The translations under genes were made by a program, and so were the position numbers. Source: Anoxynatronum buryatiense (GTDB lineage: Bacteria; Bacillota; Clostridia; Peptostreptococcales; Tindalliaceae). From it: DNA of 64,000 bases. Below, one piece after another: positions 1-64,000 of this stretch (positions within the stretch are counted from its first letter, which is position 1; the number at the start of each line of letters is the position of its first letter). The notes under the pieces were generated by a model. That model saw only the letters and a list, made by a program, of their open reading frames with translations, searched no databases and was not told the origin of the DNA. The stretch covers positions 552,165 through 616,164 of the forward strand of contig NZ_FXUF01000001.1 of NCBI RefSeq assembly GCF_900182905.1. Direction: 5' to 3'.

Positions 1-327
1 TTTTTCTCCCCGCTCCACCTCGCTCAAATACGTTGCCGAAAGTTCTGTCAAGGTGGCCAACTGCTCCAGGCTGAACCCCTGTTTTTTTCGCAGTGCGCGA
101 ATCTTAACCCCTGTATTGCCCACAGCCAGCTGTTTCCAACTGGGAATTTCATCATCGCTGATTTCAAGCGCCGTCACCATACGGCTGAAGGTACTGGGCG
201 TCAGTTCTTTTTCGCCTCTTTCCAGTTCCTGCCATTGTTTCAATGGAACACGAAGGTGGTCGGCCATCTCACGCTGACTCATTTTTCTTATATTCCTGAT
301 TTTTGCCAGTGCCGCTGAATTGATCAT
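1..327 (-). CDS. Tandem XRE-type helix-turn-helix regulator, partial (runs off left edge)
   Basis: A minus-strand frame is open from the left edge to position 375. The visible protein holds two Cro/C1-type helix-turn-helix units in a row: the first around MSQREMADHLRVPLKQW, with ELERGEKELTPSTFSR behind it, and the second around RKKQGFSLEQLATLTELSA, ending in EVERGEK at the window edge. XRE proteins bind short operators; target and ligand are unknown here. I chose the ATG at 327 because an AGGGTGG-like Shine-Dalgarno precedes it by about five bases. ATGs at 357 and 375 are in frame but lack a ribosome-binding site, and a TATAAT box (377-382) lies directly against the ATG at 375. The C-terminal part lies outside the window, so total length and any sensor domain are unknown. 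Confidence 0.75.
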   Translation of the reverse strand, partial: MINSAALAKIRNIRKMSQREMADHLRVPLKQWQELERGEKELTPSTFSRMVTALEISDDEIPSWKQLAVGNTGVKIRALRKKQGFSLEQLATLTELSATYLSEVERGEK

Positions 328-452
328 TGGATCCACCCTTTCAAGTGCATCTGTCATATGGGCAGATGGTTTCATGATTATATTCTAACATAAAAACAGG
401 AACGCCTGTCAGGCTCATGGAATTAAATGGGTATAAAATTAATGAATATGGA

Positions 453-481
453 TTGCTTTTATTTTAACATTCGGTTATGAT
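453..481 (+). promoter_or_regulatory. Candidate sigma-A promoter for the rhodanese lipoprotein
   Basis: TTGCTT at 453-458 and TATGAT at 476-481 are separated by 17 bp, a good match to a housekeeping promoter. It lies about 220 bp upstream of the start codon, implying a long leader. Other AT-rich hexamers downstream could serve instead. Confidence 0.35.
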
Positions 482-552
482 GTTATCATAGCATATAAAA
501 ATTATATTGTCAGCGTATTTACCTTCCTGATTGTTTTTTTTAGCCGCTTTCG

Positions 553-566
553 TGAAAACGTTTCCA
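553..566 (+). promoter_or_regulatory. cre-like catabolite operator
   Basis: TGAAAACGTTTCCA matches the CcpA cre consensus TGNAANCGNNNNCA at every fixed position. It lies between the candidate promoter and the rhodanese lipoprotein gene, downstream of the predicted transcription start, where binding would block elongation. LacI/GalR-family operators share the same AACGTT core, so another family member could be the true ligand. Confidence 0.35.
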
Positions 567-701
567 TCTCCATGTGTATTCTCAGCGTAGTATTTGATCA
601 GTCCATTGCCGGATGAAGATGCTTTGCTTCCCTTTCTTTCATCTGGAAATGCTGAAATATGTATAAACAAAAAAATCTCAAATGACAAAGGAGGATTTAC
701 C

Positions 702-1664
702 ATGTTATTTAGCAACAAAAAACTCATTCTGTTTCTGGCATTAATGCTCTCGCTCATTCTTTTCACAGGATGTGGTTCTCCGGCACCCGCTCCGGCACCT
801 GCAGAAGAGCCGGCTCCGGCTGAAGAACCAGCCCCGGCAGAAGCACCTGAGGAAGAGCCCGAAGTTACACTTGACCCCGCAGAAGTCATTGCTGCTCACA
901 CAAGCAGTTATTTTGAGAGTATCCCAGATAACCTGAACATGATTCCCGTTGCAGATGTGCTGCAGTTGATGGAAGACAACCCCGACGCCATTGTGCTGGT
1001 GGATATGCGTGCGGCCGAAGACTACGAAGCCGGCCACCTTCCAGGTGCTGTCCACATTCCTTTCCCTGAGTTTGCCAATCAAATGAATCGCTTGTCCACC
1101 ACACGTCAAATTATTGTTTATTGCTACAGTGGACAGAATTCAGCGCAAGGCGTCGCCGCTTTAAAGCTTCTTGGTTACAACGCCATCTCCATGCAGGGTG
1201 GCATGAACTTCGGCTGGGCGCCATTGGATCTGGGTGAAGATACATTGGAAACTGAAGCCAGTGAACTGGGTGACGCGCGGGACATGAATCTGGACGATGA
1301 ACAAGAAATTCTGTTCGATGCCATCAGCACTTACTTTGCTGCCGGCAACAACCACATCATTCCGCCACAGGATCTTTTCGATTTAATTGACAGTACACCC
1401 GATGCCATCACCGTACTGGATATCCGGGCAGAAGATGATTTTGACACAGGTCATATTGAGGGTGCTGTCAATGTTCCTTTCCGGAACGTTGGTGAGCGTC
1501 TGAGTGAAATCAGCAAAGTGCGTCCCATCTATGTCACCTGCTATTCTGGCCAGACGGCTGGCCAGACCCATCTGCTGCTAAGACTTAACGGCTACAACAG
1601 CTTTACTCTAAACCGCGGCATGGCAGGCTGGACCAACGCCGAAATGCCCGTCGTTACCGAATAA
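702..1664 (+). CDS. Lipoprotein with two rhodanese domains
   Basis: A 320-residue exported lipoprotein. The signal peptide ends in a lipobox LFTGC with Cys24 as the lipidated residue, followed by a Pro/Ala/Glu-rich linker (about 25-58) that likely spaces the domains from the membrane. Two rhodanese folds follow, each with a complete CYSGQ active-site loop: Cys141 and Cys280. Both catalytic cysteines are kept, so both domains could carry persulfide sulfur; the acceptor is unknown. AAAGGAGG at 687-694 fixes the ATG at 702; the longer upstream frame has no ribosome-binding site. The gene stands alone between a leader and a terminator, directly before a multiheme cytochrome, suggesting a role in extracytoplasmic sulfur or electron metabolism (inference). 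Confidence 0.9.
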   Translation: MLFSNKKLILFLALMLSLILFTGCGSPAPAPAPAEEPAPAEEPAPAEAPEEEPEVTLDPAEVIAAHTSSYFESIPDNLNMIPVADVLQLMEDNPDAIVLVDMRAAEDYEAGHLPGAVHIPFPEFANQMNRLSTTRQIIVYCYSGQNSAQGVAALKLLGYNAISMQGGMNFGWAPLDLGEDTLETEASELGDARDMNLDDEQEILFDAISTYFAAGNNHIIPPQDLFDLIDSTPDAITVLDIRAEDDFDTGHIEGAVNVPFRNVGERLSEISKVRPIYVTCYSGQTAGQTHLLLRLNGYNSFTLNRGMAGWTNAEMPVVTE

Positions 1665-1686
1665 CCCTCACCGCTACCATGAGGAC

Positions 1687-1728
1687 GCCCTTCTGATATC
1701 ATTAATGATTTGGAAGGGCTCCCTTTTC
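1687..1728 (+). terminator. Rho-independent terminator after the rhodanese gene
   Basis: GCCCTTC (1687-1693) pairs with GAAGGGC (1713-1719), with a loop of about 19 nt that is itself partly paired, followed by TCCCTTTTC. Confidence 0.6.
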
Positions 1729-1801
1729 ATTCCTCACGACATCACAAATCTGCTGAACCAGATATTTTTTTATAAATATTCGTTCAACTTTTTTATTTTC
1801 C

Positions 1802-1830
1802 TTGTGTTGGTGCCATACATCCGGTAAAAT
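1802..1830 (+). promoter_or_regulatory. Candidate promoter of the multiheme cytochrome gene
   Basis: TTGTGT at 1802-1807 and TAAAAT at 1825-1830 are spaced 17 bp apart, about 80 bp upstream of the cytochrome start. The -35 is imperfect. Confidence 0.35.
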
Positions 1831-1908
1831 AATGTCAACACACTGATATTATATGAAACAAAATGATGTGCTGACATCGCGACGAATATCAACAATGGAG
1901 GTGATGTT

Positions 1909-3252
1909 ATGGCAGATAAATCCCTGAAACTCTATGAAAACAGATGGGTCAGTGCCCTCCTGATGACTGTTCTTTCTGTGGCGGTTCTGGCGGGAGTACA
2001 TACGCTTACCACCGGCAGTGGGCCAAAAGAGCCCACCACGCCTGTTTCCATCGCACCCACAGATAGCAGCAGCTGCATCGCATGCCATACAGATGCAACG
2101 GTCATCGAAACCATGGCGGTCATGGCAGAGGACGGCGGTCACGGCGGCGAAGGCGGCTGAGGTGTTGCCGGGCCTCAGTTGACGGCCACAGACATGTTTC
2201 TGGTTTCCACAGATTTTACAACCTCAACCCACGGCGAACTGGGATGTATCACCTGCCACGGTGGTGACAATGTGATGGACAAGGATGCCGCGCACACTGG
2301 CATGCAGCCTTATCCGTCCCGTGACCTGCAGGGAATCTGTTATCAGTGCCACGCCGGCGTGACCGATACCTTTGCCGATTCCATCCACTACAACCTTCAT
2401 GGTATGCAAAACGGACTCATGGCATTTTCCCATGACAGCCTTCTTTCGGATTCACCTCATCATGATGAAATTTTTGATAAGAACTGCATTGCCTGCCATG
2501 CAACCTGTGGCGATTGTCATGTGAGCCGGCCCAAGGTATTCACCGGCGGCCTCATCGATCAGCATAATTTCTTTGGAACCCCTCCCATGGATCAAACCTG
2601 CTTCGGATGTCACGGTGCCCGAAATGCCGGCGAGTTCATGGGGACAGTTGGTTTTCGGGGAGACGTTCACTTTGAAATGGGGATGACTTGCATGGACTGC
2701 CATCCTGTCAACAACTTCCATGGTACCGGGGAAGTGAATGACAGCATGTGGACGAAGTCTGAACTTCCCAGCTGCTATGACTGCCATGATGATCAGCGAC
2801 CCGGACAATCTGAACTACAGGTGCATAACATTCACGGTGATTCTTTGTCATGCCAGGTTTGCCATGCTCAGGCCAATAACAACTGCTTTGAATGTCACGT
2901 GGAATACAACGAAGACCAGACCGGACTGGGAAGCACCTCAACGGTTCGTCTGATGTTCCGTATTGGCAAGAATCCCATTCAGTCAGAATCTCGCCCCTAC
3001 GAATACGTCACCTTGCGGCATATCCCCACTTATGTGGATTCGTTTGAAGTCGTGGGACCAGACCTGCTTCCCAATTATGATGACATCAGCAACTGGAAAT
3101 ATTCCCCCACTCACAACATTCAGCGCATCACTTTCCAGAACGAATCGTGTGACGCATGCCACGGCAACGAGAAGATTTTCCTGCGGGAAGAAGATTTGCT
3201 GGAGTCTGACAGCAAGGCAAATTGGAACCTGATTCCAGTCGTTCCTCAATAG
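1909..3252 (+). CDS. 11-heme c-type cytochrome with one in-frame UGA (possible selenoprotein)
   Basis: Read through the single TGA at 2158-2160, this frame gives a 447-residue membrane-anchored cytochrome. Residues about 13-32 form one uncleaved hydrophobic anchor. There are eleven CxxCH heme sites: one before the UGA (CIACH, 56-60) and ten after it, including the tight pair CIACHATCGDCH. GGAGGTGAT before the ATG at 1909 is an excellent ribosome-binding site. The part after the UGA is in the same frame, has no signal peptide, and its first possible start (TTG at 2179) has no Shine-Dalgarno, so it makes no sense as a separate gene. The UGA is residue 84 in a Gly-rich stretch, GHGGEGG-UGA-GVAGPQ. 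A hairpin follows it. Either UGA encodes selenocysteine or the gene carries a nonsense mutation. ResB/ResC downstream supply heme ligation. The redox partner is unknown. Confidence 0.85.
2163..2190 (+). other. Hairpin directly downstream of the in-frame UGA (possible bacterial SECIS)
   Basis: Starting two bases after the UGA, UGU (2163-2165) pairs with ACA (2188-2190) and GCCG (2167-2170) with CGGC (2183-2186), with one U-C mismatch. The 12-nt loop can close further through UC/GA to expose AGUU, with its G at 2178. The spacing and exposed G/U resemble bacterial SECIS elements, but the helix is short. An alternative pairing, CTGAGG (2157-2162) with CCTCAG (2173-2178), competes. Suggestive only. 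Confidence 0.3.
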
Positions 3253-3296
3253 AAAATCACATCGTCAATTCCATCTGAGCGTTTATGAATCACCTG

Positions 3297-3322
3297 AAAA
3301 AGGGAGAGCAATCTCCCTTTTT
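3297..3322 (+). terminator. Terminator between the cytochrome and resB
   Basis: AAAAAGGGAGA (3297-3307) pairs perfectly with TCTCCCTTTTT (3312-3322) around a GCAA tetraloop, giving an 11-bp stem ending in a T-run. resB may depend on read-through or on its own promoter. Confidence 0.85.
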
Positions 3323-3362
3323 CATCGCATTAAAGATGCTTATGGACTGAAGGAGGCCTCCC

Positions 3363-4634
3363 ATGACTTTCAATCGTATCAAACGCTGGTTGTTCAGCCT
3401 GCGATTTGGCATTTTTCTCTTTATTATAATGGCCATCTATGTCACCTTCGGAACCCTATTGCCCCAAGACCTTCCGCCTGGCCATTACCTGGACAGCTAC
3501 CGTCTTGGAAGTCTCATTATTGCTCTGGGATTCCATCAAACCTACAGTTCCTGGATTTTCAGAGTGATTATGGTCATGTTCTTAATCAATCTGGCGGGAT
3601 GTACCCTGAAAATGATTCCGTCACAACAACGACGCTATCGACAGGACTATTTCCCATCTCCCAAACCGGATGCAGAGAACCTGTGGCGGGATGACATTAC
3701 TTCTGATGAGTTGCTGGACCTGCTTCGTCGCAAAAAGTATCACATCTCCGAAATTCTCCATGAACCCGGAACTTACCATGCCACTCGCAACCGTTGGGGT
3801 GTTTTTGCCTCCACCATCACCCACGCAGGCATCATCACCATTATTCTGGGCAGTTTTATTGGGAACTATTTTGCTCAGGAAGGATTTTTCAACTTGATGC
3901 CCGGAGAAACTGCCACTTTTCATCAGGAAGGTTTTTCAGTTCAGCTTCAGGACTTCTACATGTCCTTCAGAGAAGACGGATCAACCGAGCAATACTATAG
4001 CGATCTGTTAATCCTGGAAAATGACGCTCCTGTCGGTTCAGAAACCATCTGGGTCAACCGTCCCCTGCGTCACCGGGGCATGATGCTTTATCAAAGCAGT
4101 TTTGGCTGGGCCAGTCGTCTGCAGATTAAAGAAATTGAAACCAATGAGGTAGTCTTCAATCAGTTCTTACGTAATGACGAAACCACTTTTTTTCAGCCTG
4201 CACATCTGACGGTGCATCTTTTTGGATATTTCCCGGAGTTTCAGCTGGGTCATCAGGGAATGCCTGTCACATTGTCCCAAGAAGAGCGCAATCCCCATTA
4301 TGCCGTGGTCCTCTATCATTTTGGTGAGTTTGTTGACTCTTTTATCATGAATCCCTCTCAGCGATTTACCTACCAGGGTTATGAAATTGGTTTTGCAGAA
4401 AGCGTATTATACACCGGCATTATTTATCGAAAAGACTTTGGTTACTATGCAGTGCTGGCCGGCTGTTTGCTGCTGATGGCGGGTCTTCTGATGGCTTTTT
4501 ACTTCTATCCCAAGTATATCCTTGTTCGTCAGGGGGAACTTTACGCCATTTCGCGACAAAATGCCTGGGGCTTCTCCATGTGGTTGAAGCGAATCCTCCA
4601 ACAACTGAAAGAGAAAGAAGGAGAACGTTCATGA
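3363..4634 (+). CDS. resB: Cytochrome c biogenesis protein ResB (Ccs1 family)
   Basis: A 423-residue membrane protein of the system II (Ccs) heme-ligation complex, which moves heme across the membrane and attaches it to CxxCH motifs. Membrane helices are visible near residues 12-32, 60-80 and 147-170, followed by a large extracytoplasmic domain and a last helix near 368-390, the usual ResB layout. The start SLRFGIFLFIIMAIYVTFGTLLPQ is typical of the family: a helix followed by G-T-L-x-PQ. AAGGAGG at 3350-3356 sets the ATG. Its stop overlaps the resC start (ATGA), so the two are translationally coupled, and the adjacent 11-heme cytochrome is the obvious client. Confidence 0.93.
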   Translation: MTFNRIKRWLFSLRFGIFLFIIMAIYVTFGTLLPQDLPPGHYLDSYRLGSLIIALGFHQTYSSWIFRVIMVMFLINLAGCTLKMIPSQQRRYRQDYFPSPKPDAENLWRDDITSDELLDLLRRKKYHISEILHEPGTYHATRNRWGVFASTITHAGIITIILGSFIGNYFAQEGFFNLMPGETATFHQEGFSVQLQDFYMSFREDGSTEQYYSDLLILENDAPVGSETIWVNRPLRHRGMMLYQSSFGWASRLQIKEIETNEVVFNQFLRNDETTFFQPAHLTVHLFGYFPEFQLGHQGMPVTLSQEERNPHYAVVLYHFGEFVDSFIMNPSQRFTYQGYEIGFAESVLYTGIIYRKDFGYYAVLAGCLLLMAGLLMAFYFYPKYILVRQGELYAISRQNAWGFSMWLKRILQQLKEKEGERS

Positions 4635-5449
4635 ATTTAATCGCTGTAGAAGAAATGTTGTTTACCATCGCCTTTGTGTTGTACATTGCTGCATCTCTCA
4701 GTTTTTTTGCTTTCCTGGCATCTTCCAAAGCCCGGGCCGGCCAATTGGGCGTTTATGCCGCTCTATCGGGATTTCTCATTCACACACTGGCCATGGGCGC
4801 CCGCATTCTTGAATCTGGCCGTCTGCCTTTCAGTAACCAGTATGAATTCGCCAACAGCTTTACCTGGGGCATTGTTCTTTGTTATTTGGCGATTCATTTC
4901 TACTATCGATTTACCGCAGTGGGTGCCTTTGTCATGCCTTTGGCATTTCTAATGATGGGATATGCCTCTTTACTGCCCCGTCATGTGCGCCCGCTAATGC
5001 CGGCATTGCAGAGCCGCTGGCTCACCGTCCACGTTGGCACCGCCGTGCTGTCTTATGGTGCTTTTGCTGTGGCCGCAGGTTTGTCTCTCATCTATCTCAT
5101 TTCAGGCCGCAAGGAAGGTGCTCATAAGAGGCGCCTGCTCCCTGATCTGGATGCCTGCGATTTTCTCAGTTACCGGATTATCGCTTTTGGGTACCTGATG
5201 CTTACACTGGTCATTGTCACCGGAGCCATCTGGGCCCGCAGTGCCTGGTCTCGTTACTGGGGGTGGGATCCGAAGGAAACCTGGTCTCTCATTACCTGGA
5301 TCATCTACTCTGCCTATCTTCATTTACGGTTTAACCGGGGCTGGAAGGGAAAACCAGCCGCCTGGTTTTCTGTCATTGGTTTCATCGCCGTTATTTTTAC
5401 CTTTATTGGGGTGAATACGCTTTTGCCTGGAATTCACAGTTACCGCTGA
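4631..5449 (+). CDS. resC: Cytochrome c biogenesis protein ResC/CcsA
   Basis: A 272-residue polytopic protein with about eight hydrophobic segments, partner of ResB in the system II synthase. The tryptophan-rich heme-handling motif WGWDPKETWSLITW is intact, and conserved histidines typical of CcsA heme coordination occur in the flanking helices (for example SRWLTVHVGTAVLSYG). The start is the ATG at 4631, which overlaps the resB stop as ATGA and has GAAGGAGAA upstream; the longer in-frame extension back to 4580 lies inside resB. No thiol-reduction partner (ResA, CcdA) is present in the window. Confidence 0.93.
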   Translation: MNLIAVEEMLFTIAFVLYIAASLSFFAFLASSKARAGQLGVYAALSGFLIHTLAMGARILESGRLPFSNQYEFANSFTWGIVLCYLAIHFYYRFTAVGAFVMPLAFLMMGYASLLPRHVRPLMPALQSRWLTVHVGTAVLSYGAFAVAAGLSLIYLISGRKEGAHKRRLLPDLDACDFLSYRIIAFGYLMLTLVIVTGAIWARSAWSRYWGWDPKETWSLITWIIYSAYLHLRFNRGWKGKPAAWFSVIGFIAVIFTFIGVNTLLPGIHSYR

Positions 5450-5474
5450 AGAAGCATTTTACTGTTACCGAAAC

Positions 5475-5510
5475 GAAACCCCCGGCTTCCAGATGGAGGC
5501 CGGGGGTTTC
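5475..5510. terminator. Bidirectional terminator between resC and the FMN-binding lipoprotein
   Basis: GAAACCCCCGGC (5475-5486) pairs perfectly with GCCGGGGGTTTC (5499-5510). It lies between convergent genes and can serve both strands. Confidence 0.8.
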
Positions 5511-5527
5511 AGTCGCTTGTTTAATGA

Positions 5528-5902
5528 TTATTCAACTTTGGAAAGAGCATCTTCAATGGCTTCCAGAAGTCCTTCACTGGAACCAGTGGCACCGGAGACC
5601 GCATCCACATCGGTGGACTGGTTTTCCAGAACGGCTTCTATAACAGCATCAAAGGCGCCGTCAGACAAGCCCGGGGTGTCTGCTGATTCGACCACTTCGA
5701 TGGACTGAATAACCCCATCCAGAACAGTCACCTCAACAACCACATCGTCTGCATATCCCTGTCCTGTACCTGATACTGTCTGCGGGGTTGCCGCAGGTGC
5801 CTCTTCTGTGGCTCCTGATCCACCGCAAGCAGTCAATACTCCCATGGTAAGCACTGCAACCATCATCAGTATCAGTGCACCTTTCATTTGCTTCTTACTC
5901 AT
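5528..5902 (-). CDS. Small FMN-binding lipoprotein
   Basis: A 124-residue lipoprotein: signal peptide with lipobox LTAC (lipidated Cys26), a short Thr/Glu/Ala/Pro linker, then one FMN_bind domain. The C-terminal motif DAVSGATGSS contains the SGAT element in which the threonine (about 106) receives FMN through a phosphoester bond added by ApbE; an apbE gene lies at 21830-22924. Proteins of this size are the minimal covalent-flavin carriers found on the outside of Gram-positive cells. AAGGAGG lies seven bases before the ATG. It faces resC convergently and is probably monocistronic. Its likely role is one-electron transfer at the cell surface, perhaps linked to the nearby cytochrome (inference). 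Confidence 0.9.
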   Translation of the reverse strand: MSKKQMKGALILMMVAVLTMGVLTACGGSGATEEAPAATPQTVSGTGQGYADDVVVEVTVLDGVIQSIEVVESADTPGLSDGAFDAVIEAVLENQSTDVDAVSGATGSSEGLLEAIEDALSKVE

Positions 5903-5960
5903 AATACGCCTCCTTCATATTTATCAACAATTGATTGACCACTCTGGTATTACCTTCATC

Positions 5961-5989
5961 ATTATACCCGCTTCCATCAATTTAAACAA
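5961..5989 (-). promoter_or_regulatory. Promoter of the FMN-binding lipoprotein
   Basis: On the minus strand TTGTTT (5984-5989) and a perfect TATAAT (5961-5966) are 17 bp apart, giving a leader of about 50 nt. Confidence 0.65.
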
Positions 5990-6168
5990 GTGGATGCAAC
6001 AGACACGGGACATTTGTGCCATGCCTGTTGCATTTTCTTGTATCATCCATCCTCTTTTATCCCTGATCTTCAATCATTTTTTCACTGTCTGCTTTTTTTC
6101 GAAGATAGGCGTTCATTTGGGATTTTGATAAAAAGTGATATTTGTCCCTATCTCTCAGTAAATGATTT

Positions 6169-6813
6169 TTACCGATCTTCATCTTTTCCAGCCCGATGTT
6201 TTAACCAAAAAGCTGCCGCCTCTGTTCGATTGGTTACGTTTATTTTTTTCATGATTTTTGTAATCAGATTACGCACTGTCTTTTCTGCTAAAAAAAGACT
6301 TTCTCCAATTTCTTTATTGGTTTTCCCCTGACTAATCAGGTTCAAAACCATCTGTTCCCGATCAATCAACTGGCCAATCAGCGGATCTCTGGATGTGGAC
6401 AGCATGGTATTTCCCACTGATGGGTCCATCACCATCAGACTGTTTAAGACGTTATGAATCGCCTGAATGATGGAGCGTCCGTCCACATTTTTCAACAAGT
6501 ATCCGTCAGCACCATTACGCAGGCTTTCCTGAACCATATAATCCTCTGCAAAAGCTGTCAGAATCAACACTTTTGTACCTGGGAGCATTCGTTTCATTTC
6601 TCTGACACCTTCAGCTCCATAGCCATCGGGCAGTTTCATGTCAAGCAGTATCAGGTCAGGTGTGATCGATGACAACAGCTGGTAGGCTTCAGACAACGAT
6701 GCTGCCTCTGCGCAGACTTTCAGTTCAGGATCATTGTCAATTAAACCTTTGAGCCCCATTCGTACAATGTTATGATCGTCCACCAGCATGATCTGACTGA
6801 TGTCCTTTTTCAT
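6169..6813 (-). CDS. NarL/LuxR-type response regulator
   Basis: A 214-residue two-component regulator. The receiver has the acidic pair in LVDDH (12-13), phosphoacceptor Asp58 in LILLDMKLPDG, the Thr switch in LILTAF and the conserved Lys in YLLKN. A LuxR-type helix-turn-helix fills about 148-205 (REQMVLNLISQGKTNKEIGE then AEKTVRNLITKIMKKI). It is translated just after the histidine kinase: the kinase stop and this ATG are two bases apart, with GGGAGGAG overlapping the kinase end. Such pairs often respond to envelope or redox cues; the regulon is not evident here. Confidence 0.92.
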   Translation of the reverse strand: MKKDISQIMLVDDHNIVRMGLKGLIDNDPELKVCAEAASLSEAYQLLSSITPDLILLDMKLPDGYGAEGVREMKRMLPGTKVLILTAFAEDYMVQESLRNGADGYLLKNVDGRSIIQAIHNVLNSLMVMDPSVGNTMLSTSRDPLIGQLIDREQMVLNLISQGKTNKEIGESLFLAEKTVRNLITKIMKKINVTNRTEAAAFWLKHRAGKDEDR

Positions 6814-6814
6814 T

Positions 6815-8212
6815 TTATCGCTCCTCCCAGGGAACCATGATGGTTACATAGGTGTGTGATTGCCGACGTTCAAAATGAATGGTGGCATTCATTTTTTCAG
6901 CCCTTTCTTTCATGGATCGTATTCCAAATCCCTGAAAAGAATCAGATGTCAACGAAATACCGATGCCATTGTCTTCAATGCGTATCACCAGTTCTTCAAG
7001 GTTTGAGGTGGCTGTCAGTCGAACATGACTCGCCTGGGCATGCTTTTGAATATTCAGCAGCGCTTCCTGTACGATGTAGTAAAGCTGGGCATTTTTCTCG
7101 GCAGAGAGTTTTCCCAGCACCATTGGTGGAACGTGATACTCAAAATCCAGTTTTGCCTGAGATTGCATTCGAAAGCGATCCACCAGATGCTGCAGGTTTT
7201 CCTGAAAGTCCTCCATAACGAGGCTGCTCTCAGAAAAACTCTTCAGGAACGCCCGGGCTTCTCCAATGGTTGCATTCAACTCATCTTTGAGTACCAACAG
7301 CCCTTCTTCATAGGTGGCCGGTTCTTTACCCAGCATATTTTCAATATAGATTCCTGCCCCAAAAAGACGTTGGATAATCTGATCATGCACCATTCGAGTG
7401 GTTTTCTTTCGTTCCTGCAGCAAAAGCTGTCGCTGCGCATACTCATTAAGACGTTCCTGCATTTCCCAGCAGAAAGAATCAAACAACCGTATGGTCAATA
7501 TGGTAATTCCGATGGCCGAACCCGCCCGCAGCAGCTCAATTGGAAGCCTGGATGTCATAATAATGGTTTCCACCGCCGTGACATTTTGATAAGAACCTGT
7601 CATTTGTGGTGTTAAGAGCCCCGCTGTGATCCCATAGACAATGAACAGAACGCCGGCAACACTATAGAGCCGGGCATAGACCGGTAACTTGAGTAACCGC
7701 AACTGACGCCCACTGAGATAATAGGCCACACCCGACAGCAGTGCCCCAGGGAATCCCATGAAGTAGCGGGTAAGGTGGTTAAATAAAGTGATGTGACGGT
7801 ATACCTGCACCGGAGCACCATAGTATCTCCCAAGGTAGAAAAAACACCAGAGGGTAAAGATCATCGCTGGAATCCAAATATGCAGATTTAAGTATTTCAG
7901 GCGTTCCCGCACCAACAGGGCTATGGCAAAGCTGAGTAAGAATGCATAGGAAGCACCATTAACAAAGGTCTCGACCAGGTACAGTCCCGAATCAATCTCC
8001 TGATAAACACCCATGACCCGCAACATGATTATCCATTCGGAAATACCATGAAGCACCCCGAAAAAACCCAGCAAGTGGATACATCGCATCAGTGGAAATT
8101 CACTGCTATGCCTTAACTTCTGTTGTAATGATGAAGTTCCCAGAGTAAAAAAGGCCAAGCCATAAAAGAAAAAAAGCCAAATATACGAATGGGAATTGAT
8201 CAGCACAAACAC
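6815..8212 (-). CDS. Membrane sensor histidine kinase (HisKA_3 family)
   Basis: A 465-residue kinase paired with the downstream regulator. The N-terminal half (about 10-245) is a seven-helix membrane sensor with hardly any extracellular domain, implying an intramembrane or small-molecule signal. His276 sits in RMVHDQIIQRL; the Asp and Gln after it form the DxxxQ phosphatase motif of this family, although the residue before His is Val rather than the usual acidic or Leu residue. The ATPase domain has its N box (EALLNIQKHA), G1 box (EDNGIG) and GFGIRSMKERAE. Translation starts at a GTG (8212) preceded by GGGAGGAG. Confidence 0.9.
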   Translation of the reverse strand: MFVLINSHSYIWLFFFYGLAFFTLGTSSLQQKLRHSSEFPLMRCIHLLGFFGVLHGISEWIIMLRVMGVYQEIDSGLYLVETFVNGASYAFLLSFAIALLVRERLKYLNLHIWIPAMIFTLWCFFYLGRYYGAPVQVYRHITLFNHLTRYFMGFPGALLSGVAYYLSGRQLRLLKLPVYARLYSVAGVLFIVYGITAGLLTPQMTGSYQNVTAVETIIMTSRLPIELLRAGSAIGITILTIRLFDSFCWEMQERLNEYAQRQLLLQERKKTTRMVHDQIIQRLFGAGIYIENMLGKEPATYEEGLLVLKDELNATIGEARAFLKSFSESSLVMEDFQENLQHLVDRFRMQSQAKLDFEYHVPPMVLGKLSAEKNAQLYYIVQEALLNIQKHAQASHVRLTATSNLEELVIRIEDNGIGISLTSDSFQGFGIRSMKERAEKMNATIHFERRQSHTYVTIMVPWEER

Positions 8213-8361
8213 GTCTCCTCCCGACGGATCGATTCAGTGTGGTCTGCTCCTTGCCCAAGTCTGGTTTCTAATCATCACCACACTATCATTTTAACAGATT
8301 TCAACTGGTTTTTCGATGAATTTCTCTCAGGTTTACGTCATCGGCAGAAACAGACCCTCTC

Positions 8362-9321
8362 TCATGGAGCATCAGGTGATTCATTCATCATTTTACGAAC
8401 CCGCTGTTCATCCCGATAGAGAATGGGGGCAGAGGAAAAAAACTGTCCTTCTTCAAAGGCTTTTCGTTCCATGTTCATCAACTCATGGGTAATTTGGGTC
8501 ATATTGCGAGGCGTTTCTGGCGGCAGGACAAATGCATCGTCTCCCAGTGTATGCCTTCGGTAATACACATAGCTTTTCCAAAGACGCTGTTTGATCCGGC
8601 TCACTTTTGAAGGTTGTCTTAAAATCGCCTGTATTTGCATTTTGAGTTCTTCTGAATGCCCAGGGAAAAAACCCTTGGGCAGTGCTGCCAGATCTTTCCC
8701 GATCTGTCGGGCGGCTGGTTCGTCCAGCTCCTGACACAAAAACTTGACAGTATACCACAAATTATACAATTCCTGCTTCGAAGTCACCTCTTGCCTTCCC
8801 ACCCAAACAAACGCATGCAGCCTTCTGCGCCAATCCCACCAACGCAGTGGGCTTTCGAGATCAATGGCTGGAATAAGAAAAAAACCTTCCTCAAGGAGCA
8901 GCGCCCCCAAAACGCCCGGGGGGTGTCCCAGTCTTTGGTTTTTAAGGCTTGTGCGGTAAACACCACAGGTAGGGCTGCCCTCCATAAAAACATACCCAAC
9001 GGCTCCGGCTGATCGCAAAATCTCCAGCGATTGGAGACAAGCCTGTTTGACAGCATCTGTCACGTCCTGTCCTCTGCGATTCAGCACACGCGCTTTTCCA
9101 GCCCATACATCGTGCCCATTGCCTCCCGAAAGTCGAATGGGATCTCTGGGGACACCCAGGCCTGCCGCCACTTCAGGACAGACAGGATGCCAGATGAAAT
9201 CACCCTGCTCCCTGTTCAACAGCTGGATTCGATCCCACCCTTTCCGGTTATATCTGTAGGGCGCCCCAAAATTACATCCACTCACTCCCAAAACCACTTT
9301 ATCCTGCAGAATGAACTTCAT
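8362..9321 (-). CDS. DUF523 family protein with a long C-terminal extension
   Basis: A 319-residue protein. Residues 1-150 match the DUF523 (YbbK-like) pattern: VLGVSGCNFGAPYRYNRKG near the start, HPVCPEVAAGLGVPRDPIRL, and the cysteine motif EGSPTCGVYRT. DUF523 alone is usually about 150 residues, so the C-terminal half, rich in charged and aromatic residues, is an added domain I do not recognise. The ATG at 9321 is chosen because GGAG sits nine bases upstream; two upstream ATGs (9336, 9327) are too close to or before that site. Function is unknown; the conserved cysteines suggest metal or sulfur chemistry. Confidence 0.75.
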   Translation of the reverse strand: MKFILQDKVVLGVSGCNFGAPYRYNRKGWDRIQLLNREQGDFIWHPVCPEVAAGLGVPRDPIRLSGGNGHDVWAGKARVLNRRGQDVTDAVKQACLQSLEILRSAGAVGYVFMEGSPTCGVYRTSLKNQRLGHPPGVLGALLLEEGFFLIPAIDLESPLRWWDWRRRLHAFVWVGRQEVTSKQELYNLWYTVKFLCQELDEPAARQIGKDLAALPKGFFPGHSEELKMQIQAILRQPSKVSRIKQRLWKSYVYYRRHTLGDDAFVLPPETPRNMTQITHELMNMERKAFEEGQFFSSAPILYRDEQRVRKMMNESPDAP

Positions 9322-9415
9322 GACCATCAGCTCCATTTCTGATCATTTATATTTCAATAGTTTTCGCTGTCTCTGGCCTTTCCTTGGGCTTATACCCATT
9401 ACATGGTTAAATATG

Positions 9416-9441
9416 CAAAAACCCGCCATAGTGGCAGGTTT
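9416..9441 (-). terminator. Terminator downstream of argB
   Basis: On the minus strand AAACCTGCCA and TGGCGGGTTT form a near-perfect stem around a CTA loop, followed by TTTTTGC. It lies about 70 bp beyond the argB stop codon. Confidence 0.7.
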
Positions 9442-9510
9442 CAGGCTGTTGCGAAGTGTCATATGCTTTAGCCGCATGTAGCAGGTCATTGTAATGTCAG
9501 GATGCCGATG

Positions 9511-10359
9511 CTACCGTGTCAACATGGTACCAATCCCATCGTTGGTAAAAATTTCAAGCAGTAGCGCGTGTGGTTTATTACCGTTGATCATGTGTACGCG
9601 TTCGACCCCTCCCATGACAGCCTTTCGGCAATATTTTATTTTCGGGATCATTCCATTTTGAACAATGCCCCGGGCGATGAGATCGTCGATTTCATCCACA
9701 TGAATATGCGACAGCAGGCTCCCGGGTGATTCCACCGATTCCAGCACACCTTCAACATTGGTAATGTACACCAGTTTCTTGGCATTCAATGCCAGTGCTA
9801 TTCGTGACGCTGCCTCGTCGGCATTGATGTTGTATGACTCACCGGATGCACCAATGCCGACAGGTGCCACCACCGGAACATAATCCAGATTCAACAGCTG
9901 ATGAATCAGTTCGCCTCTCACTTCTTTCACTTTTCCCACCAGTCCCAGAGCCGGGTCGCGGGCTTCAGAAACCAGCAGTCTCCCATCTTTTCCGCTGATG
10001 CCGGTTGCCAGTACACCCATTTGATTCAGACGACCGACTATTTCCGAATTGATTTTTCCCAGCAGCGCCATCTCCACCAGTGTCATGGTTTCAGCATCTG
10101 TCACCCGAAGGCCATTCACATAGACCGGTTCTTTGCCCATTTTTTCCATGAGTGCGTTGATTTCAGGTCCGCCACCATGAACGATCACAGGATTCATCCC
10201 CACATATTTCATCAGCACTATGTCTTCAATGACAGTCTGTTTTAACTCTTCGTCTATCATGGCATTTCCCCCATATTTAACGACCACAATTTCATTCCTG
10301 AACTGCTTAATATAGGGGATGCTCTCCACCAAGATACCGGCTTTTTCACAAGGGTTCAT
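9511..10359 (-). CDS. argB: Acetylglutamate kinase
   Basis: A 282-residue amino-acid kinase catalysing ATP-dependent phosphorylation of N-acetylglutamate, the second step of arginine synthesis. Signature elements are VVKYGGNAM (phosphate loop), VIVHGGGPEINALMEKMG (substrate), ITNVEGVL and MIPKIKYCRKAVMGGVERVHMING near the C-terminus, all in canonical order and at normal length. I start it at the ATG at 10359, preceded by GAAGGAG; a longer in-frame extension would pass through the promoter. No other arg gene is nearby, so it is an orphan. A strong promoter with a 22-bp palindrome over its -10 region indicates repression by a dimeric regulator, plausibly ArgR. Confidence 0.95.
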   Translation of the reverse strand: MNPCEKAGILVESIPYIKQFRNEIVVVKYGGNAMIDEELKQTVIEDIVLMKYVGMNPVIVHGGGPEINALMEKMGKEPVYVNGLRVTDAETMTLVEMALLGKINSEIVGRLNQMGVLATGISGKDGRLLVSEARDPALGLVGKVKEVRGELIHQLLNLDYVPVVAPVGIGASGESYNINADEAASRIALALNAKKLVYITNVEGVLESVESPGSLLSHIHVDEIDDLIARGIVQNGMIPKIKYCRKAVMGGVERVHMINGNKPHALLLEIFTNDGIGTMLTR

Positions 10360-10375
10360 GTGAACCACTCCTTCG

Positions 10376-10397
10376 TAAATGTATATATATACATTTA
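10376..10397. promoter_or_regulatory. 22-bp perfect palindrome over the argB promoter (candidate operator)
   Basis: The segment is a perfect inverted repeat centred between 10386 and 10387, with half-site TAAATGTATAT. It overlaps the -10 hexamer and the predicted start site of argB. The layout, TGTAT and ATACA flanking an AT core, resembles ARG boxes (TGAAT, AT-rich core, ATTCA) without matching exactly. Confidence 0.5.
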
Positions 10398-10422
10398 TAC
10401 TTATAAATAACCTTTTTGTCAA
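10394..10422 (-). promoter_or_regulatory. Promoter of argB
   Basis: Minus strand: a consensus TTGACA (10417-10422) and TATAAA (10394-10399) separated by exactly 17 bp. Confidence 0.8.
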
Positions 10423-10699
10423 GCACTATTTAACGTTTATCTGTTGCCTGTGACACTTTTATTTCAGCAATGAAAGACAGATCAAAGCCGCTGTTGCAGT
10501 ATTTCTGCCGGCAGCTGAGAAACTGTCGGAGAGCTGCGAGTATAAAAACACAACCTGATACTTTATAAACTTTGCTCCTCATTTTTGATGCACACACCAT
10601 TTCCTGCACCAAAAAAGCAGACGCCCTCTTGCTCAGAAATGCGTCTGCTGGTTGATATTCATTCATCTTGTTATGGTTCTTACACATGATTTGCCGGAA
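10423..10699. other. Intergenic region upstream of argB
   Basis: This gap of about 280 bp lies between the argB promoter and the stop of the DUF948-like gene. It contains the terminator at 10611-10649. A possible 85-residue minus-strand frame (10430-10687) runs across that terminator and is rejected. I see no other feature. Confidence 0.5.
10611..10649 (-). terminator. Terminator of the YtxH/DUF948-like operon
   Basis: Minus strand: AGCAGACGC (641-649 arm) pairs with GCGTCTGCT (616-624 arm) as a 9-bp perfect stem, followed by TTTTT. Confidence 0.8.
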
Positions 10700-11095
10700 C
10701 TAAAACCACTTTTTCTTTTTGGATCCCCCAAAGAACGATTTTATCATCAGCAGCAATTTAAACGCTTCCTTTAGGGGCTCCACCACTTCTTCATTGATGC
10801 CTTCCACCATATCTGTCACATAATCAGTCACATCGCTGACATTTTCAATGGCCGACTGGACATGTACCATACTTTGATCCACATGTTTCGTGATCCCTTC
10901 CACATGTTCAAGTACACGGGGAATACGTTCCAGGGACTCGTCCAGGTGTTTTTCATTTTTTGAAACAATTTCCTGGATACTCTTCAGTGTTTCATTCACC
11001 CGCATGAGCAGGATCAGAAGATAGACCAGCACACCCACACCTAAAACAGACATCAGCACGACGAGCAGTTCGCCAACAGTGATGGTTGCATTCAT
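10700..11095 (-). CDS. DUF948-like membrane-anchored coiled-coil protein
   Basis: A 131-residue protein with one N-terminal membrane helix (about 8-31) followed by a long amphipathic helix rich in Glu, Val and Lys with heptad spacing, ending in a basic tail GGSKKKKWF. This is the architecture of DUF948 general-stress or envelope proteins. AAAGGTGTGAT sets the ATG. It follows the YtxH-like gene by 25 bp and shares a terminator, so the two form an operon. DUF948 and YtxH proteins are regularly neighbours in Firmicutes; no enzymatic role is known. Confidence 0.75.
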   Translation of the reverse strand: MNATITVGELLVVLMSVLGVGVLVYLLILLMRVNETLKSIQEIVSKNEKHLDESLERIPRVLEHVEGITKHVDQSMVHVQSAIENVSDVTDYVTDMVEGINEEVVEPLKEAFKLLLMIKSFFGGSKKKKWF

Positions 11096-11120
11096 GTAAT
11101 CACACCTTTATGGAAGATTA

Positions 11121-11681
11121 TTATTTTTCAAGTTCCTTTTTTGCAGCTTCGGCAGCTTTTTCAACTTTCTCTTTCGCATCTTTCCCTTTTTCAACTTTTT
11201 CTTCCACAGCATCTTCAATTTGTTCCTTGACATCTTCAACTTTGTCTTCCACACCATCTGCCATTGCGTCAAGTTCTTCATCAAGGTTCTCTTTGTCTCG
11301 CTTGAGTTTCAGTTTCAAGTCGACTGCTTTTTCTTTCAGGTCGTCTGCCTTATCACCAATCACTTCTTTTGTTTCTTCATAAAAGGAGCTGATTTTTTCC
11401 TTGCCCTCTTCCAGATTTTCGCCCAGTTTTATTTTGGTTTCTTTCAGTTCCTCTTCAACCTTTTCCTTGGCTTTAAGAATTTCTTCCTTCGTTTTTTTGC
11501 GGGTGTTTTCTCCTTTGTCAGGCGCAAAGAAGACACCGGCTAAGCCTCCAAGGAATGCACCGGTAACCAGGCCTTTTGCAACACCTCTGCGTTTTTCAGC
11601 CATTTTTTCTTTCCGTGCACGTTCAGGGTCAAGTACCTTTTTCAGTTCATGCATTTTTTTGGACAGTTCTTTCAAGCTCAT
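11121..11681 (-). CDS. YtxH-like, LEA-like helical protein
   Basis: A 186-residue protein. Residues about 35-55 carry the YtxH glycine-rich helix (VTGAFLGGLAGVFFAPDKG) followed by a highly charged Lys/Glu repeat region, about 130 residues of near-continuous helix resembling late-embryogenesis-abundant proteins, with Lys-Glu alternation and no cysteine. GGGAGTGAAAG precedes the ATG. YtxH proteins belong to general-stress regulons; a membrane-associated protective role is a family-level inference. It is first in a two-gene operon driven by the promoter at 11721-11750. Confidence 0.8.
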   Translation of the reverse strand: MSLKELSKKMHELKKVLDPERARKEKMAEKRRGVAKGLVTGAFLGGLAGVFFAPDKGENTRKKTKEEILKAKEKVEEELKETKIKLGENLEEGKEKISSFYEETKEVIGDKADDLKEKAVDLKLKLKRDKENLDEELDAMADGVEDKVEDVKEQIEDAVEEKVEKGKDAKEKVEKAAEAAKKELEK

Positions 11682-11720
11682 GCACTTTCACTCCCTTATT
11701 TGATGACGTTGTTTCGTTGG

Positions 11721-11750
11721 ATTATACCCCATCACATGCAATATAAACAA
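11721..11750 (-). promoter_or_regulatory. Promoter of the YtxH/DUF948 operon
   Basis: Minus strand: TTGTTT (11745-11750) and perfect TATAAT (11721-11726), 18 bp apart. The same -35/-10 pair drives the FMN-binding lipoprotein. Confidence 0.6.
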
Positions 11751-11790
11751 GCATTTTGAGACTTTTGGCGTTCTTCATCGACAGAAGTGC

Positions 11791-11831
11791 CGGAAAAAAA
11801 TAAAAGAGCCCCATAAAAACCGGGGGCTCTT
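11791..11831 (-). terminator. Terminator of glutamine synthetase
   Basis: Minus strand: AAGAGCCCC (823-831 arm) pairs with GGGGCTCTT (804-812 arm), then TTATTTTTTT. It lies about 50 bp past the glnA stop. Confidence 0.85.
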
Positions 11832-11879
11832 GGCGATATTTGTCTGAAAATGTTGTAGTATTTTTACTGCAGACTTTAC

Positions 11880-13820
11880 CTAAAACCCATTAATCTCTTC
11901 CAGGAGATTTCGACGATATTGCAGGTAAAGCTGTTTCAGGCTGTTCACTTGCTCTGCAATGTACAACTGCAGTTCAGAAACACGTGCATAGTCTTGATCG
12001 GTAACTGCTTCTCTCAACTGTGTCAGGTGTGCTTTTTTCTCAAGGCTGTCTTTCATCAGCTCATACCGAATGGCATTGATTTTCTCCCAGTTAACGACAT
12101 CAATATCAGTGACGTAATCCAACCCATGAAGCTTACTGGTTTTGCGAACAAGTTTCATGTGCTGATAAATGATACGCCCGGAAATTTCACTAACCCACTG
12201 GTCAAGAGTTGCAAGTTCATAAGAATGGACAATAGCCTCTGTAAAGACGTTGCCGCGGAATAATTTTTCTCTTTTGTCAGCAGCTTCGCGGAAGATCGTC
12301 AGGCTTTCCCAGACAGTGGCCGGCGGTTTACTGAAAAGTGTGTTTCGTTCTATTTCTGTGTAGTCGTCAAAGACATCATGCTCGCTACGGAACATTCTGG
12401 CGTCATCCAGGTAGAATTTCTCTTCTCCAGCTCCTTTGGAAAACTCAGCTTCCAACTCTTTTGATGTTAAACCGGCGGCAGCTACTGCCTTGATTCCGTC
12501 AAGCATCATCTGATAGGACGCTGCCACATACAGGTAGGTGTTGGACAGTGGATTGGGTGCACGCAGCTCAAAGCGTGTGGCCAACGGATTTTTCATGTCG
12601 CGTACCAATCCCACCAATACTGTTCTGTTTCGGGAAGGCGACTGAGGGGTGTGACCCACTGAACCTACAATGCACACAGGTGCTTCAAACCCAGGCTTCA
12701 GCCGATTGAAAGCATCATTGGTGGAGGTAACAAATGGGTTAATCGCTTCATAGTTTTCCAACAACCCCATGAGGCAGCCCCACCCTGCCGGACTTAAATA
12801 CTCATCGGTTTCAGGCGTCGTCATCAGGTTAATAAATTGGCCGTTTTTCAGGGAAAGACCAATGCCCATGTGTGTATGTTTGCCACTGCCGGCAACACCC
12901 TCAATGGGTTTCGCCATAAAAGTGACTTCAAGCCCATATTTTTCAAACACTTCTTCGATAATGTCTCTTACAAAAGCTTCATTATCTGCTGTTTCCATGG
13001 GCGTGTTATACTTCCAGTCGATTTCCAGCTGCTCCATGACATGGTCCAGCTTGCCGGTGTTACCGATTTTAGCCGTCACACCACCCACTTCCTTGTGCCC
13101 CATCTCGGGTTCAAGGCCGTAGTACTCCAGCATCATCATGGTTTCTTCGAGGGCCGTCCGCACACTGCCTTTTGTGCGCTTCCAATACTGTTCTTTCAGC
13201 GTTTGTGAGGTGGACAGCTTTTCAATATTGGCTCTATCCTGGGGCGTTCTGACCCAAAACTCCAGCTCTGTTGCTGCAGTCAGTTTCACTTTTTCAATGT
13301 CATCCACAGAACCAATTCCGTAAGACTTTAACATTTCAGGGTGAGCTGCAAATGTCTTTTTAAGTTCCGTGTCAAAGAACAGTTCCAATCGTTTCAGAAC
13401 ACCACGGGAACCAACATAGGTGTTTTCATGTTCCAGAAAAGCAGGAATTCGAAGTGTTCCAATGGGAAGCCCATTTTCTTCATAGTGGTGATCCGGGTTG
13501 TAATCCACATACCAGTTGACTTCCAAATCTGGAATAATATCCACTTTGGCATTATTAAGCGTTGCAATCTCGTGAAGCATAACGCTGGAACCGTCAGTCT
13601 GAACGCCCAGTTTTAAAAAGGCTTCCACATCATCAAGCATAATGGAGATGGGAATTTTTTCATCTGTATTATTTCCTCTCAGATCCACCCCCACCAGCGA
13701 AACAAACTGGATGTTGGGGAATGCCTGTAACAGCCTGGTCAGTGTATCCTTATCATGGGCCCACACCGGTACGCTGTAAAGCATTTTCTGTGACAATAAG
13801 TGGTCAAGGTTTTTTTCCAT
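11880..13820 (-). CDS. glnA: Glutamine synthetase, long clostridial form
   Basis: A 646-residue glutamine synthetase, ATP-dependent glutamate plus ammonia to glutamine. The core has the beta-grasp start, the metal and glutamate segment AGSGKHTHMGIGLSL, and the C-terminal catalytic segment TRFELRAPNPLSNTYLYVAA. Ordinary GlnA is about 440-470 residues; here an inserted N-terminal segment and a helical tail of roughly 150 residues (SELATLDQWVSEIS onward) make it longer, as in a group common in anaerobic Firmicutes. GAAGGAGG sits eight bases from the ATG at 13820, but only two from an upstream ATG (13826), so I prefer 13820. It is monocistronic, with its own promoter and terminator. No glnR or nitrogen sensor is adjacent. 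Confidence 0.9.
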   Translation of the reverse strand: MEKNLDHLLSQKMLYSVPVWAHDKDTLTRLLQAFPNIQFVSLVGVDLRGNNTDEKIPISIMLDDVEAFLKLGVQTDGSSVMLHEIATLNNAKVDIIPDLEVNWYVDYNPDHHYEENGLPIGTLRIPAFLEHENTYVGSRGVLKRLELFFDTELKKTFAAHPEMLKSYGIGSVDDIEKVKLTAATELEFWVRTPQDRANIEKLSTSQTLKEQYWKRTKGSVRTALEETMMMLEYYGLEPEMGHKEVGGVTAKIGNTGKLDHVMEQLEIDWKYNTPMETADNEAFVRDIIEEVFEKYGLEVTFMAKPIEGVAGSGKHTHMGIGLSLKNGQFINLMTTPETDEYLSPAGWGCLMGLLENYEAINPFVTSTNDAFNRLKPGFEAPVCIVGSVGHTPQSPSRNRTVLVGLVRDMKNPLATRFELRAPNPLSNTYLYVAASYQMMLDGIKAVAAAGLTSKELEAEFSKGAGEEKFYLDDARMFRSEHDVFDDYTEIERNTLFSKPPATVWESLTIFREAADKREKLFRGNVFTEAIVHSYELATLDQWVSEISGRIIYQHMKLVRKTSKLHGLDYVTDIDVVNWEKINAIRYELMKDSLEKKAHLTQLREAVTDQDYARVSELQLYIAEQVNSLKQLYLQYRRNLLEEINGF

Positions 13821-13868
13821 TGTCATAGCCTCCTTCGCCTTGATGAATCGACACCATCAATAAAACTA

Positions 13869-13896
13869 ATTATAGCATGCTCCATTCAATTGTAAA
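13869..13896 (-). promoter_or_regulatory. Promoter of glutamine synthetase
   Basis: Minus strand: TTTACA (13891-13896) and perfect TATAAT (13869-13874), 16 bp apart, about 50 bp from the start codon. Confidence 0.65.
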
Positions 13897-13963
13897 GGGT
13901 AAAATGTAAAATAATTCAAATAAATGAATATTTATGCAAACCTTTTCCCGTTTTCACTTATGC

Positions 13964-13990
13964 AAAAACCTCCGTGAAAAGGAGGTTTTT
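13964..13990 (-). terminator. Terminator of the PsiE/CorC-like gene
   Basis: AAAAACCTCC (13964-13973) pairs perfectly with GGAGGTTTTT (13981-13990); T-runs occur on both strands. It lies 14 bp beyond the minus-strand stop at 14004. Confidence 0.8.
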
Positions 13991-14003
13991 TACAGGCAGT
14001 AGA

Positions 14004-14684
14004 TTAATAATGCCAGTTTGTTTGTGTGTCTTCTTTGTCTTTTTCTGCTTCTGAATTTTGGTCAACTTTGGTGATCATGACTTTTTCAATCACACCGTCA
14101 GTGGCTTTGACAACTTTAATGCGAATATCTCCTGATTCGAATTCTGATCCCTGCGAAACGGGCACGCAGGCTTCTTCTGCCAGACTGCACACCAGTCCTC
14201 CCACAGTGTTCCCCCGGTTTGTCGGCAAATCCAATCCGGTATCCTGATGAATTTTATCAACACTGGTGGATGCAGAGTAAACTCTGTCATCCCGTGCAAC
14301 AAAGTCTTTCTTCGGAGCCAGATATTTTAGAATGGCAAAAACACCGGCAATGGCCAATGTTCCCAGTACCATATCCATCATTGTTTCACCGTAAATCAGC
14401 ATCTTTCGGGCTATGACAAATAGTACCAACTCCAAAATGGCGTTTGTTGAGTGGGATAGCAGCATCAGCATGAGCTCGATGCCAACCACCAACAACAGTG
14501 TATGTGCCAAAAAATGCTTAAAAATGGAATACGCTTCGTCAGTTCCTGCCTGTAAAATAACTACAAAATACTTAACAATGTCAATGAGACCTATGGCAAT
14601 TCCAATTGCCAGCAGAACAGCCAATATAACTTCCAAAACATAGGTGTATTCTTCCAGCTTCTTCATAATGGTAAACTCTTTCAA
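14004..14684 (-). CDS. PsiE-like membrane protein with a C-terminal CorC-type domain
   Basis: A 226-residue protein. Four membrane helices fill about 15-125 (AVLLAIGIAIGLIDIVKYFV, LLLVVGIELMLMLL, LVLFVIARKMLIYG, MVLGTLAIAGVFAILKYLAP), resembling the phosphate-starvation PsiE family. The tail (about 150-215: LPTNRGNTVGGLVCSLAEE then IRIKVVKATDGVIEKVMITK) looks like the transporter-associated CorC_HlyC domain. I infer the joined architecture from pattern alone. The start is a TTG at 14684, since AGGAGA lies seven bases upstream, whereas the ATG at 14666 has no such site. Substrate and role are unknown; the cytosolic domain could be regulatory. Confidence 0.6.
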   Translation of the reverse strand: MKEFTIMKKLEEYTYVLEVILAVLLAIGIAIGLIDIVKYFVVILQAGTDEAYSIFKHFLAHTLLLVVGIELMLMLLSHSTNAILELVLFVIARKMLIYGETMMDMVLGTLAIAGVFAILKYLAPKKDFVARDDRVYSASTSVDKIHQDTGLDLPTNRGNTVGGLVCSLAEEACVPVSQGSEFESGDIRIKVVKATDGVIEKVMITKVDQNSEAEKDKEDTQTNWHY

Positions 14685-14830
14685 TTCAGCATCTCCTATT
14701 CATCGGTGATATGTTGCGGCCCTGTTCATCATTAAGGAATGAACCAACAGTGGCAGAGGGTACTATCCATTTTGTTTTCGCACTATTTCATAAATCCCTT
14801 CTTTCCGCAATCATCATTCCATGAGAGATG

Positions 14831-16051
14831 TTAGGGCTGCCACACCATTTCAATCATGGTCAGATCATCTTTTAAGCGAGACTGATGATCCACCATTTGC
14901 TTGAACTTCATGGCAAAGGGCCTTCCCTGGCCGTTACTTTCAGCCAGGTATTTACCTGCCATGTGCTGCAGCTTATCATAGTCCATGGGTTGCCGCATGT
15001 CATCCTCCAGTTCCAACAGTCCGTCTGAATAGACCAGCAACCGGTCACCAGACTGCAACTGAAGTGTTCCTTCCTCATATCCCTGAGAGAATTCAAAACC
15101 GATTGGCGTGCCATAGGCGTTTAGTGTTTCAATTGTCTGGTCTTGCCGCATGAGAAGCGGTTCAGGATGGGCCCCACGAACATACCGCAACTCACCAGTC
15201 TCCACATTGAACACCATGTAGAAAATTGTAAAATAATGCTGGTATTTTGTAAAGGAAAATCTTTTGTTTAAGTAGTGAATCACTTCCACCGGTGATACAA
15301 TTTCATAATATGGGGCTTCATCAAGTTCTCTTTTTAAGGGTGTGCCTCGATTCACATCCACCACAAGGAACTCAGAGAGTGCCACAGCCAGCATGGAAGA
15401 AGCCACCCCGTGTCCCATCACATCCACCATATATAGTCCCATGTGCCGGTCATCCAGCATGAAGATGTCGTAAATGTCGCCTCCTACTTTTCCGGAGGGT
15501 TGAAAGTGACAATAGAAATTGCAAAACGGCACTTGTATCAGATTTTGAGGAATCAGTGACTCTTGAATTTTAGCCGCTAATGTCAGATGGTGATCCAGTT
15601 CTGCCCGTTGGCGGTTAACCTTATGCAGGCTCTCTTCTAAAGCGCGTTGGGTCATCTCCAACCTGTTTTTTAATTCCACTTGTTTCAGTAGATTGTTGAC
15701 GCACTCCTTCAACTCAGTTTCCGAAACCGGTTCCAGCAGGCAATGAGTGACTCCTGCCTGGAACAGTGACTCCTTTGCCGTGTTCCCCTTGTCAGGAAGC
15801 TGCACAACGATGGGTGTTTCTTTCAATTTGATCTGTAATCTGGCATGCTTGATACATGCAAGCAGCTTTGGCATGTCTTCGTTATCGGTTTGGACAAAGA
15901 TCAACTGCGGCTCCATGCGAAGCACTTCTTGCAACACATTCTCGTCGCAGATACGCTGAGTCACCTCAAAGCCCCATTTTCGAAACTGGTCTTTGTTCAG
16001 TCTGTTACTGTGGGTACTGGTTTCCAGAATCAGTATTTTGGCAGCTTGCAT
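14831..16051 (-). CDS. PP2C-type (SpoIIE/RsbU) phosphatase with a degenerate receiver domain
   Basis: A 406-residue protein. Residues 1-120 have receiver-domain length and strand pattern but lack the acidic pair (KILILETSTHS where VDD is expected) and the phosphoacceptor region reads LIFVQTDNED, so phosphorylation is doubtful. A coiled coil (about 125-160) leads to a complete PP2C domain: KVGGDIYDIFMLDD, MVDVMGHGVASSMLAVALS, LLVYSDGLLELED and KDDLTMIEM supply the metal-binding aspartates. Such phosphatases act on phosphorylated anti-anti-sigma factors in partner-switching pathways. No STAS or anti-sigma gene is adjacent. It is divergent from the RNase gene. Confidence 0.85.
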   Translation of the reverse strand: MQAAKILILETSTHSNRLNKDQFRKWGFEVTQRICDENVLQEVLRMEPQLIFVQTDNEDMPKLLACIKHARLQIKLKETPIVVQLPDKGNTAKESLFQAGVTHCLLEPVSETELKECVNNLLKQVELKNRLEMTQRALEESLHKVNRQRAELDHHLTLAAKIQESLIPQNLIQVPFCNFYCHFQPSGKVGGDIYDIFMLDDRHMGLYMVDVMGHGVASSMLAVALSEFLVVDVNRGTPLKRELDEAPYYEIVSPVEVIHYLNKRFSFTKYQHYFTIFYMVFNVETGELRYVRGAHPEPLLMRQDQTIETLNAYGTPIGFEFSQGYEEGTLQLQSGDRLLVYSDGLLELEDDMRQPMDYDKLQHMAGKYLAESNGQGRPFAMKFKQMVDHQSRLKDDLTMIEMVWQP

Positions 16052-16288
16052 CGTCGTTTCAGGTTCCTTTCGCTCCGGTTTCAGCAGTATCGGAAACGTC
16101 GACTACTTGGTCGCGTGACGTCATCACCGATTTGATGTCCCCGTTGTTGATGAGTCTTTCTATCAGTGTAACGTTTCTTCAGTGCCAAGGCAACGGCTTT
16201 TTTCGGTTGTTTGTCATCTGCATATTGGGGAATGTATGTAACAATGTTGCTGTTGTTGAGTCCATCATAAGAAAGAAAGGTGAATGCC

Positions 16289-17935
16289 ATGGAAATTCGT
16301 TTTCTGGGTGCTGCTCAGGTCGTCACCGGTTCCAATATTCTAATCGAAACAAAATCAAGCCGGTTGTTAATTGACTGTGGTCTGTTTCAGGGAAGCAGCG
16401 AGCTGGAAGCTCTGAACCGAAAACCCTTCACTTATGACCCCGCCACCATCGACTATCTCTTTCTGACCCATGCCCATGTGGATCACAGTGCCCGGATACC
16501 CCTGCTGGTTAAAGCGGGTTTCAGGGGGAAAATTTTTACCACCCGGGCTACCAGAGACCTGGCAGAGATTATGCTGTTGGACAGCGCCCATATCCAGGAA
16601 AATGACGCTGAATGGACCAACCGAAAGCGGGAACGGGCGGGGGATCCACCCATCGAACCTCTCTACAGGGTGAAAGATGCTGAAGAAAGCCTGCGATACT
16701 TTCATCCCGTGCTCTATGGTCAAAAAATTGTGATTGACCATCAGATCAGCATTCGATTCAGGGATGCCGGTCATATTTTGGGTTCTGCCATCCTTGAACT
16801 CTGGATTACAGAGCCAAATGGCGGCGAGGCGCCAGATACTGTAAAAATCGTCTTTTCCGGCGATCTGGGTATGCCTGATAAACCCTTGATACGCGACCCT
16901 GAGATCATTGAAGAAGCAGACTATCTCATCATGGAATCCACCTATGGTGACCGTACCCATGAACAGGTGGCAGACCGAATGAACCTGTTGATGAGTGCCA
17001 TTAACCGAACGCTTCAACGGGGAGGCACCGTCATCATTCCTTCTTTTGCCGTGGGACGTACCCAGGAACTTATCTATGAGCTGAATCGCTATTTTGGCGA
17101 ATCAAACGAGATGGATCTCTTTCGAAAAACACCGGTTTATATCGACAGTCCCATGGCCATCTCTGCCACAGAAATATTTAAAAGGAATGCCCATTCTTTC
17201 GATGATGCCACCAAAGAGCTGATTCTCAAGGGAGATAACCCGCTGTCATTTGACAACCTCCACTTTGTTAGGGATCATCATGAATCCATCAAGTTAAACA
17301 CTGCCACTCACCCAAAAGTCATCATTTCTGCCAGCGGCATGTGTACTGCCGGCCGGGTGCGCCATCATCTGAAACACAACTTGTGGAGCCCGAAAAATAC
17401 AGTGATCTTTGTGGGCTATCAGGCCCAGGGAACGCTGGGGCGGCTGCTGAAAGACGGCATCAAAAAAGTAAAGCTTCTGGGGGAGCAGATCGCTGTAAAG
17501 GCTGAAATGGTGAGCATAGACGGTTTTTCAGGTCATGCAGATCAACCGGCTCTGCTGGAGTGGTTGCGAGGCTTTCAAAAGAAGCCCAAAAAAGTTTTTC
17601 TGGTTCATGGCGAACCAGATGCCTCCAACGCGCTGGCTGAATTGATTCGGGATCAGTTTCACATACCTGTTGAAGTTCCCTCTGTGGGTTATGCTTTTGA
17701 AATGGAGGAAGCAGTGCTTAAAGCCGATTCTGCTGAAGTGTTACTGCCCATTCAGCGAAAAGAGAACATTAAGCGGGAACTGGAGCAAGTTTACCGACAG
17801 ATTGAAAGCCTGGTTCCCCAGACAGAACGCTTGCTGGATGAAGAAATGTTAAAGAAAGATTATGATGCTCTGAAAAACAAGTTGATTGATCTGCAGCAGG
17901 AACTGATTGCACTGGGCATGATTATTGGAGAGTGA
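16289..17935 (+). CDS. Beta-CASP metallo-beta-lactamase exonuclease (YSH1/CPSF-like RNase)
   Basis: A 548-residue RNA-processing nuclease. The metallo-beta-lactamase core has FLTHAHVDHSARIP (HxHxDH, two zinc sites), further ligands in DAGHILGSAILEL and VFSGDLG, the beta-CASP insert with PSFAVGRTQEL and DSPMAISATEIF, then SASGMCTAGRVRHHLKHNL and the C-terminal GFSGHADQ and FLVHGEP motifs. All are canonical for the bacterial CPSF-like group. A helical tail (about 490-548) follows. The ATG at 16289 is favoured by AAAGG eight bases upstream over a GTG at 16280. It is divergent from the phosphatase and convergent with metH, with a terminator between. Confidence 0.92.
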   Translation: MEIRFLGAAQVVTGSNILIETKSSRLLIDCGLFQGSSELEALNRKPFTYDPATIDYLFLTHAHVDHSARIPLLVKAGFRGKIFTTRATRDLAEIMLLDSAHIQENDAEWTNRKRERAGDPPIEPLYRVKDAEESLRYFHPVLYGQKIVIDHQISIRFRDAGHILGSAILELWITEPNGGEAPDTVKIVFSGDLGMPDKPLIRDPEIIEEADYLIMESTYGDRTHEQVADRMNLLMSAINRTLQRGGTVIIPSFAVGRTQELIYELNRYFGESNEMDLFRKTPVYIDSPMAISATEIFKRNAHSFDDATKELILKGDNPLSFDNLHFVRDHHESIKLNTATHPKVIISASGMCTAGRVRHHLKHNLWSPKNTVIFVGYQAQGTLGRLLKDGIKKVKLLGEQIAVKAEMVSIDGFSGHADQPALLEWLRGFQKKPKKVFLVHGEPDASNALAELIRDQFHIPVEVPSVGYAFEMEEAVLKADSAEVLLPIQRKENIKRELEQVYRQIESLVPQTERLLDEEMLKKDYDALKNKLIDLQQELIALGMIIGE

Positions 17936-17944
17936 TGTGACTGA

Positions 17945-17974
17945 GGCTGCCGGGCTTTAACCCAGCAGCCTTTT
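17945..17974 (+). terminator. Terminator of the beta-CASP nuclease, overlapping the metH 3' end
   Basis: GGCTGCCGGG (17945-17954) pairs with CCCAGCAGCC (17961-17970) with one C-A mismatch, then TTTT. The hairpin covers the metH stop codon on the opposite strand. Confidence 0.65.
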
Positions 17975-20428
17975 AGCTGCTTTCACAGCCTGCACTGCAT
18001 CTGGTGCATAGACAGCCCCGATGCTCTGCGCATATCCCGGCGTCAGTACGGCTCCGCCTACCATCAGCGGCGTTGTCATTCCTGCCGCTTTAAGAAGTTC
18101 CGCTACCCGTTCCATCTGTTGCATGGTGGTGGTCATGAGGGCACTGAGCCCAATGAGGTGTGCTCCTTCCCGCTGAGCTGCCTCCACAATGGTTTCCGCC
18201 GGTACATCCCGCCCCAGATCCACCACGCGAAAGCCATGGTTTTCCATCATCACTGATACAATATTCTTCCCGATATCATGAATATCGCCTTTCACAGTGG
18301 CCATGACAATGGTCCCTCTGCTGGTTTCATCAGATCCCGGCAGGGCTTTTTTAATGGCGGCAAAAGCTTCCTGTGTGGCTTCGGCTGCCATGAGCAACTG
18401 TGGAAGAAAATAGGTGCCGTCTTCATACCAGTCACCCACCTTCCCCAGGGCCGGTGAGATCACCTCTTCGATGATTTTCAGTCCGTTCCATCCCTCTGTC
18501 AGCAGGGCTTCCACCAGGGGAAGAATGCCTTCGGCATCTCCCTGAACAATTTTCTGATGAAGTCGATGAGCCGGGGTTTGCGTTTCCTTCGCTGTCGGTG
18601 AATCCGACACAAATGTACCCGATTTTGGTATTTTTTCAGTATCTGATTTTCCAGTGGATGCCGTTGTCTGCGTCTGATACCCGGGTTGGGACTCAGCGGT
18701 TGCCGCCATTTTGATATACCTGCGGGCTTTCTGGTCACGCCCCGTCAGCACATCTGCTGCTGCCACCGTCTGACGATAAAGGGGTTCCCTGGGATTGATG
18801 ATGGGAATATCCAGGCCGGCTTCCAGTGCCATGGCCAAAAATGCGGCATTCACAGGCTTTCTGGCGGGCAGACCATGGGAAATGTTGCTGACACCTAAGA
18901 TGGTTTTCACACCCAGTTCTTCCCGAATCATCCGCAGGGCCCGCAGGGTTTCCATTACCAGGTCCTGCTGTGCTCCCGCAGTGAGTGTCAGGGGATCAAT
19001 GAGAATGTCTTCCCGGCGCATGCCTCTTTTTAGTGCCGTATCCACCATTTGCCGGGCCACCGCCAGACGACCTTCTGCTTTTTCGGGAATTCCCTTTTCA
19101 TCCAAAGTGAGGCATAGCAACGCTGCCCCATAGGCGACTGCCAAATCAACCATTTTTTCCAGCAGTGCTGTTTCACCGTTGGCTGAGTTAATCAAGGCTT
19201 TACCCCGAATAACTTTCAGTCCTGCTTCTGTCACTTCCGGGTCGGTGGCGTCAATGGACAACGGCAGGGGTATGGTTTGCTGAATTCGCTGTAAGATGCG
19301 GGGCATCACTGACACCTGCTGAATACCGGGTACGCCGGCATTCACATCAATCACCGAGGCGCCCGCTTCTTGCTGGCGCAGGGCTTCCTCCACAATGGGA
19401 TCATAGATCTCACTGAGATAAGCTTCTTTAATGACCTTTCGTGCAGTGGGATTAATATTTTCACCAATCATGGGAGTGGGATGGCCGGGACCTGCCATCA
19501 CCGTCACCTGAGTGCCCGCCAGCTTGGTAATGCCACGCTCAAACACTTGCACCGGTTTCAAGGTGCGGGTAATGGCACCAAAAGCCGCCAGATGATCTGG
19601 TGTGGTGCCACAGCAACCGCCGATCACATTGGCCCCGGCATCCACCATTCCGTTGATAAAGGCGGCCATTTTATCAGGCGTCATCTCAAAGAACGTCTGA
19701 CCCCCCCGAAGCACCGGTAAGCCGGCATTGGCCTGGGCCATGAGGGGCAGGCTGGTGACCCGGCGCATCCGATGAATAATTTCCACCATCACTTCAGGCC
19801 CGATGCCACAGTTGGCTCCCAGCACACTGACCCCCAGCGCTTCCAGCACTGTGGCTGCCTGTTCCGGATCAGAACCAGTGAGGGTTCTGGCATTAGCATC
19901 AAAAGTCATGGTACAGATCACCGGCAGATTCGCTGCTTTTTTGGCCCCTATGACTGCTGCCCGGGCTTCCTGAATGTCAGACATGGTTTCAATGAGAAAC
20001 AGGTCGCAGCCTGCTGCTGCCAGCACACAGGCCTGTTCATAGAAGCAGGCCACCGCATCGTCAAAAGACAATTCACCCATGGGAGCCAGCAATTTGCCTG
20101 TCGGACCAATGCCGCCGGCCACCAACCGTTGTTCACCGGCTGCTTCCCGCGCCAGCCTGACTGCCGCCTCATTGATTTTCTCCAGAGAGGCTTCCAGTCC
20201 ATAGGCTTTCAATTTCAGTGGATTCCCACCAAAAGTATTGGTTTGAATCATGCCGCTGCCCGCCGCCACATAGGCTTCATGGACAGCTTTCACTTTTTCA
20301 GGCATATGCACATTGAGCGCCTCTGGGCACTGGGCATCTGCCAGCGCATCTCCCAGCATGGTGCCCATGGCCCCATCTCCCAGCAGGATTCCGTTTTTCA
20401 GACGGTTTGCAAGCTGTTCCCGTGTCAT
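17957..20428 (-). CDS. metH: Cobalamin-dependent methionine synthase (no activation domain)
   Basis: An 823-residue enzyme transferring methyl from methyltetrahydrofolate through cobalamin to homocysteine. Domains in order: homocysteine S-methyltransferase (about 1-290; zinc cysteines in GANCGIGPEVM and IGGCCGTTPDH), pterin-binding barrel (about 315-565; GENINPTARK, DVNAGVPG, ILGVSNISHGLP), a Thr/Ser/Pro-rich linker (about 575-615), then the cap and B12-binding domains with GDIHDIGKNIV supplying the axial histidine. The S-adenosylmethionine activation domain of E. coli MetH is missing, as usual in Firmicutes, so reactivation needs a separate protein. AGGGAG precedes the ATG. The stop of the aminopeptidase lies 32 bp upstream, suggesting co-transcription. 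Confidence 0.93.
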   Translation of the reverse strand: MTREQLANRLKNGILLGDGAMGTMLGDALADAQCPEALNVHMPEKVKAVHEAYVAAGSGMIQTNTFGGNPLKLKAYGLEASLEKINEAAVRLAREAAGEQRLVAGGIGPTGKLLAPMGELSFDDAVACFYEQACVLAAAGCDLFLIETMSDIQEARAAVIGAKKAANLPVICTMTFDANARTLTGSDPEQAATVLEALGVSVLGANCGIGPEVMVEIIHRMRRVTSLPLMAQANAGLPVLRGGQTFFEMTPDKMAAFINGMVDAGANVIGGCCGTTPDHLAAFGAITRTLKPVQVFERGITKLAGTQVTVMAGPGHPTPMIGENINPTARKVIKEAYLSEIYDPIVEEALRQQEAGASVIDVNAGVPGIQQVSVMPRILQRIQQTIPLPLSIDATDPEVTEAGLKVIRGKALINSANGETALLEKMVDLAVAYGAALLCLTLDEKGIPEKAEGRLAVARQMVDTALKRGMRREDILIDPLTLTAGAQQDLVMETLRALRMIREELGVKTILGVSNISHGLPARKPVNAAFLAMALEAGLDIPIINPREPLYRQTVAAADVLTGRDQKARRYIKMAATAESQPGYQTQTTASTGKSDTEKIPKSGTFVSDSPTAKETQTPAHRLHQKIVQGDAEGILPLVEALLTEGWNGLKIIEEVISPALGKVGDWYEDGTYFLPQLLMAAEATQEAFAAIKKALPGSDETSRGTIVMATVKGDIHDIGKNIVSVMMENHGFRVVDLGRDVPAETIVEAAQREGAHLIGLSALMTTTMQQMERVAELLKAAGMTTPLMVGGAVLTPGYAQSIGAVYAPDAVQAVKAAKRLLG

Positions 20429-20460
20429 TTCTGCTCACTCCCTCTCCAATGGATTCTCTT

Positions 20461-21576
20461 TTACTTCAGCTGTTCCGGATTCAGCACCTGCAGTGATTCT
20501 GGTACAAAAAAACCATCTTTGCGCACCAACACACCATCAAAGTAGATCTCGCCGCCGCCATAAGCAGCGGTTTGAATGCAGACCAAATCCCAGTGCACCG
20601 ACGACCGGTTGCCGTTGTCAGCTTCACCATAAGCATTGCCGGGGGTGAAATGAAAGCTTCCCATGATTTTTTCATCAAAAAGAGTATCTTTCATGGGATG
20701 CAGAATGTAGGGATTCACGCCTATGGCAAATTCACCGATATAGCGGGCCCCTTCATCAGTGTTCAACACTTCGTTGATTTTTGTTTCGTCATTGCAGGTG
20801 GCTTTCACAATTTTCCCTTCTTTAAACGTCAGACAGATATTTTCATATACAAAACCCTGATGCAGCGAAGGTGTATTGTATGTCAGGGTGCCCTCCACCG
20901 AATCTTTCACCGGTGCTGTGTATACCTCGCCGTCAGGAATGTTCCGTTTGCCGGAACATTTCACCACACCGATGTCTTTGATGGAAAAACGCAGGTCTGT
21001 GCCTGGGCCGGTGATGTGTACTTCGCTGGTCTTTTCCAGCCATTCCACCAGGCTGTCCATGGCTTTGTCCATTTTGGCATAATCCAGGTTGCACACATTG
21101 AAATAAAAATCCTCAAAAGCCTGGGTGCTCATCATGCCGGCCTGTGCCATGGCTTCGTTGGGATAACGCAGCACCACCCATTTGGTATTGCCCACCCGCT
21201 CCTGAATGTGCACCGGTCCCACAAAATGCTCTGAATAGAGGCGCATTTTTTCTCCGGGTACATCTGCCAGTTCGTTGGCATTGTTACCTGCCCGAATACC
21301 GATATAGGCATCCATGGCTTTCATCTGCTGCAGTTCAACGGCAGCCGCCAGTTTCACCTGTTCTTCGCTGGCTCCCAGCAGCCATTGGCGGGTAAACCGG
21401 GGTTCCTTCACCGTGACAAACGGCAATCCTTTTGCCTCATATGCCTCATGAATGAGTGCCTCCACCAGTGGGTACTCCAGCCCAACTGCTTCAATGAGAA
21501 CTTTCTCACCCGGCTGAAGGGAAACAGAATAATGAATCAGATTATGTGCCAATTGTTGAATGCGGGGATCTTTCAT
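20461..21576 (-). CDS. M29-family aminopeptidase
   Basis: A 371-residue metallopeptidase of the AmpS/PepS type that removes N-terminal amino acids in the cytosol. Features in family order: the N-terminal lobe LQPGEKVLIEAVGLEYPLVE, the central RNIPDGEVYTAPVKDSVEG with metal ligands, ARYIGEFAIGVNPYI, and the C-terminal GSFHFTPGNAYGEADNGN followed by SVHWDLV. Length is normal (about 370-410). No signal peptide. It precedes metH on the same strand and is separated from the divergent apbE by about 250 bp. Confidence 0.9.
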   Translation of the reverse strand: MKDPRIQQLAHNLIHYSVSLQPGEKVLIEAVGLEYPLVEALIHEAYEAKGLPFVTVKEPRFTRQWLLGASEEQVKLAAAVELQQMKAMDAYIGIRAGNNANELADVPGEKMRLYSEHFVGPVHIQERVGNTKWVVLRYPNEAMAQAGMMSTQAFEDFYFNVCNLDYAKMDKAMDSLVEWLEKTSEVHITGPGTDLRFSIKDIGVVKCSGKRNIPDGEVYTAPVKDSVEGTLTYNTPSLHQGFVYENICLTFKEGKIVKATCNDETKINEVLNTDEGARYIGEFAIGVNPYILHPMKDTLFDEKIMGSFHFTPGNAYGEADNGNRSSVHWDLVCIQTAAYGGGEIYFDGVLVRKDGFFVPESLQVLNPEQLK

Positions 21577-21762
21577 AGGGCTCCACTCCTTCTGTGTAAT
21601 GGGTCATTTGTCATTGATCATTCATGGCCGCCGACAGTTCTGCGGCCATGTTCATTTTAACACAAACAATCCTCATCATCACCTTTTTCACTCACTTTCG
21701 TATTCATACCTTCGACAATCGGGCCAGCGATGCCACTTCATCGCACTTCCCACTTCCAGCCA

Positions 21763-21791
21763 TTGACATTCTCTTTTGCCTATGCTGTAAT
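21763..21791 (+). promoter_or_regulatory. Promoter of apbE
   Basis: Consensus TTGACA (21763-21768) and TGTAAT (21786-21791), 17 bp apart, about 40 bp from the apbE start. Confidence 0.7.
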
Positions 21792-21829
21792 TAGGATGTT
21801 CTTTATCACGCAGGAAATGGGGAGAAATC

Positions 21830-22924
21830 ATGAAACATCTGTTGACAACACGCGGCATTCCGGTGAAAATGACCAGTCTGCTGCTTTCTGCTTCATTGCT
21901 TTTTGCCGTTCTGTTCTCTGGCTGCAGTTCCACTGATCCTGGCTGGTCTGAAAAGACTGAAACAGTGCTGGGCACCATCAGCCACATTCGAATTCACAGT
22001 GAACATCGGCCCGAAGGCGATACTGCTGTGGCATCAGCTTTCGAACGGGTACAGGAAATTGAAGGGCGCATGTCAGCCACCCTTCCTGGCAGCCAAATCT
22101 ATCAAATCAATGCCGCTGCAGGCCGAACAGGCGTCACCGTAACTGACGATGTGCTCTTTATGATTGAAGAGGGCCTTCGCCATTATCAGCTCACTGACGG
22201 GCTGTTTCATATCGGACTGGGAACCCTGACATCCCTTTGGGGACTCAGCACAGACCGGCCCCAGGTGCCCGAGCGGGAAGCCATTCAGAATACCCTGGCG
22301 GCCATTGACATCGAAACCATCGAAATTTCAGGCAGTGACGTGCGCATACGCCAACGTGGCACCGCTATTGATCTGGGAGGTATCGCCAAAGGTTATGCCG
22401 TGGATGAGGCTGCCCGGGTGCTCCAGGATCTGGGTATCACCAGCGGTTTTGTCAATTTTGGCGGCGATGTCTATGCCTTGGGAGAAAAGCCTGACGGCAC
22501 TCCCTGGTACGTCGGAATCAAAGAACCCATCCCTGGCAGCACTGGCCTGGTGGGGCGTCTTGGTGTCATCAATCGATCTGTAGTGACATCGGGTGACTAT
22601 GAACGCTATCTCGCTGACGAAAACACAGGTGAACGCTTTCACCACATCCTTGATCCCCGCACCGGCAGACCGGCTTCCAACGAGCTGGTGAGCGTCACCA
22701 TCGCCTCTGGCACCGCCCTGGAGGCTGACATCCTCTCCACCGCTGTTTTTGTCATGGGCCTGGAAAAAGGTTACCGATATGTGACTGATACGCCCGGTGC
22801 TGATGCCATTTTTATCACCCGCGACGATGAAGTGATTCTGACCCCCGGGCTTCGTCAGGATTTCGAACTGATGAATGAAGCCTATCTACTCACTGCCTAT
22901 GAACCGCCGCCAGTATCCGATTAA
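21830..22924 (+). CDS. apbE: FAD:protein FMN transferase (ApbE), lipoprotein
   Basis: A 364-residue extracytoplasmic lipoprotein (lipobox LFSGC, lipidated Cys32) that attaches FMN to Thr/Ser in SGAT-type motifs of partner proteins. Family signatures: VQEIEGRMSATLPGSQIYQIN, DLGGIAKGYAVDEA, GFVNFGGDVYALG, VTSGDYERY with HHILDPRTGRPA, and the magnesium region ALEADILSTAVFVMG. GGGGAGAAATC precedes the ATG. The obvious client in this window is the FMN-binding lipoprotein at 5528-5902. A promoter, one gene and a strong terminator make it monocistronic. Confidence 0.93.
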   Translation: MKHLLTTRGIPVKMTSLLLSASLLFAVLFSGCSSTDPGWSEKTETVLGTISHIRIHSEHRPEGDTAVASAFERVQEIEGRMSATLPGSQIYQINAAAGRTGVTVTDDVLFMIEEGLRHYQLTDGLFHIGLGTLTSLWGLSTDRPQVPEREAIQNTLAAIDIETIEISGSDVRIRQRGTAIDLGGIAKGYAVDEAARVLQDLGITSGFVNFGGDVYALGEKPDGTPWYVGIKEPIPGSTGLVGRLGVINRSVVTSGDYERYLADENTGERFHHILDPRTGRPASNELVSVTIASGTALEADILSTAVFVMGLEKGYRYVTDTPGADAIFITRDDEVILTPGLRQDFELMNEAYLLTAYEPPPVSD

Positions 22925-22950
22925 TCATAAACCATTCACTGATCGCACAA

Positions 22951-22989
22951 ACAGCAAGGCTCTCCCATAATCAGGGAGAGCCTTGCTGT
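22951..22989. terminator. Bidirectional terminator between apbE and the glycosyltransferase
   Basis: ACAGCAAGGCTCTCCC (22951-22966) pairs perfectly with GGGAGAGCCTTGCTGT (22974-22989) around a 7-nt loop; it serves two convergent genes. Confidence 0.85.
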
Positions 22990-23012
22990 TTGCTGTCTAT
23001 CTAAAGGGGGAA

Positions 23013-24167
23013 TTAGGCACTTTGTGATGATTTGGCACTTTTGGATGATGCATCGTTTTCAACCACATACTGGTACTGTTGCACCAGTCCATCTACAATG
23101 GTTTTCCATGAACGACTGCGGCAAAAAGACAGTCCATTCTTGATCAGGTGATTGATCAGTGATTCATTCTCCATTAACCTTGTCATACATCGGGTTAAGT
23201 CTTCTTCGTCCCTTGCTTTGAATGTGAGTCCATTTTGGCCGTCTTTAATCAGATTACGCACCCCACCGGCGTCAGCGCCAATCACCGGCAGGCCTGAGGC
23301 CATGGCTTCCAGCACCACATTCCCAAAGGTTTCAGTGGAAGAAGGGCACACGAACACATCACTGGAAGCATACAGGCGAGCCAGTTCATCGCCCATTTTA
23401 AAACCGGTGAAAACTGTGTTTCCAGGCATTAGCTGCCGGCATTTTTCAAGGTAGGGCCCATCACCCGTCACGATAAACGCCACTTTGTCTCCATAAAGGC
23501 TCTGCAGCTGTCGACTGCTCTTGCACAGAATGTCCATGTCTTTTTCAAACGATACCCTGCCCACATATAAGAACACCTTTTGACCGTCTACGCCCAAAGA
23601 GCGACGCAGCTCTTCGCTTCTTTGAATCGGTTTGAATCTGTTGGTATCAATGCCTCTGGAGAAAATGGCTGTGCGATGAATTCCATTGCGATGGAGCAGT
23701 TTTCGAGCTTCATCGGTTGCGCAGAGAGTCAGCTCATTTTGATTGTGGAACCAGCGCATGTATTCCCAAATCGGTTGTTTCAGCATCGACATTTTGTAAT
23801 AATCAGCGTACTGGGTGAAATTGGTGGTATAACTGGAAAGGGTGGGAATACCGTGTTTTTTCCCATAACGAAGCCCAGTAATCCCCATGTTAAATTCGGT
23901 GAAGGAATGAATGAGATCAGGCTTGAATTTGCTGAGAGAATCGTGAATCCGAAAGATATTTGGCAGCGCCAATCGGCATTCCGGATAGAGAAATAGTTTG
24001 AGACTGTAGAAGCGCTCTTCCTGATGATCAGCTTCATGATCGTACTTTGGTGCAAAAATTTTGTGTTCAATGCCTCTGGATTCCAACTGACGGATTAGCT
24101 GATTCAAAGTATTGGTGACGCCGTTGATTTGCGGGGTAAATGTATCGGTAAAAATGGCGATGCGCAT
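23013..24167 (-). CDS. GT4-family glycosyltransferase
   Basis: A 384-residue GT-B retaining glycosyltransferase. N-terminal acceptor domain starts MRIAIFTDTFTPQINGVTNT, with HSFTEFNMGITG; the C-terminal nucleotide-sugar domain has YVGRVSFEKDMDIL, TGDGP and the EX7E motif in SSTETFGNVVLEAMASGLPV. It resembles the subgroup that adds glucose or mannose to diacylglycerol or inositol lipids; the donor cannot be read from sequence. The ATG at 24167 has GGGAGGAAGC upstream, so the longer frame to 24224 is not used. The Ser/Lys-rich tail (DASSKSAKSSQSA) is probably disordered. The UDP-glucose dehydrogenase is upstream on the same strand. Confidence 0.88.
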   Translation of the reverse strand: MRIAIFTDTFTPQINGVTNTLNQLIRQLESRGIEHKIFAPKYDHEADHQEERFYSLKLFLYPECRLALPNIFRIHDSLSKFKPDLIHSFTEFNMGITGLRYGKKHGIPTLSSYTTNFTQYADYYKMSMLKQPIWEYMRWFHNQNELTLCATDEARKLLHRNGIHRTAIFSRGIDTNRFKPIQRSEELRRSLGVDGQKVFLYVGRVSFEKDMDILCKSSRQLQSLYGDKVAFIVTGDGPYLEKCRQLMPGNTVFTGFKMGDELARLYASSDVFVCPSSTETFGNVVLEAMASGLPVIGADAGGVRNLIKDGQNGLTFKARDEEDLTRCMTRLMENESLINHLIKNGLSFCRSRSWKTIVDGLVQQYQYVVENDASSKSAKSSQSA

Positions 24168-24469
24168 GGTTAGCTTCCTCCCTTGGACTTCCCAACCTTT
24201 CTCATCTTTCATCAAAATGCCCATCTGTTTTTAAGTACTGTTATGGTTTTGGCGACAGGCTTTCAACAAATGACTCCTTAATGATGGATACCTTCACACC
24301 CTGACATCAACCCCCGCTGCCGAAAAAGTCATGTTTCTTCTTACTGCTATTTTAACCGAGAGATGTTGCTAATAGATGAAGATCACATCAATATTCTGTA
24401 AAGGCTGTCTAACAACCTATCAGCCGGATGTACTTTGCCCTGGCCTGTCTTGAATCTTTCGGTAACGGC
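24168..24469. other. Intergenic region between ugd and the glycosyltransferase
   Basis: About 300 bp without a credible gene. It includes a 15-mer, CGAAAAAGTCATGTT (24321-24335), that recurs at 57345-57359 inside a hairpin, possibly a trace of a dispersed repeat. No clear promoter was identified. Confidence 0.4.
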
Positions 24470-25636
24470 TTAATCCCGACTGAAGAGATCACGGGTATAG
24501 ACTTTGTCTGCCACATCCAGGAGCTCTTCTGTCATGCGATTAGCAACAATCACATCACTGCGTTCTTTGAAGTCTTCCAGATCTCGAATGACCTGCGAGT
24601 TAAAATACAGATTTTCTTCATACGCCGGTTCATATACCACCACGGGTATTCCTTTTGCCTTGACGCGCTTCATCACCCCTTGTATGGCTGCCTGGCGAAA
24701 GTTATCTGAATCCGTTTTCATGGTAAGACGATAAATTCCCACTGTTTCCGGCCTTCTTCTAAGAATCATCTCGGCAATATGGTCTTTTCTGGTTCGATTC
24801 GCCTCCACCACTGCTGACATAATATTTTGGGGAACATCTGCAAAATTGGCCAGTAATTGGCGGGTATCTTTGGGGAGGCAGTAACCGCCATATCCAAAAG
24901 AGGGGTTGTTATAATGAATGCCTATACGGGGATCAAGCCCCACCCCTTCAATGATTTGCCGGGTATTCAACCCTCTGATTTCTGCGTAAGAGTCAAGCTC
25001 GTTGAAATAGGCAACTCTAAGGGCCAAATAGGTATTGGAAAACAGTTTGATCGCCTCTGCTTCTGTGGCATCGGTGAAAATCACCGGCACTTCTTTTTTG
25101 ACAGCTCCTTCCAACATCAGATCAGCAAACAGCTTCGCCCTTTTTGACCTTTCTCCCACTACGATACGGGATGGATATAGATTGTCACGAAGGGCGCTTC
25201 CTTCTCTCAGAAATTCTGGCGCAAAGAGAATCTGATCAGTTTCAAACATGGCGCTCACTTTTTTGGTGTACCCCACAGGCACCGTTGATTTAATCACCAT
25301 GACGGTCTGGGGATTAATGGAAAGAACAGCTGCAATCACAGCTTCCACAGATCGGGTGTTGAAATGGTTTTTAACCGGATCATAATTCGTTGGAGTGGCT
25401 ATGATGACATAGTCAGCATCTCTATATGCTTTCAGTTGATCGGTGGTTGCCTCCAAGTGAAGCTTTTCAGTCGTTAAAAAAGTTTCTATCTCCGGGTCAC
25501 GGATAGGGGATTTGCGTTGATTAATGATTTCCACTTTTTCCTGCACAATGTCCAACGCCACCACATGGTGATGCTGTGCCAATAAAACTGCATTGGATAA
25601 CCCTACATAACCTGTCCCTGCAATGGCTATTTTCAA
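24470..25636 (-). CDS. UDP-glucose 6-dehydrogenase
   Basis: A 388-residue UDP-glucose/GDP-mannose dehydrogenase that oxidises the sugar C6 twice with NAD to give the uronic acid. The Rossmann start [19 protein letters not shown], the central [14 protein letters not shown], and the catalytic Cys in [19 protein letters not shown] are intact. The start is a TTG at 25636: GGGGAG lies eight bases upstream and the family begins [12 protein letters not shown], whereas the in-frame ATG at 25657 precedes that site. It probably feeds cell-surface polysaccharide with the downstream glycosyltransferase (inference). UDP-glucose as substrate is the commonest case but not proven. Confidence 0.9.
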
Positions 25637-25795
25637 GCTTTCAACTCCCCATACCATGATTTTGCCAACAGCTCATTGTTTATATGTTTTCCCGACAACC
25701 TGACGATATCACACGATTGTTGAGTTCATGAAAACAGCTGGTTAGTTTTTTGTAAAAACAGTTATCAGGAGTGGTTGCAATCGACTGCAGTAAGG

Positions 25796-25824
25796 TTGAC
25801 ATGTCTCATCAGATACGATAAATT
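25796..25824 (+). promoter_or_regulatory. Promoter of arsR1
   Basis: Consensus TTGACA (25796-25801), then TAAATT (25819-25824), 17 bp apart; the start codon is 78 bp further on. Confidence 0.6.
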
Positions 25825-25841
25825 ATAAGCATAAATATATC

Positions 25842-25854
25842 AATGTGATTATAT
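25842..25854 (+). promoter_or_regulatory. Candidate ArsR operator (site 1)
   Basis: AATGTGATTATAT lies just downstream of the predicted arsR1 start site. The same 13-mer, in the same orientation relative to transcription, occurs downstream of the arsR2 promoter (32586-32598, minus strand). ArsR repressors commonly bind AT-rich sites there. Confidence 0.5.
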
Positions 25855-25901
25855 GTATATATCATTATTTGAGTATGTACCAATTAGTCAGGAGGTGTTT
25901 C

Positions 25902-26216
25902 ATGTCTCAGGACGCTTATCTTTTTAAGGCACTTGGTGATTCCACCCGACTGAAAATATTAAAAATGCTGACTGATAATCAAAAAAATGCCTGTCAAATT
26001 GCAGATCAATTTAAATTGCACCAGCCCACCATTTCTTATCACCTGAAAATCCTTCAGGAAAGCAGACTGGTTCATGTCAAACATTCCGGTAAATGGAAGT
26101 ATTACTCGCTAAATCCCGTTACACTCTGCCGGGCACTTTCACTGCTTGACGATCTGGCCGCCGGCAACGTCATGACCACTTTTAATCAAACAAAGAAAGA
26201 CTGTGACAGAGCCTGA
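25902..26216 (+). CDS. arsR: ArsR-family repressor 1
   Basis: A 104-residue winged-helix metalloregulator, first in front of arsC. The recognition region CQIADQFKLHQPTISYHL and the wing VHVKHSGKWKYYSLN are typical. Unlike ArsR2, it lacks the classic CVC pair in the recognition helix: only Cys31 is there, with other cysteines near the C-terminus (LCRAL, DCDRA), so its arsenite site must be built differently. AGGAGGTGTTTC fixes the ATG at 25902. The gap to arsC is about 120 bp, so the two may be one transcript. Confidence 0.88.
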   Translation: MSQDAYLFKALGDSTRLKILKMLTDNQKNACQIADQFKLHQPTISYHLKILQESRLVHVKHSGKWKYYSLNPVTLCRALSLLDDLAAGNVMTTFNQTKKDCDRA

Positions 26217-26339
26217 AAAACAAACCGCCGACATCATCGCCACTTGGCCAGTGAATTGCTCAGAAGTTTTTACATTGATATGCTTGATTCTTAAGTGTGC
26301 ATTTTGTAAGATGGATTTTAGACCAAAGGAGGCGGTATC

Positions 26340-26741
26340 ATGAAGAAAACAGTTGCCTTTGTGTGCATACACAATTCCTGCCGTTCACAAATGGCTGAGG
26401 CCTGGGCGAAGCATCTGGGAAAAGATATTCTGGAAGTTTACTCTGCCGGCACTGAATCTTACCATGAAGTGAAACCTGGTGCAGTGGAGGTCATGAAAGA
26501 AGTTGGCATTGATATGAGTGACCATTATCCGAAGCTACTCTCAGATATTCCCGAAGAAGTGGATATCCTAATCACCATGGGTTGTGGTGTGGTATGCCCT
26601 TACTGGCCCAACCAGCACCAGGAGGATTGGGGACTGGAGGATCCTTCCGGTGGACCCATTGAAGGGTTTCGGACAACTCGGGATCTGATTAAAGAAAAGG
26701 TGGAAGATTTGGTGCAGCGTGTTGCTGCCGGCGAACTTTAG
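26340..26741 (+). CDS. arsC: Thioredoxin-coupled arsenate reductase
   Basis: A 133-residue low-molecular-weight-phosphatase-type ArsC that reduces arsenate to arsenite. The CX5R loop is Cys9-IHNSC-Arg15, and the second and third catalytic cysteines are Cys82 and Cys86 in MGCGVVCPYWP, the cascade later reduced by thioredoxin. The spacing between the last two cysteines is four here rather than the seven of the best-studied enzyme. AAAGGAGG precedes the ATG. arsR1 is upstream; the exporter ACR3 is about 5 kb away. Confidence 0.9.
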   Translation: MKKTVAFVCIHNSCRSQMAEAWAKHLGKDILEVYSAGTESYHEVKPGAVEVMKEVGIDMSDHYPKLLSDIPEEVDILITMGCGVVCPYWPNQHQEDWGLEDPSGGPIEGFRTTRDLIKEKVEDLVQRVAAGEL

Positions 26742-26747
26742 ATTTTG

Positions 26748-26796
26748 AAAACGCACAAAACCCCCTGCTCTAATAGCAGGGGGTTTTGTGCGTTTT
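26748..26796. terminator. Bidirectional terminator, 22-bp perfect stem
   Basis: The arms 26748-26769 and 26775-26796 are perfect inverted repeats around a 5-nt loop (CTAAT), with A-runs and T-runs on the outside. It separates convergent arsC and the permease. Confidence 0.85.
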
Positions 26797-26817
26797 CTAC
26801 TGTAGTCTTAAACACAT

Positions 26818-27993
26818 CTAAAACAGATTCCCGTAAATTAATCCGGTGAAGGTGGCCATGACAACGACAAGACTGACAAACACCACTGTCTTTTTGGTTC
26901 CGATAACGCTTCTAATGACCAACATGTTGGGCAGAGACAACGCAGGTCCTGCCAACAGTAACGCCAATGAAGGGCCTTTACCCATACCGGATCCAATGAG
27001 CCCCTGAAGAATGGGCACTTCTGTCAACGTTGCAAAATACATGAACGCACCTGCCACTGAGGCAAAGAGATTGGCTCCCAGCGAGTTCCCTCCCACCAGG
27101 CTTGCCACCCAGGCTTCGGGAATCAGACCACTGTGCCCCGGGCGTCCCAGTAAAACCCCTGCCACCATAATGCCGCCAAACAACAGGGGAAGGATTTTTT
27201 TGGCAAATCCCCAGGTTTCATCAATCCATTCTTTCCGTTGATCCTGATTAAACCAAAACACAGTGGCGTACAAGGTGATGGCCAGGAATAACCCTGCCAA
27301 AATCCATTTAAGGGAGAAGAGAAAGCCCCACACGCCTGATGGGTCGGAAGGCCGGGCAAAATTGGCAAATACCAGCACCCCAATCATTGAAAAGAAAAAA
27401 ACCATGGTTTGCCACAAAGGTCTGTCTTCTCCCGATTCATCCTGACTTTCAAACATGGCGGCATCTTTTTCATTGCGGGCCGTTTCTTCTTTGCGAAAAA
27501 TCAGATGCATCAGAAGCCCCACCACCACACTGAAAACAACGGCACCAATAGTACGGGCAACTCCCAGCTCCAGCCCCAGTACCTGTGCCGTGATGGTGAT
27601 GGCCAGAATATTGATGGCCGGGCCGGAGTAGAGAAACGTGACTGCGGGTCCGAGGCCGGCACCCTTCATGTAAATACCGGCAAACAGCGGTAATACCGTG
27701 CAGGAACACACCGCCAGAATCACCCCTGAAACAGAGGCCACCCCATAAGAAACCGCTTTTTTGGCCTGGGGGCCCAGGTATTTGATCACCGAATCCTGAG
27801 ACAGAAAAACACCAACAGCACCGGCAATAAAGAAGGCGGGAACCAGACAAAGCAGGACATGTTCCCGGGCATATTCATTTAATAATGCAAATGATTCCAA
27901 CAATGCTCCCTGCATCACCGGATTTTCCACCGGCATGAAGAAAGCCGCCAGAAAAACCGCCACAATTAAACCCAATTTCTTTAATTCACTCAT
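26818..27993 (-). CDS. Permease (DUF318 / ArsP-like)
   Basis: A 391-residue inner-membrane protein with about eight to ten hydrophobic segments. The motif AVCSCTVLPLFAGIYMKGAG, with vicinal cysteines in a helix, is the hallmark of the DUF318/ArsP permease group, whose members export trivalent organoarsenicals or related metalloids. A soluble loop (about 170-200, rich in Glu/Asp) separates two halves. GGAGGCGCATTGG precedes the ATG. It is co-oriented with, and 69 bp downstream of, the small thioredoxin-like protein, a pairing common in metal resistance loci. The exact substrate cannot be told. Confidence 0.82.
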   Translation of the reverse strand: MSELKKLGLIVAVFLAAFFMPVENPVMQGALLESFALLNEYAREHVLLCLVPAFFIAGAVGVFLSQDSVIKYLGPQAKKAVSYGVASVSGVILAVCSCTVLPLFAGIYMKGAGLGPAVTFLYSGPAINILAITITAQVLGLELGVARTIGAVVFSVVVGLLMHLIFRKEETARNEKDAAMFESQDESGEDRPLWQTMVFFFSMIGVLVFANFARPSDPSGVWGFLFSLKWILAGLFLAITLYATVFWFNQDQRKEWIDETWGFAKKILPLLFGGIMVAGVLLGRPGHSGLIPEAWVASLVGGNSLGANLFASVAGAFMYFATLTEVPILQGLIGSGMGKGPSLALLLAGPALSLPNMLVIRSVIGTKKTVVFVSLVVVMATFTGLIYGNLF

Positions 27994-28062
27994 TCCAATG
28001 CGCCTCCAAAAAGAAAGATCTTGCCCATCAATTGATCACCGATGGGCAAATGTGACAATGCC

Positions 28063-28293
28063 TTATTTAAGTTTGCTCTTGATTTCGTCAACATTTAAAA
28101 CCTTGCCTGATGCCACCAGTTTTTCATCCACCACCAGACCGGGAGTTTTCAGCACGCCATAGGAAGCAATTGTTTTAAAGTCTTCCACTTTTTCAAAGGT
28201 CGCAATCAAACCCAACTGTTCTGCTGCCTCTCGTGCATTGGACTCCAGCGTTTTGCAGTTTTTGCAGCCTGAACCCAAAATCTTGATGTTCAT
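28063..28293 (-). CDS. Small thioredoxin-like redox protein (CxxC)
   Basis: A 76-residue single-domain redox-active disulfide protein: MNIKILGSGCKNCKTL with CxxC at Cys10/Cys13, and the cis-Pro in YGVLKTPGLVVDEK. Its length and lack of a signal show a cytosolic glutaredoxin-like fold. AAAGGGGTG sets the ATG. Such proteins often sit beside DUF318 permeases, and the gene shares the promoter and palindrome at 28316-28367, so I infer it is coregulated with arsenic resistance. It might keep the permease cysteines reduced. Confidence 0.85.
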   Translation of the reverse strand: MNIKILGSGCKNCKTLESNAREAAEQLGLIATFEKVEDFKTIASYGVLKTPGLVVDEKLVASGKVLNVDEIKSKLK

Positions 28294-28315
28294 TTCAGCA
28301 CCCCTTTTGAATGAT

Positions 28316-28367
28316 TATATAAAGATATCTTTATATATAGTGTACGCCTTCCTCCAGCTGTTGTCAA
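28316..28367 (-). promoter_or_regulatory. Promoter and 22-bp palindromic operator of the thioredoxin-permease pair
   Basis: Minus strand: TTGACA (28362-28367) and TACACT (28339-28344), 17 bp apart, followed immediately by a perfect 22-bp palindrome (28316-28337; core AAAGATATCTTT). A repressor there would cover the transcription start. The neighbouring TGATTATAT (28312-28320) also occurs in both arsR operators. Confidence 0.5.
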
Positions 28368-28744
28368 GCCTAACATCTCTGAAACTACCATCTCAAAATC
28401 GTTACAATTTCACCATCTGGATCAGTTAATTAATTTTTTCACACAGCTGCTTGTTCAGTTTTTCAGGTTGAAGACAAAGAGATCTGGCCAGGACAGCTGA
28501 CTCCAATCTTGTGTGTTTTTAGTCGAAAGCCTCGAAACAGCGCCTAAACTCGCTGCGCTTAAATAGCAGGCGCTGGCGGTTTTCTCATCTTTCGAAAAAG
28601 CATTGATAAGATTTTCAAGGCTGACCCTCACCAAATCCCTTGCCTTCATTGTGTTTTGTCTCATCTATGGATGGCGTTGTAAAGAATCGCGTCCAGGAAA
28701 GATAAGGAAATAACAATCGCAACCACCCTCAGTTAACAAGGCAC
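28368..28744. other. Intergenic region with a possible dispersed repeat
   Basis: About 380 bp between the thioredoxin promoter and the branching enzyme. GCGCCT (28540-28545) and AGGCGC (28568-28573) form a stem within GC-rich sequence that looks unlike its flanks and may be a repeat copy. A 69-residue minus-strand frame (28455-28664) covers it but has no recognisable product. Confidence 0.35.
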
Positions 28745-30766
28745 TTATTCATTTTTTCCCAGCACCATCCCCGTTCGACAGGGCAGGTAGATGGCAATTC
28801 CACTGTATACCGGGTTCAGTCTGAGAGAATAAGTCGAATGAACCACCTCATGGGAAATGCGCCCCTGGCCGCCGAAGCGTTCTTCATCAGAATCCAGAAC
28901 CACTTGGTAGTCACCAGTATCATGGAGGGGTATTTCCAAATGTTCCCAAGAGACAGTGGGGTGAAAATTAAAGAGAAAAACATGGCTGTTGCTTCGGTAT
29001 GCAATCACTTTCCGTTCTTCATCCACCATCAGCGTGAGGGGGCTGCCTCCCATCAGGTTGGCGGTTTGCATCAGCTGAAGCATAGCCTGGTCGAAATGAT
29101 ACAGATCACGGTAACGAAGAGCCGGATTGTCTGCCAGTGACCAGAGTCGGCGGCAGTGCTGAAAACTCCATCCGTTGCCTTCCCGGGGAAAATCAATCCA
29201 TTCCGGGTGCCCAAACTCGTTTCCCATGAAGGTAAGGTATCCTTCTGATCCCAAAGAAATGGTGATGAGCCGGGCCATTTTATGCAAGGCGACGGCCCGT
29301 TCCACTTCCAGATTCTGACTGCCACGACGCATATGCGCATACATTTCTTTGTCTGCCATTCTGAAAATCATGGTCTTGTCTCCCACCAATGCCTGGTCAT
29401 GGGATTCCACATATGCAATGCGTTTTTCCTGAGGCCGGCTGGTGGACAGCTCATGCACCATTTGGCCCATTTGCCAGTTTTCATCCGGCTTCTCCAGGGT
29501 TTTTACCCAAAAGTCCGGCATTCCCATGGACAGCCGGTAATCGAACCCGATGCCTCCGGTTTCAATGGGCAGGCACATACCCGGCATGCCGCTCATATCT
29601 TCTGCAATACTCAGGGCATCGGGCCGCAGTTCCTTGGTCAGCTCGTTGGCAAACTGAAGGTAAGTGAGCGCTTCCAGATCTGTGTTGGCGCTGAAATATT
29701 TATCATAGCTGTCGAAGGCAGTTCCCAGTCCGTGGTCGTGATATATCATGGAGGTGACGCCATCAAAGCGAAACCCGTCAAAATGGTATTCTTCCAGCCA
29801 AAACTTAATGCCGGACAACAGGAAGTGTATCACTTCGTGCTTTCCATAGTTGAAAAGCTTCGAATCCCAGGCGCTGTGGTTTCCCCGTTCACCTTCGTGA
29901 AAAAACTGATGAACAGTGCCGTCAAACTGATTAATTCCTTCGGCAATATTCTTCACTGCGTGGGAATGGACAATGTCCATGAGAACGGCAATTCCCATTT
30001 GGTGAGCTGTATTGACCAGTGACTTCAAGTCCTCCGGTGTTCCAAACCAGGATGAAACGGCAAAATAGTTAGACACATGATACCCAAAAGAAGCGTAATA
30101 GGGATGTTGCATCACTGCCATCAGCTGTATCGTATTGTACCCCATCGTCTTTACCCGAGGCAGTATGATTTCTTCAAATTCACGGTAAGAACTGATTTTC
30201 CCCTCTTCCTGTGCCATACCAATATGACATTCATAGATAAAGGGAGGGCGGTGCGGGAGTAGCTGAAAATCTGAGTCTGTCCAATGAAATGACTCAGGAG
30301 GATGCCAGATTTGCCCGCAAAAATCATGGGTTTCAGTGTCCTGCACCACGCGTCGAATATACAGTGGAATCCGGTCTCTGGCCGTTCCCTTGCTTACCAC
30401 ATGCACTTTCACCCTGCACTCATGACATAGTGTTTCTCTGCCTTCAAGAAATATTTCCCACACTCCCGCTTCCCTTGCTGTCAACGGGTGGGAATTTCGG
30501 TTCCACCCATTAAAGTCTCCCATGAGAAATAACGCATCTGCGGCAGGTGCCCATTCCCGGTACACCCATCCATGATCAGTGGGGTGGAATCCAAAGTACT
30601 GGTGCCCGTTGGCAAAATCTTTGAACTGGCTGTCATCTCCCAAAAGAGATCTTTTCATCTCCCGGTAGTGTTTCATGCGCAGTATCAAATCCTGTTCGTA
30701 AGACCCCAGCCAGGGGTCAACCTCCAGTATTTTCAGTTTTCCCGGCGGGTGGTTTCGGTCATCCAT
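28745..30766 (-). CDS. glgB: 1,4-alpha-glucan branching enzyme, eukaryotic-type
   Basis: A 673-residue GH13 enzyme that cuts alpha-1,4-glucan and makes alpha-1,6 branches. An N-terminal CBM48 (about 65-165; WAPAADALFLMGDFNGW) precedes the catalytic barrel: the nucleophile Asp in FDGFRFDGVTSM, acid Glu in LSIAEDMSGMPG, and the third Asp in YVESHDQALVGDKT, then a beta-sandwich. The exact wording of these motifs (GVTSM, ESHDQALVGD, KEMY) is that of animal, plant and fungal branching enzymes rather than of common bacterial GlgB, a subgroup seen in some bacteria. No glgA, glgC or glgP is adjacent. GGGAG precedes the ATG. Confidence 0.9.
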   Translation of the reverse strand: MDDRNHPPGKLKILEVDPWLGSYEQDLILRMKHYREMKRSLLGDDSQFKDFANGHQYFGFHPTDHGWVYREWAPAADALFLMGDFNGWNRNSHPLTAREAGVWEIFLEGRETLCHECRVKVHVVSKGTARDRIPLYIRRVVQDTETHDFCGQIWHPPESFHWTDSDFQLLPHRPPFIYECHIGMAQEEGKISSYREFEEIILPRVKTMGYNTIQLMAVMQHPYYASFGYHVSNYFAVSSWFGTPEDLKSLVNTAHQMGIAVLMDIVHSHAVKNIAEGINQFDGTVHQFFHEGERGNHSAWDSKLFNYGKHEVIHFLLSGIKFWLEEYHFDGFRFDGVTSMIYHDHGLGTAFDSYDKYFSANTDLEALTYLQFANELTKELRPDALSIAEDMSGMPGMCLPIETGGIGFDYRLSMGMPDFWVKTLEKPDENWQMGQMVHELSTSRPQEKRIAYVESHDQALVGDKTMIFRMADKEMYAHMRRGSQNLEVERAVALHKMARLITISLGSEGYLTFMGNEFGHPEWIDFPREGNGWSFQHCRRLWSLADNPALRYRDLYHFDQAMLQLMQTANLMGGSPLTLMVDEERKVIAYRSNSHVFLFNFHPTVSWEHLEIPLHDTGDYQVVLDSDEERFGGQGRISHEVVHSTYSLRLNPVYSGIAIYLPCRTGMVLGKNE

Positions 30767-31084
30767 TTTACGTCACTCCCTCCACACATCATTCCAGCAA
30801 TGTATGCCAGCTATCCTGGATCATTTTTTCCGGTAATAACCCTTGCTTCAGATAAAAAGTGGCGCATCATCCACACCATGTTTCATTGCATTGGACAATG
30901 CACCCTCATTATATCAGTTATACCCGTTTTGGGCACCTGCAGTATTATGGAGTTTCTAACTACCTGATAACCTTGTCGTGCCATGATGGTTGGTTTGTGA
31001 TGGTCATGATCCCGCGATCATCTTTTCACTGCTTTCATCTGCTTATTTGCTGTCCTTCGATTCTCACATATTAACCTATATAAC
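30767..31084. other. Intergenic region between glgB and acr3
   Basis: About 318 bp with no open frame that has a ribosome-binding site. The imperfect inverted repeat ATGATCCCGCGATCAT (31003-31018) is short. No clear promoter or terminator is seen. Confidence 0.4.
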
Positions 31085-32146
31085 TTAAGCTCCTTTTACT
31101 GTTTCCGGGAACCAGTGCCGTGTTTTGTTGGCAATGCGCACCAGGGTTAACATCACCGGCACTTCCACCAATACCCCAACAACTGTTGCCAGAGCCGCCC
31201 CGGAGGTTAGCCCAAAGAGGGTGATGGCGACAGCCACCGCCAGTTCAAAGAAATTGCTGGCACCTATCATGGCTGCCGGTGATGCTATGTTATGGGGCAG
31301 TTTCCATGCACGTGACCAGCCATAAGCGATGGTGAAAATGAAGAAGGTCTGAATGGTAAGGGGGATGGCAATTAACAGAACGTGCAATGGGTTGGACAGG
31401 ATGACGTCACCCTGGAAGGTGAAAATGATGATCAGCGTCAAGAGCAAGCCGACGATGGTTACATTGTCAAATTTTCTCAGAAAGACATTCTCAAAGTAAT
31501 CCAGGCCTTTATTTTTGATGATATGTTTGCGCGAGAAATACCCTCCTGCGAGTGGGATGACGATAAAAAGTACAACTGACAGGAACAGGGTATCGTATGG
31601 TACGATGACGTCACTGATGCCAAGCAGGAACGCTACAATGGGTGTAAAAGCCACCAACAGAATCAAGTCGTTCACTGCTACTTGCACCAATGTGTAGGCC
31701 GGATCCCCTTTTGTTAAATGGCTCCAGACAAAAACCATGGCCGTGCAGGGAGCCGCTCCCAAAAGCACTGCCCCTGCCAGGTACTCGTTGGCCAAATCAG
31801 GCGCGATGAAGTTCTGAAATAGTATTTTCAGGAAAAAGGCGGCGATGACATACATGGTAAAAGGCTTGATCAGCCAATTGGTGACACAGGTAACCACCAG
31901 CCCCCTGGGTTTTTTGGTCGCTGCCACAATACTGGTAAAATCAATTTTCAGCATCATGGGATAAATCATCAGCCATATGAGAATGGCAACCGGAATCGAC
32001 ACCTGAGCATATTCAAAGCGGCTGAGAGTTTCTGGAATCACGGGTAGATATTGGCCGATGGCCACTCCTATGACGATGCAAGCCGCCACCCAAATTGTTA
32101 AGTAACGCTCAAAAAATCCAATTCCCTGTGTATTTTCTTTTTCCAC
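31085..32146 (-). CDS. acr3: ACR3-family arsenite efflux permease
   Basis: A 353-residue ten-helix transporter that exports arsenite. Characteristic segments: WVAACIVIGVAIGQYLP, LIWLMIYPMMLKIDF, VTNWLIKPFTMY, and the signature GAVLLGAAPCTAMVFVWSHL carrying the essential cysteine, with the second half ASNFFELAVAVAITLFG. The start is a GTG at 32146 preceded by AGGAGGTGTCCAGC; an upstream in-frame ATG lies inside arsR2. It directly follows arsR2 by 37 bp, so the repressor and pump form one operon. Confidence 0.93.
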   Translation of the reverse strand: MEKENTQGIGFFERYLTIWVAACIVIGVAIGQYLPVIPETLSRFEYAQVSIPVAILIWLMIYPMMLKIDFTSIVAATKKPRGLVVTCVTNWLIKPFTMYVIAAFFLKILFQNFIAPDLANEYLAGAVLLGAAPCTAMVFVWSHLTKGDPAYTLVQVAVNDLILLVAFTPIVAFLLGISDVIVPYDTLFLSVVLFIVIPLAGGYFSRKHIIKNKGLDYFENVFLRKFDNVTIVGLLLTLIIIFTFQGDVILSNPLHVLLIAIPLTIQTFFIFTIAYGWSRAWKLPHNIASPAAMIGASNFFELAVAVAITLFGLTSGAALATVVGVLVEVPVMLTLVRIANKTRHWFPETVKGA

Positions 32147-32183
32147 GCTGGACACCTCCTGTAATGTATACTGCCTTATGAAA

Positions 32184-32552
32184 CTAGCTGGCAAAGATCT
32201 TTTTTTCATGACGTTTTAGTGTTTCACAGTTTTCGCCACTGGACTCATATTCCTGCAGTCTTTTCAAGTCATCCTGGTACAGCGGTTCCTGATCCATGAA
32301 ATCTTCAAGATATTTGAACAGCAAATGATGCTTTTTGATAAAATCTTCATGAATTGAGTAGTATATCCACTGTGCTTTTTTTTCGTACGTAATCACGTTT
32401 TCAGAGCGAAGCCGTGCCAGGTGTCTGGACACATTCGATTGAGTTGTGTTTAAGATAACTTCCATTTCACAAACGCACAGCTTGCTCTTTCTCAACAAAT
32501 TAATCATTCGCAGGCGATTTTGATCTCCCAGTGTTTTAAATAAGCCGTCCAT
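32184..32552 (-). CDS. arsR: ArsR-family repressor 2 (CVC type)
   Basis: A 122-residue winged-helix repressor. KLCVCEMEVI in the recognition region carries the classical Cys26/Cys28 pair that binds As(III) with a third cysteine, then TTQSNVSRHLARLR and the wing VITYEKKAQWIYYSIH. AGGAGGTGTGAA fixes the ATG at 32552. It is upstream of acr3, so the pair is likely self-repressing through the 13-mer at 32586-32598. Confidence 0.92.
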   Translation of the reverse strand: MDGLFKTLGDQNRLRMINLLRKSKLCVCEMEVILNTTQSNVSRHLARLRSENVITYEKKAQWIYYSIHEDFIKKHHLLFKYLEDFMDQEPLYQDDLKRLQEYESSGENCETLKRHEKKIFAS

Positions 32553-32585
32553 TTCACACCTCCTAACCATGCTGGTTGTATAAAT

Positions 32586-32598
32586 ATATAATCACATT
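32586..32598 (-). promoter_or_regulatory. Candidate ArsR operator (site 2)
   Basis: Reads AATGTGATTATAT on the minus strand, identical to site 1 upstream of arsR1, and lies just downstream of the predicted arsR2 transcription start. Confidence 0.5.
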
Positions 32599-32627
32599 CT
32601 TACATTTGTATATTTGATTACGCTCAT

Positions 32628-32656
32628 ATATTACTCCTGATTGTTGACAATGTCAA
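32628..32656 (-). promoter_or_regulatory. Promoter of arsR2-acr3
   Basis: Minus strand: consensus TTGACA (32651-32656) and TAATAT (32628-32633), 17 bp apart. Confidence 0.7.
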
Positions 32657-32672
32657 GAATTTCTTTCTGCAC

Positions 32673-32705
32673 AAAAAAGAAACCCTTCAGAATTGAAGTG
32701 GTTTC
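32673..32705 (-). terminator. Terminator of the Na/Pi-HAD operon
   Basis: Minus strand stem of 11 bp with one bulge (arms 694-705 and 679-689), followed by TTTTTT at 32673-32678. It lies just beyond the HAD stop at 32714. Confidence 0.65.
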
Positions 32706-32713
32706 CCTTTACT

Positions 32714-33439
32714 TTATAATATTTCCACACTGGCATCAAATTGATAAATGACGTCTTTACGCTCAATGATGACTTTGGTTCGTTTGGCCAGTGCTTCATC
32801 TTTTTTAATTTCCAGAAGCAGTTCTTTTGCAGGATTGATGGCCACCGGGTATTTGACCGATTGCAGCATGGTCAGGTCACCTTTGGTGTCACCATAGGCA
32901 TAACTTAGATCCAAATCGATATCATATTGCTCCACCAGTTCAGCCAATGCTTCTGATTTACTGTGGGAATCCCACATTTGCTTGATTTCACCGGTAAAGT
33001 TATTCTGTTCATCCACCTGGTACTCGGTTGCCCGAAAGTCATCTGCCCCATACTTTTCTGCCATGCGTTCCACCAGATAATCGGGGCTGCCGGAAACAAA
33101 AATAACCCGGTGCCCCTGCTCCTTATGCCAGTAGATCTGATCCCGGGTGAACCGATAAACCCGGTCACCTTTGGTTTCAATCACCTGGTGCACGATGAAA
33201 TCAATGTAGTGCTTGTTTTGTCCCTTCATGGAGTTCAAATAGATTTCTGCCACTTCCAACAGATAATCTTCATAATTGCCCATGCGTTTGTCCCAATTTC
33301 TGAAAGCTTTCTGGGCATGACTGTACCAGTATTGAGGGTCGATGATTTCATAACGAATCAGCCGTTTAAAATGTTCCATCATCAATGAGTCCCGGTGTAA
33401 GGTACCATCGATATCGAAAAAAGCAGCAATTTGTCCCAT
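32714..33439 (-). CDS. HAD-IB family phosphatase
   Basis: A 241-residue hydrolase. Motif I is AAFFDIDGTL, motif II VIFVSGSP, and motif III/IV the Lys with AYGDTKGDLTMLQ; the helical cap after motif I matches the phosphoserine-phosphatase-like IB subgroup. Such enzymes remove phosphate from small metabolites; the substrate is unknown. AAGGAGTTGACCG precedes the ATG. Its start is 11 bp after the Na/Pi symporter stop, so the two are co-transcribed. Confidence 0.85.
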   Translation of the reverse strand: MGQIAAFFDIDGTLHRDSLMMEHFKRLIRYEIIDPQYWYSHAQKAFRNWDKRMGNYEDYLLEVAEIYLNSMKGQNKHYIDFIVHQVIETKGDRVYRFTRDQIYWHKEQGHRVIFVSGSPDYLVERMAEKYGADDFRATEYQVDEQNNFTGEIKQMWDSHSKSEALAELVEQYDIDLDLSYAYGDTKGDLTMLQSVKYPVAINPAKELLLEIKKDEALAKRTKVIIERKDVIYQFDASVEIL

Positions 33440-33450
33440 CGGTCAACTCC

Positions 33451-35067
33451 TTACTTGCGTTTACCCCTAATTTCGTCCCGGGCAGCCAGAGCGATGTTTG
33501 CAGCATGGTCTGAAATTCGTTCCAGATTACTGATGATATCAAGGAAAATGACTCCGGCGCTGGGAACACACTGGTGAGCATTTAGGCGCCCGATATGATT
33601 GGCCCGGAAACGCTTTTCCAATTTATCAACAGCTTTTTCTTTCTCCAGCACTTCTTCAATCAGCTTTTCATTTAGTTCTTTCATGGCTGTCAGTGCCGAC
33701 TCATAAGCGCCAATGGTCAGATCGGTAATTTCTCTGAGCTCTTCAATGGCCGACTCTGAGAAAATAAGATTGCCATCAAGTTTAAACTGGGCCAGTTCTG
33801 CCAGGTTTTCTGCATGGTCGCCCACCCGCTCAATGTCATTGATGGTATTAAAGAGGCCGTCTACTGTCTCCCGATTGGAAGCTGCCAGATTCTGGTTGGA
33901 AAGCTTCACCAGGTAAGAAGCTATCTCCCGTTCCAATTCATTGGTGATTTTCTCAGTACGCATCACTTCATCTATTTTTTTCTGATCCCGGTCAAAAATG
34001 GCATCCATGGCGTCACGTAATGAACCACCGGCCACATTCCCCATATGCAGGGTCTCTTTAATGGCAGTGCCCAACGCAATCGCCGGGGTGCTCAAAATTC
34101 GTTCATCGATATATTTCACACCCTGAATGGCATCAGCACCTCCGGGCACCATCCTGAAAGCAGCCTTAATGAGATAGCCGGTAAAGGGAAGCAATACCAG
34201 CGTGGTGGTAATGTTAAAAATGGTATGGGCATTGGCAATTTGTCGGGGAACATCTCCCGGACTCAGGTATTTGATCAGGTGGTAGGTGGGTTCCCGCAAT
34301 AAAAAGACAAAGAGAACTGTGCCGATGACGTTAAACAAAAAGTGGAAAGCGGCAGCCCGCTTGGCGGTTTTATTTGCTCCAATACTGGAAATAATTGCTG
34401 TGACTGTTGTTCCCAGATTGATCCCAAAGAGAATGGGCAACCCGGACTCGATGGGAATCAGCCCTTCCATGGCCAGGGCCAGCAAAATTCCTGTGGAAGC
34501 GGTACTGCTCTGGACCATGACAGTGATTCCAAAGCCAGCCAGAATTCCCAAAAAGGGGTTCTCAGCAAAACTGATCAGTATGTTTTTGAAGGCTTCAAAC
34601 TCTCGCATGGGACGCAGTGCATCCCCCATCATTTTCATGCCGATGAACAGCATGCCAAAGCCAATGAAAGCTTCTGCCAGCTGTTTGGTTTTGCGATTTT
34701 TGCTGAATAACCAGACCCCCACCGCGATGCCAATGATCACTGGGGCAAACCGGTCAATTTTAAAAGTGATAATCTGGGCGGTGATGGTGGTACCAATGTT
34801 AGCACCCATAATCAGGCTGGCCGCCTGAGCCAGCTGCATCATCCCCGCATTAACAAAACCAACCACCATAACTGTCGTGGCACTGCTGCTCTGAACAACG
34901 GCAGTCACCAGCGCACCCACGGCAACCCCCATGATTCGGTTTGAAGTCAGCATGCTGATAATATCTTTCAGTTTGTTGCCGGCCACTTTCTGCAGCCCGC
35001 TGCTCATCACATGCATGCCGTACAGGAACAGGCCTAATCCTCCCAGCACACCAAATGCAATCTCCAT
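33451..35067 (-). CDS. Na/Pi cotransporter with a C-terminal PhoU-like domain
   Basis: A 538-residue phosphate symporter. Two inverted membrane repeats carry the family motifs VVQSSSATTVMVVGFVN and VMVQSSTASTGILLALA, with GANIGTTITAQI and GINLGTTVTAII after them. Residues about 340-530 form a PhoU-like helical bundle (ERVGDHAENLAE, LERISDHAANIA), as in the NptA/YjbB group. GGGGAGGATGAAG precedes the ATG. The HAD phosphatase follows closely. Confidence 0.92.
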   Translation of the reverse strand: MEIAFGVLGGLGLFLYGMHVMSSGLQKVAGNKLKDIISMLTSNRIMGVAVGALVTAVVQSSSATTVMVVGFVNAGMMQLAQAASLIMGANIGTTITAQIITFKIDRFAPVIIGIAVGVWLFSKNRKTKQLAEAFIGFGMLFIGMKMMGDALRPMREFEAFKNILISFAENPFLGILAGFGITVMVQSSTASTGILLALAMEGLIPIESGLPILFGINLGTTVTAIISSIGANKTAKRAAAFHFLFNVIGTVLFVFLLREPTYHLIKYLSPGDVPRQIANAHTIFNITTTLVLLPFTGYLIKAAFRMVPGGADAIQGVKYIDERILSTPAIALGTAIKETLHMGNVAGGSLRDAMDAIFDRDQKKIDEVMRTEKITNELEREIASYLVKLSNQNLAASNRETVDGLFNTINDIERVGDHAENLAELAQFKLDGNLIFSESAIEELREITDLTIGAYESALTAMKELNEKLIEEVLEKEKAVDKLEKRFRANHIGRLNAHQCVPSAGVIFLDIISNLERISDHAANIALAARDEIRGKRK

Positions 35068-35346
35068 TCTTCATCCTCCCCAACTATCTGTCACTTCGGT
35101 GTTCTCTTTTTCACCGGACAGGCAAATCATAACCATTATACACCGACTGTTGAATACTTGCCATGTTTTCTATCCAGATTCATTCTTTTTTTTTGCATTT
35201 ATGATCCCCTCACCTAAAAAGGTCTCAGTCTGAAAAAGTTCGCAGATTTCAATGATAAATCTATAGGCAAACAGTAGTGAATATGGTATCCTATTGACGG
35301 ACGAAACACGTCCACCTGAAACTGATCTAATAAAAGGAGGATCTTC

Positions 35347-35583
35347 ATGGTATTAACCACGATTCAAAAAATGATTGCCAGCCAGCTGGGTATTGGTAAT
35401 CCTGCAGTCATTACTCCCGAAACCAGTCTGCTTGATGATCTGGAAGCCGATTCCCTTGATGCTGTCGAGATCATCATGGCCATTGAGGATGAGTTTGGTT
35501 TGGAAATTCCCGATGAAATGGCTGAGTCTCTGCGTACCGTGGGCGAGATTGTGGAATATGTAGAAGAACATAAAACGGCATGA
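35347..35583 (+). CDS. acpP: Acyl carrier protein
   Basis: A 78-residue acidic four-helix acyl carrier protein. Ser36 in EADSLDAVEI is the 4'-phosphopantetheine site; the flanking LDDLEADSLD and EFGLEIPDEMAE are canonical. AAAAGGAGGATCTTC is a very strong ribosome-binding site. Unusually, no fatty-acid synthesis gene is nearby, and a terminator follows, so it is transcribed alone. It may serve housekeeping lipid synthesis or a specialised pathway. Confidence 0.93.
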   Translation: MVLTTIQKMIASQLGIGNPAVITPETSLLDDLEADSLDAVEIIMAIEDEFGLEIPDEMAESLRTVGEIVEYVEEHKTA

Positions 35584-35613
35584 AAAAAGTGCTGAACATC
35601 AGCACTCAACCTC

Positions 35614-35640
35614 AAACGACCTGACTCCATCAGGTCGTTT
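35614..35640. terminator. Terminator between acpP and the Asp23 protein
   Basis: AAACGACCTGA (35614-35624) pairs perfectly with TCAGGTCGTTT (35630-35640), followed by TT. A smaller hairpin, AGTGCTGA/TCAGCACT (35588-35606), precedes it. The second arm overlaps the Asp23 stop codon on the other strand. Confidence 0.8.
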
Positions 35641-35995
35641 TTAAATGGTTAACATAAATATTCACTTGTTCCACGTGAATTTCGGTCATGGTTTCCACTG
35701 CCTGTTTCACTTGTTTCTGGGCTTGTTCCACCATTTTGGGAATGGGGATACCATAAAGGACTTCCAGGGATAAATTGAGTATCAAATGATCCGATTCTTT
35801 TTCCAGCTGAACACCGCTTTTGCTGGTGGTGTTTCGACTGAAAACTTTTGCCATGCTTCCCGGAAACCCGCCACTAATGGAAACAATGCCCTCAATTTCA
35901 GAAACGGCGTTTCGCGCAATGGTCATAATAATGTCTTCAGAAATGCGTATTTTGCCTCGATCGCTGTGAATCACCAATGGATCTGCGGTTGTCAT
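35630..35995 (-). CDS. Asp23/Gls24-family protein
   Basis: A 121-residue envelope-stress protein of the Asp23 (DUF322) family: GKIRISEDIIMTIARNAVSEIEGIV, then a sheet region, and VKQAVETMTEIHVEQVNIYV. Members associate with the membrane in Gram-positive cells. AAGGAGG, ten bases before the ATG, lies inside the end of the mobA frame: the two genes overlap by 59 bp in different frames and are probably coupled in translation. Confidence 0.88.
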   Translation of the reverse strand: MTTADPLVIHSDRGKIRISEDIIMTIARNAVSEIEGIVSISGGFPGSMAKVFSRNTTSKSGVQLEKESDHLILNLSLEVLYGIPIPKMVEQAQKQVKQAVETMTEIHVEQVNIYVNHLKTT

Positions 35996-36662
35996 CAGTC
36001 ATTTCCCTCCTTCTTACAGGCGGCTTTTTCATCCACTCATGGCACCACTGTTGTGCCCTTTCTTTCCAGATTTCCTGAACCATTTCATATTCATTGCTGC
36101 CATTCACATTGACAAAACAGTTCAGCTCCGGATCAAACTGTCTCAACACCTTTTCGTCAACTGTGCGTACCAGTACATCCTCATAAAAGCGGATGACTTT
36201 ATAATTCTCCCGATCAATGTAACGTCTCATGTGGGGCAGGCAGCTTTTTTGATAAAACGCATGCAAGGGCTGAAAATGACTACCAATTAATGGTACCCGG
36301 ACATCTTCACCGTCCAGCAATTCGATCATGTGTTCAATCACTGCCCGGTTAAGGAGCGGCATATCACAGGGAACTGCAAAGATAAGATCGTTCCTCGCGT
36401 GATAGAGACCTGTATACAGTCCAACCAGCGAGCTGCGGTTACCCGAATTCACGAGATCCTGGACGATGCGGACATTATCCAGCATGGGAAATGACTGGGG
36501 ATGGTGGGTCACGATCAGCACTTCGTCAAACAAACAATCCAAGGCACCCGCTACCCATTCAATCATGCGTCGGTCTCCCAGAGGAAGCTGTGCCTTGTTG
36601 CGTCCCATCCTTTTGCTGGCTCCGCCTGCCAATATGACGCCTGTGATCCTGTGTTTCATCAT
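35937..36662 (-). CDS. mobA: Molybdenum cofactor guanylyltransferase
   Basis: A 241-residue nucleotidyltransferase that adds GMP to molybdopterin. GVILAGGASKRMGRNKAQLPLG is the nucleotide loop; VPCDMPLLNRAVIEHMI supplies the Mg-binding Asp; the C-terminal VNVNGSNEYEMVQEIW is family-like. A tail of about 30 residues (HEWMKKPPVRRREM onward) runs over the Asp23 start. The start at ATG 36662 has GGGGTG six bases upstream; a GTG at 36671 is an alternative. The gene implies a bis-MGD molybdo- or tungstoenzyme elsewhere. Confidence 0.88.
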   Translation of the reverse strand: MMKHRITGVILAGGASKRMGRNKAQLPLGDRRMIEWVAGALDCLFDEVLIVTHHPQSFPMLDNVRIVQDLVNSGNRSSLVGLYTGLYHARNDLIFAVPCDMPLLNRAVIEHMIELLDGEDVRVPLIGSHFQPLHAFYQKSCLPHMRRYIDRENYKVIRFYEDVLVRTVDEKVLRQFDPELNCFVNVNGSNEYEMVQEIWKERAQQWCHEWMKKPPVRRREMTDDNRRSIGDSQRSRQNTHF

Positions 36663-36736
36663 TGATTTCACCCCGCTTAATCCATTATATCATAATCGAA
36701 TTCGGCTTAACAGCCTTGTCTGGATCTAAGTCAACT

Positions 36737-37456
36737 TCACCGCAGGCTGGGAAGTGTTCCCACAAAATCAAGAAAATCTTCCGTGGTGCCACGATAGTCT
36801 GGTGTCATTGTCTGTTTATCTGCCTGAAGCAGGCAATTGGTCACCAAATAGGTTTGCATCCCCAGTTCACCGGCCATCAAATCTTCGTGAGCATCATTTC
36901 CCACCATGATGGTCGACGCCGGCTCTGTTTGCAGAATATCCAGCACCTCTTGATAAAATGCCAAATGAGGTTTGCAAGCGTGCATGGTTTCAAAGCTGGT
37001 GATGAATTCGAACTGATCCGGAGACAGTCCTGCCCAACCGATACGTTTTTCAACAGCCCGCAATGGAAACAGAGGATTGGTGGCCACTGCCATTCGATAT
37101 CCTTTGTTCTGCAAGGCATGAACGGCTTTTATCATCCGGATATCTGTTCCCGTTGTTTCTCTGGCCTGCTCAAAATCAGTTTCATAAAATTGCTCAAAGG
37201 TCTGAATCATTTCGGATCGCTTCTCTTCATGGGCTTCGAAAAATGCACGGTAAAAAGTTGCTTCGTTGGTTTCGCTCCCTCCCTGGTTATTCAGCATTTC
37301 ATGAGTTCCCTTCCAAAGAAGCTTCTGAAACACTTCAGGAGACATGTATTGATAAAAGTGTCCTGTCAGTGCTTTCAAATAGCGTTGCATGAATCCTTCC
37401 TGGTCCATTGGCAATAACGTTCCATCTAAATCAAAAAGAACTGTCTTGATCTTCAT
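36737..37456 (-). CDS. HAD-superfamily hydrolase (subfamily IA)
   Basis: A 239-residue phosphatase: motif I VLFDLDGTLLPMD, an alpha-helical cap, motif II MAVATNP, Lys in MHACKPH and motif IV IMVGNDAHEDLMAGELGM. The YjjG/phosphoglycolate-phosphatase-like IA type; substrate unknown. It lies 74 bp upstream of mobA on the same strand. Confidence 0.85.
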   Translation of the reverse strand: MKIKTVLFDLDGTLLPMDQEGFMQRYLKALTGHFYQYMSPEVFQKLLWKGTHEMLNNQGGSETNEATFYRAFFEAHEEKRSEMIQTFEQFYETDFEQARETTGTDIRMIKAVHALQNKGYRMAVATNPLFPLRAVEKRIGWAGLSPDQFEFITSFETMHACKPHLAFYQEVLDILQTEPASTIMVGNDAHEDLMAGELGMQTYLVTNCLLQADKQTMTPDYRGTTEDFLDFVGTLPSLR

Positions 37457-37731
37457 TGGCTGTCTCCTTTTTTGTTTCTCAAAAGTTCCCGGCCTTTACC
37501 TCCATTACAGAATGCCACGCCGCGACGGCTGTTGCGCCTTTTTTTCATCCGGTCCTTCTATTCTGATTCCCATTATAGAGTAATTCATTCATGCCTGCAA
37601 TGAGACTTCCATCTTACGAAACGCTGTTATCATTTGAAATACTGTTACAGTAACATCAGATACGGGTATAGCTTTGACAGATTGATTTATTTATCTGACG
37701 CTGCTTTGATGTAATAAAAGGAGGGAATCGT

Positions 37732-39417
37732 TTGGACCACAATTTATTGATTGGCGGCTCCGCCGGCCAGGGAATGGACACCTTGTCTGGTTTATTGGAA
37801 CGCAGCCTGAAACGAAATGGCTACCATGTTTTTGTCCATAAGGATTACATGTCACGAGTACGAGGCGGTCATAACTTTATCCAGATCCGATTCAGCGAAC
37901 AGCCTTTAACTTCTCACCGGCTTTCCCTTGATCTGATCGCTGCCTTTGATGAAACCACCATCACAGAACACCTTCCCCGATTGCACCCAGAAGGCGTGTT
38001 GCTCTGCGATGAAAAACTGAAGCAGCATCACCCACAGCTCTTTGACTGGCCCCTGGAATCTCTGGCAAAAGAAGCCGGGAATGCCAAAACTTTCACCACC
38101 GTATTTCTGGGACTGCTGCTTCAGTGGTACGGTTTACCCCTTGAACCCACCGAAGCCCTCATATTGGAGGCTTTCAAAGCCCGTTCACCGGAAGCTAATT
38201 TGAAAGCACTTCGACTGGGCGCCGACTTGACAGAACCCCGTATCTCCCTGCCCCCCGGCAGTGATGAAGACCGGTTACTTATCAACGGCAACGAGGCCAT
38301 CGCTCTGGGTGCACTGGCGGCAGGTGTCACATTTTACAGTGCCTATCCCATGACTCCTTCCACCAGTATTATGAACTATTTGGCGGCCAAGCAAACAGAA
38401 GCCGGCGTTGTGGTGGAACAGGCTGAGGATGAAATAGCTGCCATCAACATGGCCATTGGTGCCAATTACGCAGGCATAAGGGCCATGACAGGCACCTCTG
38501 GCGGGGGCTTTTCTTTGATGACTGAAGCACTGGGGCTGGCCGGCATCACTGAAACACCACTGGTGGTGGCCAATGTACAGCGCCCCGGACCTGCCACTGG
38601 CTTTCCCACCCGTACCGAACAAAGCGATCTAAGTTTTATCCTTACCGCTTCCCACGGCGAAATTCCCCGGATGATAACCGCCCTTCGGAATCCGGAAGAG
38701 TCTTTCGCTCAAACAGCTCGGGCTTTTAACCTGGCTGAAAAATATCAGCTGCCGGTGATACTTTTAAGCGATCAGTATCTGTCCGATTATACGGTCACCA
38801 TACCACCTTTCAATGTGGCAGACGTCTGCATTGACCGGCACCTCGATGCGGGAACCACTTATTCTGAAGAGAATCCTTACAAGCGCTATGCCTTCACTGA
38901 AAACGGCGTATCACCACGCCTGGTTCCCGGAAAAGTTTCCGGCCAGATTGTCCTTGCCGATAGTGATGAACATGATGAAGAAGGCCACATCACAGAATCT
39001 GCTGAAGTGCGCATCAGAATGATGTCAAAACGGATGGGAAAACTGGAACTGTTGAAAGATGAAGTGGAAGAGCCCTGGCATTTGGGAGCCGAATCACCTG
39101 AGATCCTCCTGCTGGCATGGGGATCTGTGGCAGGCCCTCTTCAGGAAGCACTGCAGCTCTTGGAAAAAGAAACAGATCTGCCGCCCATCGGTGCCCTGAT
39201 ATTTGGGGATTTATGGCCTTTGCCCGTGAATCGGTTAACAGCACTGGCTGATAAAGCCCGCATCCTCATGAACGTGGAGCAAAACTATACCGGTCAGCTG
39301 GCCCGGTTGATTCGTCAGGAAACCGGTATCGCCTGCCAGCGAAGCTATCTTAAATTCGACGGACGACAGATGGCACCGGAAGAAATCGTGGCAGCTGTTA
39401 AAAAGGAGGTGCTTTAA
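37732..39417 (+). CDS. 2-oxoacid:ferredoxin oxidoreductase, fused gamma-alpha subunit
   Basis: A 561-residue subunit. Residues 1-170 form the gamma domain (GGSAGQGMDTLSGLL, RVRGGHNFIQIRFSE); from about 185 the alpha domain begins (GNEAIALGALAAGVTFYSAYPMTPSTS), with MTGTSGGGFSLMTEALGLAG and the partner-helix RPGPATGFPTRTEQSDL. With the beta subunit it decarboxylates a 2-oxoacid to acyl-CoA and reduces ferredoxin. Fused KorA-like subunits serve 2-oxoglutarate or branched oxoacids; the substrate is open. Translation starts at a TTG (37732) behind AAAAGGAGGGAATCGT. Confidence 0.88.
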   Translation: MDHNLLIGGSAGQGMDTLSGLLERSLKRNGYHVFVHKDYMSRVRGGHNFIQIRFSEQPLTSHRLSLDLIAAFDETTITEHLPRLHPEGVLLCDEKLKQHHPQLFDWPLESLAKEAGNAKTFTTVFLGLLLQWYGLPLEPTEALILEAFKARSPEANLKALRLGADLTEPRISLPPGSDEDRLLINGNEAIALGALAAGVTFYSAYPMTPSTSIMNYLAAKQTEAGVVVEQAEDEIAAINMAIGANYAGIRAMTGTSGGGFSLMTEALGLAGITETPLVVANVQRPGPATGFPTRTEQSDLSFILTASHGEIPRMITALRNPEESFAQTARAFNLAEKYQLPVILLSDQYLSDYTVTIPPFNVADVCIDRHLDAGTTYSEENPYKRYAFTENGVSPRLVPGKVSGQIVLADSDEHDEEGHITESAEVRIRMMSKRMGKLELLKDEVEEPWHLGAESPEILLLAWGSVAGPLQEALQLLEKETDLPPIGALIFGDLWPLPVNRLTALADKARILMNVEQNYTGQLARLIRQETGIACQRSYLKFDGRQMAPEEIVAAVKKEVL

Positions 39418-40275
39418 GTGACTGATCCTAAATGCTTCAACTCCACAGACCCTTCCGCCTGGTGCCCCGGTTGCGGCAATCATGCCCTGCTGGCAGATTT
39501 GAAGGAAGCGCTGGCCCAGTTGGATAAAAACCCCCATGAAGTACTGGTCTGCTCGGGCATTGGACAGGCGGCCAAAACCCCCCATTACCTACGGGCAAAC
39601 GGATTCAACGGCCTTCATGGCCGCTCAGTCCCTCCGGCTTTTGGTGCCAAGGTAGCCAACAAAGAACTAACGGTAATCATTAACTCCGGTGACGGCGATT
39701 CTTACGGCGAAGGCGGCAATCACCTGATTCACAACATGCGGCGAAATTTGGATGTGACTCACTTTGTCCATGACAACATGATTTACGGACTGACCAAAGG
39801 GCAAGCCTCGCCCACCACGCGGCCCGGCCATACCACAGGGATTCAGACAGAAGGTGTGGTGCTTAATCCGCTTAAGCCCTTGGCACTGGCCATCACCATG
39901 GGCGCCACTTTTGTGGCCCGGGGGTTTGTGGGTGAACGGGAACAGCTCATTGAACTGATGAAAGCTGCCATCACCCATCCCGGCTATGCCCTGGTGGATA
40001 TTTTCCAACCCTGCGTGGTATTTAACAAAGTCAACACTTTTAAATGGTACCAAGAACATACCTACCAGCTGCCGGAAAGCTACGACCCCGGCAATCGCAT
40101 GGAGGCACTTCAAAAGGCCTTTGAATGGGACGATGGTATTCCTCTGGGAGTCCTCTATCGTGAAGAAAGGCCGACGTATACCCAGTTAAATGAAGTGCTG
40201 CGGGAAGGCCCACCACTGGTGGACCGCCGACTGGCCCCAGAACGAGTCATGCCATTCTTTGACGATTTCCGTTAA
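39418..40275 (+). CDS. 2-oxoacid:ferredoxin oxidoreductase, beta subunit
   Basis: A 285-residue thiamine-diphosphate subunit: AWCPGCGNHALL (cluster-binding cysteines), VCSGIGQAAKTPHYL, and the ThDP motif GDGDSYGEGGNHLIH, then DNMIYGLTKGQASPTT and CVVFNKVNTFKW. It begins with GTG immediately after the alpha-subunit stop (TAA then GTG), preceded by AAGGAGGTGC, so the two are coupled. No ferredoxin-like delta subunit is encoded here. Confidence 0.92.
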   Translation: MTDPKCFNSTDPSAWCPGCGNHALLADLKEALAQLDKNPHEVLVCSGIGQAAKTPHYLRANGFNGLHGRSVPPAFGAKVANKELTVIINSGDGDSYGEGGNHLIHNMRRNLDVTHFVHDNMIYGLTKGQASPTTRPGHTTGIQTEGVVLNPLKPLALAITMGATFVARGFVGEREQLIELMKAAITHPGYALVDIFQPCVVFNKVNTFKWYQEHTYQLPESYDPGNRMEALQKAFEWDDGIPLGVLYREERPTYTQLNEVLREGPPLVDRRLAPERVMPFFDDFR

Positions 40276-40371
40276 TGCTTCCCTCTAATGATCACAAAGG
40301 GCAGCGGCACCAGAAATGACGGGCCCTCTTTAACTCACTGATAATGTGTTCCTGTTTGTGCAAACAAATGT

Positions 40372-40429
40372 AAAGCTCCTTCGGTTAATGACCGGCAGCT
40401 GATGCCGGCGTTCTCCGAGGGAGCTTTTT
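40372..40429. terminator. Bidirectional terminator between the oxidoreductase and the CoA-transferase
   Basis: A 13-bp stem with one G-T pair (40372-40384 with 40415-40427) encloses an inner CCGGC/GCCGG hairpin, then TT. It lies between convergent operons. Confidence 0.75.
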
Positions 40430-40455
40430 CAGTTTCTTCGATTCACTTAACGCTG

Positions 40456-41109
40456 CTATTCTTCCATCACTTTTAGATGTTCAGATACAATGAAATCTGC
40501 CTCCGTGGCTTCACGAATCTGCTCCACTGTCACATCAGGCGCAATTTCCCGGAGAAACATCCCACCGGGTGTGATGTCAAAGACACCCATCTCTGTCACA
40601 ATCAGATTTACTTCTTTTCGTGCCGTCAAGGGTAAGGTGCATTCCTTCAAGATTTTGGGGCGTCCCTTGGCAGTATGTTCCATGGCCAAAATGACTTTTT
40701 TGGCACCCACTACCAGGTCCATGGCACCTCCCATGCCCGGTACCAGCTTGCCGGGAATCATCCAGTTGGCCAGATTTCCCACTTCGTCCACCTGCAGAGC
40801 TCCCAGCACAGTGGCATCCACATGCCCGCCACGAATAATTCCAAAAGAAGTGGCGCTGTCAAAGTAAGCGGCTCCTTTCAAAACAGTCACGGGCAATCCC
40901 CCTGCATTCACAATGTCCGGATCTTCATTGCCTTCCTGTGGTGCGGGACCCATTCCCACGAAACCGTTTTCCGACTGGAAAATAATTTCCACGCCTTCAG
41001 GTATGTAATTGGCCACCAGCGTAGGCATACCAATGCCCAGGTTCACAATGTCGCCGTCTTTAAATTCCTTTGCAACCCGTCTAGCAATGCGTTCGCGCAC
41101 ATCCATCAT
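40456..41109 (-). CDS. CoA-transferase family I, subunit B
   Basis: A 217-residue subunit carrying the catalytic Glu in FQSENGFVGMGP. Other family segments: VNLGIGMPTLVANYIP, GMGGAMDLVVGAKKVI and LPLTARKEVNLIVTEMGVFD. It transfers CoA between short acids such as acetoacetate, butyrate and acetate. The ATG overlaps the subunit A stop (ATGA), giving translational coupling. Confidence 0.92.
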   Translation of the reverse strand: MMDVRERIARRVAKEFKDGDIVNLGIGMPTLVANYIPEGVEIIFQSENGFVGMGPAPQEGNEDPDIVNAGGLPVTVLKGAAYFDSATSFGIIRGGHVDATVLGALQVDEVGNLANWMIPGKLVPGMGGAMDLVVGAKKVILAMEHTAKGRPKILKECTLPLTARKEVNLIVTEMGVFDITPGGMFLREIAPDVTVEQIREATEADFIVSEHLKVMEE

Positions 41110-41759
41110 GCATTCCCCCTTACGATGTAATCCACAAAAATTCCCGGAGTCATCACATTATTGGGGTCGATTTCGCCCACTTCCACCAGCTCCTGAGCTT
41201 CCACAATAACCGTCTTGGCGGCTGTGGCCATAACCGTATTGAAATTGCGAGTGGCCGCATTGTACCAGATGTTGCCCTTTTTATCAACCTTTGAACCCCG
41301 AATCAGGGCAACGTCTGCCCGCAGGGGAAGCTCCAGCAGATAGTCCTTTCCATCCACAACGATTTTCTGCTTGCCTTCTTCCACCACTGTCCCCACACCG
41401 GTAGGGGTCAAAAACCCGCCCAGCCCGGCACCACCTGCCCGAATTCTTTCCGCCAGTGTGCCTTGGGGAATCAGCGTCACATCAATGAGCCCTTCATTCA
41501 TCATACGGCCTGTTTCAGGATTGGTGCCAATGTGTGAGGCATATAGTTTTTTCACCTGCCCATTAACAATCAGCTTGCCAATGCCTACATTAGGTCTCGC
41601 TGTGTCGGTGCAGATAATAAACAGATCCTGCAGACCCTTCTCCACCAATCCATCCACCAGTGTTTCAGGGGTTCCCACACCCATAAATCCAGGAATCATC
41701 ACTGTCATACCATCGTGTACAAGATCCATTGCCTGTTCCAGTGAGATGATTTTGTTCAT
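41106..41759 (-). CDS. CoA-transferase family I, subunit A
   Basis: A 217-residue subunit: DGMTVMIPGFMGVGTPETLVDGL, TDTARPNVGIGKLI, the glycine-rich GGAGLGGFLTPTGVGTVVEEGK and VALIRGSKVDKKGNIWYNAATRNFN. It pairs with the adjacent subunit B to form the active heteromer. GAAGGAGGTTTGTGC fixes the ATG at 41759. With the neighbouring ferredoxin oxidoreductase it may belong to amino-acid or short-chain-acid fermentation (inference). Confidence 0.92.
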   Translation of the reverse strand: MNKIISLEQAMDLVHDGMTVMIPGFMGVGTPETLVDGLVEKGLQDLFIICTDTARPNVGIGKLIVNGQVKKLYASHIGTNPETGRMMNEGLIDVTLIPQGTLAERIRAGGAGLGGFLTPTGVGTVVEEGKQKIVVDGKDYLLELPLRADVALIRGSKVDKKGNIWYNAATRNFNTVMATAAKTVIVEAQELVEVGEIDPNNVMTPGIFVDYIVRGNA

Positions 41760-41873
41760 GCACAAACCTCCTTCTCCGTCAGTTTTTTATGTCCGATGCC
41801 GCGTTTTCATGTCTATCATACCAGATTCTTAGCGCTATGTCCAAATGAGGTGGCTTTTTTTGCGATTATGCCT

Positions 41874-42704
41874 TTATTTTCCTGCATCATTATCTATCAA
41901 ACTTTGTATGGCTTCCTCCAACATTTCTTCCAATCCCAGGTTCCAGGGTCCCTGGGTGATCCGATCGGCTGCTGCCTTCAGTTCTTCGTTGGCATTTGCC
42001 ACAGCCACACCCGTGCCTGCCGCCCGAATCATCGAAAGATCATTTCTTTCGTCTCCCACCGCCACTACTTCTTCCATGTCAAAGCCTTTCAGCTTCACCA
42101 ACTGCTCCAGTGCTGCTCCCTTTGAGGCCCCTGCAGGCAGTATTTCCAGATAATTCCAGTCAGAATAAACAGGCCCGAAATCATAGCCGGCAGATACAAT
42201 CAACTCATTGGCAAACTGTTTCAATTCAGACGGGTCTCCAATGATCAGCATCTTAGTGGGATCCTGGTCTGCCAGAGGCGTTAGATCCTCCTGACAGTGA
42301 CACGCAATACCGTCTTTTTCCATGTGTTCCAAAACTGCTGGTGTGTGGCTTCTCACGTAGGGCACCTGGTTCACATGCATGATGGTATCTAAAGGAAAAT
42401 GTGTCAGTAAATCAAGAGCTTTCAAGGCCAGTTCTCTGTCAAGAGTATGCGCCGCCAACACTTCATTGGTGACTGAATCAACAATTTGAGCCCCATTATA
42501 GACAATGACGGGAAAGTGAATATGAAGCTGCTGAATAAAGGGCTCAATGGCTTTTTTCAATCTGCCGGTGGCCAGGGTAAAGACCCCCCCAGCCTTCTGA
42601 TAATCATGAACCATTTTGACAGTGGCCGCACTTACCTGATTTCCTGATTCAAAAAGGGTTCCATCCACATCTGACACAATCAGTTTTATGTGAGTATTTT
42701 TCAT
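41874..42704 (-). CDS. Cof-type HAD phosphatase
   Basis: A 276-residue HAD-IIB hydrolase: LIVSDVDGTLFESGN, LATGRLKKAIEPF, the C2 cap, GASKGAALEQLVK and VAVGDERNDLSMIRAAG. These dephosphorylate sugar phosphates, flavin or nucleotides with broad range. AGGAGGTAAAT precedes the ATG. It is a single gene between CoA-transferase and the phosphate permease. Confidence 0.88.
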   Translation of the reverse strand: MKNTHIKLIVSDVDGTLFESGNQVSAATVKMVHDYQKAGGVFTLATGRLKKAIEPFIQQLHIHFPVIVYNGAQIVDSVTNEVLAAHTLDRELALKALDLLTHFPLDTIMHVNQVPYVRSHTPAVLEHMEKDGIACHCQEDLTPLADQDPTKMLIIGDPSELKQFANELIVSAGYDFGPVYSDWNYLEILPAGASKGAALEQLVKLKGFDMEEVVAVGDERNDLSMIRAAGTGVAVANANEELKAAADRITQGPWNLGLEEMLEEAIQSLIDNDAGK

Positions 42705-42853
42705 ATTTACCTCCTGTTATTCATCTGTTTCGATATTGAATGCTTCACAATTTCAGACTATTGATTGCTTCACAGCTAAAGTAGTCAAACAAGTTGCTAA
42801 TAGAGCGCTTGATCAGAACATTCACCGCTCAAAATCGAACCCTTTCAATCTTT

Positions 42854-43882
42854 TTAAACAAAAGAAAGCAGGAAAAAAGCCAGGATCATGGCTGCCAAAG
42901 GGGTGATTACCCAGCCTGCCATTATGGTTCCCAACATCTTCAGATTCAGGTTGCGGCCACCTCTGACAAGGCCAATGCCGATGACAGCCCCCACTACCGT
43001 TTGTGATTGAGAAACCGGCACCAAAGGCAGAGAGGGCAGTCCCGCAGCAATGAGCACCGACTTCAGCCCCTGAGATGCAAACAGAAACAATACCAGCGCA
43101 CTGGAAAGCACCACCACCAGGGCCGCCGGCGGCGTCAACCGGTAGATCTGGCTGCCAACGGTTTGCATCACCCTGTGGGAATAGGTGTAGACTCCCAGGG
43201 AAATCGCCGCGGCTCCCAGTAAAAAGAGCAGTTGCTGGGAGGTGATCATCTGTCGGCCGCTTCCCATCACCAAATCAATGGAAAAGCTATTGGTAAACAC
43301 GCCCATCACATTGGCCATGTTGCTGGCACCCAGGCTGTAGGCACCAAAAATACCAGACAAAACAAGCCCCACACGAATCAAACGATCCATCTTCACCAAG
43401 TGAATGTGGGACCGTTCATGAAACATCTTCATCAGGAGGTAAAGTCCCATGGCAAACAGCGCCCCCAGCAATGGAGCAACCACCCAGGTGCTCGCAATTT
43501 TTGTCAGCACACTCATATCGATGGATTCACCACTGTGCAGGTTCCAGCCCACCAGTGCTCCCACAATAGCTTGAGAGGTGGATACAGGCAGTCCCCGGCG
43601 GGTCATCACCATCACTGTTACCGCTGCAGTCAGCGATACCAAAAAAGCTTCTTCAATTCTGGTGACCGCTCCCAGGGCTCCAAGGGTTGCCGCCGGACCA
43701 CTGCCACTGACCACCGCTCCCAGGGCAATGAAGAGACTCATGAGCAGAGCGGCCGTTTTGAAACGAATCATCCGTGTGGCCACTGCTGTTCCAAAAATAT
43801 TCGCAGCATCATTGGCACCCAACGACCAACCCATAAACAAACCGGCTGAAAGGTAAATCAGTGTTTTCAAACCTTCTTCCAT
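42854..43882 (-). CDS. PiT-family inorganic phosphate transporter
   Basis: A 342-residue permease with about ten helices. Both signature repeats are present: GWSLGANDAANIFGTAVATR near the N-terminus and GAYSLGASNMANVMGVFTN in the second half, the latter with Ser in place of Asp. GLPVSTSQAIVGALVG is also typical. The ATG at 43882 has GGGAGGTGTCCG upstream; the annotated frame extends to 43906 without such a site. PiT carriers also admit arsenate, relevant beside arsenic genes. Confidence 0.9.
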   Translation of the reverse strand: MEEGLKTLIYLSAGLFMGWSLGANDAANIFGTAVATRMIRFKTAALLMSLFIALGAVVSGSGPAATLGALGAVTRIEEAFLVSLTAAVTVMVMTRRGLPVSTSQAIVGALVGWNLHSGESIDMSVLTKIASTWVVAPLLGALFAMGLYLLMKMFHERSHIHLVKMDRLIRVGLVLSGIFGAYSLGASNMANVMGVFTNSFSIDLVMGSGRQMITSQQLLFLLGAAAISLGVYTYSHRVMQTVGSQIYRLTPPAALVVVLSSALVLFLFASQGLKSVLIAAGLPSLPLVPVSQSQTVVGAVIGIGLVRGGRNLNLKMLGTIMAGWVITPLAAMILAFFLLSFV

Positions 43883-43950
43883 CGGACACCTCCCTGCATC
43901 TGTCATGAGCTTGTTGCTCTTATTTTACATGATTCTTTCAAAAGCGCCAA

Positions 43951-43993
43951 ATAAAACCGGCCTGTCGAAGAAATTTTCTCCCACAGACCGGTT
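43951..43993 (-). terminator. Terminator of iolB
   Basis: Minus strand AACCGGTCTGT pairs with ACAGGCCGGTT (one mismatch), followed by TTATTT. It lies about 30 bp past the iolB stop. Confidence 0.65.
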
Positions 43994-44019
43994 GGAAAGG
44001 CTCTTTACTGTTGGCACTT

Positions 44020-44826
44020 TTACTTATTCGGCCAAATTTTCGCATCCGGATCAAGAAGCCATTTGTGTTCATCTACAAAAATCCGCTCTGAAAAACGGGC
44101 TCCCTCAAGATGTCGAATCATCCAAAGATAGTACATGGCATACCCGGGAACGGCCGTCTGGGGATGCACCAATCCTCCGGGCAGCACTGATGTATCCATA
44201 TGCTGCACCTTGAAAACATCATCACCAATTTCGCAATGACCATACCCTTTTTCCGGGTAAAAACGGTAATGATAGATTTCTGGCTGAGGATGATGGTGGG
44301 GCGGCCAGCTGGAATACTTGCCCGGATGATTGATCACTTCTCCCATCACCAGATTGGCATCAGGTGCATTTCGATCATCAAAAATGGTGCGCACGGTACG
44401 GGTCGCTGTTTCATTAAGGGTACCTGCTCCAAACTGTTCACTCAGGCATTCTTCAGGTGTATACAGTTTGGAAGGAAAAGTCTTTTTGTTATCTGTTTTT
44501 TGCTCGGCGATCTCCGTGCCGGAGGCCAGGGCCTTGATAATCACTTTTGTTTTTGGCGGCACATGCAGGCACCAGGGATTTTCTTCAAAAACGGAGTTTC
44601 TGGAAGCTTCCTGCATCTTTCCATCCCATTCATACATAACTTTTCCATTCAATAACAAGTAGGCACGTTCCATGTCTTCATCATTGTTTATCTCCATGCC
44701 TTTGTCCAGAAAATGAATGCCAAAATCCATAAGCATCTCGCTTGCTCTTCCATCCATGGCAGTGATTTCATTGTATCCTTTGTCAAATGGTTTTGGAGCA
44801 GAGATAATCAGTTCTTCCCTTTGCAA
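44020..44826 (-). CDS. iolB: 5-deoxy-glucuronate isomerase
   Basis: A 268-residue cupin-fold isomerase converting 5-deoxy-glucuronate to 2-deoxy-5-keto-gluconate. The hallmark PPHHHHPQPEIYHYRFYPEKG-type motif (here PPHHHPQPEIYHYRFYPE) carries metal-binding histidines, and ATRTVRTIFDDRNAPDANL matches family wording. A TTG start at 44826 is preceded by GAGGAGGTATTTCA. It is the last gene of the cluster on this side, behind the unknown protein. Confidence 0.93.
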   Translation of the reverse strand: MQREELIISAPKPFDKGYNEITAMDGRASEMLMDFGIHFLDKGMEINNDEDMERAYLLLNGKVMYEWDGKMQEASRNSVFEENPWCLHVPPKTKVIIKALASGTEIAEQKTDNKKTFPSKLYTPEECLSEQFGAGTLNETATRTVRTIFDDRNAPDANLVMGEVINHPGKYSSWPPHHHPQPEIYHYRFYPEKGYGHCEIGDDVFKVQHMDTSVLPGGLVHPQTAVPGYAMYYLWMIRHLEGARFSERIFVDEHKWLLDPDAKIWPNK

Positions 44827-44891
44827 TGAAATACCTCCTCATATTATATGATGTCACTTTCAACAATAATCTTCACCACATCACATTGTCT

Positions 44892-45746
44892 TCACACCTG
44901 CGGAAGCTGCGCTGCCAGTGTCTGAATCTCCAGGCGATTGGCCGCATCAAAAAGAATTGTCACCGGCTTCTGCTCTTTCAGTTGAATGGTCAGTTTTTCC
45001 CAGCCATCATCATTAGATTCTTCCAACATTGTTGTGGTGATTTGATGAAGAGGGATGTAGGTCCAGATCCCACTGTATTTTTGGGTGGCAGAAGTGTCTT
45101 TTTTTGTTTCCTGTATAAGAATTAACTCTTCACTTGTCAGCAGTGTCAGGTGGGGCGCCGTCTCATTGGTTTCCTCTGAGGTGGTCGTTCCTTTTGCCCG
45201 AGGCTGGTATACCATTGATCGTACTCGCTGACCCGGCAGCAGGCTTTGTTTTCCATAGTTGAGGAATTTCATACTTTCTTCCATTAATTGACCCAACACA
45301 CCTGCATCAGGTTCCGTTCCCTGTTCACTCAGACCCAGGGCTTTCAATCGGGCGTTTTCAACCACCGGAAGAAAAAGTTCTTCCATCACTGTATCATAAT
45401 AGAGCTTTGTATCCTTATACCCAGAAGTGGTGTTCCCAAAAAACCTGATCCAGGACTGAAGCAGCACTGTCCCTATTTGTATTGCCTGCAATTCAGCAAA
45501 ATCGTAGATCAGTGTACGAATTCCGTTCCCCTCTTGCATGCAGAACATCACCTGGTCGAGTGTAGCCGCCATAACAGTATCTACAGACGGTTTGCCTGTC
45601 TGACTGTTTTTGGGGGCATACACCATATGGGGAAATGTAGTGTTCCCTTCAAGTAAATCCACAATGGTGCCTCTGAAAACCTCAGGCACTTCATCTATTG
45701 AATTGACTTTGACTGCCCATGCTTTCATGGTTTTTAAAGATGACAC
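44892..45746 (-). CDS. Unknown protein in the inositol cluster
   Basis: A 284-residue protein I do not recognise. The N-terminal half is helical with no signal or membrane helix. The C-terminal part (about 165-284) alternates short strands with a final helix: LTLLTSEELILIQET, YSGIWTYIPLHQITTTML, WEKLTIQLKEQKPVTILFD, then a helix. This resembles bacterial PH-like domains (inference). GAGGAGGAGGTATTC precedes a GTG start. It sits 65 bp upstream of iolB, but a terminator separates it from the transaldolase-like gene. Confidence 0.65.
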   Translation of the reverse strand: MSSLKTMKAWAVKVNSIDEVPEVFRGTIVDLLEGNTTFPHMVYAPKNSQTGKPSVDTVMAATLDQVMFCMQEGNGIRTLIYDFAELQAIQIGTVLLQSWIRFFGNTTSGYKDTKLYYDTVMEELFLPVVENARLKALGLSEQGTEPDAGVLGQLMEESMKFLNYGKQSLLPGQRVRSMVYQPRAKGTTTSEETNETAPHLTLLTSEELILIQETKKDTSATQKYSGIWTYIPLHQITTTMLEESNDDGWEKLTIQLKEQKPVTILFDAANRLEIQTLAAQLPQV

Positions 45747-45933
45747 GAATACCTCCTCCTCTCAGGTTGGGCTGACAAGTCTTTGTAAAACTGAACTATA
45801 GGTTTCATACCCGTTGTTCCCAATGATACGCAGCTTATGTCTGCCTGCCTATTGGAGAGCATTTTGCATCAACAGTTGACTGTTTTGATGATCCCACTGC
45901 ATGTACATAGGCTTCACTGCATCCTGTTTTGCC

Positions 45934-45957
45934 AGAAAAGCGCCGTTTCCGGCGCTT
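45934..45957 (-). terminator. Terminator after the transaldolase-like gene
   Basis: Minus strand AAGCGCCG pairs with CGGCGCTT around GAAA, followed by TTCTGG. It probably ends the main iol transcript partway; iolB may depend on read-through or its own promoter. Confidence 0.7.
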
Positions 45958-45971
45958 CAGGTTTCTATAAG

Positions 45972-47051
45972 TTACCGAATGATAACCATGTACTCACGGA
46001 TCATTCTTACCAGATCATCATATCCCTCAAGAAATTGCTTCAGGGTTGTGTTGACGGCTCCAAAAGAATCAAAATCTTCTTCAGTCATGCCTTCGGCTTC
46101 ATATGCCTTGATAAAATCCGGTATTTTCGCTGCAAGGGTTTCGATGATTTGCGGATCCACCGGAATCTGCATGCGGGGTTCCACTTTCACATCTGACTCA
46201 TTGAACTTTTTAATCCATTTGTGGGGAATGGTCATGGCCAGGTCACTGCCCATAAACTCTGTCCACTGGTAGTCATTGCGATAAGCTGCCGCCAGTAACT
46301 GGGTGCGGTAGCCTCTTTCATTGTAAATACGATAAGCATTCTTCATAACAGCAACTCCGGCCCAATCCAGGTATTCCGGATTTACTTCAATACCATCCCG
46401 TTTCACCACTTCTTTCAACCAGTCATCGATTCGACCCACCATAATGGTGCATACCGGATGCATCTGGCTGGTGTCTTTACCTTCTGCTTCCCGCCGTTTC
46501 AACCCACGTTCAACGGCTGCGCCGATGGCCAGTGCCTGGGGCACCGTAAAACTGACAGTGGCATTAATGCTCACACCCTGATAGGTGGCTTCTTCAACTG
46601 CTTTAACGCCAGCTTTGGTCACCGGCATTTTAACCTGAATATTCGGTGCCAGGGTGCTGAAATGCATGGTCTGCTCCAGCAGCAGTTTCCAGTTTCGATA
46701 ATATTTGGTGTTGGTTTGAATGGAAATGCGCCCTTTTTGCCCATTGGATGCTTCGAATATGGGCATTAACATTTTGGCGCCAGCCTGGGCCATTTCTTCA
46801 TTAAGCTTCCAGGCAATGTCGTCTTCTGTGGCTTCCGGCATGGTGACCACCATTTCTTTGATACGTTCATCATACCGTGCTTTGTCTTGCTTTAACACAT
46901 TCCCCACGATAACCGGATTGGTGGTGGCTCCCACAGCGCCATACTCCAGTGCATAAGTTAACTCATCGATGGCGCAGGAATCATTCCAGAAATCATTGGA
47001 CATGGTTTCTGCCATTTCGTGCAACGGACTTTTATATTGTTTGGAATCCAT
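45972..47051 (-). CDS. Transaldolase-like protein of the inositol cluster
   Basis: A 359-residue barrel protein of the transaldolase family: VGATTNPVIVGNVL at the N-terminus, the Schiff-base lysine segment IQVKMPVTKAGVKAVEEAT, GVSINATVSFTVPQALAIG and CTIMVGRIDDWLKEVVK. Catalytic lysine in a KMP context is expected for the family. AAGGAGGTAAAAA precedes the ATG. It lies between iolE and a terminator, co-oriented with the iol genes, so it likely acts on an inositol-derived keto-sugar. Its substrate is unknown. Confidence 0.85.
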   Translation of the reverse strand: MDSKQYKSPLHEMAETMSNDFWNDSCAIDELTYALEYGAVGATTNPVIVGNVLKQDKARYDERIKEMVVTMPEATEDDIAWKLNEEMAQAGAKMLMPIFEASNGQKGRISIQTNTKYYRNWKLLLEQTMHFSTLAPNIQVKMPVTKAGVKAVEEATYQGVSINATVSFTVPQALAIGAAVERGLKRREAEGKDTSQMHPVCTIMVGRIDDWLKEVVKRDGIEVNPEYLDWAGVAVMKNAYRIYNERGYRTQLLAAAYRNDYQWTEFMGSDLAMTIPHKWIKKFNESDVKVEPRMQIPVDPQIIETLAAKIPDFIKAYEAEGMTEEDFDSFGAVNTTLKQFLEGYDDLVRMIREYMVIIR

Positions 47052-47112
47052 TTTTTACCTCCTTGGGACAACTAAAGTCAATAACGAACCACCCGGCTGT
47101 TGATAAGATGAC

Positions 47113-48009
47113 TTACAAGCCAGTTTTTTCCTTAATAAAGCTGCGGGCCATTTTTGCGTACTCCAGAGGGTTGGCCAGCGCAGGGTCTTGCTCTGCTTCC
47201 ACCACAAACCAGCCTTCATAGCCTTGCTCTGAAAGCACCTTGAACACAGGGTCAAAATCGATCATGCCATCGCCCGGCACAGTGAACACGCCCTGTCGCA
47301 CGCCCTGGAGAAAACTCAGTTTTTCCTGTTTAACCGTTTCCATGACCTCCTGTCGCACGTCTTTCAGATGCACATGGAAAATGCGGTTGATGTATTTTTT
47401 CAGAATCATCACATGATCTTCACCTGAGAAAACCAGGTGACCCGTGTCGTAGAGAAGGAACACCTTATTGGGATCTGTCTGCTCCATGAGTCGGTCGATT
47501 TCGGCAGTGGTCTGAACGCCCGTTCCCATATGATGATGGTACACCACCTTCATATCTTTTTCGGCTGCCAGTTCTCCCAACCGGTTAAGGCCGGTGGTGA
47601 GACGGTGCCACTCTTCTTCCGAAAACACGGGCTTCTGATCAATGACCGGTACATCCATGAGCCCCTGAATGCTGTGTCCCTGTTCTGCAACGCCAATACG
47701 TTTGGCCCCCAGTGCATGAAGAAAATCGCGCTGTTTAATGAATGCTTCAACGGTTTCTTCCAGGGGTTTTGTGGTTAAAAAGCTGCTGAACCAGGCATTG
47801 CAAATTTGAAGGCCCCGCTCATCGAGGGCTGCTTTTAGTACGGCTGGTTCCTTTGGATATTTATTACCCACTTCACTGCCAACGTAGCCGGCCAGCGCCA
47901 TTTCGTCAATACAATTTTCAAAGGTATACTCGGCACCCAGTTCCGGCATATCATCGTTGGTCCAGGCAATGGGAGCAACCGCCAACTTCACATTTTTAAA
48001 TGGATACAT
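47113..48009 (-). CDS. iolE: Myo-inosose-2 dehydratase
   Basis: A 298-residue TIM-barrel dehydratase removing water from 2-keto-myo-inositol. [17 protein letters not shown] at the start and [40 protein letters not shown] and [11 protein letters not shown] provide metal-binding Glu/Asp/His. TGGAGGAATG sets the ATG. It is preceded by iolD (32 bp). Confidence 0.93.
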
Positions 48010-48040
48010 GTTTCATTCCTCCAGTGGGAAAGGTGGTTTT

Positions 48041-49903
48041 TTAATAGGGGCGTGCTTTCTTAACCTGTTCAGCCATTTCTTCATGGGCTTTGACAACATC
48101 AGGGTTTTGCGACACTTCCGGAACACCCACACGCCACCAGGAATCGTAACCGCCAGTCATGCTGCCAGGAAGCACTTTGATATCAATCAATGTGGAAACG
48201 GTTTGTTTTTTGGCATCGGCAACGGCTTCCCGCAGTTCCTCAATGGTGCTCACCCTGTAGGTTTTCATACCATAGCCGGCTCCGATGGCTGCAAAATCCA
48301 CGGGCACGTAGTTGCCATCCAGTCTGCCGGAATTCTCTCCCCGGTAGCGAAACTCATTGGCAAAATCATGGATTCCCTTGGAGCGCTGCAGGTTCAGGAT
48401 GCATTGATAACCCGAATTATCAAAAAGGAGCACGTTAATTTTGATTTTTTCCTGCAGGGCGGTGAGAATTTCTGAATGGAGCATTACAAAGCTGCCATCC
48501 CCCACCATGGCATAGACTTCCCGATCCGGCGCTGCCATTTTAGCACCCAGTGTTCCTGATACTTCGTACCCCATGCAGGAGAACCCATATTCCATGTGAT
48601 AGCCATCGGCTTTCTTTGTCTTCCAGAGTCGTTGGAGGCACCCTGGCAGACTGCCGGAAGCACCCACCACAATGGCACTGTCATCCAGCAGATGGTCGTT
48701 CAGTTCTCCCAGCACCCGAGTCTGGGAGAGTCCCTCGACCCAATCAGTTTCATAGAGGCGAGCCACTTCCTGACGCCAGGCTGCCTGCTCTGTGTCTATC
48801 CGTTCACCATGAGATGCCTGATAGCCTGTTTTTTCCAGAGCCTGACGCAGGGCATTTAACCCTTCCCGGGCATCTGCCACCAGCGGCAATCCGTCCATTT
48901 TCCAGGCATCAAAATCAAGTACATTGAGTCCGATGATGGGGATACTGCCTTCGCCAAAAGCGCTTTTAGACCCAGTGGTGAAGTCGCCCAACCGGGTGCC
49001 CACAGCAATGACCAGATCTGCTTCCCGGGCAATGCGGTTGGCGGCCTGATTACCGGTCACTCCCAAACCACCCAGATTCAGTGGATGATCCCATGGCAGT
49101 GTTCCTTTACCTGCCTGGGTTTCGCCAAAGGGAATCTGAAAAGCTTCAGCAAAGGCAGCGAAGGCCTCGCCGGCTTCTGAGTAGCGTACACCACCGCCAC
49201 ATATCAGCAGCGGCTTGCGGCTTTTTTCAATGAGTGCAGCTGCCCGTTCAACAGCGGCCGTCTCCGGCGTCAGCCGGTCCATGTAATGAATCCGCTTTCT
49301 GAAGAAATCAACGGGATAGTCGTACGCTTCTGCCTGCACATCTTGGGGCAGGCAAAGGGTCACCGCACCGGTGTTGGCCGGATTGGTGAGTACTCGCATG
49401 GCATTGAGGGCCGCCGTCATGATTTGTTCGGGCCGGGTGATCCGATCCCAGTAGCGACTGACGGATCGAAAGGCATCATTGGCACTGATTGTCAGGTCTG
49501 CGGGGTTTTCCACCTGCTGCAGCACCGGATCTGGCTGCCGGGAAGCAAAAATATCTCCTGGCAGCAGCAACACCGGAATCCTGTTCACTGTTGCCGTTGC
49601 TGCAGCGGTGACCATATTCATGGCTCCTGGACCAATGGAGGTGGTCACTGCGAATATTTCCTGGCGCTTTTTCTGTTTTGCGTAGGCTATGGCGGCATGG
49701 GCCATCCCCTGTTCGTTGTTTCCCTGATAAAAAATCAGTTCCTGACTGTTCTCCAAAGCTTCTCCCAATCCCACCACGTTGCCGTGGCCAAAAATACCAA
49801 ATGCACCTTTGATAAACCGATGGGTTTCCCCATCCACTGAAATATACTGGTTTTCAAGGAATTTCACCAGTGCCTGGGCCATGGTGAGTCTGATGGTTTT
49901 CAT
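48041..49903 (-). CDS. iolD: 3D-(3,5/4)-trihydroxycyclohexane-1,2-dione hydrolase
   Basis: A 620-residue thiamine-diphosphate enzyme that opens the inositol ring. N-terminal [20 protein letters not shown], the glutamate region [32 protein letters not shown], and the ThDP-magnesium motif [25 protein letters not shown] fixes the ATG at 49903; the longer frame overlaps iolG. It starts 16 bp after iolG. Confidence 0.94.
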
Positions 49904-49919
49904 AAGGTCTACCTCCCTG

Positions 49920-50954
49920 CTATAATCCAAACTGCTGCCGGATTTCATCCAGCTTGACCGGCCGGTTTTCCTTGACAGAAAGTGCGGCTGCCAACCCAAT
50001 CAGTACCGGTTCCAAACCATCCTGCCCGGTAACCGGAGTTGGTGTGTCTTTTTCGATGGCTTCAAAGAAGTCTCTCAGTTCCCGGATGAAAGACTGCTGG
50101 TAACGCTCCAGGAAGAAATACTGAGGTTTCTCACCCACAACAGCCTCGCCGTTGCTAAGAACCGCATTGCTCTCAGGCACATTGGCAACTGCCACTTGCC
50201 CTTTGGAACCAAAAGCTTCAATCCGCTGGTCGTACCCATAGGCCGCCCGACGGCTGTTATCGATGGTTCCGATGGCACCGTTGGCAAATTTCAACTGAAT
50301 AACTGCCGTATCAATATCGCCCGCTTCACCAATGGCCGGATCAACTAATACAGCGCCTGAGGCATAAACCTCTTCCACTTCACTGCCGGAAAGGAATCGT
50401 GCCATATCAAAGTCGTGGATGGTCATATCCAGGAACATGCCGCCGGAAACCTTCACGTATTCAACCGGTGGTGCTTCCGGGTCGCGGGATGTGATGCGCA
50501 GTAAATGCAGGTCACCAATTTTTCCATCCTTCACCATTTCCTGGGCTTTTGCAAAGTGGGGGTCAAATCGTCGGTTAAACCCGACCTGCAATTTAACACC
50601 GGCTTTGTTAGCTGCTTCCAACGCTTCTACAATTCGGGGAACTGAAGAAGCAATGGGTTTCTCGCAGAAAATATGTTTTCCAGCCTTTGCCGCTTCAATG
50701 ATGATTTCTGCATGTGTATCTGTTGATGAACAAATGAGTACGGCATCAATCTCCGGGTCATTCACCAGCTCCCGGTAATCTTCAGTCACGCGTTCAATTC
50801 CTTTTTGCCTGGTCCACTCCAGCGCTGCCTCCATAGGGACAGAGGCCACACCTGCCAGTTTGACGCCGGGAAACTGAGCTAAAATATTATCGCCATGCAA
50901 TTTGCCAATTCTACCTGCTCCAATAAGTGCCACTCGGATTTCTTTTTTGTTCAT
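49920..50954 (-). CDS. iolG: Inositol 2-dehydrogenase (Gfo/Idh/MocA)
   Basis: A 344-residue NAD-dependent dehydrogenase oxidising myo-inositol to 2-keto-inositol. Rossmann start [19 protein letters not shown], catalytic Lys in FCEKPIASS, and Asp/His in [37 protein letters not shown] is close to bacterial IolG. It lies directly upstream of iolD. Confidence 0.9.
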
Positions 50955-51082
50955 TCCTTATCACCTGTCTTTCATAGAATGTATAACATGGCTTTTCTGT
51001 TGATGTATTTTATGTCATTCCAATAATCGCTTCTCCCGCCTTCCTCACCTGCATTCTTTACAATGCCAGGTTTGGGTTGTGA

Positions 51083-52111
51083 TTATTTCTTTCTGGCATT
51101 TTTACGCATATCAATGATAACCGCCACAACGATGATCATCCCTTCAATAATCTGCTGCCAATAAGCATGCACACCCAGCAGTGTCAGTCCATTTCTCAGT
51201 ACACTCAGTACCAGCGCCCCCACAACGGCACCCCATACGGTTCCAATTCCACCAGCATGACTGGTGCCCCCAATGGTGGTGGCTGCGATGGCTGTCAGTT
51301 CATACCCGGTGGCCGCACCCGGATGCACACTGCCCACACGGCCTGCGAAAACAATGGCTGCAACCCCTGCCAACATGCCGCAGTAAGCATAAATCAAAAT
51401 CAGGTTCTTTTTCACATTAACGCCGGAAACTTCAGCCGCTTTTATGTTCCCGCCAATGGCGTACACATTTTTGCCAAACTGGGTATTATTCAGCAATATC
51501 CATGTAATGACAATCATGATGCCATAAATGATGACAGGAATGGGCACCACACCAAGCCTTCCCCCCAGTCGTGTAAAGGCAGGGGTCAGTGAACTGATGG
51601 GACTGCCGCCGGTATAGATCAGGGCAAAGCCACGGGCAATGGTCATCATCCCCAATGTGGCAATAAATGCGGGAATACCTGTATAAGACAGCAAGCCGCC
51701 ATTGATAGCTCCGATGAGAGCTCCCAGCAAAATTGCCGCTAATACAGGGACGATGAGGGGCAGTTCTCCCAATCCGGGAAAAAATTTACTGGTGGCCGCT
51801 GCCGACTGGCCCAGACTGGCAGCGACTACTCCAGTAAGTGCCAAAACAGATCCAACAGAAAGGTCGATTCCTTTCGAGGTGATCACCAGCGTCATACCCA
51901 GAGCCATAATTCCGAAAATAGCACTTTGTGTCAGAACGTTGAAAATATTATTTGGCGTTAAAAAATTAGGTCTTAGAACAGAGATTCCGATAATCATGAG
52001 AATCAGGACGAAAACAATTCCATATTTTTTGAGGATTTCGATGGCCGCCTGCTTGGCATGGCCATTCTCGCCATTCTGCTTCACTGCATTTTCTACCGAT
52101 TCTTTTGACAT
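51083..52111 (-). CDS. Sugar ABC transporter permease (RbsC/inositol type)
   Basis: A 342-residue permease with about eight to ten helices: GIMALGMTLVITSKGIDLSVGSVLAL is the diagnostic BPD_transp_2 stretch, followed by YTGIPAFIATLGMMTIARGFAL and GTSHAGGIGTVWGAVVGALVL. GGGGGAAGGAAA sets the ATG at 52111; the upstream extension lies in the ATPase gene. Its context, between the ATPase and iolG, suggests inositol uptake. Confidence 0.9.
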   Translation of the reverse strand: MSKESVENAVKQNGENGHAKQAAIEILKKYGIVFVLILMIIGISVLRPNFLTPNNIFNVLTQSAIFGIMALGMTLVITSKGIDLSVGSVLALTGVVAASLGQSAAATSKFFPGLGELPLIVPVLAAILLGALIGAINGGLLSYTGIPAFIATLGMMTIARGFALIYTGGSPISSLTPAFTRLGGRLGVVPIPVIIYGIMIVITWILLNNTQFGKNVYAIGGNIKAAEVSGVNVKKNLILIYAYCGMLAGVAAIVFAGRVGSVHPGAATGYELTAIAATTIGGTSHAGGIGTVWGAVVGALVLSVLRNGLTLLGVHAYWQQIIEGMIIVVAVIIDMRKNARKK

Positions 52112-52132
52112 TTTCCTTCCCCCTATGAGCAC

Positions 52133-53647
52133 TTAGGCCAGTTTTTCTTCCACCGCTCCGGTGGCATACCGCATGATTTCTTCCTGAGTCAGGTCTTTTC
52201 GATTTTCAATAATGCCCGTTACCCGACCTTCATGCATCACCATAATCCGGTCACTCATTCCCATGACTTCCGGGAGTTCTGAAGAGATCATCACGATGGT
52301 TTTTCCCTGACCTGCCAGACTGGTGATCAGCTTGTGAATTTCTGCTTTTGCCCCCACGTCAATTCCCCGGGTAGGTTCATCCAGAAAAAGAATGTCCGGC
52401 TCAGTCAAGAGCCATCTGGCCACCAGTACTTTTTGCTGATTCCCACCGCTGAGGTTTTCAATCTTTTGATGGATCCCCGGCGTTTTGACCGACAGCGTTT
52501 CAATGAAGCGATGAGCATCTGTCTTCATTCTCTTATGATCCACCAGCTTATTTTTCTTCACATAACTTTTCATATTGGAAATTGTCATGTTTTGAAGAAT
52601 ATTCAACATGGGAAAGATCCCGTTCATCCGACGGTCTTCCGTCAGGAGGGCCATCTTGTTATTAATGGCATCTTCGGCCGAATGAATGCTGACTCGCTCA
52701 CCATCAATATATATCTCGCCATCAGCCGATCGAATGCCAAAAATGGCTTCAATAACTTCTGTTCTGCCGGCACCTACCAGCCCGGCCACGCCCAGAATTT
52801 CGCCTTTGCGCACCTGAAAAGATACATTTTTAAAGTGTTTTCCGTTGGAGAGATTTTTAACTTCCAGTTTCACATCCCCAATTTCACAGGCGACTTTGGG
52901 AAACATTTCGGTTATGTCCCGTCCCACCATCAGTTTGATCATTCGTTCCACTGTCAGATCAGCCGTCTTCTCTGTTGCGATATACTGGCCGTCCCGAAGC
53001 ACTGTCACTTTATCGGTAATGGCAAAGATTTCATCCAGTTTATGTGAAATGTAGATGATGCTTTTTCCATTTTCTTTCAGTTTTCGCATGATGCTGAACA
53101 ATTGTTCTACTTCTTTGTTGGTGAGCGCCGATGTGGGCTCATCCATAATGATCAGCTTTGCATTGTAGGAAATCGCCTTGGCAATCTCAATCATTTGCAT
53201 TTTAGCCACCGTTAAATGGCGCATTTCTGTTCTCGGGTCTTCCTTAAGATCGATTAGTTCGAGTACTTCTTTGCTCATTTCATACATCTTCTTGTGATCC
53301 ACCAGCCCCAGCCGGTTTTTGGGTTCACGCCCCAGCCAGATGTTCTCCATAATGGGCCGGTGTTCCACCGGATTCAGCTCCTGATGAATCATGGAGATTC
53401 CCATGTTTAAAGCATCGGCCGTCGAGTAATTCTCTATCAGCTTTCCGTCGAAATAGATTTCACCTGAAGTCGGCGGATGAATGCCGATCAGACACTTCAT
53501 TAGCGTCGATTTTCCTGCTCCGTTTTCGCCCATGAGAGCATGAATTTCACCAGCTTCCACAGATAATTCGGCATTTTTTAGCGCCTGAACACCGGGAAAA
53601 TTTTTGATGATGTTTTTCATTTCCAGTACATGCGGTTGTTCCGTCAT
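52133..53647 (-). CDS. Sugar ABC transporter ATP-binding protein (RbsA/MglA type)
   Basis: A 504-residue protein with two ABC domains: the first with GENGAGKSTLMKCLIG, LTVAKMQMIEIAKAI and IIMDEPTSALT; the second with AGLVGAGRTEVIEAIFG (degenerate Walker A) and NLSGGNQQKVLVARWLL with ILFLDEPTRGIDVG. The asymmetry is normal for the ribose/galactose/inositol importers. GGGGTGG lies before the ATG at 53647. Confidence 0.92.
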   Translation of the reverse strand: MTEQPHVLEMKNIIKNFPGVQALKNAELSVEAGEIHALMGENGAGKSTLMKCLIGIHPPTSGEIYFDGKLIENYSTADALNMGISMIHQELNPVEHRPIMENIWLGREPKNRLGLVDHKKMYEMSKEVLELIDLKEDPRTEMRHLTVAKMQMIEIAKAISYNAKLIIMDEPTSALTNKEVEQLFSIMRKLKENGKSIIYISHKLDEIFAITDKVTVLRDGQYIATEKTADLTVERMIKLMVGRDITEMFPKVACEIGDVKLEVKNLSNGKHFKNVSFQVRKGEILGVAGLVGAGRTEVIEAIFGIRSADGEIYIDGERVSIHSAEDAINNKMALLTEDRRMNGIFPMLNILQNMTISNMKSYVKKNKLVDHKRMKTDAHRFIETLSVKTPGIHQKIENLSGGNQQKVLVARWLLTEPDILFLDEPTRGIDVGAKAEIHKLITSLAGQGKTIVMISSELPEVMGMSDRIMVMHEGRVTGIIENRKDLTQEEIMRYATGAVEEKLA

Positions 53648-53744
53648 TTCGCACCACCCCAACTTAATCTTTCATCTGATGTTGAGATGGGGAAAGGGTT
53701 TTCCTCCCTTTCCCCATTCAGAATGAATCATTTATTTTTGGTGA

Positions 53745-54701
53745 TTAAAACTCGTCAACGTTATCAATGGTTACCGGAACAAAGTCAATCCAGGTTAATT
53801 GCGCCGGTGAATTGCCTTGAGCTGCCTGGTGGGCAATCTCGGTTCCCATGTTTCCCTGTCCGTAGAGATCTTGAAGAACTGTGGCTGCCAAGCTGCCACC
53901 TTTAACTGCTTCTTTGGCATCAGGAATGGCATCTACACCCATGACAAGTACATCGTCACGGCCTGCTGCCTGAAGTGCCTGAACTGCACCCAATGCCATT
54001 TCATCGTTATTGGCCAAAATGGCGTTCAGATCGTCCCCATAAGCAGTCAGCCAGTTTTCTGTTAAAGACATTCCCTGGTCACGCTGCCAGTTGCCTGTTT
54101 CTTTTGCCAGAATATTGATACCTGCATACTGCCCAAGAACTTCTTCATTACCTTCTGTTCGCTTGATGGCACCTTCATTGCTGAGGATTCCCATGAGAAT
54201 TCCCACATTGCCTTCTTCGCCCATCATTTCAACCAAGGCTTCACCTTGCATACGTCCAGCAACGATTTCCTGAGAACCTACGTAGTAGATGCCTTCAGGC
54301 GGCTGGTCTTCGCCAAAGGGGTTGCGGTTGACATATACCAATGGAATGCCTGCTTCCTGTGCAGCGGCAGTAATGGGACCCATAGCTTCGGTATCAACAG
54401 GAACGACCACCAGCGCGTCAACACCCTGCTCGATCATGGTTTTTACCTGGTCCTGCTGTCGCACAACATCTTCCTGAGCGTCCTGTACCTGAATGGTCAG
54501 GCCATTAGCTTCAGCATAAGCCCGTGCGCCATCGGCCACAAAAGTCTGACCGGTGTCGTTCAGGTTACTGCTGGCATATCCGATGGTCATGGCGCCTCCT
54601 TCAGCAGGTGCCTCAGTACCGCCACCTCCGCCGCCGCCGCATGCAGCCAGCAGCCCTACAGCAAGTACCAACACCAATAACAAGCTTAACTTCTTTTTCA
54701 T
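53745..54701 (-). CDS. Sugar ABC transporter substrate-binding lipoprotein
   Basis: A 318-residue lipoprotein (LLAAC lipobox, lipidated Cys21, Gly-rich tether) of the periplasmic-binding-protein type 1 family: MTIGYASSNLNDTGQTFVADGARAYA, MIEQGVDALVVVPVDTEAMGP, ILANNDEMALGAVQAL and VMGVDAIPDAKEAVKGG. Ligand is probably inositol or a related polyol, judging by the neighbours. Confidence 0.9.
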   Translation of the reverse strand: MKKKLSLLLVLVLAVGLLAACGGGGGGGTEAPAEGGAMTIGYASSNLNDTGQTFVADGARAYAEANGLTIQVQDAQEDVVRQQDQVKTMIEQGVDALVVVPVDTEAMGPITAAAQEAGIPLVYVNRNPFGEDQPPEGIYYVGSQEIVAGRMQGEALVEMMGEEGNVGILMGILSNEGAIKRTEGNEEVLGQYAGINILAKETGNWQRDQGMSLTENWLTAYGDDLNAILANNDEMALGAVQALQAAGRDDVLVMGVDAIPDAKEAVKGGSLAATVLQDLYGQGNMGTEIAHQAAQGNSPAQLTWIDFVPVTIDNVDEF

Positions 54702-54848
54702 TCTTTCTTCCCCCTTCTTTCTTGGTTTTTATTGTGGATCTCTGACACATTTATATTAACAGCTATGCCGCTAATATCGCTAACAGATACATCATATGCT
54801 TCCGGTGACGCCGGTCCGATTTGCTTCACACGGCGACACCGCCAGTGC

Positions 54849-55877
54849 CTATGCGTTGCGTACGTCGATCCAAACCAATTCCTTATCCCGGAAAGACCGG
54901 GTAGCCGCCTTAGCAATAATCGTTGCCCGGGTGCCGTCATACACATTCACGTCCGGCTTTTCTCCCTTTAAGATACATTGAGCAAAGGTTTGAAGTTCGT
55001 TGAGATAGGCTTCTTCAAATCTTTCCAGAAAGTTCTGGGCACACTCCTGTCGAACACCGTGCCGGTCAAGAATTTCCACCTGGTTGGCTCTGGGTGTTCC
55101 GCCGATTCGAAGAGTTCCATGCGTTCCGATAATTTCGGTTTCAATATGATATCCATGTGGTGCCGTTCTTCCAGCCACAAAGAAAGCCATGGTATCGTTT
55201 TCAAATTGCATTAAAGCTGATACATTATCACCGTCATTAAAAGAGGCAAACTCAGGGTGGAGGTAGCAGCCACCAACAGCATAAACGCTTCGCGCTTCCG
55301 CCTGGAGAAACCACCTGGCCAGGTCTATATCATGAACCGCCATATCCAAAAACTGTCCGCCGCTGGTAGGGCCAAAACGAATGGCACCTTCAATGGCTGA
55401 TTCGGGATCAATGCTGTACCCTCTAAACAAAATGGGCTTCCCAATGGCACCTTCTTCCAGCTTCTTTTTCGCATATTGATAGGAAGGGTCAAAGCGCCTC
55501 ATGAATCCAAGCATGAAAATCTGATCTGGATGTGCCTCAACAGCCCGTTCGGCCTGCCGACACTCATCAAGACTGATCCCCAGCGGTTTTTCACAAAAGA
55601 CATGCAGTCCGGCAGCCAGGGCTTTTTCAATTTGACGGCAGTGATACCCGGAGGGAGAAGCAATCAGCACTGCTTCAAGATCGCTTTTCTCAATCATTTC
55701 ATCATAATCCACATATCCTTCAGGAATTTGCCAGGTTTTTTGAAAGTCTTCGACTTCTTCAGGAACAACGCTGCAAACCGCCTGCAGTTCCAGGTGAGGT
55801 ATGCGGAATGCCGCATTTTCAGCATGCTGCCGGCCTAAGCGACCCAGTCCGACAATACCTGTTCGGATCTTTTTCAA
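54849..55877 (-). CDS. Second Gfo/Idh/MocA dehydrogenase, first gene of the iol operon
   Basis: A 342-residue NAD(P)-dependent oxidoreductase: TGIVGLGRLGRQHAENAAF, catalytic Lys in HVFCEKPLGISLDE, and Asp/His in GGQFLDMAVHDIDLARWFL. It resembles inositol or scyllo-inositol dehydrogenases and may handle another stereoisomer than IolG. The start is TTG at 55877 with GGAGGAATTTCC upstream. It is the gene nearest the regulated promoter. Confidence 0.87.
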   Translation of the reverse strand: MKKIRTGIVGLGRLGRQHAENAAFRIPHLELQAVCSVVPEEVEDFQKTWQIPEGYVDYDEMIEKSDLEAVLIASPSGYHCRQIEKALAAGLHVFCEKPLGISLDECRQAERAVEAHPDQIFMLGFMRRFDPSYQYAKKKLEEGAIGKPILFRGYSIDPESAIEGAIRFGPTSGGQFLDMAVHDIDLARWFLQAEARSVYAVGGCYLHPEFASFNDGDNVSALMQFENDTMAFFVAGRTAPHGYHIETEIIGTHGTLRIGGTPRANQVEILDRHGVRQECAQNFLERFEEAYLNELQTFAQCILKGEKPDVNVYDGTRATIIAKAATRSFRDKELVWIDVRNA

Positions 55878-55936
55878 GGAAATTCCTCCGTTCTTTCTCA
55901 ATACCCGTTTTCCTTAAAAACAATCAGGTTCATCGT

Positions 55937-55955
55937 AAACGTTTGCATTGATTTC
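55937..55955. promoter_or_regulatory. LacI-type operator, copy 1
   Basis: AAACGTTTGCATTGATTTC, one half of an exact 19-bp inverted repeat whose other copy is at 56139-56157. It covers the predicted start site of the iol operon. AAACGTTT is a typical LacI-family palindromic core. Confidence 0.65.
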
Positions 55956-55962
55956 TAAGAAA

Positions 55963-55991
55963 ATAGTATTGTATTTTGAGAAAATTGTCAA
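55963..55991 (-). promoter_or_regulatory. Promoter of the iol operon
   Basis: Minus strand: consensus TTGACA (55986-55991) and TACTAT (55963-55968), 17 bp apart. Confidence 0.75.
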
Positions 55992-56136
55992 TAGGCTCAC
56001 TAAGATATTGCATCCGTTAATATATTAACAAATTTTAAGGCTAGTTTTTTCAATGATTGCAGCTCATAAAAAAATATTCTTTTCAAATCCATCGAGGAAA
56101 ACGTTCTTTTGAACTTCATATTCTTTAGAAAATCGC

Positions 56137-56165
56137 TTGAAATCAATGCAAACGTTTGATATTCT
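56137..56165 (+). promoter_or_regulatory. Promoter of the lacI-type regulator with operator copy 2 between -35 and -10
   Basis: TTGAAA (56137-56142) and TATTCT (56160-56165) are 17 bp apart; the operator GAAATCAATGCAAACGTTT (56139-56157) fills the spacer, so the regulator should repress itself. The stretch 55992-56136 between the two promoters is AT-rich with no other feature seen. Confidence 0.6.
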
Positions 56166-56257
56166 ATTCACAAGGATTTTTGCTGCCGATTGAAATTTTT
56201 GAAAGAATCGTGTATCGTATAAATAAAGCATGTCCCCGATGACAGGAGTGGTTCGTG

Positions 56258-57313
56258 ATGGCTGTTACCATAAAAGATATCGCCCGGATGGTTGATTGTT
56301 CTTATGCAACCGTTTCCAGAGCACTTAACAACAAGCCAGGGATCAATCAGCAAACCCGGGAGCGCATCATGTCAGTTGCCCAGGAAATGGGGTATCAACC
56401 CAATGCCATTGCCCGGGGACTGGTAACTCAGCGGACACACACCATCGGGCTGGTCATTCCTGATATTGTTAACCCTTTTTTCCCTGAAATTGCCAGGGGT
56501 GTGGAGGATGTTGCCAGCGAACATGGCTATACTGTTTTTCTCTGTAATACCAACTGGAATATGGAGAAAGAAACGGTTTATCTGAAAGCTCTTCAGGAAA
56601 AACGAGTGGACGGCATCATCATCAAACCCGCCTCTGATTTTGACGGTCCCGCTACCGGTGACCACAGCTATTTGGAAGATATACAACTTCCGGTGGTGAT
56701 TTTCAGCGGACAATCCAGCACCGGTCGCCATAGTTATATTGAGATCGATAACCTGCGGGGCGGCTTCATTGCCACCAAACATCTCATCGAGGCCGGCTAC
56801 CGACGGATCGCCTTTATCGGCGGACGAAAAAGCTCGCATTCCAACTCAGAACGACTCAAAGGTTATCAAATGGCTTTAGAAAGTTATGACATGCCGCTTA
56901 CCGATGAATTAATTGTTAATCATGACTTTTACAGCGAAAGCGGCTTTGCTCTGATGGAGGAATTATTGAAACTGCCCAACCCGCCCGACGCTGTTTTTAC
57001 CGGCAATGATATCATTGCTCTTGGGGTGCTGGAGTGTCTTCAGCTCCATCGCATCCGTGTTCCTGAAGACTTTGGCGTGGTGGGGTTTGACAATATTATT
57101 TTTTCCGGTTATCCTCAGATTCAGTTGACCACCATTGCCCAGCCCAAGTATCTCATGGGAAAATATGCGGCAGAGGTGCTACTGAATGAAATTAATGGCA
57201 GTGCCACCCGGGGTGTTCGCAAGACCATTCTTGAACCCGAGCTGGTGATTCGCAAAACCACCCGTAAACTGAAGTTTCCCTTTAACACTGTCAAAGTTGT
57301 CAATCATAGTTAA
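56258..57313 (+). CDS. LacI-family regulator of the inositol operon
   Basis: A 351-residue repressor. Helix-turn-helix at the N-terminus (TIKDIARMVDCSYATVSRAL, hinge PNAIARGL), then a sugar-binding domain with GLVIPDIVNPFFPEIARGVE, AGYRRIAFIGG, DAVFTGNDIIALGVLECL and VVGFDNIIFSGYPQIQLTTI. AGGAGTGGTTC lies upstream; the GTG at 56255 is an alternative start. It is divergent from the iol operon, and both promoters carry the same operator, so an inositol derivative is the likely inducer (inference). Confidence 0.9.
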   Translation: MAVTIKDIARMVDCSYATVSRALNNKPGINQQTRERIMSVAQEMGYQPNAIARGLVTQRTHTIGLVIPDIVNPFFPEIARGVEDVASEHGYTVFLCNTNWNMEKETVYLKALQEKRVDGIIIKPASDFDGPATGDHSYLEDIQLPVVIFSGQSSTGRHSYIEIDNLRGGFIATKHLIEAGYRRIAFIGGRKSSHSNSERLKGYQMALESYDMPLTDELIVNHDFYSESGFALMEELLKLPNPPDAVFTGNDIIALGVLECLQLHRIRVPEDFGVVGFDNIIFSGYPQIQLTTIAQPKYLMGKYAAEVLLNEINGSATRGVRKTILEPELVIRKTTRKLKFPFNTVKVVNHS

Positions 57314-57317
57314 ACGC

Positions 57318-57335
57318 ACCGCCGGTTGGCGGTGT
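57318..57335 (+). terminator. First of three successive hairpins after the regulator
   Basis: CACCGCC and GGCGGTG form a perfect stem around GGTT. No T-run follows directly. Confidence 0.45.
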
Positions 57336-57336
57336 T

Positions 57337-57391
57337 GAGATTGTCGAAAAAGTCATGTTCATCTCTAAAACACGACTTTTTCGACAATCTC
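57337..57391. repeat. 18-bp inverted repeat
   Basis: GAGATTGTCGAAAAAGTC (57337-57354) pairs perfectly with 57374-57391. The arm includes the 15-mer CGAAAAAGTCATGTT also present at 24321-24335. Long A/T-run stem between two terminators; perhaps a remnant of a small mobile repeat. Confidence 0.5.
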
Positions 57392-57426
57392 ACACAAAAA
57401 GAAGCCTTCCGGCTTCTTTTTGTGTG
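57391..57426. terminator. Bidirectional terminator between the regulator and the unknown gene
   Basis: CACACAAAAAGAAGCC (57391-57406) pairs perfectly with GGCTTCTTTTTGTGTG (57411-57426) around TTCC. Confidence 0.8.
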
Positions 57427-57501
57427 TACCTTTTTAAGGATGGATAGCAATTGCCCAAAAGAGCTGTGAATGAAATGTTGAAAAGGTTTCTTATTTGACT
57501 T

Positions 57502-58503
57502 TTACGATTCGTCTTTAAGAGATTGTGCTGCAATCCAACGGTTAATCCCATCCATATAAGATGTATCTCCTTGGCCAAATCCCTCTGCCAACTTGAGTAT
57601 GTAAATAAGCAGCTTTTCTTCACCGCTCATTACATAAGTGTTGATTAAAAAATTCAGAAACTCCGCTTTTTCCTGGTTGTTCATGGTCTGGTTATTTGCC
57701 TTTAATCGTTTGATCCAGATACCGATAATACCGGAAGTAACTTGATACAGACCAGCAGTTGACGGATTTTCAGTACAGCTGATCAGTCCTTCAAACGCCT
57801 CCAGAAAAGCGTCGGTCAGATCTCTGTTCCAGGGAGTTTTTTCAGTGGCATAATGGATCGCCAGCAGTTTTGCCAAATGTACCCACAAGAGTGGATTTGG
57901 ATGGTCCTTTTGCTGAACAATTAATTGATCCGTCGCCACAATATGGTGATAAATAACCCCTTGTTCTGCGGCTGCTTTAAACTCTTTTTCAAGAGCGGCC
58001 TCTGTGATAGTTTCATGGCGGTGATACAGAGGTCTGGATAACTTGCGCCCCTTTTCAATCCCCACAAAGTTTATCTGAGTGGGTAAAAATCTTCTGGAAT
58101 TCCGAGTGAAATCTGGTATCTTTTCTTCGGGTATGGCCGGCGCACCACAGCCAGTATTACGATCCATTTCTTTTAGAAGCACCAGCATCTGTGTCCGGTC
58201 AAAATAAGTGTACCGTTGATGGTCTCTCAGCTTCACCAGTATCACTTTTAACCCAAGCAAATACTGAGAAAAATCCTCTGCCATAAGTGCATCATATGTC
58301 AGCTGAAATGTTTTTCCGTAAGACAATTCGGTCACATCTCTTCTGAAAACAAAGTCATCTGCAGCACGGTAGGCAGATTCATCGAAGACTTTGTCTGCAA
58401 AGTAATGCTTTTCAATTTGCATCACCGTATTTTCGATTTCCATTTGAAACGCCAAAGTAAGCGTTTCGTAAAACCATTTCATGTGTAGTGTTGATTCTTC
58501 CAT
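57502..58503 (-). CDS. Unknown 333-residue protein
   Basis: No family recognised. The protein is soluble, has no signal peptide or membrane helix, and is mainly alpha-helical. Notable segments: DRNTGCGAPAIPEEKIPDF and RPLYHRHETITEAALEKEF; a basic, aromatic central region; a C-terminal helical part with TYVMSGEEKLLIYILKLAEGFG. AGAGGTGCTCAC before the ATG supports expression. It is transcribed alone, convergent with the regulator and divergent from the MCP-like gene. Confidence 0.65.
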   Translation of the reverse strand: MEESTLHMKWFYETLTLAFQMEIENTVMQIEKHYFADKVFDESAYRAADDFVFRRDVTELSYGKTFQLTYDALMAEDFSQYLLGLKVILVKLRDHQRYTYFDRTQMLVLLKEMDRNTGCGAPAIPEEKIPDFTRNSRRFLPTQINFVGIEKGRKLSRPLYHRHETITEAALEKEFKAAAEQGVIYHHIVATDQLIVQQKDHPNPLLWVHLAKLLAIHYATEKTPWNRDLTDAFLEAFEGLISCTENPSTAGLYQVTSGIIGIWIKRLKANNQTMNNQEKAEFLNFLINTYVMSGEEKLLIYILKLAEGFGQGDTSYMDGINRWIAAQSLKDES

Positions 58504-58809
58504 GTGAGCACCTCTTTGTATTTTATCTGGTCAATAAACCGAAAATATTCATTTTCATTGAACATTTCCCCATTATCCAACTCCCCTTTTATTCTCATCC
58601 ATCATAATTCATTGATGACAATTAAAACAGCCCAAGAAACCTTATACTTCAATGCAGAATTAGCATTAGGCAATCCGCAGTATTCGTTGTTATAATTTTA
58701 GCAGACGGAAAAACATTTCGTTATAAATATTCATATGATGCGATGTTCAAAGAGTTGAAACTTTCAACCGTGCCAGTAATTGACGTGCTACCTGACAAGG
58801 AGGAGTTCC
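58504..58809. other. Intergenic region, divergent
   Basis: About 306 bp of AT-rich sequence between divergent genes. No recognised gene, and I could not pick a convincing promoter pair among the many AT-rich hexamers. Confidence 0.4.
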
Positions 58810-59673
58810 ATGGAAAAGCAAAGCGAAGCCAAAGTAGATCATCCAACCGATGAGATTCATCCCCTTCTTCAGGCTGTTGTTCACATCGCTCCGTTGATCC
58901 AGCAGTTGATTCCCATCGACAGCATGGTCGGAGTTTCTGACCGTCAAAGAGTGATCTGCAATTTAAAGGCACAAGACTTACCGTTGGATATTGATAATAT
59001 CAAATTAAATGATGACAGCCCTTTGGCTCAAGCAATGAAAGCAGGAGAATTAACCCGATGCTATACACCCGCAGAAGTGTTTGGTGTACCCTTTAAATCT
59101 CTTTCGGTTCCCATTCGGGATGAAATCGGTCAAATCATCGGTGGCATTGCTGCTGCCATCAGCTTGAAACAACAGAATCAACTCGACAACTCCATCAAAA
59201 CATTCGCCGATACTTCAGATGAAATTGTTGCTACTATTGAAGAGTTGGCAGCTTCAGCTCAGGAACTGGCAGTAGAAATGGAATACTTGGAAAAGATGCA
59301 GCATGAGATGACAGAACAGGTTAAAGCCACAGATACCATGCTCAATTTCATCAACAACGTGGCGGCTAATACAAACTTATTGGGTTTGAACGCCTCCATA
59401 GAAGCTGCCCGGGCCGGCGAACTGGGCAAAGGATTTCAGGTAGTGGCTACAGAGATCCGGAAAATGGCTGACAGCAGTTCAAATTCTGTGAAACATATCA
59501 GAGAAACCACTGAGTTGCTTCAGGAAAAAGTGAAGATGATCAGTGAAGCAACAAGAAGAGTCAACAACATTACACATTCTCAGGCAGCTTCCACCCAGGA
59601 AATATCTGCTTCAATCACTCAGCTGGCTGGTCTTGTCAAAGAAATGGAATCGAATGCCCGATTGATGTCATGA
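58810..59673 (+). CDS. Soluble methyl-accepting-chemotaxis-like signalling protein
   Basis: A 287-residue protein. The N-terminal part (about 10-125) is a PAS-like sensor ([40 protein letters not shown]) without membrane helices. The C-terminal part is a short MCP coiled coil whose hairpin tip reads [35 protein letters not shown], split here into [18 protein letters not shown] and its neighbours. The full-length methylation helices are missing. AAGGAGGAGTTCC sets the ATG at 58810. It may signal through CheW/CheA or couple to another output. Confidence 0.85.
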
Positions 59674-59760
59674 CCTATATACCTTTTAACACATTGAACT
59701 ATACTACCTCAATGATCCAATGCAAGAAGAAATAACGAATGCTTGAAGGAGGCAGAGTTG

Positions 59761-60522
59761 ATGAAAAGACTCCAAAACAAAATTGCGATTATAACTGGTG
59801 GGAATTCGGGAATCGGACTTGCAACAGCACGCCTTTTCTGCGATGAAGGGGCAAAAGTTGTCATTGCTGGAAGGCGAGCAGCCAACAACCAGCAGGTAAT
59901 TGATAAGATCCGAGCAGCCGGAGGTGAAATTTCTGCCGTTCAGGCCGATGTGTCTGACATGGAAGATTGCAAAAAGATCATCAAAGCCACCATTCAACAG
60001 CATGGGCGCATTGATATCCTTGTTAACAATGCGGGCATTGGAGATAAGCACATGCCCATCAATGCCTGCAGTGAAGAATGGTATGATACTGTGTGCAAAA
60101 TCGATCAGTATTCCGTCTATTACATGAGCAAGTACGCCCTTGAACACATGGAAAAAGCCGGCAAGGGTTCCATTGTCAATGTTTCTTCCATTGGAAGTCA
60201 GGGGGTGGCAGGCATTTCCTACAGTGCCGCCAAAGCTGCTGTTAACAGCATGACGAAAAACATTGCACTATATTATGCTGCGACAGATATTCGTTGTAAT
60301 GCCGTTGCTCCTGGCCCCACACCTACCGAGTTGAATACACCAGAGCAGTTTGCAACCTTTCACCAGGAATTTGCGGCAGCGTGTGCCAAACACATTGATG
60401 TAACCCTTCCCGAAGCGCAATCAGAAGATCAGGCTGAGGCCATTCTTTTCTTTGCCAGTGATGTTTCCAAAGCGATCACCGGACAAATTCTCTACGTTGA
60501 CCATGGTACATCGTTATATTAG
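59761..60522 (+). CDS. Short-chain dehydrogenase/reductase
   Basis: A 253-residue NAD(P)-dependent oxidoreductase: cofactor motif ITGGNSGIGLATARL, VNNAGIGD, catalytic Ser in NVSSIGSQGV, YxxxK in YSAAKAAVNSM, and C-terminal APGPTPTELNTPE. AAGGAGG upstream fixes the ATG at 59761. Substrate unknown. It precedes a decayed NADH:flavin oxidoreductase, with which it may once have formed a pathway. Confidence 0.88.
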   Translation: MKRLQNKIAIITGGNSGIGLATARLFCDEGAKVVIAGRRAANNQQVIDKIRAAGGEISAVQADVSDMEDCKKIIKATIQQHGRIDILVNNAGIGDKHMPINACSEEWYDTVCKIDQYSVYYMSKYALEHMEKAGKGSIVNVSSIGSQGVAGISYSAAKAAVNSMTKNIALYYAATDIRCNAVAPGPTPTELNTPEQFATFHQEFAAACAKHIDVTLPEAQSEDQAEAILFFASDVSKAITGQILYVDHGTSLY

Positions 60523-60568
60523 ATAGTTCAATTAAGTGATGAATGACGCTGCCGAAAGTGCCTGACTA

Positions 60569-61514
60569 ATGACTTCCGGCGGCATTGTTACATTCATCGA
60601 TGATGAATTTTCCAAAAGACATGAGCATGGATTAAATGTGTACGAAAAACACATGAGTACTTTTCACATGGAAAGTATTATGACTTTAACTGAAGCCATT
60701 AAAGCGCATGGCTCGGTTGCTTCCATTCAATTGAATCACGTGGGTGCTGTGAATCACCCTGATACCATCAAGGACCATCAAAATCCCATCGGCCCTTCTG
60801 CATTTATGCGGGATGACGGCATTCAGGTGGACGAAATGACCGTTGAAATGATGGAACGTGTCGCCAATAATTGGGCTGAAGCTGCCTGGAATTGTAAAGC
60901 GTTGGGTTTTGACATGGTAAATATTCACGGCGGCCATGGATGGCTGCTGAGTCAGTTCATCTCTCCACATTTGAATCGGCAGCAGGATGAATATGGCGGC
61001 AGCATGGTCAACCGGGCCAGATTCCCCATCATGGTTTGCCAGAAAATCAAAGCCCTTTGCGGCGACGATTTTCTCATTGAATATCGCATGTCTGGCTCTG
61101 AAAGAACAACGGGGGGGTGCCATCGGCTGCGAAAGTGGATATTTTTTTGCCGATGCATGCGACGCCGATGTCACCATTCTTGAGATGCGTCATGACATCT
61201 GTATCGACTCCAATGATTCTCAGCGGAAAGCGCTGATTCCCAGAATGAACGAATCTGAAATGAAATGGTTCTGTCATGTACAGGTTCAAGAAATTAATGC
61301 TGATGGCGTTACTTTTACTTCACCTGACAGCGCCGCTGATTTTGCACCGGCAGATCTGACACTCTATACCTGTGGCAGTCGTTCCCAGGATACAATCATT
61401 GCCAATTTGTACGGCACTGTTCCCACATTCATCGTCACCGGCGATGCCCGAAAAGCACGCACTGTGAAAGAAGCCACTTATGAGGGCTTCTGTGCATCCA
61501 TGGATATCCTGTAA
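60569..61514 (+). pseudogene. Decayed NADH:flavin oxidoreductase / 2-enoate reductase
   Basis: Two fragments in different frames. The first (60569-61113) matches the Old Yellow Enzyme-like barrel: GSVASIQLNHVGA, NIHGGHGWLLSQFISPHLNR, RARFPIMVCQKIKALCG and EYRMSGSE. At a run of seven G (near 61110) the frame breaks and the text jumps to the pyridine-nucleotide domain (GGAIGCESGYFFADACDADV), which normally lies about 200 residues farther on. The first 50-60 residues are also missing. N-terminal truncation, internal deletion and frameshift show it is non-functional. Confidence 0.85.
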
Positions 61515-61531
61515 ATATATCCCTACGACAC

Positions 61532-61571
61532 ACAGCCTGTGAAAATTCATCGTTGAATCTTCACAGGCTGT
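61532..61571. terminator. Inverted repeat between convergent genes
   Basis: ACAGCCTGTGAA (61532-61543) pairs perfectly with TTCACAGGCTGT (61560-61571); the inner ATTCA/TGAAT extends the stem. The T-run is short, so it is a weak terminator. Confidence 0.55.
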
Positions 61572-61653
61572 TTAACGAACGGGCTGCTTTGAACAGCAGT
61601 TCTTATGCTTTTTGATGATATGATAACATCGTCAAAACTGCTTTTGTCTATAC

Positions 61654-63768
61654 TCATAAATGGGCATCAATGGTTGCTATTAGCTGGTGAAAATCAATGG
61701 GTTTTTCAAGAAATGCATCCATGCCTGCGTCCATGCATTGGCGGCGGTCTTCTTCTGTAACGTGAGCCGTCACAGCCACAATTTTCGGTGATTTTTTGTT
61801 CATAAGAGATCGAATCTGACGTGTTGCCTCCAGCCCGTTCATTCCTGGCATTTGAACATCCATTAAAATAAGAGAGTAGTCTGCTTCTTTAAACATGGTC
61901 ACTGCCTCATTGCCATCATTTGCCATTTCAAAGGAATATCCTTTTTTCTTCAACATAAATTCCAGCATTTTTCGATTTGCTTCCTGGTCTTCCACCACTA
62001 AAATACGCGACAGCCTTTCTTCCTGTATTTCATTTCTTTGTTCAGCATGCATTTGATCCTCATCAGAATTGTTTCGATTTGATTTTGATTCAGCCAAGCG
62101 AAATGGAATCTTGACCGTCATAGTTGTTCCAACACCTGATTTGCTTTCTGCTTCAATCGTTCCCTCCATCAATGCTACCAGCTCTTTTGTTATTGGCAGG
62201 CCCAGGCCTGTTCCTCCATACTGATGAACAACATCATTATCTGCCTGGTAAAAGGGTTTGAACACTTGATTAAGCGTTTCCTGCGTCATGCCTATACCTG
62301 TATCTTCAACAATTAAACTGATTATGGCCCTTCCCGATTCAGACATTGTTGCTTCGCCCTCTCTGTTCACAGTCAGCCTCACCGACCCTTTTCTGGTAAA
62401 TTTTACCGCATTTGCCGTTAGATTCATGATAATCTGTTGTACTCTCACCGCATCACCCACCACATGGGCCGGTAGCTGGGGTGACATATTTACTGAAAAT
62501 TCAATGTTTTTGGCATCTGCCTGAACTTTTACAGGCGCCGTGCCTGCTTCAACGATATCTTTCAGGTTAAACAGCTGTTGTCTCAGTGTGATGTTGCCTG
62601 ACTCAATTTTTGACAAATCAAGTATATCTTCCACAATCGCCAACAACATTTCTGACGCCAAAAGGATCAAATCTGCATATTCACGCTGGTCACCATCTGT
62701 TTCTGTCTGTTGCAATAATTTTGCAAATCCCATGATGCCGTTTAAGGGCGTTCGAATTTCATGGCTGATATGGGTCAGAAATCGACTTTTGGCCTCATTG
62801 GCAGCCATCACAGCCTTTTCAGCTGTTTTTCGCGGGGTGATATCCACATGTGTGCCGCTAAGCCGAAGGGGTTTGCCATCCTCACTCCAGGCGTTCACCT
62901 TGCCTTTGCTTTGAACCCAAACATAATGACCTTTTTTGTGTTTCATCCGAAAATCGACTCGATAATATTCCTGATGATGATTGAAAACCCTTTCCAGTGC
63001 TTTCTCAACAATCGGGTGATCTTCCGAATGAATCAGCTGTCTCCATGTTTCGATCTGCGGTACAATTTCATCCACCCTCTGGCCGATGATTTCAGCCCAG
63101 CGTTGGTCCACACGATTTTCACCGGTTTCCACATTCCATTCCCAAATGCCTGCCTGAGTGCCTTCAATCACCATGCTCAGGCGTGCCTGTTCAGCTTTCA
63201 GAACATCTTCTGCTTCAATTCGACGTAAAGAGGCCGCAGCGAATGAAGCATAAAAATCAAGAACTTCCCACTTTGGATTCGATTGTTCACCTGTTAATGC
63301 AATAACCGAAGAGCCATACAGCCGGTCAAGCAAATAATGCTGTATGAGAATGAACCGATCAATACCCGTCAACAAGTGAAAGGTTTTTGAAAGCGCGGGC
63401 GGAATATGACCCATAGTCGCTTCTGTCAGACTTGAAAACGAGATCACCAACTGGTTCCTTTTACTTGCCACCTCTGCTTTTGAGACATGCGTTTCCAAGT
63501 GCAGCACTCCATTGCCAAGAATCCGGACCACCTTTTGAAGAAATGCATTGGATGCTTCAATGTGCTGAATTGTCATGACTTCACGATGATGATCGTACAG
63601 AGAAAATACGACAGCCACAGCCTGTGTCATATCCTTTAACTGACTGGTCATCACCTTCTGAAGTGCTTCGAGGTTCTCCGCCAGTGCCTGCTCTGTGGTC
63701 ATTCGACTCAACTCTTTCCAGATGCTTTTAAGTTCAGTCGTTGGTTGCGCTCGATTCTCTTTTCTCAT
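61654..63768 (-). CDS. Hybrid sensor histidine kinase
   Basis: A 704-residue cytosolic kinase. About 1-185 resembles a GAF-type sensor, followed by a PAS fold (about 195-325; GIWEWNVETGENRVDQRW, VWVQSKGKVNAW), the phosphoacceptor His in FLTHISHEIRTPLNGIMGF, a complete ATPase domain (NLTANAVKFT, VEDTGIGM, GGTGLGLPI) and a C-terminal receiver with Asp in YSLILMDVQMPGMNG. No membrane helix. A separate phosphotransfer or output protein is expected but not in the window. The ATG at 63768 has GGAAGG upstream; a GTG at 63777 is possible. Confidence 0.9.
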   Translation of the reverse strand: MRKENRAQPTTELKSIWKELSRMTTEQALAENLEALQKVMTSQLKDMTQAVAVVFSLYDHHREVMTIQHIEASNAFLQKVVRILGNGVLHLETHVSKAEVASKRNQLVISFSSLTEATMGHIPPALSKTFHLLTGIDRFILIQHYLLDRLYGSSVIALTGEQSNPKWEVLDFYASFAAASLRRIEAEDVLKAEQARLSMVIEGTQAGIWEWNVETGENRVDQRWAEIIGQRVDEIVPQIETWRQLIHSEDHPIVEKALERVFNHHQEYYRVDFRMKHKKGHYVWVQSKGKVNAWSEDGKPLRLSGTHVDITPRKTAEKAVMAANEAKSRFLTHISHEIRTPLNGIMGFAKLLQQTETDGDQREYADLILLASEMLLAIVEDILDLSKIESGNITLRQQLFNLKDIVEAGTAPVKVQADAKNIEFSVNMSPQLPAHVVGDAVRVQQIIMNLTANAVKFTRKGSVRLTVNREGEATMSESGRAIISLIVEDTGIGMTQETLNQVFKPFYQADNDVVHQYGGTGLGLPITKELVALMEGTIEAESKSGVGTTMTVKIPFRLAESKSNRNNSDEDQMHAEQRNEIQEERLSRILVVEDQEANRKMLEFMLKKKGYSFEMANDGNEAVTMFKEADYSLILMDVQMPGMNGLEATRQIRSLMNKKSPKIVAVTAHVTEEDRRQCMDAGMDAFLEKPIDFHQLIATIDAHL

Positions 63769-64000
63769 CTGCCTCACCTTCCAACGTATGGCTTACCCAT
63801 TTATTTCTGGAGAAGTGTGATGGTGAGCTGAACCTCACCCAATGCGGCTTTGTATCAAGGATGTTCAGCGTCATCCTTGTTCAATCAGATTTTGAAATGT
63901 AATTAACTCAACTTTCCCACCAACTTTTGACGGATAACCTGTCTGTAAGTGGCTGAAAGTTATGTACTTGCAAGTAACCGACCCCTTAGTGTATCGGGAA
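63769..64000. other. Right-edge intergenic sequence
   Basis: The last 230 bp contain no supported gene. A small palindrome, AAGGATG and CATCCTT (63857-63878), is present. I cannot tell what lies beyond the edge. Confidence 0.4.

Follow-up and report, generated by a model that had tools for sequence, protein, structure and literature searches.

We identified a gene for a membrane-anchored 11-heme c-type cytochrome in Anoxynatronum buryatiense whose single in-frame UGA (2158-2160) is predicted to specify selenocysteine (Sec) through SelB and tRNA-Sec. We propose that its product, together with a rhodanese, reduces sulfane sulfur of the thiosulfate type. We place the probability of this reading at roughly 0.8, a figure that weighs Sec insertion, sulfane-sulfur reduction, and the sulfur-transfer mechanism jointly. 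Taken separately, Sec insertion at residue 84 is, judged from sequence, very nearly certain. Sulfane-sulfur reduction with the rhodanese, which draws on gene linkage, gene fusion, and one expression study, has about an even chance of being correct. Transfer of sulfur to the selenolate, followed by reduction by the hemes, is a mechanism that we infer. Positions below refer to the window, the whole 64,000-nucleotide stretch of DNA that was analyzed.

The UGA column in the cytochrome family

Translation of the window yielded a frame (1909-3252) of 447 codons plus TAG, with a single internal TGA at codon 84. A sequence-only reading had reported this lone TGA in an otherwise open frame, with the membrane anchor and heme 1 before it and hemes 2-11 after it, and our translation bears out both descriptions. 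All 11 CxxCH motifs are intact, one lying before the TGA (residues 56-60) and 10 after. The gene comprises the following features:

1897-1903, plus strand: GGAGGTG resembling a ribosome-binding site, ahead of ATG 1909 (sequence)
1909-3252, plus strand: read-through gene for a membrane-anchored 11-heme c-type cytochrome with predicted Sec at residue 84 and a TAG stop (translation, homologs, AlphaFold2)
1942-2010, plus strand: N-terminal hydrophobic anchor, inside a predicted helix of residues 4-34 (sequence, AlphaFold2)
2074-2088, plus strand: heme-binding motif 1, CIACH, upstream of the TGA (motif reading)
2158-2160, plus strand: in-frame TGA, predicted Sec codon for residue 84 (column conserved among homologs)
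2171-2187, plus strand: predicted SECIS-type hairpin, stem 2171-2176 pairing with 2181-2182 and 2184-2187, C2183 bulged (RNA folding, covariation)
2245-3162, plus strand: heme-binding motifs 2-11 (motif reading)

The AlphaFold2 model of the read-through protein had a mean pLDDT of 86.3 and a pTM of 0.79. Residues 79-82, beside Sec, fell under a pLDDT of 50, which fits a flexible loop at this place. A fold search of the PDB returned no clear structural relative (4qo5 exemplifies the solved multiheme folds), and among solved chains a profile search produced seven weak matches, the strongest of them a cytochrome c chain (E 4.5e-08). Pfam assigned general multiheme cytochrome models only, and the NCBIfam scan of the protein found no model over its cut-off. 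Neither the plasmid collection nor PHROG contained a match. In some relatives (L014/L016, L097) a lipobox-like Cys replaces the N-terminal anchor.

To follow the UGA column across homologs, the collection was scanned with a 53-protein alignment and the best 80 of at least 564 confirmed loci were taken, ranked by similarity and not by the presence of TGA. L014 and L015, whose identity to L016 and L027 was checked, were left out of the counts as duplicates. In 79 of these 80 loci, TGA occupied the same column, which falls after heme 1 and before heme 2; the column was placed by script in 78 and by reading in L032. The sole exception, L038, has TCA (Ser). Its genome has selB and its contig stops within the gene; either a real loss or an assembly error may be at work. 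Record titles named Clostridia, Tissierellia, Spirochaetes, Chloroflexi, Desulfobulbaceae/Deltaproteobacteria, an Actinomycetes metagenome-assembled genome, and others; metagenome-assembled genomes make up the majority of the 80 records. A G-U-[GA] context was shared by 75 of the 79 genes counted. The column lies 25-31 residues past heme 1 and 29-30 ahead of heme 2 in most of the 80 loci. The sequence-only reading had placed residue 84 in a Gly-rich segment near, and not inside, a heme motif.

Closer to the window, three of the seven genomes of its family (its own included) have the gene, each with one internal TGA. Among 391 genomes of its class searched at 1e-30, its own genome alone matched, so the family is rare in this class. 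A separate draw covered 400 genomes of Chloroflexota, the phylum of the Thermanaerothrix daxensis record, with a Cys homolog as query (E 1e-30). This search gave 13 matches in 12 genomes, each with one TGA and one with a TAA as well. The column could be placed in all 13, and every one had TGA there and G at +18; nine of the matches were new and four repeated earlier loci (L041, L065, L086, L088). One Chloroflexi genome (G421) has two copies of the Sec cytochrome, L102 and L113.

A recent nonsense mutation, which the sequence-only reading had named as its main alternative, or a sequencing error in one genome would also leave one TGA as the only break in the frame. The same TGA recurs in all but one of the 80 loci and in every one of the 13 matches from the separate draw, nine of which were new. 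Because the codon is conserved across phyla, a recent nonsense mutation is ruled out, and we give this whole explanation a negligible probability.

Protein records of the family present a different picture from the loci. We examined the 120 best of 676 database matches, of which 114 start after the Sec column (111 wholly; three with a single first residue aligned before it). Among the six that span the column, the residue is Cys in five (P0093, P0094, P0099, P0105, P0121) and Trp in P0005, the latter probably a TGA translated as W. Thus a search for a conserved UGA or for Cys or Sec at this column, as the sequence-only reading had suggested, found TGA in 79 of 80 loci and Cys in five proteins, the exceptions being one Ser and one Trp. 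Most of the listed members are stored without the anchor region, heme 1, and Sec because annotation breaks the gene off at the UGA, and several carry the label 'thiosulfate/3-mercaptopyruvate sulfurtransferase'. The cytochrome family is large and is shortened in databases.

Predicted hairpin and selenoprotein machinery

A bacterial SECIS element is a hairpin that lies just 3' of the UGA and whose loop begins with a G. The window's hairpin has the loop AGUU (2177-2180), with the loop G at 2178 (+18). We compared this region across 80 TGA genes, comprising the window's and 79 loci with L038 (Ser) left out. From the TGA onward these genes align without gaps, and the distance of the hairpin from the TGA is nearly fixed. 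Position +18 was G in 79 of 80 genes, compared with 40.7 (sd 3.7) expected from their own synonymous usage, and this G arises via CCG, CAG, GAG, and CGG codons. Leu at +19 was encoded by TTR in 47 of 52 cases (18.0 expected, sd 3.2).

A hairpin score that allowed no bulges beat synonymous recodings (p<=0.05) in 69 of 80 genes. As it missed the window (p 0.56) and its two nearest relatives, we adopted a second score, RNA folding of +9 to +29 with bulges allowed. By this score 67 of 80 genes reached p<=0.05, compared with 3 of 80 random control places in the same genes; 13 genes missed p 0.05, and the window's gene had p 0.01 against synonymous recodings. Weak folding scores in L017-L021 (Tissierellia/Gudongella-type) reflect a best stem shifted about four bases further downstream, with a GGA loop. 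Covariation over the 80 genes was 0.490, compared with 0.134 for shuffled and 0.088-0.257 for slid alignments. Five of the six stem pairs changed on both sides, a number that 298 of 500 shuffles also reach. Pairing cells amounted to 82.4% over the 80 genes (60.1% shuffled) and to 93.4% in a chosen subset of 48 genes with one stem register. A predicted hairpin of the kind expected for a UGA-encoded Sec follows the TGA and covaries in the family; the window's own copy is short and bulged, and unexceptional in longer folds. Rfam gave no match to window positions 2100-2260 at E 1. A search of the genome for RF00031 also gave no match, and is uninformative since 14 controls likewise had none.

The sequence-only reading had called for a check of selA, selB, selC, and selD in the genome, and all four are present. 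Scores were 600.3 bits for selA (cut-off 267.9), 389.6 for selB (cut-off 242.25), and 390.2 for selD (cut-off 125), with the three genes within 7 kb on contig C3. ARAGORN located tRNA-Sec (selC) inside the selB locus, and the selD frame contains a TGA of its own (context KSAGUAAKIG). We then tested 50 of the 80 locus genomes, 49 with the TGA form and one with the Ser form (L038). selB exceeded its cut-off in 46; one of the four others fell just short, with a partial match (226 bits). By comparison, 24 genomes had selB among 148 from the window's class, its own included. The difference from the class, with the window's own genome left out, had a Fisher p of 7e-23, although the locus genomes come from other phyla as well. 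In Chloroflexota, selB was present in 12 of 12 carriers and in 12 of 20 non-carriers taken from the separate draw (Fisher p 0.014), being common in that phylum anyway.

Together, the conserved TGA, the Cys homologs, the covarying hairpin, and the sel genes support, at the level of sequence, the assignment of residue 84 as Sec. Two other ways of reading the UGA can be weighed against the same data. In one, TGA would be a sense codon such as Trp in this organism, or would be read through without selenium. The W at this column in P0005 speaks for this; however, the frame contains only a single TGA, its column is conserved, five of the six residues translated at this column are Cys, and both sel genes and hairpin are present. 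We consider it highly improbable.

In the other, the UGA would terminate a short anchor protein with one heme, and the 10-heme part would be made separately by coupled re-initiation, with the conserved UGA marking this layout. Such an arrangement is how 114 of 120 listed homologs are annotated, and a GAGGTG (2159-2164) overlaps the UGA. This motif ends 14 nt before TTG 2179, the earliest start beyond the TGA, as the sequence-only reading had found. A gap of 14 nt is longer than usual for a ribosome-binding site. The accompanying statement that no ribosome-binding site follows the TGA was nearly right, and not strictly so because of this GAGGTG. Its companion, that the downstream part has no signal, held: the 10-heme part would start without the export signal required for heme attachment. 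Moreover, the five Cys homologs run uninterrupted through the column, and re-initiation gives no role to a covarying hairpin with G at +18. This leaves re-initiation very unlikely, and we retain decoding as Sec.

Neighboring rhodaneses and proposed sulfur reduction

Three genes lie around the cytochrome gene:

702-1664, plus strand: two-domain rhodanese lipoprotein, just upstream of the cytochrome (PF00581, E 2.6e-34, two stretches)
3363-4634, plus strand: ResB, cytochrome c maturation (PF05140, E 1.1e-46)
4580-5449, plus strand: CcsB-type cytochrome c assembly protein, true start possibly further downstream (TIGR03144 over cut-off, PF01578)

The rhodanese frame is open from TTG 594, and a start at ATG 702 gives a lipobox-like beginning. 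We consider this protein the likely sulfur-donor partner of the cytochrome. Searching the flanks of the 80 loci (the window's included) with the window's neighbors revealed a rhodanese next to the cytochrome, or fused with it, in 66, with the best match on the same strand every time. The remaining 14 had none in the flank searched, some flanks being short. Its position varies, before the cytochrome in some groups and after it in others. In four loci, rhodanese and cytochrome share one frame (C-terminal in L032; on the N-terminal side in L041, L056, and L073). Pfam confirmed the rhodanese in five of five sampled loci, with two or four matched stretches; the Chloroflexi partner gene at 7345-9093 of L065 encodes a single protein with four rhodanese stretches. 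The same search detected ResB in 14 of 80 loci and CcsB in 19.

Other genes in the vicinity encode a LuxR-type response regulator with a histidine kinase, adjoining an FMN-binding lipoprotein (6169-8212 and 5528-5902, minus strand). These are convergent with the cytochrome and ccs genes, of which the regulator and kinase are a possible control system. Further along, 8362-9336 (minus strand) encodes a DUF523/2-thiouracil desulfurase (PF04463) in an ordinary open frame; a Sec form of this family from elsewhere is listed in the available part of the 2026 inventory PMC13188914.

A lead on function came from Dethiobacter alkaliphilus. Its homolog P0050 shares 57% identity with the window protein across 79% of the latter's length, and as listed has no anchor, heme 1, or Sec. 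Reading upstream on its 141,591-base contig revealed a lipobox-like start, heme 1, a TGA, and a six-pair hairpin, giving 11 hemes on read-through, with a two-rhodanese gene directly downstream. From adjacency and annotation, and not from a locus tag, we infer that P0050 is DealDRAFT_1917. Melton et al. (PMC5609068), in the text available, called that gene a 'thiosulfate sulfurtransferase' adjoining the rhodanese DealDRAFT_1918. The accessible portion of PMC10376724 corrects it to a cytochrome, and reports it as one of four cytochromes with significant upregulation on thiosulfate vs ferrihydrite. The same portion describes D. alkaliphilus as having neither DsrAB nor molybdopterin sulfur reductases. 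The string 'selen' does not occur in the main texts of PMC10376724 and PMC5609068, as far as these were available.

These observations suggest a working model. The UGA would be decoded by the genome-encoded SelB/tRNA-Sec machinery, and the 11-heme cytochrome would likely work outside the cytoplasm, anchored in the membrane, with the neighboring two-domain rhodanese. A rhodanese persulfide would pass its sulfane sulfur to the selenolate on a flexible, Gly-rich loop that separates heme 1 from heme 2. The hemes would then supply two electrons, and the sulfur would be released as sulfide. We found no conserved non-heme Cys able to resolve a selenenyl sulfide.

Beyond what had been read from the sequence, the cytochrome has a genomic tie to rhodaneses and, probably, a role in thiosulfate or sulfane-sulfur reduction. 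It is a candidate for thiosulfate reduction in D. alkaliphilus, an organism reported, in the literature text at hand, without canonical sulfur and thiosulfate reductases. If the model is true, sulfur respiration would be coupled to selenium supply, and most listed members would be stored truncated, without the likely active site. More tentatively, and with somewhat less than even odds, the family may constitute a new and widespread class of selenium-dependent respiratory sulfur reductases hidden by annotation. Its members would combine Sec on a mobile Gly-rich loop, a dedicated and sometimes fused rhodanese, and reduction through a heme chain, supporting thiosulfate or sulfur respiration without Dsr, Psr, or Phs.

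Comparison with known systems

The 2026 inventory PMC13188914 contains 119 selenoprotein families. In its available part, the cytochrome or CXXCH entries are ExtKL (NF040886), the GSU2204 family (NF041027), and the octaheme family TIGR04315. If our assignment is true, a selenoprotein family spanning several phyla is absent from these 119 entries, as far as the available part extends. We found the family described nowhere in the literature searched, the accessible text of PMC13188914 included; Haft and Gwadz 2023, Haft and Tolstoy 2025, and Deng et al. 2026 may mention it. The word 'cytochrome' is absent from the main text of the deep-Sep paper PMC12013277 in the form available.

ExtKL of Geobacter, according to the accessible part of PMC5877670, is a predicted 5-heme selenoprotein whose cluster includes the rhodanese ExtH and is tied to selenite and tellurite reduction. 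It thus resembles the window cytochrome in being a multiheme protein with a predicted Sec and a rhodanese nearby. This likeness, along with weak profile similarity of family members to ExtN/ExtO/ExtM, raises the alternative that the UGA does encode Sec, but in a selenite or tellurite reductase or a general extracellular electron carrier. Sec would then be a heme ligand or redox buffer, with the rhodanese serving selenium or sulfur traffic only. In contrast to the five hemes of ExtKL, the window gene and most loci have 11 CxxCH motifs. Neither NF040886 nor NF041027 matched any of 10 members scanned (P0001 at E 0.001; nine others at E 0.01), and the sole expression report, in its available text, points to thiosulfate. 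We regard this alternative as unlikely, though far less so than those concerning the UGA itself, and favor sulfane-sulfur reduction.

Octaheme tetrathionate reductase (TIGR04315), a multiheme sulfur-related cytochrome like ours, has a Sec form that the available part of PMC13188914 lists from GenBank annotation. However, only one of 10 members matched its model (L043, at 29.2 bits compared with a cut-off of 375), P0001 did not match at E 0.001, and a search of four locus genomes found none over the cut-off. The accessible text of PMC10376724 describes the SirA/MccA sulfite reductases as octaheme and 22% identical to DealDRAFT_1917, with no mention of Sec; on this description they differ from the 11-heme window cytochrome. 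Another close counterpart is DealDRAFT_1917 itself. Whereas the available texts treat it without Sec and the window cytochrome has a predicted Sec, P0050 and the window cytochrome both have 11 hemes when read through, and both adjoin a rhodanese, as DealDRAFT_1917 adjoins DealDRAFT_1918.
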